37,480 bases of DNA. It comes from Cytophagales bacterium. GTDB lineage: Bacteria; Bacteroidota; Bacteroidia; Cytophagales; UBA9547. Shown piece after piece: positions 1 to 37,480 of the stretch (position 1 is its first letter; each line of letters opens with the position of its first letter). The stretch is from NCBI GenBank assembly GCA_004294265.1, contig REAG01000120.1, positions 1-37,480 on the forward strand, in the 5' to 3' direction. The position numbers and the translations under genes are program-made. The notes under the pieces were generated by a model. That model was not told where the DNA came from. It searched no databases and saw only the letters and a program-made list of their open reading frames with translations.

Positions 1-57
1 TGTGTACTACAAATCACTTTTAAATTTTTAAAATGCCTAATTTTCATCTAAATCAAC

Positions 58-94
58 TTTGTAAAAAAAATAAAAATTATTATCTTTGAAAATT
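58..94 (+). promoter_or_regulatory. Consensus Bacteroidota promoter without a visible gene
   Basis: TTTG at 58-61 and TATCTTTG at 81-88 are separated by exactly 19 bases, matching the Bacteroidota sigma-factor consensus TTTG-N19-21-TAnnTTTG. Transcription would start near 94 and run rightwards. No open reading frame of useful length follows before the convergent gene that ends at 244; the ATG at 115 opens only four codons. The transcript would be a short noncoding RNA or antisense to the 3' end of that gene. A 12-base palindrome (AGTAATATTACT, 151-162) lies in the stretch. Confidence 0.6.
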
Positions 95-243
95 TATGTG
101 ATTTATTTAAAAAATGCAATTTTTATAAGGGACAGCTGCAACTTGGGTTAAGTAATATTACTATTGACTTTCATTAGATTTTAAAAAAGCTATATTTAAG
201 GGTTTTATTATACCTAATTAAAAATTTCAATTTAGTGAATTCT

Positions 244-2370
244 TTAAAAATTAAAACGTAAACCAGGTCCAAAAAGAATAAATGGCGTTGCGTTTCTAAG
301 CAAATAACCCCCACCTAAATACAGCGGAAAACTCAATTTAGCACTTTGAATCGGAATAAGAGTTGCTAAAACTACAATTCCTAAATCTCTACTTTTAGAA
401 TTTTCAGAATAATTAAAGGCATCTAAAGCAATAAAACCTGCACCAAAATTATAAGGTTTGAATTTATTTACCCTTTCGCCATCATAAAAGCTCATTTGTG
501 CAATAAAAGCGATGCTTATTCCAGAAAGATTTCCATATCCAGGTTCGTTAAATTTTTTAAGCAAAAGCCCAGCAGGAAACGACACTTGTAAATCAAAACT
601 TACTTTTCTTTTCAAAATTAATTTTATTTTGCGTGCAAAACCAGTTGCATTTCCATATTTTTGAGCGTCATGAGTGATAGTTATATATACTTGTGTGAAT
701 GGCTCAAGACTGTATGTTTTATGTACTAAAACATCATTAAGGCTAATTGTTTGATTATTGCAATCTTTAAAATCATAAAACGAACCTCTTGGCGAAGTTT
801 CGTTTGGGCAAACCACCACATGATTTATATTTTGAATTTCAATTAAATCATTGCGGCTATTTAGTAATTTTACTTCAATATTTAAGTATTGTTTTCCATG
901 AATTTTTCCATTTTCATCAATTTTTGATAAGTCAAAATTAAGGTTTATGTCTTTGATAGATTTATCATAAAATATGGGTTTATCGAAAATTGCATGCGTT
1001 AATGGCAATGTTTTATCACCATAATTAACCATTACAAAATCGAAATTAGTAGTTTTTTGAAACTCTTTAATCATTAAAGAATACGCAGAACCTTCCTTAT
1101 TCATAAATACATTAATTTTCTTTTTTGGAATATTTTGAGGAATTTTCATAGTAAAAAAAGCAACCTCATCTGTAAGTCGGCTAGAATCTAAAATGATTTT
1201 TTCGGCACCATCAAATTTAAAATGAGATGATTGCAAACCCTTTCCTTTCAGCCTAACTTCAATGGTTTCGCCTGGTGAAACTGCCAAATTATTAGTCCAA
1301 TCTTCGCCTTCGTGCATAATATTCATTTCATCTAATCGTGGTTTTTCTGTTATATTAAAGTTGCTCATAAACCTTGTTTTGTCGCCATCTTTGATATATA
1401 AATAGCTATCGTTGATGCTATGAACCGAAAATGTACGTATTCTACACAATATTTTATTGTTATTTCCAATTTGTGATTGCGTAAAAATCTCGGCAATTAA
1501 ATTTCCTCCGTTTTCGGCTTGATCTTCAATTCGATAAGTTTTTCGTAATAAAAGATTTTTATTATATTCAAATTGAATTTCGGAACTTGCCTTGAAATCA
1601 GGATTAAAAAACACAAAACCCTCTACTGGATTTAGGTAATCAATTCGGTTGGGTTTTGCTTGAAATCCAATTTTAAAAGAAGGTAAATCATACGAAATTT
1701 CGTTATTTTGATTGATAAATGGTTTAATAGTTTTGAGCCGAATGGTAAATTTTTTATTTCCTATTGATTTAGATTTTAATTTTATTTTTAAGGTATTTAA
1801 AGAAGGACTTATAGAAATATCATCTTCCTTAGAATCCGAAAAATCTGAATTATAACGAATATTATATGGGTCTGAACAAGGAATTTCTATGGTTTTTTCT
1901 TCATCTACGAATACATCTATATTTTCTTCAACTTGAGAAATATAGGTTTCTTGGTAAGAATATAATTTAATTTGATAGTTTATATTTTTTCCATTTGTTA
2001 ATTTTAATGATAAAATCAAACCTATGTTTTTTCCATTCTCAAGATCAGAAAATTTTATTTTTCCACTAAAAACATTGCCTTCAAAAGCACGGACTGAGTC
2101 AATTAAAACATAATCAGTTGTTGAAATAATTTCAATTTTTTCTATTAAAGACTCTGAATTTGGACGAAAAATAATTTCTGCTACTCCTTGATTTTGAGTG
2201 CTTTTAAAAAATAAATATTTTTCTAATTGATAAAGATGCGTATTTTTAGCTAAAGTAAAGACCGAGGTGTCAATTTTCAACTCAAAATTTTCAAAATAAA
2301 TGTCTTTTGGTTGGGCTTGAACTATTTTTACAATTAAAAAAACTACAAATAGGAATTTAATTTTTTTCAT
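244..2370 (-). CDS. Large secreted protein of unknown function
   Basis: A 708-residue protein that I do not recognise. An N-terminal signal peptide (lysines, then a hydrophobic run to about residue 19, ending VQAQ) sends it through the Sec system. The first ~550 residues look rich in beta-strands. The last ~110 residues (about 595-708) alternate hydrophobic and aromatic residues with glycines and end in RFNF; a terminal Phe is typical of outer-membrane beta-barrel strands, so a small C-terminal barrel or membrane-associated beta domain is possible. No T9SS sorting domain, lipobox or enzyme motif is visible. It starts with ATG at 2370, about 23 bases after the predicted transcription start of its own consensus promoter, and is divergent from murF. 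The gene call is firm; the function is open. Confidence 0.85.
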   Translation of the reverse strand: MKKIKFLFVVFLIVKIVQAQPKDIYFENFELKIDTSVFTLAKNTHLYQLEKYLFFKSTQNQGVAEIIFRPNSESLIEKIEIISTTDYVLIDSVRAFEGNVFSGKIKFSDLENGKNIGLILSLKLTNGKNINYQIKLYSYQETYISQVEENIDVFVDEEKTIEIPCSDPYNIRYNSDFSDSKEDDISISPSLNTLKIKLKSKSIGNKKFTIRLKTIKPFINQNNEISYDLPSFKIGFQAKPNRIDYLNPVEGFVFFNPDFKASSEIQFEYNKNLLLRKTYRIEDQAENGGNLIAEIFTQSQIGNNNKILCRIRTFSVHSINDSYLYIKDGDKTRFMSNFNITEKPRLDEMNIMHEGEDWTNNLAVSPGETIEVRLKGKGLQSSHFKFDGAEKIILDSSRLTDEVAFFTMKIPQNIPKKKINVFMNKEGSAYSLMIKEFQKTTNFDFVMVNYGDKTLPLTHAIFDKPIFYDKSIKDINLNFDLSKIDENGKIHGKQYLNIEVKLLNSRNDLIEIQNINHVVVCPNETSPRGSFYDFKDCNNQTISLNDVLVHKTYSLEPFTQVYITITHDAQKYGNATGFARKIKLILKRKVSFDLQVSFPAGLLLKKFNEPGYGNLSGISIAFIAQMSFYDGERVNKFKPYNFGAGFIALDAFNYSENSKSRDLGIVVLATLIPIQSAKLSFPLYLGGGYLLRNATPFILFGPGLRFNF

Positions 2371-2397
2371 TTTTTACTTTTTTTTCAAAGTCATTTT

Positions 2398-2428
2398 CAA
2401 AGGTATTTTTTTTTGTAGTAAAATCAAA
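2398..2428 (-). promoter_or_regulatory. Promoter of the unknown secreted-protein gene
   Basis: On the minus strand, TTTG (complement of 2425-2428) is followed after 19 bases by TACCTTTG (complement of 2398-2405), an exact match to the Bacteroidota TTTG-N19-TAnnTTTG promoter. Transcription would begin near 2393, giving a leader of about 23 nucleotides before the ATG at 2370. Two further TAAATTTG boxes lie just upstream on the same strand. Confidence 0.7.
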
Positions 2429-2535
2429 TTTATAAAACTAAATAGTTCAAATTTAATGAATTGTTTCATAAATTCGGTTTTGTTGATTACTTTTTGATTT
2501 AAAACCTCAATTTTAAAGAATAATTGTTAAATTAC

Positions 2536-3804
2536 ATGTCAATAGAAAAATTATATCAAATATTTTTAAAATCCACAGGAATTTCGACCGACACACGCAC
2601 AGTTAAGGCGGGAAATTTATTTTTTGCTTTAAAAGGACCTAATTTTAATGGTAATTTATATGCTGAAAAAGCCCTTGAAAGTGGTGCTTCTTATGTTGTT
2701 ATTGACGAAGAAAAATACAATATTTCAGATAAATATATTTTAGTGAATAATGGTTTAGAAACTTTGCAACTTTTAGCAAATTATCATAGAAAACAATTAA
2801 AAATACCATTTTTTGCCATTACTGGTTCTAATGGAAAAACAACCACCAAAGAGCTTTTATTTTCTGTTTTATCAAAAAAGTACAAAACATTTGCTACAAA
2901 AGGAAATCTAAATAATCATATTGGCGTTCCGCTTTCTATTTTATCTATTTCAAATATAATTGAAATAGCAATTATTGAAATGGGTGCAAATCATGTTGGC
3001 GAATTAGCGGATTTATGTAGGATTTGCGAACCAACACACGGTATGATTACAAATATTGGTCTTGATCATTTGGAAGGTTATGGTAGTATTGAAGGTGTAG
3101 CTCAAGGCAATAGCGAATTATATTATTGGTTGCTTAAAAATAATGGAATTGTGTTTGTAAATGCAAAAGACGAATGGTTGATGCGAATGGCTAATCGGTT
3201 TGATAAACCAATTTTATATAATTCAATTTATAATAAAATTACTTCAATAAAGAATACAAACGGTCTTTTTTTAGAAATAAAAACTAACGATATTATTACC
3301 AAAACAAATCTAACAGGAGATTATAATTTAGATAATATTAATGTAGCAACTTCCGTTGGATTTTATTTTGGAGTTTCTTTAACCGAAAGTTTAGAAGCTA
3401 TTTCTTGTTATCAACCATCTAATAATCGTTCGCAAGTAATAAAAAAAGGCTCTAATGAAATAATTTTGGATTGTTATAACGCCAATCCGAGTTCTATGAT
3501 GGTTTCGCTTGAAAGTTTTTCAAAGATAAATACAAAAAATAAAATAGTTTTTTTGGGCGATATGTATGAGCTTGGCGAATATGCAGAAAAGGAGCATTTA
3601 AGCCTTATTCAATTTTTAGAAATTTTAAGAATTGAAAAAGTTTACTTTTTTGGTTCAGAATTTTATAAACATAAACTTAGGTTTCCTGCTTATCATTTTT
3701 TTGAAAATAGAACTGAAATTTCATCTTTAAAATTAGAAAATCATACCATTTTAATAAAAGGTTCAAGAGGCATGACAATGGAAAAATTAGTTGAAATATT
3801 TTAG
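2536..3804 (+). CDS. murF: MurF, UDP-MurNAc-tripeptide--D-Ala-D-Ala ligase
   Basis: Cytoplasmic ATP-dependent Mur ligase that adds the D-Ala-D-Ala dipeptide to UDP-MurNAc-tripeptide, the last cytoplasmic step before lipid I. The N-terminal substrate domain carries the Mur signature STDTRTVKAGNLFFALKG (residues 17-34). The ATP-binding P-loop GSNGKTTT is at 97-104, followed by the central-domain NNHIGVPLS and EMGANHVGE motifs. The C-terminal domain has NANPSSM and the FLGDMYELGE motif typical of MurF. The length, 422 residues, is normal for Bacteroidota MurF. The frame is open back to a TTG at 2524, but the ATG at 2536 (MSIEKLY) fits the family start better. It stands alone; plsY follows after 110 bases. 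No exact promoter was found; TACTTTTTG near 2490 is one base too long for the -7 box. Confidence 0.95.
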   Translation: MSIEKLYQIFLKSTGISTDTRTVKAGNLFFALKGPNFNGNLYAEKALESGASYVVIDEEKYNISDKYILVNNGLETLQLLANYHRKQLKIPFFAITGSNGKTTTKELLFSVLSKKYKTFATKGNLNNHIGVPLSILSISNIIEIAIIEMGANHVGELADLCRICEPTHGMITNIGLDHLEGYGSIEGVAQGNSELYYWLLKNNGIVFVNAKDEWLMRMANRFDKPILYNSIYNKITSIKNTNGLFLEIKTNDIITKTNLTGDYNLDNINVATSVGFYFGVSLTESLEAISCYQPSNNRSQVIKKGSNEIILDCYNANPSSMMVSLESFSKINTKNKIVFLGDMYELGEYAEKEHLSLIQFLEILRIEKVYFFGSEFYKHKLRFPAYHFFENRTEISSLKLENHTILIKGSRGMTMEKLVEIF

Positions 3805-3914
3805 ATTTCAAATATTTTGTGCTTTTTAGTAATTATTTATCATAAAAGCTATCTATTTTTTAGTAAAAAGTAGTATTCTTGTATCCTGAAATAAATTTTT
3901 GACGTAGTAACTTC

Positions 3915-4583
3915 ATGGAAACACAATTTATTGTATTAAGAGTTTTACTTTACACAAGTTTAGGAGTTTTGGCTTATTTAATAGGCTCAATCCCTACTGC
4001 GGTTTGGTATGGCAAAGCTTTTCATGATGTAGATGTTCGCACAATGGGCAGCATGAATGCAGGAGCAACCAATACTTTTAGAGTTTTGGGACCAAAAGCT
4101 GGTTCTTTTGTGTTTTTAATTGATGTTTTTAAAGGTTGGACTGCCACTACTTTAGCCAATATTTTATACTTAGATGATGTAATTTGGTCGTATCATGTAG
4201 CGGAATTTAAAATTATTTTTGGAACTTTAGCAGTTATTGGGCATATATATCCTGTTTTTGGAAATTTTAAAGGCGGAAAAGGTGTAGCTACTTCCTTAGG
4301 TTTGGGTTTGTGTATGTTTCCAGCGGTTGCATTGGTTTGTTTAGTATTATTTTTTGTTATTTTAGCAATTTCTCATTATGTTTCTTTAGGTTCGATTATT
4401 TCAACTTTGGCATTTCCTTTGCTCATGTTTACGCAAGAATTTAAACCAGACGACCCCTTATTGATTGGATTTGGGTTTTTTGCTTTTGCTTTAGTAATTT
4501 ATACGCATCGAAAAAATATTAAAAGATTAATTGATGGAAACGAAAATAAAATATATTTAATTCCTCAAAAAAAGACTGATTAA
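3915..4583 (+). CDS. plsY: PlsY, acyl-phosphate:glycerol-3-phosphate acyltransferase
   Basis: Inner-membrane enzyme that transfers an acyl group from acyl-phosphate to glycerol-3-phosphate, giving lysophosphatidate, the first step of phospholipid synthesis in bacteria that use the PlsX/PlsY route. The three conserved cytoplasmic loops are present: GSIPTAVWYGK (24-34), GSMNAGATNTFRVLGPKAG (45-63) and GHIYPVFGNFKGGKGVATS (109-127), with several hydrophobic membrane segments between them. The length, 222 residues, is typical. The ATG start at 3915 begins just before the first membrane helix. Same strand as murF but with a 110-base gap, so co-transcription is uncertain. A convergent gene and a dispersed repeat follow. 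Confidence 0.95.
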   Translation: METQFIVLRVLLYTSLGVLAYLIGSIPTAVWYGKAFHDVDVRTMGSMNAGATNTFRVLGPKAGSFVFLIDVFKGWTATTLANILYLDDVIWSYHVAEFKIIFGTLAVIGHIYPVFGNFKGGKGVATSLGLGLCMFPAVALVCLVLFFVILAISHYVSLGSIISTLAFPLLMFTQEFKPDDPLLIGFGFFAFALVIYTHRKNIKRLIDGNENKIYLIPQKKTD

Positions 4584-4688
4584 TTAGGGTCTCCTGAAAA
4601 ACTAAAATACTGAATTATCTTTGAAATCTTGCTCAAAAACGCTTTTTTTTTATTTTTGAATATATGATATGTACGGTTTTTGTAAAGG

Positions 4689-4838
4689 CAAACGCATTTA
4701 AAAATAAAAGAAGTATTATTTTTATTTTATTCTATAAATATTATTTAATTTATACTTTCTGAATAAGTTCCTTCCCTTGGATTCTGCATAATCAGAGCAT
4801 AAATTGGATTTAGTGTGGGGTTTATTTATTTAATTAAT
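4689..4838 (-). repeat. Dispersed intergenic repeat, uninterrupted copy
   Basis: Read on the minus strand, 4838-4725 aligns at about 75-80% identity by eye with 37144-37379 once the 132-base interruption there is removed. Shared blocks include ATCCAATTT, GCAGAATCCAAG (GCAAAATCCAAG in the other copy), ACTTATTCAGAAAGTATAAATT and TATAGAATAAAA. An exact 15-mer, CAAACGCATTTAAAA (4689-4703), also occurs at 37122-37136, but in the same orientation at both sites although the cores are inverted relative to each other. It lies between the 3' ends of two convergent genes and holds no open reading frame. Probably a non-autonomous repeat of the genome. Confidence 0.7.
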
Positions 4839-4875
4839 AGTTTTAAATCCAAGCACTTAGGTTAATACTTTTCAC

Positions 4876-6057
4876 TTATTTTTCTAACTCAAAAACTTGT
4901 TTTAAAACCAAAATATCATTTTCAGAAAGGATTAAATTACGCCTTTCATATACTTTTTTAGCCACTTCAATAGCTTTTTCAAATGTATAAATTTCCATTC
5001 CTTCTGAGCCGCCCCAAGAAAATGAAGGAATATGTTTGGGTGGAAAATGACTTCCAAAAATATTGGCAGAAACGCCAACAACAGTGCCTGTGTTGAACAT
5101 AGTATTGATGCCACATTTGGAGTGATCCCCCATCATTAATCCGCAAAAAGTTAATCTTGTATCTTCAAAAATCCTTGTTTTATAATCGAATAACGACACA
5201 TTTGAGTAATTATTTTTTAAATTTGAAGTATTTGTATCTGCACCCAAATTGCACCATTCGCCAATCACTGAGTTTCCTAAAAATCCATCATGAGCTTTGT
5301 TAGAATACCCAAAAATGACTGAATTACTCACTTCTCCGCCTACTTTTGAATAAGGTCCAATCGTTACATCGCCTCTCATTTTGCTCCCCATATTGGTTGT
5401 GCTTCCTTCGCAAAGTGCAAAAGAGCCTCTAATTAAAGAACCTTCTTGAACTTCGGTGTTTTTACCAATATAAATCGGACCAGTATTGGCATTTAAAACC
5501 GAGGCATAAATCTTTGCACTTTCTTCTACAAAAATATTTTCACTGTTATAGCATTTTGTAAATGAATCGTTTACACCATAATTTTTAAAGTTTTTTCTAA
5601 TATATTCAAAATCTGATTGTATTTCAGAGCTATTCAATTGAAAAATATGCCATTTTTTAGATATTTTATTAAAAGTAAACGAAATTTCTATTTTATTCTT
5701 AAAATTAGATTCTTGTAATTGTTCTATTTCTAATTTTTCTGAAGATTTAACTGCAATTATTACATTTTGAAAAACCAAACATTCATTTTCTTTTAATTGC
5801 GAAATAATATGTATCAAATCTAAGTTTGGCAAAACACTTCCGTTGATATAAAAATTATTGTTTTCATACACTGTTTTAAAAATTTTTGAAAGATATTTTT
5901 CAAAAGTTAAGTAAGAAACTTGCGATTGTTTAAAATAATTTTTCCATTTTTCAGAAATTGTAAAAATACCACATCTAATTTCTGAAACGGGTCTAGTAAA
6001 AGTAAAAGGCTGTAAAGAAATTGAAACTAATTTCTCGTCAAAAAGAATAATATTCAT
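4876..6057 (-). CDS. Bacteroidota alternative GlmU-like sugar nucleotidyltransferase/acyltransferase
   Basis: A 393-residue cytoplasmic protein that fits the Bacteroidota 'alternative GlmU' family, thought to replace GlmU in making UDP-GlcNAc from glucosamine-1-phosphate. The N-terminal half (about 1-180) is a divergent nucleotidyltransferase beginning NIILFDEKLVSISLQPFTFT, with RPVSEIRCGI just after. From about 190 to 350 there are left-handed beta-helix hexapeptide repeats (IYIGKNTEVQEGSLIRG, MRGDVTIGPYSKVGGEVS, NSVIGEWCNLGADTNTSN), the acyltransferase fold. The ATG at 6057 lies 51 bases after the cdaA stop, so it is probably the last gene of a folP-cdaA-glmU-like operon. The function is inferred from the family, not proven here; a generic sugar-1-phosphate thymidylyltransferase label is common in databases but less likely. 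Confidence 0.85.
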   Translation of the reverse strand: MNIILFDEKLVSISLQPFTFTRPVSEIRCGIFTISEKWKNYFKQSQVSYLTFEKYLSKIFKTVYENNNFYINGSVLPNLDLIHIISQLKENECLVFQNVIIAVKSSEKLEIEQLQESNFKNKIEISFTFNKISKKWHIFQLNSSEIQSDFEYIRKNFKNYGVNDSFTKCYNSENIFVEESAKIYASVLNANTGPIYIGKNTEVQEGSLIRGSFALCEGSTTNMGSKMRGDVTIGPYSKVGGEVSNSVIFGYSNKAHDGFLGNSVIGEWCNLGADTNTSNLKNNYSNVSLFDYKTRIFEDTRLTFCGLMMGDHSKCGINTMFNTGTVVGVSANIFGSHFPPKHIPSFSWGGSEGMEIYTFEKAIEVAKKVYERRNLILSENDILVLKQVFELEK

Positions 6058-6108
6058 TAAAATATCTTATTTATTGTAGTTTTAAAAAAAGGCACAAATA
6101 ATGTATAA

Positions 6109-6993
6109 TTATTTGCTTAAAGTTGGCGAAATAGACTCAGAATTAGACACACTTATCACATCTAAACTTTGTTCAACTTCTTTCAATATATCTTCTTCTT
6201 TGCCAAATAGGTATAAATTCAACTTATTTCTTACTTCAATGGCACTTAAATTATAGTATAATTTTCCATCTCTAGCAATAGAAATTTCGCCTGTTTCTTC
6301 CGAAACAACCAAAACAATAGATTCTGTCATTTCAGTAATACCTATGGCAGCTCGGTGTCTTAATCCCAAAAAAGCAGGCAAATCCGGATTATCACTTATG
6401 GGCAAAATACATCTTGCCGCTTTTATTCTATTATTTACAATTATTACAGCTCCATCGTGCAAAGGGCTGAATTTATTAAAAATAGATAGAAATAATCTTT
6501 TAGAAATATAGGCTTCAATGTCATCTCCAGTATCAGTATAAAGCCTCATTTGCGATTCTTTTGCAATCACAATTAAAGCTCCAGTATTAGTTCCACCCAA
6601 AATTTTTGCCGCTTCTATCAAAGGCGAAATATCTAAATTTTCGGTGTCGTTGGATTTTGAAAAAACAAATTTTTGTAATAAATTCTTATTTTTTACAGAA
6701 GCAGTCTTAACCGAAATAAGTAAAAATTTACGAATTTCTTGCTGAAAAATAATAATGATTGCAATAAATGCAATACCCATTACATTGCCTAAAATGGTGG
6801 AAATAAGCTCCATTTTAGCCGCTTTCACAATTAAATAAAAAAAGTAAATTCCTAAAAATCCGACAAAAATTTTCAGGGCAACACTTCCTTTTAAAAGTTT
6901 ATAGAGTCTATAAATTAAAAATGCAACAATACATATATCTAAAATATCTATCCACTTAACATCTAAAAATCCTATTTTAAATAACGATTCCAA
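6109..6993 (-). CDS. cdaA: CdaA, membrane diadenylate cyclase
   Basis: Makes cyclic-di-AMP from two ATP. Three N-terminal membrane helices (about 16-33, 38-57 and 66-88) precede a DisA_N catalytic domain with the two diagnostic motifs: DGA (180-182, in SPLHDGAVIIV) and RHR (212-214, in LGLRHRAAIG). The length, 294 residues, is slightly above Bacillus CdaA because of a C-terminal tail. The only sensible start is TTG at 6993: the frame is closed by a stop just upstream (the folP stop is in the same frame one codon earlier), and the next ATG, at residue 61, would remove two membrane helices. TTG lies 3 bases after the folP stop, so translation is probably coupled. No cdaR-type regulator gene is next to it. 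Confidence 0.93.
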   Translation of the reverse strand: MESLFKIGFLDVKWIDILDICIVAFLIYRLYKLLKGSVALKIFVGFLGIYFFYLIVKAAKMELISTILGNVMGIAFIAIIIIFQQEIRKFLLISVKTASVKNKNLLQKFVFSKSNDTENLDISPLIEAAKILGGTNTGALIVIAKESQMRLYTDTGDDIEAYISKRLFLSIFNKFSPLHDGAVIIVNNRIKAARCILPISDNPDLPAFLGLRHRAAIGITEMTESIVLVVSEETGEISIARDGKLYYNLSAIEVRNKLNLYLFGKEEDILKEVEQSLDVISVSNSESISPTLSK

Positions 6994-6996
6994 ATT

Positions 6997-7830
6997 TTAT
7001 TTACTTTTATTTAATTCATTAAATAATTTAACGGTTTCAACGGCTTCTTTTACATCGTGAACCCTCAAAATATCAGCTCCATTTTGCAAAGCAACCATAT
7101 TTAAAGCCGTTGTACCGTTCAAACTTTCGTTTGCAGAAATCCCTAAAGTGTTGTAAATCATAGACTTACGAGATATTCCCACTAAGAGAATTTTATTTAA
7201 GTTTTTAAAGTACGCTAAATTTTTGAGAATATGAAAATTTTGTTCACTTTTTTTTGCAAATCCAAAACCTACATCCAAAATATAGTCATTAATTCCTAAA
7301 TCATGGGCATAGGAAATTTTATGACTAAAATAATGATACATTTCTATCAAAATATCCTCATAATGTGTATTTTTTTGCATATTTTGAGGATTTCCTTTCA
7401 TGTGCATTCCTATGTATGGCACTTTTGATTGAGCAACTAAAGGCAACATTTTTGAGTCTAGTTCGCCAGCGCTTATGTCATTTATCATACATGCACCTTG
7501 GGAAAGTGCAATTTGTGCAACTTCACTTCGGTAAGTATCTATAGAAATATAAGATGCAGGAAAATATTTTTTTATTACTTTTATAGCAAAACTTATTCTT
7601 GAAATTTCTAATTCTAAGGGAGTTTCTTCGATATTAGGTTTTGAACTTGCTCCACCAACATCAATAATCGAAGCCTCTTCTTCCAACATTTTTTCAACTT
7701 GATTGATAATAGATTTTTCATCTGTAAATTTTCCACCATCATAAAAACTATTTGGCGTACAGTTCAAAATTCCCATGACAATGGGCTTAGATAAATCTAT
7801 TATTTTTCCTTCTAAACAAATGCTTTTCAT
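6997..7830 (-). CDS. folP: FolP, dihydropteroate synthase
   Basis: Condenses 6-hydroxymethyl-dihydropterin pyrophosphate with p-aminobenzoate to give dihydropteroate in folate synthesis. TIM-barrel motifs are in order: MGILNCTPNSFYDGG (19-33), DVGGASSKPN, SIDTYRSEVA with NDISAG, the DVGFGFAKK segment, and GISRKSM near the C terminus. The second loop (usually DIGGESTRPG) is divergent: Ala, Ser, Lys and Asn replace Glu, Thr, Arg and Gly, and Asn replaces the usual Asp in TPDSF; the pterin-site Asp, Asn and Lys residues appear kept. The length, 277 residues, is normal. It is first in the run with cdaA (3-base gap). The 131 bases upstream are extremely AT-rich with no exact promoter match. Confidence 0.93.
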   Translation of the reverse strand: MKSICLEGKIIDLSKPIVMGILNCTPNSFYDGGKFTDEKSIINQVEKMLEEEASIIDVGGASSKPNIEETPLELEISRISFAIKVIKKYFPASYISIDTYRSEVAQIALSQGACMINDISAGELDSKMLPLVAQSKVPYIGMHMKGNPQNMQKNTHYEDILIEMYHYFSHKISYAHDLGINDYILDVGFGFAKKSEQNFHILKNLAYFKNLNKILLVGISRKSMIYNTLGISANESLNGTTALNMVALQNGADILRVHDVKEAVETVKLFNELNKSK

Positions 7831-7961
7831 GTATTAATATAAATTTTTTAAAAAGATTAATTTAAAATTTATAATTTAAATTATTACTAAAAAGAAATTT
7901 TTATTTAATATTTTATTTAACAAAATAATTTATAAAAAAGAATTCATAACTTAATTAATAA

Positions 7962-9440
7962 TTATAAAATGTATTTTCCATTTCTATATTCTTTAATTTG
8001 AATGTGCTTAGCAAAAACAATTGGTTTATAAATTGATTTTTTTAAAAGTACTCTCAAACATTCTTGCACACCTTCAATAATTGAAGGGTGCGGATGAATC
8101 ATTTCAGCCAAAGTTTCAATCCCTTTATCAAACTCCATCAATAAAGCAACAGCTTGAATGGCACTTGAGGCGTGTTCGCCTAAGGCTCGCATACCTAAAA
8201 CCCGCATTTCGGCATCATCTGTAACTAATATTTTGAAAAAACCTTGAGTATTTCGCATCGCTATTGCCCTCGAAATGGCATCATATTGAACGGTAGCAAC
8301 CCTAAAATTTAATCCTTTTGCCATTGCTTGCGTTTCATTTAATCCAACCGATGCCGTTTCAGGATTCAAAAACATAATGGTTGAAATATTATCATACCTC
8401 AGTTTTTTGATTTCATTATTATACATAATTTCCACTGCATGCCTTCCCTCTAACTCACCTACGTTTACAAGGGCAATATCGGCTGTTAAATCGCCAACGG
8501 CATAAATATTTGAAATACTCGTTTTTGTATTGTCATCTTCTATAAAACCACGTTTATTAAGAACTATACCCACATTTTCTAATCCTAAAGTTTCAATATT
8601 TGGTACTCTTCCTACTGAAATTAGAGCTTTTTCAACTTCAAATATTTCACAATGATTATCAGGAAAACAAAGTTCATAATGCACTTTTCCTCCAACCACT
8701 TTCATGCTTTTTAATTCAGCATTTTTATGAATTGTAATGCCATTTTTTTTGAAATTTTCTTCCAAAACAGCCGAAATATCGGTGTCTTCAAAAGGTAATA
8801 TTCTATCATCTTTTGAAATTAAATGAACCCTAGTTTTGCCAAAATTACTAAACATAGCTGCATATTCGCAACCAATCACACCAGCTCCAAGGATAACTAA
8901 ACTTTCAGGAAATTCTTCAAAATTATTGATTCCATCGCTTGTAACAATTATTTTTTCATCAATCGCAATGTTATTCAAATAGCGAGGACGGCTACCTGTT
9001 GCCAAAATAATATTATTCGAAAGTATTACTTCATTTATTCCATTTGCCATTGAAATCAAAACTTCATTTTGATTTTTTAAACTCGCAGAACCCTCAACAA
9101 ATTTTAATTTACTGTAATTAATATGCTTTTCTAATTGCAAAACGTGATTAAGCATTTGGTTGCTTCGTTCCATTTCGGCTTCTCTGACTTCTTTTATTAT
9201 GGCTTTATAGCTAGGCACTTCAAAGCTTGTTCCAAACTTTTCGGATTGATTTTTTTCGGATAAAATATCATGTGAAATTTCCCACATTGTTTTGGATGCT
9301 AGTGCTCCGTTAAAAACGCCTGCACCGCCCAATTTATATTTTTCTATTAAAATTGTGCTTTTTCCAAAGTCAAGTGCACGCATGGCAGCTGCATATCCCG
9401 AAGGTCCACCGCCAATCACACAAACATCATATTTATTCAT
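7962..9440 (-). CDS. Dihydrolipoyl-dehydrogenase-like flavoprotein lacking the redox disulfide
   Basis: A 492-residue member of the class I pyridine-nucleotide-disulfide oxidoreductases. The FAD-binding GGGPSG (10-15), the second NAD(P)-binding Rossmann motif ILGAGVIGCEYA, the FAD-contact motif (SNIYAVGDLT) and the C-terminal dimerisation domain are all present. The hallmark redox site GG-T-C-x4-C is instead GGAGVFNGALASK (38-50), so both cysteines (positions 41 and 46) are Gly and Ala. The C-terminal His-Glu pair (H451, E456 in HPHPSIIE) remains. It therefore cannot work as a lipoamide dehydrogenase or mercury-type reductase by disulfide exchange; a transhydrogenase-like or other NAD(P)H:acceptor role is possible, but the substrate is unknown. 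Start: ATG at 9440 (MNKYDV); the frame extends to a TTG at 9461 without family support. No 2-oxoacid dehydrogenase genes are nearby. Confidence 0.9.
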   Translation of the reverse strand: MNKYDVCVIGGGPSGYAAAMRALDFGKSTILIEKYKLGGAGVFNGALASKTMWEISHDILSEKNQSEKFGTSFEVPSYKAIIKEVREAEMERSNQMLNHVLQLEKHINYSKLKFVEGSASLKNQNEVLISMANGINEVILSNNIILATGSRPRYLNNIAIDEKIIVTSDGINNFEEFPESLVILGAGVIGCEYAAMFSNFGKTRVHLISKDDRILPFEDTDISAVLEENFKKNGITIHKNAELKSMKVVGGKVHYELCFPDNHCEIFEVEKALISVGRVPNIETLGLENVGIVLNKRGFIEDDNTKTSISNIYAVGDLTADIALVNVGELEGRHAVEIMYNNEIKKLRYDNISTIMFLNPETASVGLNETQAMAKGLNFRVATVQYDAISRAIAMRNTQGFFKILVTDDAEMRVLGMRALGEHASSAIQAVALLMEFDKGIETLAEMIHPHPSIIEGVQECLRVLLKKSIYKPIVFAKHIQIKEYRNGKYIL

Positions 9441-9646
9441 AAAATTATTAATTTCAAGCAAAATATAGAAAAGGATTTATTTTACTATCATTACTTTGAA
9501 AAAAAGTGTAAAATATTTCTTATTGAAAAAATAATATCTTGAAATAAATTAAATTATAATATAATTTTTATTACTATTATAATTATAGTAAAAGTAATAA
9601 TTTATAACTATTAACTTGTGAATAAATAACTTAAAACTTATTTATT

Positions 9647-9681
9647 CATAAATCATAAATCATAAATCATAAATCATAAAG
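9647..9681. repeat. Seven-base tandem repeat (CATAAAT)4 plus CATAAAG
   Basis: Four perfect CATAAAT units (9647-9674) and a fifth unit with one change (CATAAAG) run into the 3' end of the iron-sulfur protein gene; its TGA stop (complement of 9674-9676) lies inside the array. A simple-sequence tract that may vary in length by slippage. Confidence 0.85.
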
Positions 9682-10453
9682 ATTTTGCAATATACTCAGC
9701 AATATCCAAAACCTTAATATCTTGTTCTTTGGCTTTATTTTTAATGCCATCGCTCATCATAACCATACAAAATGGACATGCTGTTGCTACATAATTGGCA
9801 CCAGTTCCAATAGCTTCTTCAATGCGTTCGATATTTATATCTTTAGTTCCTTTTTCGGGTTCTTTAAACATTTGACCGCCACCAGCTCCGCAACACAAAC
9901 CAGTGCGTTTACTGCGTTTCATCTCTACTAAATCGGCATCAAGTTGAGCCAAAACCGAACGTGGTGCTTCATAAATATCGTTCGACCTTCCTAAATAGCA
10001 TGAATCATGATAGGTGATTTTCTTGCCAATAAATTCGTGCGAATCAGTAAGTTTTATCTTTCCTTCATTGATTAATAGATTGATTAGTTCAGAATGATGG
10101 ATAACATCGTAATTTCCACCCAAAGCGGGATATTCGTTTTTGATTGTATTGAAACAATGCGGACAAGCTGTAACAATTTTTTTGATTTGATAGCTATTCA
10201 AAACTTGAATATTTTGAACTGCCTGCATTTGAAAAAGAAATTCGTTGCCCGACCTTCTGGCTGGGTCGCCTGTGCAAGATTCTTCAGTTCCTAAAACCGC
10301 ATAATTTATATGTAAATGGTTGAGAATTTTAATAATTGAAAGTGTAACTTTCTTATATCTTTCATCAAAAGAACCTGCACAGCCAACCCAAAATAAAATG
10401 TCAGGATGCTTGCCTTGAGCAACCAAATCAGAAACTAACGGTACATTTGCCAT
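9674..10453 (-). CDS. CCG-domain (Fe-S)-binding protein, HdrB/LutA-like
   Basis: Two cysteine-rich CCG domains: FWVGCAGSFD plus TEESCTGD and TACPHCFN in the first half, then DSCYLGR, GLCCGAGGGQMF and TACPFCMVMM in the second. This arrangement binds iron-sulfur clusters in heterodisulfide reductase subunit B, glycolate/lactate oxidase and related electron-transfer subunits. The usual Bacteroidota partner, a ferredoxin-type 4Fe-4S protein, is not next to it here. Start: I prefer ATG at 10453 (MANVPLVSD, 259 residues), which matches the family N terminus. The frame continues to ATG at 10516, adding 21 residues rich in Ile and Lys that look like upstream noncoding sequence. Electron-transfer role by family; donor and acceptor unknown. 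Confidence 0.9.
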   Translation of the reverse strand: MANVPLVSDLVAQGKHPDILFWVGCAGSFDERYKKVTLSIIKILNHLHINYAVLGTEESCTGDPARRSGNEFLFQMQAVQNIQVLNSYQIKKIVTACPHCFNTIKNEYPALGGNYDVIHHSELINLLINEGKIKLTDSHEFIGKKITYHDSCYLGRSNDIYEAPRSVLAQLDADLVEMKRSKRTGLCCGAGGGQMFKEPEKGTKDINIERIEEAIGTGANYVATACPFCMVMMSDGIKNKAKEQDIKVLDIAEYIAKSL

Positions 10454-10584
10454 TTTTAAAGTTTTTATTATATTTGTTTTACCCAAAATAATAAAAAAAG
10501 TTTTAATTGAACACATATATAATGTCTATAAAATTATAATGTCTAAAAAAAATATCATTAAATGAAATTTGAAAAAAATATAAA

Positions 10585-10612
10585 ATTGTAGGTCTTATTA
10601 TAAATAATTTTG
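10585..10612 (+). promoter_or_regulatory. Candidate promoter of the atp operon
   Basis: TAATTTTG (10605-10612) is an exact TAnnTTTG -7 box, 60 bases before the first ATG. The best -33 match, ATTG at 10585-10588, is imperfect and only 16 bases away, so the assignment is tentative. It is the only such box in the divergent intergenic region upstream of the operon. Confidence 0.4.
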
Positions 10613-10671
10613 TTGTTGTTTTAATTAAAAGAGTTAAAATTGCAAAAAATAAAAGGAATTAAAAAATCAAA

Positions 10672-11100
10672 ATGCAATTTTTAAATAAAATATTTGATAC
10701 CTATCAAAAAAAATTAATCTTTTTATCAATCAGCATAATTTTTATTATTGCATTGCTCGAAGGATTTTTTGGAACGTCAATAATTAATAGTTTTTCTTAT
10801 TATCTAGTTGCTTTTTTTACTGTGTTATCCTATTTTACACATAAATTAGTGATGAAAGGGTTCTCAAAAACACCTTTAGACGCACAAAACTATTTTATGT
10901 TATCGAGTAGTATGAAAATTGTTATTTCGGCAATAGTTTTATTTTCTTACTTTTATTTTATTAAAATTAATACCAAATCTTATCTATTGATATTTTTTAT
11001 TTTATATTTTATCTACTCTTTTTTTGAAATTAAAACCTTATTACTAAGTTTGCATCCAAATTCTAAAGTCGAGACTATCGAGAATGAAAAAAACAGTTAA
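10672..11100 (+). CDS. Small 4-TM membrane protein leading the atp operon (AtpI-like position)
   Basis: A 142-residue integral membrane protein with four hydrophobic segments (about 14-30, 36-55, 77-96 and 101-122) and little else. It overlaps atpB by 17 bases, so it is the first gene of the ATP synthase operon and is probably translationally coupled. In many bacteria this position holds atpI, which helps assemble the c-ring or insert Mg2+; sequence similarity to AtpI is not obvious, so only the position supports that role. No AtpZ-type gene precedes it, as would be common in Bacteroidota. Confidence 0.8.
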   Translation: MQFLNKIFDTYQKKLIFLSISIIFIIALLEGFFGTSIINSFSYYLVAFFTVLSYFTHKLVMKGFSKTPLDAQNYFMLSSSMKIVISAIVLFSYFYFIKINTKSYLLIFFILYFIYSFFEIKTLLLSLHPNSKVETIENEKNS

Positions 11101-12118
11101 AAATTTACTTATTAAATTCTTGAGTTTGGCCTTTTTGGTTGGATTTCAAGCCTTTGCTACAGAGGAAGCAGAAAATTTGGGTGAGGAGAAAAAATTTAAT
11201 GCTGCCGAAATGATTAAACACCATATTTCTGATGCTTATGACTGGCATTTCTTTGGTGAAGGTCATCAATCCGTTTCAATTCCTTTACCTGTAATATTAT
11301 ATTCTTCAACCAAAGGTTTACAATTATTTTCTTCTGCCAATTTTCATCACGGAACAGAATCTTATAATGGATATAAATTAGAACATAATCATATATTGTC
11401 CGAAGACAAAAATGAAAAAATTTACGATATTTCAATTACTAAAAATGTAGCATCCATGATGATTGCATCTTTTATAATTCTATTTATATTCCTATCAATT
11501 TCTTCATCTTACAAAAAAAATATTGGAAAAGCACCTAAAGGAATGCAATCGGTTTTTGAACCTTTGATAACCTTTGTAAGAGACGAAATTGCTGAACCAA
11601 ATATTGGTCCAAGATATGCAAAGTATCTTCCGTTTTTATTAACAGCCTTCTTCTTTATTTGGGTAAATAATTTATTGGGCTTAATGCCTTCTGGAGCAAA
11701 TACTTCAGGTAATATAGCTTTTACAATGACTTTAGCAGTTATCACACTTTTAGTTACCGTTTTTTCAGGAAATAAAGAATATTGGGCACATATATTTTGG
11801 ACACCTGGAGTTCCGTTGCCTTTAAGAATAATCATGTTACCAGTTGAATTAATTGGTATAGTTACTAAGCCTTTTGCTTTAATGATTCGTTTGTTTGCAA
11901 ATATTACAGCAGGACATATTATTATATTAAGTATTTTAAGTTTTATTTTTATATTTAAAAGTTTTGCAGTGGCTGGAGTTTCCATTCCTTTTGCAGTAGT
12001 TATGATGTTGATGGAAGTATTTGTAGCGGCACTTCAAGCCTATATATTTACTTTGTTATCTGCTTTATTTATCGGTCAAGCGGTTGCCGAACATGAACAT
12101 CATGACGACAATCATTAA
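11084..12118 (+). CDS. atpB: AtpB, ATP synthase F0 subunit a
   Basis: Forms the proton half-channels beside the c-ring. It is a long Bacteroidota form (344 residues, against about 270 in E. coli): an N-terminal signal-like hydrophobic segment ending AFATEE, then about 100 hydrophilic His-rich residues, then the membrane domain. The essential stator arginine is visible as R269 in LMIRLFANITAGH, and GLMPSGANTSGNIAFT marks the preceding helix. The C terminus is His/Asp rich (EHEHHDDNH). The ATG at 11084 lies inside the end of the 4-TM gene. Confidence 0.97.
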   Translation: MKKTVKNLLIKFLSLAFLVGFQAFATEEAENLGEEKKFNAAEMIKHHISDAYDWHFFGEGHQSVSIPLPVILYSSTKGLQLFSSANFHHGTESYNGYKLEHNHILSEDKNEKIYDISITKNVASMMIASFIILFIFLSISSSYKKNIGKAPKGMQSVFEPLITFVRDEIAEPNIGPRYAKYLPFLLTAFFFIWVNNLLGLMPSGANTSGNIAFTMTLAVITLLVTVFSGNKEYWAHIFWTPGVPLPLRIIMLPVELIGIVTKPFALMIRLFANITAGHIIILSILSFIFIFKSFAVAGVSIPFAVVMMLMEVFVAALQAYIFTLLSALFIGQAVAEHEHHDDNH

Positions 12119-12162
12119 TTCTATTATTTAACAATTTGTATAACTAAATTCAATTCAATCAA

Positions 12163-12411
12163 ATGTCATTATTTAACGTATTATTAGAAGTTTCGGGTAA
12201 CTTTGGTACATTAGGAGCAGGTATCGGTGCAGGTTTAGCCGTAGTAGGAGCAGGTATGGGTATCGGTCGTATTGGTGGTTCAGCAATGGAAGCAATGGCT
12301 CGCCAACCAGAAGTATCTGGAAAAGTTCAAACAGGTATGCTTATTGCTTCTGCCCTTATTGAAGGTGCAACGCTATTTGCTATTGCCGTTTGTTTTCTTA
12401 TCGCAGGATAA
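12163..12411 (+). CDS. atpE: AtpE, ATP synthase F0 subunit c
   Basis: An 82-residue hairpin of two helices forming the rotor ring. The Gly-rich first helix (GAGIGAGLAVVGAGMGIG), the polar loop ARQPE (46-50) and the ion-binding Glu67 in ALIEGATLF are clear. At the positions that bind Na+ in sodium-type rings (Gln32, Ser66 of Ilyobacter) this protein has Ile34 and Gly68, so a proton-driven ring is the better inference. The codons are less AT-biased than in neighbouring genes, as expected for a highly expressed protein. A long hairpin follows in the gap before atpF. Confidence 0.97.
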   Translation: MSLFNVLLEVSGNFGTLGAGIGAGLAVVGAGMGIGRIGGSAMEAMARQPEVSGKVQTGMLIASALIEGATLFAIAVCFLIAG

Positions 12412-12428
12412 TTAACGAATTGATTATT

Positions 12429-12462
12429 AGCGTTTGTCTTTGATATTTCAAGGGCAAACGCT
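12429..12462 (+). promoter_or_regulatory. Fifteen-base-pair RNA hairpin between atpE and atpF
   Basis: AGCGTTTGTCTTTGA (12429-12443), loop TATT, TCAAGGGCAAACGCT (12448-12462). All 15 positions pair in RNA, two as G-U. It lies 18 bases after the atpE stop and is followed by only a short T run (CATTTTCG), so it is more likely a partial terminator, or a stabilising/processing structure that raises atpE expression over the downstream genes, than a full terminator. TAATTTTG at 12479-12486 is a -7-like box without a -33 partner. Confidence 0.75.
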
Positions 12463-12514
12463 CATTTTCGTATATCTTTAATTTTGTTTTAACATCTTTT
12501 AAATACATCAACCG

Positions 12515-13009
12515 ATGGAATTAATAACCCCTAGTATAGGATTACTTTTTTGGTCACTTATTATATTTGTGATTCTTTTATTCATATTAACAAAATTTGC
12601 TTGGAAGCCCATTGTTGGTGCACTAGAAGAGCGTGAAAAATTTATTTCTGATGCTTTGGATCAAGCCAATAAAGCAAAAGAAGAAATGTCTAAATTAAAA
12701 TCTGAAAACGAAGCTTTGCTTATGCAAGCTCGCCAGGAAAGAGATAAGATATTAAAAGATGCTCAAACGGTTGCGGCTGCAACGATTGCTGAGGCAAAAG
12801 ATAAAGCTCAAATTGAAGCAGATAAAATGGTGGCGAATGCTCGTATGCAAATTACAAACGAGAAAAATAATGCCATTACTGAACTTAAAAATTTAGTAGC
12901 TACTACTTCTGTTCAAATTGCTGAGCAAATAGTGAAGAAAAATTTATCATCTGATTCTTCTCAAAAAGAATTAATTGATACTTATTTAAAAGAATCAAAA
13001 TTTAATTAA
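12515..13009 (+). CDS. atpF: AtpF, ATP synthase F0 subunit b
   Basis: Peripheral stalk subunit. One N-terminal membrane helix (about 8-27, beginning IGLLFWSLIIFVILLFIL), then the conserved FAWKPI segment, then a long charged alpha-helical coiled coil (EEREKFISDALDQANKAKEE onward) reaching up to delta and alpha. The length, 164 residues, is typical. It starts with ATG at 12515, 103 bases after atpE; that gap holds the hairpin. Confidence 0.96.
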   Translation: MELITPSIGLLFWSLIIFVILLFILTKFAWKPIVGALEEREKFISDALDQANKAKEEMSKLKSENEALLMQARQERDKILKDAQTVAAATIAEAKDKAQIEADKMVANARMQITNEKNNAITELKNLVATTSVQIAEQIVKKNLSSDSSQKELIDTYLKESKFN

Positions 13010-13026
13010 TTATAAAATTTTTAAAA

Positions 13027-13584
13027 ATGATTAATTATAGAGTTTCATCTGCTTACGCAAAATCATTGTTGGAATTAGCTCAAGAAAAAAATGTTTTGGG
13101 CGATGTTTATAATGATATGGTTTTGATTTCAAATACCTTTCAAAATAGTTTTGAACTAAGAAAAGTATCTGAAAGTCCGATTATAGGTAGTTTAAAAAAA
13201 GCTGAAATATTCAAACAAATATTTCAAAATAAAATAAATATTTTAACAACAAATTTTATAACTATAATTTCAATTAAAGGCAGAGAATCCGCTCTTTTTG
13301 GAATTGCGAAAGAATTTGTATTAAAATACAAAAGTATGAATGGAATTCAACCTGCAACCGTAACTACGGCAGTTGCTATTGATAGCATTTTAGAGCAACA
13401 AATTAGTAGTTTCCTTTCAAAAATATCTGATAAAAAGTTAGAAATTACTTCAAAAGTAAATACTTCTATTATTGGAGGATTTATAGTTAGCACAGGAGGT
13501 TTGCAATACGATGCGTCTGTGAAATCAAAATTAAGCAAATTCAAGAATCAATTTACAAGTAATCCATATATATCAAAAATATAA
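13027..13584 (+). CDS. atpH: AtpH, ATP synthase F1 subunit delta
   Basis: Links the peripheral stalk to the top of the F1 head. The N-terminal helical domain begins YRVSSAYAKSLLELAQEK, the family signature. The C-terminal part contains the conserved beta segment VNTSIIGGFIVSTGGLQYDASV. 185 residues, a normal length. 17 bases after atpF and 3 bases before atpA. Confidence 0.95.
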   Translation: MINYRVSSAYAKSLLELAQEKNVLGDVYNDMVLISNTFQNSFELRKVSESPIIGSLKKAEIFKQIFQNKINILTTNFITIISIKGRESALFGIAKEFVLKYKSMNGIQPATVTTAVAIDSILEQQISSFLSKISDKKLEITSKVNTSIIGGFIVSTGGLQYDASVKSKLSKFKNQFTSNPYISKI

Positions 13585-13587
13585 ATC

Positions 13588-15168
13588 ATGGTATCAGAAA
13601 TAAGACCCGATGAAATTTCGGCAATTTTAAGACAACAACTTTCTGGAGCAAAAACAGAAGCCGAGTTAGAAGAAGTAGGTACAGTGTTGAGCATCGGTGA
13701 TGGTGTTGCTCGTGTGTATGGACTTACACAAGTACAGTCTGGAGAGTTAATTGAGTTTCAAAATGGAACAAGAGGAATTACATTAAACTTGGAGGAGGAT
13801 AATGTGGGAGCCGTTCTTTTAGGAAATTCTGCTGGTATTAAAGAAGGTGATTCTGTAAAAAGAACCAAACAAATTGCTTCTGTGCAAGTAGGAGAGGGTT
13901 TGTTAGGTAGAGTTATAGATACTTTAGGAAATCCGATTGATGGAAAAGGTCCTGTTCAAGGCGAATTATTTGAAATGCCTATCGAAAGACGTGCACCTGG
14001 TGTAATTTTCCGTCAGCCAGTTACAGAACCATTACAAACAGGTATAAAAGCGATTGATGCTATGATTCCTATCGGTCGTGGTCAGCGTGAGCTTGTAATT
14101 GGAGATCGTCAAACGGGCAAAACTGCCGTTGTTATCGATACGATTATCAACCAAAAAGAATTTTATGATAAAGGAAAACCTGTTTATTGTATCTATGTAG
14201 CCATAGGTCAAAAAGCATCTACTGTTGCTGGAATTGTTGCAGCTTTAGAAAAAGCAGGTGCTATGAAATATACAGTAATTGTAGCTGCAAGTGCTTCAGA
14301 TCCTGCACCTATGCAGTTTTATGCTCCATTTACAGGTGCAGCTGTGGGCGAGTTTTTTAGAGATACTGGTCGTCCTGCTTTGTGTGTATATGACGATTTA
14401 TCAAAACAAGCGGTTGCTTATCGTGAAGTTTCTTTGCTTTTAAGAAGACCACCAGGACGTGAGGCTTATCCTGGAGACGTGTTTTATTTACATTCACGCT
14501 TACTAGAACGAGCTGCAAAAATCAATTCTCAGGATGCTATTGCTCAAAAAATGAACGATTTACCTCCATCTATCAATCATTTGGTAAAAGGTGGTGGTTC
14601 TTTAACAGCACTTCCAATTATTGAAACACAAGCGGGTGACGTTTCGGCATATATTCCAACCAATGTAATTTCGATTACGGATGGTCAAATATTTTTGGAA
14701 ACTAACTTGTTCCTTTCTGGTATTCGTCCAGCTATTAACGTAGGTATTTCGGTATCTCGTGTGGGTGGAAATGCTCAAATAAAATCAATGAAAAAAGTGG
14801 CTGGTACTTTAAAATTGGATCAAGCACAATTTAGAGAACTTGAAGCTTTTGCTAAATTTGGTTCAGATTTAGATGCTGCAACCAAATTAATTATTGAAAG
14901 AGGAAAAAGAAACTTAGAAATGTTGAAACAACCACAATTTTCGCCTGTTTCGGTTGAAAATCAAGTGGCAATGATATATATTTCTACGAATGGTTTTATG
15001 GATAAATTACCTGTAAATAAGGTAAAAGCGTTTGAAGCTGAATTTTACAAAGTAATGAATGCTTCACACAGAGCCACTTTAGATGCATTGAAATCTGGAA
15101 AATTAGATGACACAGTTACAGATGTATTAAAACAAACTGCCAAGGATTTAGTAAAATCAATGATATAA
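13588..15168 (+). CDS. atpA: AtpA, ATP synthase F1 subunit alpha
   Basis: Non-catalytic nucleotide-binding subunit of the F1 hexamer. Walker A is GDRQTGKT (172-179). The alpha signature with [14 protein letters not shown] and the arginine finger region lies around 365-385, and the N-terminal beta-barrel ([14 protein letters not shown]) and C-terminal helical domain are complete. 526 residues, full length. The catalytic partner beta (atpD) and epsilon (atpC) are not in the window. Confidence 0.98.
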
Positions 15169-15173
15169 TTTTT

Positions 15174-15211
15174 AATTGTGAATGATTAATAGAAATTAAT
15201 CATTCACAATT
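15174..15211 (+). promoter_or_regulatory. Perfect 17-bp inverted repeat between atpA and atpG
   Basis: AATTGTGAATGATTAAT (15174-15190), loop AGAA, ATTAATCATTCACAATT (15195-15211), with no mismatch. It begins five bases after the atpA stop. No T tract follows (the next bases are GACCATTAATAATT), so it does not look like a rho-independent terminator; the bases just before it on the opposite strand give AAAAATT. It may be an mRNA stability or processing structure, or a small repeat of a genome-wide palindrome family. Confidence 0.8.
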
Positions 15212-15233
15212 GACCATTAATAATTAAAAAAAG

Positions 15234-16115
15234 ATGCCAAGTTTAAAAGAAGTCAGAAGTAGAATACGTTCAGTACAAAGCACACAACAAATTACTAAAG
15301 CCATGAAAATGGTGGCAGCAGCTAAGTTGCGTAAAGCTCAAGAAGCAACTATTCAGTTGCGTCCTTATTCGAGCAAATTGAATGAAGTTTTGTCTAATTT
15401 GACAACTAATGAAGAAATTTTGGCTGAAAATCCTTATACAAAAGTAAGAGAAGTTAAAAATGTATTATTGGTGGTCCTAACCTCAGATAGAGGACTTTGC
15501 GGACCTTTCAATACAAACATAATGAAAGCTACTAATGCTTTAATTACTGAAAAATATGATGATATCAATAAATCAGGAAATTTAGATTTACTTTGCGTAG
15601 GAAGAAAAAGTAATGAATATTATGCCAAAAGAAATGCAAACATAAATTCAGATTTTGCAACTTTATTACAAAAAATGACTTTCGATACCGTAAAAGTTGC
15701 GGCAGAAACTGTTATGGCTCAGTTTGTAAGTGGCAAATACGATGTGGTTGAAATTATATTCAATGAATTTAAAAATGTGGCAACACAAATCGTTCGTACC
15801 GAACAATTTTTACCTGTTGTGCCACAAGTAAGTACTGAAAAAAAAGTAAGTACAGATTATATTTTTGAACCTTCCGTTGATTTTATTGTAAATGACTTAG
15901 TGCCTAAATCGTTGAAAATAAAGTTTTATAAATCACTTTTAGAATCTAATGCTTCCGAACATGGAGCAAGGATGAGTGCTATGGATAAAGCCACCGAAAA
16001 CGCTGGAGAAATGTTGAAAGACCTTAAAGTTACTTACAACCGTTCTCGTCAAGCCTCTATTACCAAAGAGATTTTGGAAATTGTGGGCGGAGCTGAAGCT
16101 TTGGCTGCAAAATAG
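15234..16115 (+). CDS. atpG: AtpG, ATP synthase F1 subunit gamma
   Basis: Central rotor shaft. The paired terminal helices are conserved: RIRSVQSTQQITKAMKMVAA near the N terminus, and MSAMDKATENAGEMLKDL with YNRSRQASITKEILEIVGGA at the C terminus. The central TSDRGLCGPFNTN motif is present. 293 residues, normal. It is the last atp gene here; two small beta-barrel genes follow after only 5 bases. Confidence 0.97.
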   Translation: MPSLKEVRSRIRSVQSTQQITKAMKMVAAAKLRKAQEATIQLRPYSSKLNEVLSNLTTNEEILAENPYTKVREVKNVLLVVLTSDRGLCGPFNTNIMKATNALITEKYDDINKSGNLDLLCVGRKSNEYYAKRNANINSDFATLLQKMTFDTVKVAAETVMAQFVSGKYDVVEIIFNEFKNVATQIVRTEQFLPVVPQVSTEKKVSTDYIFEPSVDFIVNDLVPKSLKIKFYKSLLESNASEHGARMSAMDKATENAGEMLKDLKVTYNRSRQASITKEILEIVGGAEALAAK

Positions 16116-16120
16116 GAAGT

Positions 16121-16729
16121 ATGTTAAAGAAATTAGTAACTTTTTTAGTTTTAATTTTTGTGGTTTTTTCCCACGCTCAAATAAAAAAAGAAAGAATTTT
16201 TGTAGGTGGTCAGTTTCAAATTCAAAATAAATTCAATGTAAGAGAATCAAAAATTTACCTCAATTTAATACCTTCTATTGGATTTATGCTATCAAACAGA
16301 GTAGGAATTCAATTAAATTTAAGTTATTCTAATGCCGATTATAATTCTGAAAGATATTACTCGAGCTATTCAAATAATTTTTATAGAACATTTTCAGGAA
16401 GTTTATCCATACCTATCTTTTTTCCATTTTCCGATAAATTCTATTTTTATTTTGCTCCAAGCATTGGACTTATAAATTCAAATGAATATAGCCGAAATTT
16501 TTATAACAATGGAAATTCTTTTAGAGACTATAATACAGTTTTTGCATCAAGAATCACACCTGGATTGGTTTATTTTCCTCACCCCAAAGTAAGTGTAAAT
16601 TTTGCTTTAGGTGGTATCATGTCTTTTGATTATAGTTTTAGATATACGTATGGTTTGATAGAAATATTGAATTTATCTTCGAGCATGCCCACATTAGGAG
16701 TTAGTATTTGGTTTGGAAAAGTTGAATAA
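16121..16729 (+). CDS. Outer-membrane beta-barrel protein, paralogue 1
   Basis: 202 residues with a signal peptide (cleavage after about FVVFSHAQ, residue 20). The mature chain alternates aromatic and polar residues in short strands with Gly/Asn/Ser turns, and ends SIWFGKVE. This is the small OmpA-like or porin-like barrel type frequent in Bacteroidota. It shares with the next gene the pattern RIFvGG-F near the start, RVGIQLNL, SVPIFxPxSxKFYFY, ITPGxxYFPH, and the ending FGKVE, so the two are tandem duplicates. It starts 5 bases after atpG and is probably at least partly read from the atp transcript. Function unknown. Confidence 0.88.
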   Translation: MLKKLVTFLVLIFVVFSHAQIKKERIFVGGQFQIQNKFNVRESKIYLNLIPSIGFMLSNRVGIQLNLSYSNADYNSERYYSSYSNNFYRTFSGSLSIPIFFPFSDKFYFYFAPSIGLINSNEYSRNFYNNGNSFRDYNTVFASRITPGLVYFPHPKVSVNFALGGIMSFDYSFRYTYGLIEILNLSSSMPTLGVSIWFGKVE

Positions 16730-16736
16730 GTATAAA

Positions 16737-17390
16737 ATGAAAAAGTTTTTTGGATCTATTTTAATATTGATTGCATTAAGTTCAAGTGCACAGTTAAAAG
16801 CGGGTAGAATTTTCGCTGGTGGTAATTTTGGTATTGGTAAAATTTCAGTTGGTGGTGATTACTTAGCTAATCAACCCAAATTTCATTATAAAATTAACCC
16901 TTATATTGGCGTTATGATAACAAAAAGAGTTGGAATTCAGCTAAATCTTGAAACTTCAAATGTTCCATTTTATCAAAATGAAAGAAGTTTATATGGCAAA
17001 GTTTCCAATAAAAACTATATTTTGGGTTTATCAGTTCCGATTTTTATTCCCCTTTCAGAGAAATTTTATTTTTATGCTTCACCTTATTTTTCTGTGATTT
17101 TAAATAACTTTGAAAGAGATACCAGATATTTTGATTATATACGATTTGATCCAATGACTTACAATGATTATTACCAAAATGAAATGTTTCTTGAAAAAAA
17201 TATTTCAATAGGAATAACACCTGGCTTTTTATATTTTCCGCACAAAAGAGTAGGCATAAATTTTGGTTTAGGTAACTTTTTAAGTCTATTGTATAATCTA
17301 GAAACTAAATCAGGTCAGTTTGATGTGATTAATCTTTCTACAAACGGTCCAACTTTGGGCATCAATTTTTGGTTTGGAAAAGTGGAATAG
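16737..17390 (+). CDS. Outer-membrane beta-barrel protein, paralogue 2
   Basis: 217 residues, with a signal peptide ending near SSSAQ (residue 19). Same architecture and shared motifs as the gene before it (RIFAGGNFGIG, RVGIQLNLE, SVPIFIPLSEKFYFY, ITPGFLYFPHKRVG, FWFGKVE). The frame opens to a TTG at 16713 inside the upstream gene, but the ATG at 16737, seven bases after the previous stop, starts directly on the signal peptide. Function unknown; a co-transcribed tandem pair. Confidence 0.88.
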   Translation: MKKFFGSILILIALSSSAQLKAGRIFAGGNFGIGKISVGGDYLANQPKFHYKINPYIGVMITKRVGIQLNLETSNVPFYQNERSLYGKVSNKNYILGLSVPIFIPLSEKFYFYASPYFSVILNNFERDTRYFDYIRFDPMTYNDYYQNEMFLEKNISIGITPGFLYFPHKRVGINFGLGNFLSLLYNLETKSGQFDVINLSTNGPTLGINFWFGKVE

Positions 17391-17472
17391 AATCTATTTT
17401 AGTTTAACTTGTTTATTTTTAGAAAAAAAATCTTAATTTTATTTTAAAATAAATCAACTTAAAATAAAAACC

Positions 17473-18240
17473 ATGTTTTTCATACTTTCTAAAATCTTAA
17501 GATCGTTACTTTATCCAACTACTTGGATTTTTATATTGTTGTTTTTTCAGTTAATTTTATCAAATCCTAAAATTAAGAAAAAAATCACTATTATTACATT
17601 TATAATGTTCTTTTTAGTAAGTAATGGGTTTATTATCACAAAAATAATATCTTGGTATGAAACTCCTTTAACTCCAATTAATCAGGTGCAAACACACGAA
17701 ATTGGCATTATTTTGGGAGGTGCATCAAGAATTGTTGAAAGCGACACTAACCGACTTTTTTTAGGTCCATCAGGCGATAGAATAGTGCAAGCTATACAAT
17801 TATATAAATTAGGAAAGATAAAAAAAATATTATTTTCAGGTGGTGCGGGAAACCTTACTGGTGAAAAAATTCCAGAGTCTGTGATGGTAAGAAAATATTT
17901 TTTGCAAATCGGAATACCAGAAAAAGATTTAATTTTTGAAGATAAATCAAGAAATACGTATGAAAATGCAGTTTTTACAAAAAATATTTTATCAAATAAT
18001 TTCACTCCAAATTTACCTTATTTGTTAATTACTAGTTCTTTGCACATGCCCAGAAGTGTTGCTATTTTTAAAAAACAAGGTTTTTTAATTACCCCTTTCA
18101 GCATTGATCAACTTTATGACCCTGCGTACAGAGAAATTGATTTTTATTTTGCTCCAAAAACTGAATCTATACAAATGTTAGAAAATTTATTGCATGAAAT
18201 TATTGGATATATTACCTATTTTTTGATGGGCTATTGTTAG
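17473..18240 (+). CDS. YdcF/ElyC-family (DUF218) membrane protein
   Basis: 255 residues. Two N-terminal membrane helices (about 7-29 and 36-57) anchor a DUF218 domain with the expected motifs IGIILGG (78-84), SGGAG, the acidic EDKSRNTYENA and the LLITSSLHMPRS segment. Relatives include E. coli ElyC/YdcF and SanA, linked to cell-envelope integrity and peptidoglycan or lipid-carrier metabolism, but the biochemical activity is not settled. ATG at 17473, 82 bases after the barrel gene. No exact promoter match upstream. Confidence 0.88.
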   Translation: MFFILSKILRSLLYPTTWIFILLFFQLILSNPKIKKKITIITFIMFFLVSNGFIITKIISWYETPLTPINQVQTHEIGIILGGASRIVESDTNRLFLGPSGDRIVQAIQLYKLGKIKKILFSGGAGNLTGEKIPESVMVRKYFLQIGIPEKDLIFEDKSRNTYENAVFTKNILSNNFTPNLPYLLITSSLHMPRSVAIFKKQGFLITPFSIDQLYDPAYREIDFYFAPKTESIQMLENLLHEIIGYITYFLMGYC

Positions 18241-18286
18241 ATTTTTTTTAAAATACTGATTAATATTTATACTTAAATAGTTAATA

Positions 18287-18868
18287 ATGTTACAAAAATC
18301 TTTTACAAATAACTTAATTGAAGTGGGCGTTGATGAAGTGGGCAGAGGCTGTTTGGCAGGACCAGTTGTAGCGGCTGCTGTTATTCTTCCAAAAGATTTT
18401 TTTCATTCTAAACTTACCGATAGTAAACAACTTTCGGCTAAAGAAAGAGAAAAAATAAAAATTGATATTGAAAATAATGCTTTACAATTTGCCATTTCGG
18501 AGGTTTCAGCACCCAAAATAGATGAAATAAATATATTACAAGCCAGTTTTTTGGCTATGCACCAAGCCTTAGATAAATTAACACTAACTCCAGAATTAAT
18601 TTTGGTGGATGGCAACAGATTTGTGCCTTATAAATTTATAAATCATCAATGTATTGTGAAAGGGGATTCAAAGTTTTTTTCTATTGCAGCCGCATCCGTT
18701 TTAGCAAAATGTTACAGAGATAATTTAATGACTAATTTATCTTATTCTTACCCTAAATATGCTTGGCAAAAAAATATGGGTTATCCAACTTTAGCTCATC
18801 GAAAAGCCATTAAAGAATTTGGAATTACACCCTGGCATAGAGCATCATTTAGATTATTAAAAGAATAA
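18287..18868 (+). CDS. rnhB: RNase HII
   Basis: Cleaves RNA in RNA-DNA hybrids and at single ribonucleotides misincorporated into DNA. The signature VGVDEVGRGCLAGPVVAA holds the first catalytic pair D16/E17. D108 in ILVDGN and the acidic residues of GDSKFFSIAAASVLAKCYRD (126-145) complete the metal site, and TDSKQLSAKERE is the conserved substrate-contact loop. The C terminus ends near GITPWHRASFRLL, typical of short RNase HII. 193 residues. Confidence 0.97.
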   Translation: MLQKSFTNNLIEVGVDEVGRGCLAGPVVAAAVILPKDFFHSKLTDSKQLSAKEREKIKIDIENNALQFAISEVSAPKIDEINILQASFLAMHQALDKLTLTPELILVDGNRFVPYKFINHQCIVKGDSKFFSIAAASVLAKCYRDNLMTNLSYSYPKYAWQKNMGYPTLAHRKAIKEFGITPWHRASFRLLKE

Positions 18869-18874
18869 TTAAAA

Positions 18875-18905
18875 TTTGATTGGAATTTTAATTTGCATAA
18901 ATTTG
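18875..18905 (+). promoter_or_regulatory. Promoter of the DUF983 gene
   Basis: TTTG at 18875-18878, 19 bases, then TAAATTTG at 18898-18905: an exact Bacteroidota promoter match in the 55-base gap after rnhB. The predicted transcription start near 18911 leaves a leader of only 13-16 nucleotides before the start codon, and supports the ATG at 18924 over the in-frame TTG at 18912. Confidence 0.65.
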
Positions 18906-18923
18906 TTCTAATTGAAAATCAAA

Positions 18924-19310
18924 ATGATGGAAAATAAAACTAGAATATCATTATTTCAAGGAATGATGCATCAAAAATGTCCGCATTGCAGAAAAGGTAA
19001 AATGTTTGAATTTGCTACTTATAATGTATCAAAGTTTAGTAAAATGCACAACAAATGCCCAAATTGCGGTCAAGATTTTGTGGTTGAACCCGGATTTTAC
19101 ACAGGAGCCATGTATTTTAGTTATGCTTTTAATGTGGCAATTCTAGTTATTTTCGGTTTGGGATTTAATATTTTATTTAATCCTGATGTTTTAACTTTGA
19201 CAGCATTAGTTATTGGTATTTCGTTTTTAGCTATGCCTTTAAATTTTAGATATTCACGAATTTTGATGATTTATTTATTTTCTGGAATTAAGTTTAAAGA
19301 AAATAATTAA
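18924..19310 (+). CDS. DUF983 small membrane protein with zinc-ribbon motif
   Basis: 128 residues from the ATG at 18924 (MMENKTRIS; the next codon is also ATG). Two CxxC pairs, CPHCRKGKMF and CPNCGQDF, separated by about 25 residues, form a probable zinc ribbon. They are followed by the conserved EPGFYTGAMYFSYAF segment and two membrane helices (roughly 65-85 and 90-108). This matches the DUF983 family, which has no established function. It has its own consensus promoter. Confidence 0.88.
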   Translation: MMENKTRISLFQGMMHQKCPHCRKGKMFEFATYNVSKFSKMHNKCPNCGQDFVVEPGFYTGAMYFSYAFNVAILVIFGLGFNILFNPDVLTLTALVIGISFLAMPLNFRYSRILMIYLFSGIKFKENN

Positions 19311-19428
19311 AAGTTTTTACAAAAAAAATAGCTTTTACTATCAAAATTAATGTTTTTTGAAAAAATAATTTTTATAATCTCAACGATTTTTAAAATTTTA
19401 CGTTATACATATTCTATAAAACTTAAAA

Positions 19429-19935
19429 ATGAAAAATACAATTTATGGTTCGATATTAATCGGATGTTTGATAATGGTTTCGTGCAAAAAATCACCTACG
19501 GTTGATAAAAATTTAAACACTTGGACTTACGAAGTTGAATGTGTAAATACCGCCACCGAAGGTAATTATTTATTGAAAATATTTAGTTACAATAAAAATC
19601 AAAAGTTAGCCATCAACGAAGCCAAACGCAATGCAGTTCATTCCGTTATTTTCCGTGGATTTGCTTCAAATGCAAACTGTTATCAGCAAAGTCCTTTGGC
19701 TTCAAGTCCAGGCATTGAAGAGCAATACAAGGATTATTTTAGAGCTTTTTTTGCAGATGGAGGAAAATATTTAAAATTTGCAACCAATAGTAATGATGGT
19801 TCAATAGCACCAGAAGATAGATTAAAAGTAGGAAATCAATTTAAAATTGGTATTACTATTTCGGTTCAAAAAGATTTATTGCGACAAGAGTTAGAGCAAG
19901 CGGGAGTTATTAGAAAGCTCGATTCAGGTTTTTAA
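19429..19935 (+). CDS. Lipoprotein A of a lipoprotein/DUF6175-like cluster
   Basis: 168-residue probable lipoprotein: the signal peptide ends in the lipobox MVSC with Cys19. The mature part is paralogous to the next gene. Both share, in order, WTYEVEC/YEYEAEC, an Asn-x-x-x-A--EAKRNAV/EQAKKSAV helix, FRG/FKG, a Cys before a Pro, F-AFFADGGKYLKF/FNEFFKDGGAYKAF, a RLKVG/RLKGE turn and a hydrophobic beta segment before LRQELEQAGVI/LRKEMKSKGII. The paired Cys and shared strand-helix pattern suggest a compact alpha/beta domain, perhaps related to LPP20-type secretion or trafficking lipoproteins, which I could not confirm. 31 bases before its paralogue. Confidence 0.85.
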   Translation: MKNTIYGSILIGCLIMVSCKKSPTVDKNLNTWTYEVECVNTATEGNYLLKIFSYNKNQKLAINEAKRNAVHSVIFRGFASNANCYQQSPLASSPGIEEQYKDYFRAFFADGGKYLKFATNSNDGSIAPEDRLKVGNQFKIGITISVQKDLLRQELEQAGVIRKLDSGF

Positions 19936-19966
19936 TATTTAACATAATCATACTTTATTTATAATA

Positions 19967-20467
19967 ATGAAAAAAAATAAAATTGTTTTAATTGCGGTTG
20001 TAAGTTGCTTGATAATTTCATGTGGAAGAAGAACATATGTTGGAACTTCAAAAAACATTACAGCTGGATTTTATGAGTACGAAGCAGAATGTTTAGGAAC
20101 TGATTTGGATGGTTCTCAACAATTACGTTCTTACGGAGCTGGGGCAAACAGGGAAGATGCCAGAGAGCAAGCCAAAAAAAGTGCCGTTTATAATGTGCTT
20201 TTCAAAGGTACAAGACTTGGCAGAACAGGATGTGACGTTCGTCCTGTTGTTTTTAATATTAATACTTATGACGAAAAAAGAGATTTTTTCAATGAGTTTT
20301 TTAAAGATGGAGGAGCTTATAAAGCTTTTGTAACCAAAGAAGATACGCCAAGGCAAACCAAAAATAGATTAAAAGGTGAGGGTCGAGAAAAGGTTTTTGG
20401 AATGAGATTGACTGTTTTGGTTTCTGAACTGAGAAAAGAAATGAAATCAAAAGGCATTATTGAATAA
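19967..20467 (+). CDS. Lipoprotein B, paralogue of the preceding gene
   Basis: 166 residues; lipobox LIISC with Cys19. It shares the full motif order of the upstream lipoprotein (YEYEAECLGT, EQAKKSAVYNVLFKG, FNEFFKDGGAYKAF, a RLKGEGREK turn and LRKEMKSKGII). The two probably arose by tandem duplication and have diverged strongly. Probably co-transcribed with both neighbours (31-base and 40-base gaps). Function unknown. Confidence 0.85.
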   Translation: MKKNKIVLIAVVSCLIISCGRRTYVGTSKNITAGFYEYEAECLGTDLDGSQQLRSYGAGANREDAREQAKKSAVYNVLFKGTRLGRTGCDVRPVVFNINTYDEKRDFFNEFFKDGGAYKAFVTKEDTPRQTKNRLKGEGREKVFGMRLTVLVSELRKEMKSKGIIE

Positions 20468-20507
20468 TTGTTAAACATATATATACACACAACATAAAAT
20501 AAAATAA

Positions 20508-21449
20508 ATGAAAAATAAAATTGTAATTGCTTTATCATTAGTAACATTTTTAACATTTGGTCAGGCAAAAAAGCCAACTTTGATGGTTGTTCCTAGTGAT
20601 GCTTGGTGCAACAAAAACGGATTTATGGCAGAAGTTGAAAACCAAGGAATGAAAATGAAAATTCCTGATTACAGGCGTGCTTTATTGAATGATGAATTGC
20701 AAATGGTAATTGCCAAAATTAATACTTTAATGGCTGACAGAGGATTTCCGATGAAAGACTTGCAAGCCGGTATTAAGAGTTTGGATCAAGATAATGCAGA
20801 AGCAAGCATCAAAACTGGTAAATCTGGGTCGAGTATTACTGAAAGTCCGTTTGATAAACTCAAAAGATCAGCCAAAGCTGATATTATTGTGCAATTAACT
20901 TACAGTATTTCAACTACTGGTCCAAAAAAAACTGTAACTTTTAACTTACAAGGATTGGATTCTTACACTGATAAGCAAATTGCGGGAGCACAAGGTTCGG
21001 GAAAACCATCTTTTGCTACTGAAATTCCAGTTTTATTAGAAGAAGCCGTTCTTTCTCAATTAGATAGATTTAACGTACAATTACAAAAACATTTTGATGA
21101 TATGTTTGCCAACGGACGTGAAATTACGATTAGAATACGCAAATTTGACTCTTGGGATAAAGATTTAGATGAGGAAATAAAAGGCGATATGACAATTTCT
21201 GAAGTTATTGAAGAATGGATGCGTAAAAATTCAGTAAAAGCAAGATTTACAACTTCGGATGCTACTGAAAATATGATGTTCTTCGAGCAAGTAAGAATTC
21301 CTGTATATGATGAAAAGGGTTCAGCTTCTGATGCTAGAGGATATGTTCGTAAACTTCAAAAATATTTGGCTGCCGAACCGCTTAAAATTTCAAGTAAATT
21401 AACCATGAAAGGTCTTGGGCAAGCGACTTTGATTTTGGGAGAAAAATAA
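20508..21449 (+). CDS. Secreted DUF6175-like protein
   Basis: 313 residues with a signal peptide (cleavage near TFGQA, residue 20) and no lipobox. The mature chain matches, as I recall it, the Bacteroidota family DUF6175: VVPSDAWCNKNGF, PDYRRALL, INTLMADRGFPMKDL, a central KADIIVQLTYSIS--GPKKTVTFNLQGLD block, FDDMFANGREITIRIR and a final LTMKGLGQATLILGEK. The central block, 'AD-ii-v-l' followed by 'l-g-l-D-yT-kqia', resembles the CsgG/LpoB/TolB-N alpha/beta fold, so an envelope or periplasmic assembly role is a reasonable guess. It is the last gene of the three-gene run and is followed by a clear terminator. No enzymatic residues recognised. Confidence 0.85.
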   Translation: MKNKIVIALSLVTFLTFGQAKKPTLMVVPSDAWCNKNGFMAEVENQGMKMKIPDYRRALLNDELQMVIAKINTLMADRGFPMKDLQAGIKSLDQDNAEASIKTGKSGSSITESPFDKLKRSAKADIIVQLTYSISTTGPKKTVTFNLQGLDSYTDKQIAGAQGSGKPSFATEIPVLLEEAVLSQLDRFNVQLQKHFDDMFANGREITIRIRKFDSWDKDLDEEIKGDMTISEVIEEWMRKNSVKARFTTSDATENMMFFEQVRIPVYDEKGSASDARGYVRKLQKYLAAEPLKISSKLTMKGLGQATLILGEK

Positions 21450-21471
21450 TTTTTTTTATAATTTATTTACA

Positions 21472-21508
21472 AAATCCATTTTCTGAAATTCAGAAAGTGG
21501 ATTTTTTA
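21472..21508 (+). terminator. Rho-independent terminator after the DUF6175-like gene
   Basis: A 15-bp stem (21472-21486 with 21490-21504; core ATCCATTTTCTGA paired with TCAGAAAGTGGAT, one G-U pair), loop AAT, ending in a T-rich tail (TTTTTTATTT). It closes the lipoprotein/DUF6175 cluster and separates it from the imelysin promoter 40 bases downstream. Confidence 0.85.
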
Positions 21509-21543
21509 TTTAGCGGTTTTTTACAAATATTTTTTTAAAATTA

Positions 21544-21574
21544 TTTGTATTGATTATAAATAATATTATATTTG
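21544..21574 (+). promoter_or_regulatory. Promoter of the imelysin/di-haem operon
   Basis: TTTG at 21544-21547, 19 bases, then TATATTTG at 21567-21574: an exact TTTG-N19-TAnnTTTG match. Transcription would start near 21580, about 29 bases before the ATG at 21609. No obvious Fur-box palindrome was recognised around it, although iron control would fit the genes. Confidence 0.75.
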
Positions 21575-21608
21575 CGAATTATTTATAATTAATCTAAATA
21601 AAAATAAG

Positions 21609-22811
21609 ATGAGTAAAATTATTATAACAATAGGAATAGGGATAGGATTGATGGGTTGCAAACCAGAAAATTTACCAAAACCAGTTTTGCAAGATGTGAA
21701 TCTGGGTTTGAAACAAAAAATTGTAGAAACTTACGCAATTATGGGTTTTACGATGTATTCAGACGCAGTAACCAAGGCAAAAGATTTAAAAAATGCCATA
21801 GACGCTTTCGTGCAAACACCTTCACAAAGTGGGTTAGAGAATTGTAAAATTGCTTGGCAAAACGCCAGGGTTCCGTATGCACACACCGAACCATTCAGAT
21901 TTTATGGCGGACCTATTGATGCAGCCAACACAGGTCGAGAAACTTTTATTAATGCTTGGCCTTTGGATGAATCTTACATGGATTATGTAAGTTTAAACTC
22001 CGTAAGTGGCATTATAAACGATGCAATAGCTTATCCATCCATCACTGCATCGGCACTTTCGGACTTAAACCAATTAAACGGTGAAACAAATTTATGCACT
22101 GGTTATCATGCCATTGAATTTATGTTATGGGGTCAAGATTTGGATTTAACTGGTCCGGGAGCAAGACCGTTTACTGATTTTGTGGATGGTGGAACTGCTC
22201 AAAATCAAGGACGAAGACGTAGTTTTTTAGTGGCTGTTTCTCAATTATTAATCGATGATTTGCAAAGTGTGGCAGACCAATGGGATAAATCTAAACCCAA
22301 TAATTATAGAGCAAGTTTTACAAATCCAACTCAATTAAAAGTTAGTTTAGCAAATATTTTGATAGGTTTAGGAAAATACAATAAAGGAGAAATGTCGGGG
22401 CAAAGAATTTATACTGCTTATTTTAACAATAGTGAAGAGGACGAACACGATTGCTTTAGTGATTATACAATGACTGATATTAGAAACTGGCAATCAGGAT
22501 TAAAAGGTATTTATTACGGAACTTATACGCAAATAAACGGTTCTATGCTTAAAGGTTATAGTCTTTCGGATTTTCTTAAAAAGGAAAGTCCTGAAACCGA
22601 TGTTAAAATCTCCTCAAAATTTGCTGCAACAGATGCCGTTTTGGCTACTATTACCACTACTTTTGATCAAGCTATAAAGCCAGCAAATCCTGATTTTCTT
22701 AAAATTTCAGATTTAATTAAAAACTTGCGTCAGCAAGCTGATTCCTACGCAGATATGCCTTTAAAGTTAGACGTTTTAAATGAATTTAATGGTTTAAATA
22801 CGGAAGAATAA
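21609..22811 (+). CDS. Imelysin-family (peptidase M75-like) lipoprotein
   Basis: 400-residue lipoprotein (lipobox LMGC, Cys17). The imelysin fold is recognised by the conserved N-terminal helix with AWQNARVPYAHTEPFRF and GGPID, and by the GxHxxE motif as GYHAIEFMLWGQD in the middle, both hallmarks of imelysin/EfeO/IrpA proteins. Despite the peptidase name, these proteins are mostly linked to iron uptake or binding at the cell surface. The stop shares one base with the next start (TAATG), so it is translationally coupled with a di-haem protein, a pair often seen in Bacteroidota and Proteobacteria. It has its own consensus promoter. Confidence 0.92.
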   Translation: MSKIIITIGIGIGLMGCKPENLPKPVLQDVNLGLKQKIVETYAIMGFTMYSDAVTKAKDLKNAIDAFVQTPSQSGLENCKIAWQNARVPYAHTEPFRFYGGPIDAANTGRETFINAWPLDESYMDYVSLNSVSGIINDAIAYPSITASALSDLNQLNGETNLCTGYHAIEFMLWGQDLDLTGPGARPFTDFVDGGTAQNQGRRRSFLVAVSQLLIDDLQSVADQWDKSKPNNYRASFTNPTQLKVSLANILIGLGKYNKGEMSGQRIYTAYFNNSEEDEHDCFSDYTMTDIRNWQSGLKGIYYGTYTQINGSMLKGYSLSDFLKKESPETDVKISSKFAATDAVLATITTTFDQAIKPANPDFLKISDLIKNLRQQADSYADMPLKLDVLNEFNGLNTEE

Positions 22812-24208
22812 TGAAGTTTTTGATTTATGTAATAGTAATAAATTGCTTGTTTATGGCTTGCCAAAAACAAGATAAACCAGCAGAAGTAAAACCTATTGAA
22901 ATCATTCCTGAAGATAAATCTAGGCTTTCGGGCGGAGCAGCAACTTCAATAGATGCAACAGAAAATGCTTTTGGAAATCAAGTTGATAAAGCCAGTTATG
23001 AAGACCTTGACAAATTTGAAAACGGCAATTCTTTTTTCAGAATGAATTGGGTTACAGCAGGAGCTTCCACAACAGCAAGAGATGGTTTGGGACCCTTAAT
23101 GAACGCTAATTCCTGTTCGGCTTGTCATCTATTGGATGGTAGGGGAAAGCCAACTATAGATGCAGGACTTTTATTAAGGCTCAGTGTAGATGGAACTTCT
23201 ACGCACGGAGGACCAAAACCTGATTCAATTTATGGCGGTCAATTAAGCGTTTCAGCCATTCAAAATGTTTTAAAAGAAGGCGATGTTTCAATTAATTACA
23301 CTGAAATTTCAGGTACATTTCCTGATGGTGAAACTTATTCTTTGCGTAAGCCAACATACACTATTTCTAATCTTAATTATGGAGCATTGGAACTTTCGAG
23401 CATGTTTTCGCCTCGTGTAGGACCGCAGGTTTATGGGCTTGGTTTATTAGAAATTATTCCCGAAAATGCTATAATTTTAAATGCTGATGAAAATGATGTA
23501 AATAACGATCAAATTTCAGGAAAAGCCAATTATGTGTGGGACAAAACAACAAATTCTACTCAAATTGGGCGTTTTGGATGGAAAGCAAACCAACCAAATT
23601 TGCACCAACAAACGGCAGATGCTTTTGTGGGCGATATGGGAATTACTTCAGCTTTAAATCCAGAAGAAAATTTAAGTGGAAAAACCCAAAAAACAAACTA
23701 TGGTGCTTTATTGAATGGTGGAAATCCAGAAATATCGGACAAAACTTTGGCAGATGTTGTTTTTTATCAACGCTCATTGGCAGTGCCAGCCAGAAGAAAT
23801 GTAAAAAACGAATCGGTAATAAAAGGTAAGAAAATTATGTCAGAAATTGGATGCACAAACTGCCATAAAGAAAGTTTTACAACAGGTTTTTCATCTATTC
23901 CCCAACTTTCAAACCAAACAATTTATCCTTACACAGATTTACTTTTGCATGATATGGGAAATGATTTGGCTGACAATAGACCCGATTTTTTGGCAAATGG
24001 CAACGAATGGAGAACGCCTCCATTATGGGGAATTGGTTTAATAAAAGTAGTAAATAAGCATACTTTTTTTATGCATGATGGCAGAGCTAGAAACATTGAA
24101 GAAGCCATTCTTTGGCACGGTGGAGAAGCTATAAACTCTAAAAATAAGTATAAAAATTTAAGTAAAGCTGATAGAAACAGTTTAATAACATTTTTAGAAA
24201 ATTTGTAA
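22811..24208 (+). CDS. Di-haem oxidoreductase (DUF1111/DHOR) lipoprotein
   Basis: 465 residues; signal peptide with lipobox FMAC (Cys17). Two c-type haem motifs, CSACH (102-106) and CTNCH (348-352), define the di-haem oxidoreductase family related to MauG and bacterial cytochrome c peroxidases. The conserved DGRGKP after haem 1 and the C-terminal WRTPPLWGIG with FMHDGRARNIEEAILWHGGEA are family features. The protein likely sits in the envelope and handles electrons or a peroxide-linked oxidation, possibly of iron or thiols, together with the imelysin partner. Its ATG overlaps the previous stop by one base. Cytochrome c maturation genes are not in the window. Confidence 0.93.
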   Translation: MKFLIYVIVINCLFMACQKQDKPAEVKPIEIIPEDKSRLSGGAATSIDATENAFGNQVDKASYEDLDKFENGNSFFRMNWVTAGASTTARDGLGPLMNANSCSACHLLDGRGKPTIDAGLLLRLSVDGTSTHGGPKPDSIYGGQLSVSAIQNVLKEGDVSINYTEISGTFPDGETYSLRKPTYTISNLNYGALELSSMFSPRVGPQVYGLGLLEIIPENAIILNADENDVNNDQISGKANYVWDKTTNSTQIGRFGWKANQPNLHQQTADAFVGDMGITSALNPEENLSGKTQKTNYGALLNGGNPEISDKTLADVVFYQRSLAVPARRNVKNESVIKGKKIMSEIGCTNCHKESFTTGFSSIPQLSNQTIYPYTDLLLHDMGNDLADNRPDFLANGNEWRTPPLWGIGLIKVVNKHTFFMHDGRARNIEEAILWHGGEAINSKNKYKNLSKADRNSLITFLENL

Positions 24209-24468
24209 TAATTATTATAAAATGAATTAAAAATTTTATTTTACAAAGATATGATTATTGCTTTTCGATATGAAAATTGACTTTGATTTTGTAATTATTT
24301 ATAAAAAATAACATTTATTTAAAATAATAAATCTATAAATTATTACAATTTAAAATTCTAATAATTTATTTAAAAAAGTATTTTCAAAATATTTTAAATT
24401 TCGGTTGTATAAATCAAAAAAAAGATAAAATTTGTATTCGTAAAGTTATATTTAAAATTAGAAAAATT

Positions 24469-25371
24469 ATGAAACCTACATTATTGGTATTAGCCGCAGG
24501 TATGAGTAGCCGTTATGGCGGTGGTTTAAAACAGATTGATCCTATCGGTCCAACAGGAGAAATTATTATTGATTATTCTATCCACGATGCCATAAAAGCA
24601 GGATTTGGAAAAGTTGTTTTTGTGATTAGAAGAAGCATTGAGCAAACTTTTAAAGATGCTATTTCGAGTAAATACAAAGGAATTGAAGTTGTTTATGCGT
24701 TTCAAGAAATGGATATGCTGCCAAAAGGAATGGAAATGTCGGTTGAACACCGCTTGAAGCCTTGGGGAACTGCTCATGCTGTTTGGTGTGCGAGAGAAGT
24801 GATTCATGAACCTTTTGCTATCATCAATGCAGATGATTTTTATGGTTATTCAGCTTTTAAAAAAGTGGCAGATCATTTAATTGCCAATAAAGACGAAGAA
24901 ACTTTTTCTATTGCAGGTTATCAAATGAAATATACTATGTCGGAAGAGGGTTCTGTAAATAGGGGAGTTTGTGAAACCGATAAGGAAGGTAATTTAGTTG
25001 GCATTGTAGAACGAACAGATATTTTTACTAAAGGAAATGAAATTTTTACGGAAAGTTCGGGTTCTAAAATTAATTTTACAGGCGATGAACCAGTTTCGAT
25101 GAATTTTATGGGCTTTACTCCCAAAATTTTTGAGCACATGGAAACGTATTTTCGTAATTTTTTGAAAGAAATTGGTCAAGATCCTAAAAAAGAGTTTTTT
25201 ATTCCTTTATTACTTAATCATTTGGTAAAAACTAAAATTTCTAAAATAAAAGTGATTGAAATTCAAGAAGAATGGATAGGAATTACTTATGCTGCCGACA
25301 AACAAATGGCAGCCGATAAAATCAAAGCTTTGGTTGATGCTGGAAAATATCCTTTAAATCTTTGGAAATAA
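24469..25371 (+). CDS. NDP-sugar nucleotidyltransferase
   Basis: 300 residues of GT-A-like nucleotidyltransferase fold. The N-terminal nucleotide-binding loop LVLAAGMSSRYGGGLKQIDP (6-25) and PTGE (28-31) are canonical, WGTAHAVWCAR (99-109) is the sugar/phosphate region, and the metal-binding acid is in NADDFYG (120-126). It lacks a beta-helix domain. The family joins a nucleotide to a sugar-1-phosphate; which sugar cannot be read from sequence. The MNFMGFTP segment (about 205-212) is typical of the branch common in Bacteroidota, where it often neighbours LicD or aminoglycoside-kinase-like genes; neither is here. Single gene with a bidirectional terminator after it. TAAAATTTG at 24436-24444 is one base off a -7 box. 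Confidence 0.88.
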   Translation: MKPTLLVLAAGMSSRYGGGLKQIDPIGPTGEIIIDYSIHDAIKAGFGKVVFVIRRSIEQTFKDAISSKYKGIEVVYAFQEMDMLPKGMEMSVEHRLKPWGTAHAVWCAREVIHEPFAIINADDFYGYSAFKKVADHLIANKDEETFSIAGYQMKYTMSEEGSVNRGVCETDKEGNLVGIVERTDIFTKGNEIFTESSGSKINFTGDEPVSMNFMGFTPKIFEHMETYFRNFLKEIGQDPKKEFFIPLLLNHLVKTKISKIKVIEIQEEWIGITYAADKQMAADKIKALVDAGKYPLNLWK

Positions 25372-25383
25372 AATTAGATTACA

Positions 25384-25418
25384 AAAAAAATACCACAATT
25401 TGATTGTGGTATTTTTTT
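25384..25418. terminator. Bidirectional terminator between convergent genes
   Basis: TACCACAAT (25391-25399), loop TTG, ATTGTGGTA (25403-25411): a perfect 9-bp stem flanked by seven A (25384-25390) and seven T (25412-25418). It therefore reads as a rho-independent terminator in both directions, for the nucleotidyltransferase gene (plus) and the T9SS type B gene (minus). Confidence 0.92.
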
Positions 25419-25443
25419 AATAATATTTTTTTAAAACTTCTTT

Positions 25444-28400
25444 TTATCTCAAAACCTGAATCCAACCTTTGAAAGGTTTTATAGAATCATCCAAACGATA
25501 CAGACTTAAATTATAAAAATATATTCCATCTGGTACTCCTTTGGCATCCCACGAATTATCGTATCCATTTTGCTCAAAAACTTTTATTCCCCAGCGGTTG
25601 TAAATAGTAATATCTGCTTTATTGTCTTGTAAATTTCTAATTGTAAAAGTATCGTTAAAACCATCGCCATTAGGAGTAATAATATTTGGAATAAAAATCT
25701 TTTTTACTTCAATTTTAGCTTGTTTAATATAATTGCAATTATTAGAATCTAATCCGCTAACTGTGAGCAAGTAAAAGCCTTCGTCTGTAAATTCAAAACT
25801 GGAAAATTTAATATTACTTATTCTGGGATTCCCAAAATTCCATAGAACAGAATTTACATTTGTAATTGATTTGAGTTCTACTTTGGTTTTTTCAATATCT
25901 CTTTCTAGTTCTAAACTATATTTAAAATTTGTTTTTGGATGAACAATTACTTTAGTTTTGAGCGGAAAAGTATATGAATTATCTTCATTTGAAACTAAAA
26001 TATTGTATCTTTGAGTTGTATCTGCAAAGGTAGTTGGCGACTGAGAAAATGCATCATCAAGAAACTTATCAGGTGTCCATTCAAAAAACGAGCCGCCTGT
26101 AATTTTGAATTTTTTAGTATCACCTTTGCACATTGCCAATGAATCTACGTAAGGATTAACAAAAATTGTCGCTTTTTTTATGTCTGTAGATTTGCAAGAA
26201 GATGAGTCTTTGGCAATCATCTCGACTTCAAATTTTCCCATTTTATTAAAATCATATTTATAATTTATTGGTCTATTTGATGAAATTATGAGCCCATCAG
26301 GAAATTTCCAGTCAAAACTTGTTTTTGTGGTGTAAAGGCTCGTTGTATTTATAAATTCTATAGAAATAGGAACTCTTCCGCTAATGGTCGAATTGTTAGA
26401 TAAGGGCGGATTCGTGGCAATCGAAACATTAATTGGCGAATATTTCAAATTTATTTTTACACCCAACATATTGCAATTTGAGCTATTATTAGTAACCGAC
26501 CACACATTTGGTGTTGTTTTTGTGTTTGAATTTCCTCTACAACCACCACAAACGGCTTGGTAAATTACGCCTTTTTTATCGAAGCGGCTTGTACCTCCGT
26601 CCACATGTTCATAGCCATCGCCACCAAATTGCGTAGCATATCTCAAACCCGAAAGATCAGGATTATAGACTGCAAAATAAAATCCGCCTTGCTTGTTATT
26701 GAAGGTTTGAAAAGCATCGGAGGTAGTTGTTAAAGTTGTAATAAATCCTGGAACTGTGTTGTTGATATTGAATAAATCGGAATTATACCAACCGCCAATT
26801 AAAACTTGATCGCAATCATCCACTTGAAATGCTGTAAAACTAATATCAGGAATTCCTCTTCCTGCTCCAATACGAGTGCTTAGTAATAATTTATCTAAAT
26901 TTGGAGAATATTTTTGAATAAATTGTCCGCTATTAGGATTAGAATAAATCGCTCCGCCACCTGTGTTGGTTACTAAAAAAGTGCTCGACCAAGTGTTTCC
27001 AGCCACATAAACATTTTTATTTTTATCTATTTCTAGCAAAGCTAGCTTATCATCACTCGCTGTTCCTATCCAAATTTGCTTAGAAGTTGTGGTTAAAGTT
27101 GGCGGAAATTCAAGTAAGAATCCATCTAAAAGCCCAGGTTTAGCGTTTATAAATGAACTATAATTATTACCCAATAAAGTAGAACTTCGGCTGTTTCCCA
27201 ACAGGAAAACTTCGTTATTTGCTCCAATTTTTACTGAATGGCAAGCATCAAGATCAGTTCCGCCTATGTAAGTAGAGTAAACTAAATCTAAATTTGGTGA
27301 GAACTTAGCAAATAAACCATCTTGAAGTCCCGAAAGTGAAGTATTGAGAGCATCAAAAGTGGTTGGTAAATCTGTGGATTGGGTGCTGGATGCCACATAA
27401 ATATTGTCTAAGGAATCTAATTGAATTTCACTTCTAAATTCGTCACTATAAAACATACGGTCGGAGGGTTCAAAGAAAAAACTTGATGCTTGTGGAAAAT
27501 AATAGGTTTTTAAATAAAAATCATACAAGTAATAAAAATAATTATTTGGGTTTTTATTTTTAAATAAATTTAATCCATCGTAACCAGTTCCACCGAAATA
27601 GATGCTGGAAACAAGGGTTGTTAAAGTGGCATCAAATTTTGAAATAATTAAGTCTGAATCTCCATTATTTATGCTTCCATTTGTAGTTGCAAAATTGGTT
27701 GAATTAGTAACGCCAAGCACCACTAACTCATTTTTTTTATTAACAATCATACTCATTGGGTGATCTTCTAAATTACCCCCAAAGTAAGTTGCTGCTAACC
27801 TTTCTTTTCCGTCAGTTGAAAATTTCATGAAAACCATATCAAAAACACTTCCTCCAAACTTGGTTTGATAGGCGCCTAAAACAGTATTGATTGGAAAACT
27901 AAATTGGTCGTTGAACTGTATACCACCCAAATACATATTTCCTAAAGTATCGTAAGTGGCAGTATAGCCCCAATTATCTGCAAAAGAGCCTGAAAAAGAC
28001 GAAAAAACGACTTCTGGGTCAATGATTAAGTCATAATCAGGGTTGTAATTTTCTTTTAAATGAAAAGTAACTTGATTATTTTTTAATTTATATTCGGATG
28101 CAATTTCAATTTTATTGCCATTTATGATTTGATATGAAAATGGTTTTAATTCTGTAATTTGGGTAAAAGTAGTTTTGTAAGTTAATTTTCCTTCTGATAT
28201 TTTTAAATCAGAAACACCTTCGTAGTTTTGTATTATTTCCGAAATATTTGAGCCTTTTTTTAAAACATATTCATACTTAAAAGTTGCATCATTTCTAGTA
28301 AGATTAAGATTGATATTTGGATAAATATTCTCAATAATTAGGTTTGTGGTGTGTTTTACGTTTGCAAAATGTTTTGATTTTTCTCCTACAAAATAGTTGG

Positions 28401-28737
28401 TATTAGTGTTTTGAAATTCGCCAAAACGAACTTTAGAGTCTTTGTTAGAATTAAGAAAAGATATTTTATAATGGTGTTTACTTATAAATGTGTCTTCATC
28501 TATGTGTCCGTGTCTTAGCTCATGTATTTTCTCATAATCAGTTTGAAAAATTTCAAAACTTTGTTTTGAAACATATAAATAACCGTTTGGAACATCCGTT
28601 TTAGCAATCATTGAAGCTTCAAATTGCCCTTTATTGATTTCAAAACTCGATAAACTCGGCAAAACCGAAGGTTTGTTTGAAAACAAAGGAAAAGAAATTA
28701 AAAAAATAAAAAAGTAAAAAAGCGTTTTATTTTTCAA
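25444..28737 (-). CDS. Large T9SS type B (gliding-motility C-terminal) surface protein with beta-propeller repeats
   Basis: 1097 residues. Order: signal peptide (about 1-20); an N-terminal domain beginning FEINKGQFEASM (the 'ENKGQ' domain that leads SBBP proteins, about 32-255); about 500 residues of seven-bladed-type repeats, each with strands such as YLGGIQFN, ATYFGG, STYIGGTD, YATQFGGDGYEH; a PKD/Ig-like domain with FDWKFPDG and FEVEMIAKD (about 800-870); a second Ig-like stretch; and a C-terminal gliding-motility sorting domain (about 1010-1097: IITPNGDGFNDTFTIRNL, IYNRWGIKVFEQ, DGIYFYNL, ending GWIQVLR). It should be exported by T9SS and fixed at or released from the cell surface. The start is TTG at 28737, directly at the signal peptide; no ATG lies upstream in frame before a stop, and the next ATG (about residue 43) would delete the signal. 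No consensus promoter seen. Confidence 0.93.
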   Translation of the reverse strand: MKNKTLFYFFIFLISFPLFSNKPSVLPSLSSFEINKGQFEASMIAKTDVPNGYLYVSKQSFEIFQTDYEKIHELRHGHIDEDTFISKHHYKISFLNSNKDSKVRFGEFQNTNTNYFVGEKSKHFANVKHTTNLIIENIYPNINLNLTRNDATFKYEYVLKKGSNISEIIQNYEGVSDLKISEGKLTYKTTFTQITELKPFSYQIINGNKIEIASEYKLKNNQVTFHLKENYNPDYDLIIDPEVVFSSFSGSFADNWGYTATYDTLGNMYLGGIQFNDQFSFPINTVLGAYQTKFGGSVFDMVFMKFSTDGKERLAATYFGGNLEDHPMSMIVNKKNELVVLGVTNSTNFATTNGSINNGDSDLIISKFDATLTTLVSSIYFGGTGYDGLNLFKNKNPNNYFYYLYDFYLKTYYFPQASSFFFEPSDRMFYSDEFRSEIQLDSLDNIYVASSTQSTDLPTTFDALNTSLSGLQDGLFAKFSPNLDLVYSTYIGGTDLDACHSVKIGANNEVFLLGNSRSSTLLGNNYSSFINAKPGLLDGFLLEFPPTLTTTSKQIWIGTASDDKLALLEIDKNKNVYVAGNTWSSTFLVTNTGGGAIYSNPNSGQFIQKYSPNLDKLLLSTRIGAGRGIPDISFTAFQVDDCDQVLIGGWYNSDLFNINNTVPGFITTLTTTSDAFQTFNNKQGGFYFAVYNPDLSGLRYATQFGGDGYEHVDGGTSRFDKKGVIYQAVCGGCRGNSNTKTTPNVWSVTNNSSNCNMLGVKINLKYSPINVSIATNPPLSNNSTISGRVPISIEFINTTSLYTTKTSFDWKFPDGLIISSNRPINYKYDFNKMGKFEVEMIAKDSSSCKSTDIKKATIFVNPYVDSLAMCKGDTKKFKITGGSFFEWTPDKFLDDAFSQSPTTFADTTQRYNILVSNEDNSYTFPLKTKVIVHPKTNFKYSLELERDIEKTKVELKSITNVNSVLWNFGNPRISNIKFSSFEFTDEGFYLLTVSGLDSNNCNYIKQAKIEVKKIFIPNIITPNGDGFNDTFTIRNLQDNKADITIYNRWGIKVFEQNGYDNSWDAKGVPDGIYFYNLSLYRLDDSIKPFKGWIQVLR

Positions 28738-29105
28738 CTTATTATAATATTTTGAATTAATAGATAAATTTAGGTAAAAGTTTTGTGAATTTTTAAAAAT
28801 TTATTTAAAATAAGGAATTTGCTTTTTTAATTTTATAAAAATCTTCAATATAACTGACATGAAACTTAACTTTTTAAAGCGACTTACTTGAATTTACTTT
28901 TTTTTAAACTTACAACTTTATTGTTTATCGTATTTGTTCTGCTCTGAAAAATGAAAATTAATTATGTGAATCTTACTTCTTAGTATAAATTTAACATTTT
29001 TATCGTACTTTACTCTGTAACTGGTGTCATCATTTGACTCTCTTAGTTTGTATTAGGCAAATACTCCTGTCAAAGGAAAAAAGATAATTTTCATTAGTCT
29101 GCTGA
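28738..29105. other. 368-base AT-rich gap, no gene seen
   Basis: No open reading frame or RNA gene is recognisable. Two loosely similar short stretches (around 28930-28950, TTTATCGTATTTG, and 28998-29015, TTTATCGTACTTTACTCTG) and a segment with CTTAACTT and AGCGAC near 28863-28885 faintly recall the inverted-repeat ends at 37302-37319; this may be decayed repeat sequence. Confidence 0.5.
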
Positions 29106-29567
29106 TTAATTAAATAAAGTTTTATTTTCACATGCATTATCATTCCAAAATTTCCGCCATTTTTTTTTAGTTGTTTGTAAATTATCTTTACTTAAACCTT
29201 TATTTAAGTCCTCATTTGGAAGATTTTGTTCAATAATGTTATTAAAAACTAAAAATGCAGTACTATTAAATTTTTCATTAGTTTGAATTTTTCCACCAAA
29301 ACAATCTAATAAATATTCTATTTCAACCAAACCAAAATCATTTGCTCTCCATTTTGGGGTTACACCATCATCTGAAAAAGTATTAGGATTTGCACCAGCA
29401 TTAAGTAGTATTTTAACAAATTCGATATCTCCTCTAAAAACAGCCCAATGTAATGCAGAGTGTCCTGAAGAATCAAGTTCATTCAAGTCAGTTTCTAACT
29501 CAATTAGTTTTAAAGCATAGTCATAATCAGATTCTAAAGCTGCTTTATGTATTTGATGATATTCCAT
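29106..29567 (-). CDS. Small ankyrin-repeat protein
   Basis: 153 residues, no signal peptide, so cytoplasmic. Two to three ankyrin repeats span about 8-100: DYALKLIELETDLNELDSSG, HSALHWAVFRGDIEFVKILL with NAGANPNTFSDDGVTP after it, and a third degenerate repeat (EIEYLLDCFGGKI). The last ~45 residues are polar and unrelated. Ankyrin domains bind proteins; the partner is unknown. It is isolated, with 368 and 319 noncoding bases on its two sides, which could reflect a recent arrival or loss of neighbours. Confidence 0.85.
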   Translation of the reverse strand: MEYHQIHKAALESDYDYALKLIELETDLNELDSSGHSALHWAVFRGDIEFVKILLNAGANPNTFSDDGVTPKWRANDFGLVEIEYLLDCFGGKIQTNEKFNSTAFLVFNNIIEQNLPNEDLNKGLSKDNLQTTKKKWRKFWNDNACENKTLFN

Positions 29568-29886
29568 TGATTAAATGAATTTTATTGATTTATTACGAAT
29601 TATTAATTTGATGAATTAGAAACGAAACAAAAATCACAGTATTAAGTTTTTAAATTAAAATATTACTAATTATTAACATAAATTTAACCAAAAATAGTTT
29701 CACCCAAGGGGTGAATCCTGCTAATTAATATAATGGCAAATATAACATTTTCCCCAACATAATTATGTGAACCGTTTAAATGCGAATTCCTGACAATTTA
29801 TATTAAAAATAAAATAAGTATTAATTAAATTTTATTACTTATTAAAAGAAACTTATTCAATTTTGCTTTTGAAAGATTAAGTTTTT
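29568..29886. other. 319-base gap with one small hairpin
   Basis: AT-rich, no gene seen. It contains the hairpin at 29699-29715 and a lone TATTTTTG -7-like box on the minus strand (complement of 29689-29696) without a -33 partner. The remaining bases show nothing recognisable. Confidence 0.5.
29699..29715. repeat. GC-rich inverted repeat TTCACCC-AAG-GGGTGAA
   Basis: A perfect 7-bp stem with a 3-base loop. It stands out because the surrounding 300 bases are nearly all A and T. No T tract follows on either strand, so it is unlikely to be a terminator. Operator, small repeat or RNA element are all possible. Confidence 0.6.
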
Positions 29887-32082
<2,196 letters not shown>

Positions 32083-32198
32083 TTAGATATTATAATTTTT
32101 ATCAACTAAATATTATTTATTTTTTCTAAATTCACTCATTAAAAATTAAACTAAAATTATATTTTGATTTTTGAATTATATATATAACCCAAATTATG

Positions 32199-32206
32199 TA
32201 GATTTG
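32199..32206 (+). promoter_or_regulatory. Candidate -7 box of the PASTA gene
   Basis: TAGATTTG (32199-32206) is an exact TAnnTTTG -7 box 21 bases before the ATG at 32228. The nearest TTTG (32170-32173) is 25 bases upstream of it, a little too far, so the promoter is plausible but not ideal. Its position implies that the in-frame sequence upstream of 32228 is not coding. Confidence 0.45.
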
Positions 32207-32227
32207 CAAATATTATTAACAATCCTA

Positions 32228-33007
32228 ATGGGAATATTTCCTTCAAACAAAACATTCAGAGATTTTTTTATACATTTTTCTCTCATTATTCTTATTTTTT
32301 TGTTTTTAGGATATTTGTTTTTTTATATTTATTTACCTTCCGTTACTCACCACGATGAATCAATCTCGGTTCCGGATTTAAAAGGACAGACTTTAGAAAA
32401 ATCAATAGAATTTTTAGAAACCGTTTCGTTGCAATATAAAGTTTATGATAGTACTTATTCACCTGGTATTGCAGTTGCTTCAGTTATCAATCAATTTCCT
32501 AAAGCGGGCGAAAAAGTAAAATCCAATCGAACAATTTACCTAACTATCAGCACCATCAATCCGCCTGAAATAAAAATGCCAAGTTTGGTAGGAAATTCTT
32601 TTAAATCGGCCGAAATGACTTTGAAAAGTTATGGTTTAATTTTAGGAGAAGTTAAATACAAAGCTAGTTCTAGTCCTGGAGCCGTTTTAGGACAATTTAA
32701 TTCTGAAAATCAAAATATTTTACCAGGAACTGCATTAAAGAAAGGATCTGAGATAAATTTGCTTGTGAGTAGCGGGTTAGGAAATGAAGATATTATTTTG
32801 CCAAACATTACAGGATATACGCTTGAGGAGGCAAAAAAAATGATTCAAAATAATGGTTTAGAGGTTGGTAGCGTAGTTTTTGATGAAAATTCTGGACAAT
32901 CAGACGGACAAGTTTTTAAGCAAAAACCAAGTAATAATCAAAACGATAGCACAATAAAAGTTAAATCTGGAGAAATAATTGATTTATGGGTGGCAGGCAC
33001 AAAATGA
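32228..33007 (+). CDS. Membrane-anchored three-PASTA-domain protein
   Basis: 259 residues from ATG 32228 (MGIFPSNKTFRDF). One membrane helix (about 16-37) is followed by three PASTA domains outside the membrane: about 46-111 (ISVPDLKGQTLEKSIEFL...), 114-181 (IKMPSLVGNSFKSAEMTL...) and 184-254 (IILPNITGYTLEEAKKMI...). PASTA domains bind peptidoglycan stem peptides or D-Ala-D-Ala-like ligands in PknB kinases and PBP2x. Here there is no kinase or transpeptidase domain, so this looks like a stand-alone envelope sensor or scaffold; this PASTA-only form is common in Bacteroidota. The frame runs back to a TTG at 32171, but that part overlaps a probable promoter. The stop overlaps the next start (ATGA). 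Confidence 0.9.
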   Translation: MGIFPSNKTFRDFFIHFSLIILIFLFLGYLFFYIYLPSVTHHDESISVPDLKGQTLEKSIEFLETVSLQYKVYDSTYSPGIAVASVINQFPKAGEKVKSNRTIYLTISTINPPEIKMPSLVGNSFKSAEMTLKSYGLILGEVKYKASSSPGAVLGQFNSENQNILPGTALKKGSEINLLVSSGLGNEDIILPNITGYTLEEAKKMIQNNGLEVGSVVFDENSGQSDGQVFKQKPSNNQNDSTIKVKSGEIIDLWVAGTK

Positions 33008-35799
33008 TATTTAAAATAGTCAAAATTACTTTTTTATTCTTATTTTCTGCTTTAGGAATTGCATTTTCGCAACTCAAAGAAAGTAATATAACGCAAAAAA
33101 ATCTAATTGAAAATTCTCTCTTTTTTAATTCATCTAATCAAAATTTAAGAACAGAAGCTGTTGCAGATTCTATCAATCCAACTGTTTCTATTGTTTTAAT
33201 AAGTGGTAATAATCCTCGTTGCAACACCGATAATCAAGCCTTAGTATTTTCTGCCGTAGGTAATAATTTTGGAAATTCTCCCATAATTCAATGGTATGTA
33301 AATACTACCTTTTCCGCTACGGGCAGTAGTTTTCAAATTTCAAATTTAGCTGATAACGACAAAGTATATTGCCGATTAAAATCAAGTTTGGATTGTGCTT
33401 CACCCAAAAATATTAATTCAAAATCTATTACTATTTCGGTTGTAAATACCATAACGTCTAAGGTAACTATTTCGGTTTTGGCTGGAAACAACCCTGATTG
33501 CACAGGTAATTCACCTATTTTATTACAAGCAATTCCGGAAAATTGCGGACAAAATCCTCAATTTATTTGGGCTTTTAATTCTACGATTCTTACAACTGTC
33601 GTGGGAAGTACTTTTTATATTGATAAATTAGATAATAAATCGCAAATAAATGTTACGGTAGTTTCTAACATTGGAGATTGTATTTCAGAAAGTTCATTGC
33701 CTGTTACTAACTTTTTTCAAAGAAAAGTTCAAACGGCTCTACAACAACCCGAAAATAATGCCGTTGATATAAATTTAACTTCTATTTCAAATCCAGATTG
33801 CAGTAATAAAATATATAATTTTTCGGTTATTTCTCCCCGAAGTGGCACTAACCCAGTCTATTCTTGGTATTTGAATAATAATTTAATCAAAACTATTGCA
33901 GGCGATGTTTTTAATGCCAGTACCCAAACTTACCAAACCTCTTTGCCCGGAATTGGGGATGAGGTAAAAGTAAAAGTGCGGTCTTCACTTGCTTGTATTG
34001 ATACAAAAGAAGTTACAAGTCCGTCTTATATTCGGACAGATACAATTTTTAATTTACCTTTTTTTGAAGATTTTTCTACATATAAAGGTCAGCCAGATGT
34101 AAAAAAATGGCTCAAAAATCAAGGTGTTTATATCGCAAATAATTATACTTTCAATCCGCCAAGTTATGGAGTAGCTTATTTTGATGGACTTAAATATAAT
34201 GGTAATTCTTACGATAGTATAAATGTAACTGCACGAGGAACGACCGATAAACTAACTTCTGCACCAATTAATTTAGCTAATTATAATAATAGCGATAGTT
34301 TATATTTACATTTTTATTGGACAGTGAAAGGTCTGGGCGAAGAGCCAGATTCTACTCAAGGCGATAGATTAGCATTATATTTAAAAGATTCTAATAATAA
34401 TTTTGTTAAAAAATGGGAAATGAATAAATTTAAAACGATCAATAAAACAACTTTTGAACATGTTTCTATAAAAATATCATCAACTTTAGGTCAAAATTTT
34501 TTGCACAAAGGTTTTCAATTCAAGTTTGAAACTACTGGAAGAATGACGGGTATTTTTGATATTTGGGGAATAGATTATGTATATATAGGTCGAAATTCAA
34601 CTAGAGCTACTCCTTTTTTTAACGATCAAACTTTTGGACAAGAACTAGGTTCAATGCTTAAAAATTATTCTTCCATGCCCTATGAACACTTTATTCAAAA
34701 CCCAGATAAAGAGTTAAAAGATACCATTGCCTATACTTTTTTGAATAATTTTGCTGAATTAGGGAACACAAATTCTATGCGATTTGATATTTTTGAAAAT
34801 AATACCAATGTTTCTTTAGCAACTGCATCATTAACTGAAATCGTAAATGGTTTATATCCAAATTCATTAAAATTGTTTTTTTTGAAAAGTAATATAACTT
34901 TTCCCGCATCCGCTCCTACCAATCCATATTTTTTAACTTCAACTTTAACTTTAAGAAATGATTTGGATAATTCAGACGGAAAAGGTATTAATTATACTCA
35001 GAATAATACAATTTCATACCAAACTAGATTTGATAATTATTACGCTTATGATGACGGTTCGGCAGAGTCTGTGTTATCAAGAAATGTAAAAAATGGGTAT
35101 GTAGCAATGAAATTTAATACTTTCAATAAAGATACATTACGACAAATTGCTATCCAATTAAACCGTTCTAAAACTGCACTTACTAATCGCCCTATTTCAA
35201 TTATGGTTTGGAAAAAATTACCTAATCTTAGAAATGCAAATCCATTTGATCCAGATATTTTATATAAATCAACTCATTTATTAAAATATTCAAATTTTGT
35301 AGATGGCTTTTCGGTTATTAATTTAGATACCCGTGAATCGCCATTGGTGATTGTTGAAGGCGAATTTTATATAGGATATCAACAAATTACAGACGAGGAA
35401 GTAATTGTTGGTTTTGATAAAAACAGTGTTTATCCTACTTCAAATTTATTTTATTCCGATAATGGCGTTTGGAAAGATTTTTCAAAAGAAAACCCAGAAA
35501 GCAAAGGTTCGATGATGATGCGACCTGTGTTCGGAAACTATACAGTTCCGCCTTTGAGTATCAAAAAAGTTGATTTTAAAAAGGCTGACATTTCTGTATT
35601 TCCCAATCCTGCCAACGAAAAAATATATTTTACAGATAGTATTGAAAAAGTACAAATTTTTGATATTTTAGGAAATAAAATCTTTACTGCTTCAAATGTG
35701 CAAGAAATAGATACAAACGAATTTCAAAATGGCATTTATTTTTTAAACATACAAAGTGAAAATCAAGTTTTTAACAAAAAAATAATCATTCAACATTAA
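33004..35799 (+). CDS. T9SS type A (Por-sorting) secreted multidomain protein
   Basis: 931 residues from ATG 33004, whose ATGA overlaps the PASTA stop by four bases and begins directly at the signal peptide (MIFKIVKITFLFLFSALG, cleavage near AFSQ). An ATG 18 bases upstream, at 32986, is less likely. Three related Ig-like repeats of about 85-100 residues follow (each with SGNNPRC/AGNNPDC/ISNPDC near its start, an IQWYVN/FIWAFN/YSWYLN strand and a later Cys). Next come a jelly-roll-like domain (LPFFEDFSTY onward, about 340-530), a region of unknown fold, and the C-terminal Por sorting domain (about 855-931: SVFPNPANEKIYF, VQIFDILGNKIF, NGIYFLNIQ, KKIIIQH). It should cross the outer membrane by T9SS and be attached through A-LPS. 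No catalytic motif recognised; possibly adhesive. Confidence 0.93.
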   Translation: MIFKIVKITFLFLFSALGIAFSQLKESNITQKNLIENSLFFNSSNQNLRTEAVADSINPTVSIVLISGNNPRCNTDNQALVFSAVGNNFGNSPIIQWYVNTTFSATGSSFQISNLADNDKVYCRLKSSLDCASPKNINSKSITISVVNTITSKVTISVLAGNNPDCTGNSPILLQAIPENCGQNPQFIWAFNSTILTTVVGSTFYIDKLDNKSQINVTVVSNIGDCISESSLPVTNFFQRKVQTALQQPENNAVDINLTSISNPDCSNKIYNFSVISPRSGTNPVYSWYLNNNLIKTIAGDVFNASTQTYQTSLPGIGDEVKVKVRSSLACIDTKEVTSPSYIRTDTIFNLPFFEDFSTYKGQPDVKKWLKNQGVYIANNYTFNPPSYGVAYFDGLKYNGNSYDSINVTARGTTDKLTSAPINLANYNNSDSLYLHFYWTVKGLGEEPDSTQGDRLALYLKDSNNNFVKKWEMNKFKTINKTTFEHVSIKISSTLGQNFLHKGFQFKFETTGRMTGIFDIWGIDYVYIGRNSTRATPFFNDQTFGQELGSMLKNYSSMPYEHFIQNPDKELKDTIAYTFLNNFAELGNTNSMRFDIFENNTNVSLATASLTEIVNGLYPNSLKLFFLKSNITFPASAPTNPYFLTSTLTLRNDLDNSDGKGINYTQNNTISYQTRFDNYYAYDDGSAESVLSRNVKNGYVAMKFNTFNKDTLRQIAIQLNRSKTALTNRPISIMVWKKLPNLRNANPFDPDILYKSTHLLKYSNFVDGFSVINLDTRESPLVIVEGEFYIGYQQITDEEVIVGFDKNSVYPTSNLFYSDNGVWKDFSKENPESKGSMMMRPVFGNYTVPPLSIKKVDFKKADISVFPNPANEKIYFTDSIEKVQIFDILGNKIFTASNVQEIDTNEFQNGIYFLNIQSENQVFNKKIIIQH

Positions 35800-35805
35800 T
35801 AAATA

Positions 35806-36630
35806 ATGAATACAACTTATCCTTGGAAAACTATTAAAACTTACCATGAAATTATATTTTCAGAGTTTGAAGGAGTGGCAAAAATCAGCATAAATCGTCC
35901 ACAAGTTCATAACGCATTTACGCCTCTTACGGTGAGTGAAATGATTGATGCCATGAATATTTGCAAAGATAGAACTGATTTAGGCGTTATTATATTAACT
36001 GGCGAGGGCGGAAAAGCATTTTGTAGTGGAGGTGATCAAAAAGTTCGAGGTGAGGGTGGTTATGTAGGTGGTGATGGCGTTCCACGCTTAAATGTATTGG
36101 ATTTGCAACGTCAAATACGCTCGATTCCAAAACCTGTTGTGGCAATGGTGGCTGGCTGGGCAATTGGTGGAGGGCATGTGTTGCATGTGGTTTGTGATTT
36201 AACTATAGCCGCAGAAAATGCTCGATTTGGACAAACTGGACCCATTGTAGGTAGTTTTGATGGCGGTTTTGGTGCTTCATATTTAGCAAGAATTGTTGGG
36301 CAGAAAAAAGCCAGAGAAATTTGGTATCTCTGCGATCAATACAATGCTCAAGAAGCTTTAGATATGGGTTTAGTTAATAAAGTTGTGCCGTTAGAGATTT
36401 TAGAATCAACTACGATGGAATGGTGCAAAAAAATGCTAGAAAAAAGCCCAATTGCTTTGCGAATGTTGAAATCATCTTTCAATGCAGAATTAGACGGACA
36501 GGCGGGTATTCAAGAATTGGCAGGAAATGCTACTTTGTTATATTATTTGACAGAAGAAGGCAAAGAAGGCAAAAAAGCATTTGTAGAAAAACGTAAACCT
36601 GATTGGAGTAAATTCCCTAAATTTCCATAA
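35806..36630 (+). CDS. menB: MenB, 1,4-dihydroxy-2-naphthoyl-CoA synthase
   Basis: Crotonase-fold enzyme that closes the ring of o-succinylbenzoyl-CoA in menaquinone synthesis. Motifs: HNAFTPLTV (35-43), the oxyanion loop [15 protein letters not shown] (about 67-81), [16 protein letters not shown] (about 116-131), and [16 protein letters not shown] (about 140-155). The QTG with Gly marks the type I, bicarbonate-dependent MenB. The C terminus ([19 protein letters not shown], ending [10 protein letters not shown]) matches E. coli MenB closely. 274 residues, complete. It starts 6 bases after a T9SS surface-protein gene, without other men genes nearby, so its expression may depend on the PASTA promoter. 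Confidence 0.97.
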
Positions 36631-36770
36631 TTGGTCTATTAAAACAGCTAATTCATCTTAAAATAAATTTATTTTAAAGATTTCTTTTTTTATTAAAATC
36701 TAATTAGTATATTTGTATAAGTATTTTTACATAAAGTAAAATTATTAATTGGGTTTATAATGTAATAATA

Positions 36771-36801
36771 ACCGGGTCTTTGGCTCGGTTTTTATTTTTT
36801 T
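36771..36801 (+). terminator. Rho-independent terminator downstream of menB
   Basis: ACCGGGT (36771-36777) pairs with GGCTCGGT (within 36782-36789) over seven base pairs, two of them G-U, around a CTTTG loop, followed by a T-rich tail (TTTTTATTTTTTT). It lies 140 bases beyond the menB stop. It may end the menB transcript or a small RNA starting from the -7-like box at 36708-36715 (about 80 nucleotides). Confidence 0.85.
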
Positions 36802-37015
36802 GACGTTTTTATTTATTTTTCTTAAATAATTTTTTATTTTTTTATAATTTTCAAAAAATAGGTTCTTTAAATTCCTTTCAAGATTCAATCATTAAATGCA
36901 ACTTTTTTGGATTGGGTTTGTGTGGTTGTTGAAATTTTAATTTCAAATCTGAAATTAAAAATTATCAATTTCTAAAGTTCGAAAATCAGAAACACGACTT
37001 TTGATGTTTCCTTAC

Positions 37016-37061
37016 TTTTTAATTAAAGGACAAGCCAAAAGGCGTGTTCTTTAATTAAAAA
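37016..37061. repeat. Long near-perfect hairpin, 21-bp arms
   Basis: The left arm 37016-37036 (TTTTTAATTAAAG, then GACAAGCC) and the right arm 37041-37061 (GGCGTGTT, then CTTTAATTAAAAA) pair over 21 positions with one G-U and one A-G mismatch, around an AAAA loop. No gene is next to it. It could be a palindromic repeat unit or a structured RNA; flanking A/T runs are short, so a terminator is possible but not typical. Confidence 0.75.
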
Positions 37062-37143
37062 AGCATACATTCAGTATAAAGTAGCTTAAATTAATAAAAT
37101 CTTTCCAACTTGAGAACAGGTCAAACGCATTTAAAACAATTGA

Positions 37144-37379
37144 TTAATAAAGCCCCAACCAAAATCCAATTTCTGCTCCGATTACGCAAAATCCAAGCAA
37201 TGTCTTTAAGTTAAGGAAATTTTTTTATTAAACCACACCCTAAGACCAAGTTCTGCTACGAAGACGAAGAATCCAAAAAAGGAGGAGGGATTTTCGAGCG
37301 GCTTAACTTAACGACATTGAAAATCCAAGGGGAGGGACTTATTCAGAAAGTATAAATTCTGTAATAATTATAGAATAAA
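37144..37379 (+). repeat. Dispersed intergenic repeat, copy interrupted by insertion
   Basis: The outer parts, 37144-37197 and 37330-37379, together align with the minus strand of 4838-4725 (for example ATCCAATTTCTGCTCCGATT against ATCCAATTTATGCTCTGATT, and ACTTATTCAGAAAGTATAAA in both). The alignment is continuous in the 4.8 kb copy but broken here after AATCCAAG, exactly where the 122-base element and its 10-base duplication sit. Noncoding. Confidence 0.72.
37198..37319. mobile_element. 122-bp MITE-like element with 18-bp inverted ends and 10-bp target duplication
   Basis: The left end CAATGTCTTTAAGTTAAG (37198-37215) is the inverted complement of the right end CTTAACTTAACGACATTG (37302-37319) except for one base. 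The 10 bases AAAATCCAAG flank it directly on both sides (37188-37197 and 37320-37329), as a target-site duplication would. The interior (about 37227-37290) is itself a diverged relative of the host repeat (CCAAGTTCTGCTACGAAGACG against CCAATTTCTGCTCCGATTACG). Too short to encode a transposase, so it would need one supplied elsewhere. Confidence 0.7.
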
Positions 37380-37480
37380 AATATGGAATAGCCCATGTAC
37401 TTACATTTCAAAAGTAAAACATAAATATTTCTTTCAAAACTTCATTAATTATCTTTTCTCAAGGGCAAAAGAGGTCAAAA

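Follow-up and report, generated by a model that had tools for sequence, protein, structure and literature searches.

What is the role of three adjacent genes for exported proteins in a member of the Cytophagales, one of which encodes a protein of a domain family without assigned function? The genes lie on contig REAG01000120.1 (assembly GCA_004294265.1) in a stretch of 37,480 nt, the whole of which was analysed and is hereafter called the window. An earlier note on this DNA had described an uncharacterised envelope cassette of three consecutive exported proteins, separated by small gaps and closed by a clear terminator. We recovered all three ORFs at exactly the coordinates given there, on the same strand and with intergenic gaps of 31 and 40 nt, and located the terminator as follows.

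19429–19935, + strand: gene A, a 168 aa exported lipoprotein, by homology and family alignment a probable A-type member of the LPP20/FlgT-N-like family; the C-terminal ...GVIRKLDSGF is conserved
19967–20467, + strand: gene B, a 166 aa exported lipoprotein, paralogue of A
20508–21449, + strand: gene D, a 313 aa exported DUF6175 protein with a cleavable signal peptide and a mature start near QAKKP
21471–21505, + strand: intrinsic terminator at the end of the cassette, a hairpin of 16 pairs plus a T-tail

A scan of the region found 4 terminator-like sites against a mean of 0.8 in shuffles. The extent drawn earlier, exact for the three ORFs, had stopped short of the terminator and left out two partner genes, c0 and c1, that lie on other contigs. 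The genome contains one DUF6175 gene and two A/B-family genes.

Several other genes in the window deserve mention in their own right. The DUF983 protein encoded at 18912–19310 has two CxxC motifs at its N terminus that resemble a zinc ribbon. At 21609–24208 the gene for an Imelysin (Peptidase_M75) lipoprotein stands immediately before one for a di-haem oxidoreductase, an arrangement typical of iron or redox functions; in relatives this pair is not linked to the trio. Two large proteins, encoded at 25444–28737 and 32986–35799, bear CHU_C and Por_Secre_tail sorting domains and are likely substrates of type IX secretion.

The products of genes A and B are paralogous, as had been proposed, with 30% identity across 165 aa (BLASTP, E 2e-21), and the motifs ascribed to both, YEVEC/YEAEC, FRAFFADGGKYLKF/FNEFFKDGGAYKAF and RLK, are all present. 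Their description as two lipoproteins holds in the window's genus, where each has a lipobox with its cysteine at position 19, but does not extend to most other genera, where the signal peptide of A is a plain one with AQ at its end and no lipobox; the lipobox of B is kept in many genera. The cysteines of the two proteins are assigned as follows.

19483–19485, + strand: A Cys19, probable lipidation site (MVSC), from sequence
20021–20023, + strand: B Cys19, probable lipidation site (IISC), from sequence
19540–19542, + strand: A Cys38 (YEVEC), predicted from cysteine covariation to form a disulphide with Cys84 (codon 19678–19680)
20090–20233, + strand: B Cys42 (20090–20092) and Cys89 (20231–20233), a disulphide predicted from cysteine covariation

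Among 113 A/B homologues, 90 have the YExEC cysteine together with the second cysteine, 23 have neither and none has only one of them, a pattern that does not represent 113 independent events as the sequences are related. An acidic stretch following the lipid cysteine has been described as a signal for surface export of lipoproteins in Bacteroidetes. This stretch is absent from A and B, so the two proteins likely face the periplasm.

A model of B was built with AlphaFold (pLDDT 84.3) from an alignment of the window's protein with those of related loci. The model aligned with FlgT residues 1–91 over 66 residues (Z 5.2, 2.3 A), a score tied by dodecins at 5.3, with Tip-alpha (Z 5.1) and, weakly, with Lpp20 (5ok8; Z 4.3, 4.2 A, 95 residues); Foldseek alone returned no significant match for it. 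The model thus points, with modest strength, to a fold near FlgT-N/LPP20.

The third protein had been called DUF6175-like. The family was right, but D matches PF19672 along its whole length (E 1.6e-114, 382 bits against a cut-off of 23, profile positions 1–293) and is therefore DUF6175 itself. The Pfam entry carries no function, and a literature search, which mostly covered papers outside subscription, found no paper on the family. The AlphaFold model of D (pLDDT 89.3), prepared from an alignment of the same kind, divides the mature protein into two domains.

20568–21113, + strand: D residues 21–202, predicted CsgG/PelC/FlgT-middle/TolB-N fold, from comparison of the structure model
21114–21446, + strand: D residues 203–313, a C-terminal beta-alpha-beta-beta-alpha-beta-beta domain that is modelled confidently and scarcely covered by fold matches

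The best match of D was to CsgG (4q79; Z 10.0, 3.5 A, 131 aligned), an oligomeric exporter, followed by PelC (5t10; Z 9.5, 2.6 A, 113 aligned), the TolB-N-like middle domain of FlgT (3w1e, residues 94–267; Z 8.8, 3.3 A, 131 residues), the PqiC homologue 2iqi (Z 8.3), TolB (Z 7.7), LpoB (Z 7.1) and LptE (about 7). Foldseek returned GNA1162 (E 6e-4) and CsgG (E 8e-4). These comparisons bear out the earlier hunch that a central block of D recalls the CsgG/LpoB/TolB-N fold and the advice given there to compare the proteins with FlgT, and place residues 21–202 of the model in the CsgG/PelC/FlgT-middle fold. As LptE, TolB and tRNA-synthetase domains all score near 7, the fold is a common one and by itself proves neither a ring nor a function. 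A Pfam search of A, B and D against FlgT_N, FlgT_M, FlgT_C, CsgG (PF03783) and LPP20 (PF02169) gave no match at E 1. We also note that Cys34 of D (WCN motif; 20607–20609) is invariant in 67 homologues and is often the sole cysteine of the mature protein, which is odd for a periplasmic protein.

Three of the proteins matched by D, PqiC through its homologue 2iqi, are known to build rings, namely PelC, PqiC and FlgT (PMC12141448, PMC10897342, PMC7693769). FlgT forms the H ring of the Vibrio motor (PMC7693769), PqiC is a ring-building lipoprotein that forms an octameric toroid (PMC10897342), and PelB together with a PelC ring constitutes an exopolysaccharide exporter (PMC12141448). The PqiC toroid and the matches of D to 2iqi and LptE would fit a lipid-handling complex of the PqiC or LptE type, in which a toroid supports lipid movement at the outer membrane, but we saw no recurring linkage of the set to an MCE, ABC-transporter or Lpt gene and regard this explanation as improbable.

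At least 554 relatives were confirmed in the genome collection, including cultured strains of Flavobacterium, Mucilaginibacter, Pedobacter and Aequorivita, and at the DUF6175 loci of the phylum and class an A/B relative is found just upstream almost always. Nearly all of the 80 named loci with flanks on record share one standard operon, in which the order is c0-A-(B)-D-c1 and the median gaps measure 12–20 nt. More than half of the loci have both A and B, and most others have one of them; at one locus (L121), A and B are replaced by four short A/B-family fragments in what is apparently a decaying or mis-sequenced copy. The proposal that the three genes belong together is thus upheld by their conserved neighbourhood, but the real unit has five components, including c0 and c1. 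The flanking genes beyond the operon have no recurring function across loci.

The c0 gene encodes a periplasmic protein that is either soluble or carries a C-terminal outer-membrane-barrel-like part, and c1 encodes a TPR-like protein with four invariant cysteines. Some loci in which c0 is soluble possess a DUF3575 barrel gene of its own downstream of c1, and this gene shows a weak match to the barrel part of the fused form. In the window's genus the trio A-B-D stands alone at its locus. Loss of the two partners from this genus was considered and rejected, as other contigs of the window's genome carry both c0 (587 aa, including the barrel-like part at the C terminus) and c1 (330 aa), and both congeners have them as well. 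We checked three further genomes of the family and found none of c0, c1 and DUF6175 in them. Sequence profile searches of the PDB with A/B, D, c0 and c1 gave nothing credible. At some loci a CsgG-family gene (PF03783) lies upstream, in the position of c0; profile–profile comparison of D, c0 and c1 with these CsgG-family neighbours gave weak matches only (12–24% probability).

These observations bear on whether the set could be an export channel resembling CsgG or PelBC, with D (and c0) forming a periplasmic funnel and gate for protein or polysaccharide and the TPR-like part of c1 guiding the cargo. The nearest folds to D are those of CsgG and PelC, a barrel-bearing protein and a TPR-like protein in one set recall PelB plus the PelC ring (PMC12141448), and CsgG-family genes can occupy the c0 position. 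However, the barrel segment of c0 is only about 180 aa long, which probably gives fewer strands than an export pore would need, and is missing from most c0 proteins. D itself is no lipoprotein, and the neighbourhood of the operon contains no conserved gene for a synthase, an amyloid or a substrate. On balance, we consider an export channel unlikely.

Across whole genomes the components come and go together. Among 395 genomes of the window's class, D is present in 34, c1 in 35 and A/B in 32; D and c1 occur jointly in 33 and D and A/B in 32, with no case of A/B without D. Fisher tests of co-occurrence in these 395 genomes gave p values of about 1e-40 to 1e-45 with relatedness ignored. The exceptions comprise one genome (G390) in which c1 lies at a contig end and two (G462 and G357) that hold divergent copies of the apparently missing gene. 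The earlier note had named rare co-occurrence as one finding that would count against the trio; this near-perfect association is the opposite. That the three are unrelated exported proteins and mere neighbours might have been supposed from the window, where the trio is flanked by functionally unrelated genes, but the near-perfect conservation of the operon, the whole-genome co-occurrence and the gene fusions described below refute this reading, to which we assign next to no probability. Together with the export of the proteins, the operon and the co-occurrence agree with the initial description as an uncharacterised envelope cassette.

The set is distributed patchily over many families and is inherited together by roughly one in ten of the Bacteroidota genomes sampled (9% for the class), which suggests an accessory system. 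The distribution is relevant to a further possibility, that the genes encode an LpoB-like regulator set that would activate a peptidoglycan synthase from the outer membrane. The model of D resembles LpoB, and the neighbouring CsgG-type proteins match the LpoB Pfam model, but so patchy a spread is unlike that of a core synthase regulator and no cell-wall gene is consistently linked; this explanation seems to us very doubtful. A flagellar role was rejected, as FlgI was found in 0/37 genomes carrying DUF6175 with positive controls in E. coli, Caulobacter and Thermotoga. PorP/SprF was found in 73/75 genomes with or without DUF6175, and its near-universal presence in both sets makes it uninformative as a test for a connection with type IX secretion.

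Fusions of A and D into a single protein occur in two lineages; A precedes D in them, which is the N-to-M order of FlgT. One lineage is a family outside the window's class (four matches, three verified by profile) and the other is a genus within the class (g134). In the former, a deep lineage, the next gene encodes an LPP20 lipoprotein (PF02169, E down to 1.2e-07; C-terminal part matching the N-terminal domain of c1). These natural fusions are the only interface-type evidence for the set, and the FlgT-N-like reading of B gains weight because the fusion order and the operon partners agree with it. A separate domain swap is seen in a genome of the window's order (G161, L171:4637–5968, - strand), where the N-terminal domain of c1 is joined to a caspase-like (Peptidase_C14) domain that replaces the TPR part. 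We found no literature joining CsgG, LPP20, DUF3575 and caspase in a search that covered mostly papers outside subscription.

Comparison with known systems clarifies what is shared and what is not. FlgT, which acts with FlgO and FlgP in the H ring of the Vibrio polar flagellar motor, has its N and M domains in the same order as A/B and D, with B modestly resembling residues 1–91 and D resembling residues 94–267 in fold, and LPP20-type partners of the set in some lineages recall FlgP. Unlike in FlgT, where the domains lie on one chain, the modules are separate genes in the window and fused only in the two other lineages, D has an extra C-terminal domain, A, B and D lack a Pfam-level sequence match, and the set occurs without a flagellum and is linked to c0 and c1 rather than motor genes. 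The curli exporter CsgG/HfaB (PF03783) offers the best fold match of D and has family members in the c0 position, but PF03783 does not match D, which lacks lipidation and contains a further domain, and no curlin-type genes were seen nearby. PelBC, in which PelC is a dodecameric lipoprotein ring on the PelB barrel, likewise unites a barrel, a module of the CsgG/PelC fold and a TPR-like part; here, however, the barrel is small or absent, the TPR-like part is a separate protein and no Pel synthesis genes are nearby. LPP20/FlgP proteins (PF02169) adjoin the set in some lineages and are weakly matched in fold by B, whereas A and B have the predicted disulphide and the FxxFFxDGGxYxxF motif and no Pfam LPP20 match.

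Collectively, these data lead us to propose, at about even odds, that A, B and D belong to a periplasmic complex of five components, associated with the outer membrane and made of split FlgT/CsgG/PelC modules, probably a ring, collar or scaffold. The homology, the operon, the whole-genome co-occurrence, the A–D fusions and the fold of D are established by these data, and the fold of B less securely. The first domain of D would likely form the wall of the ring, on the periplasmic side of the outer membrane, and A and B would be FlgT-N/LPP20-like modules stabilised by a disulphide, with B, and A in the window's genus, tethered to a membrane by lipid. We infer that c0 may anchor the complex in the outer membrane, that c1 may serve as a periplasmic connector and that the complex would be an oligomeric ring, probably acting as the collar or scaffold of an envelope machine. 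More tentatively, and with less than an even chance of being right, the set may be an undescribed outer-membrane machine of non-flagellated Bacteroidota, in which separate FlgT-type H-ring modules sit on a barrel-anchored c0; such a machine would be a relative of the flagellar H ring as well as of the CsgG/PelC exporters, with a trans-envelope process of its own to serve. The folds are already known. In the literature searched, mostly papers outside subscription, neither the five-part system nor its link to DUF6175 appears to have been described.

These findings tie DUF6175, so far without assigned function, to four partners whose presence and absence track its own, and to the FlgT/CsgG/PelC set of modules. 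They turn it into part of an envelope system that is defined, open to testing and represented by at least 554 relatives. They also suggest that H-ring-type modules exist as separable parts outside flagella, which bears on the origin of flagellar accessory rings and of CsgG-type exporters.
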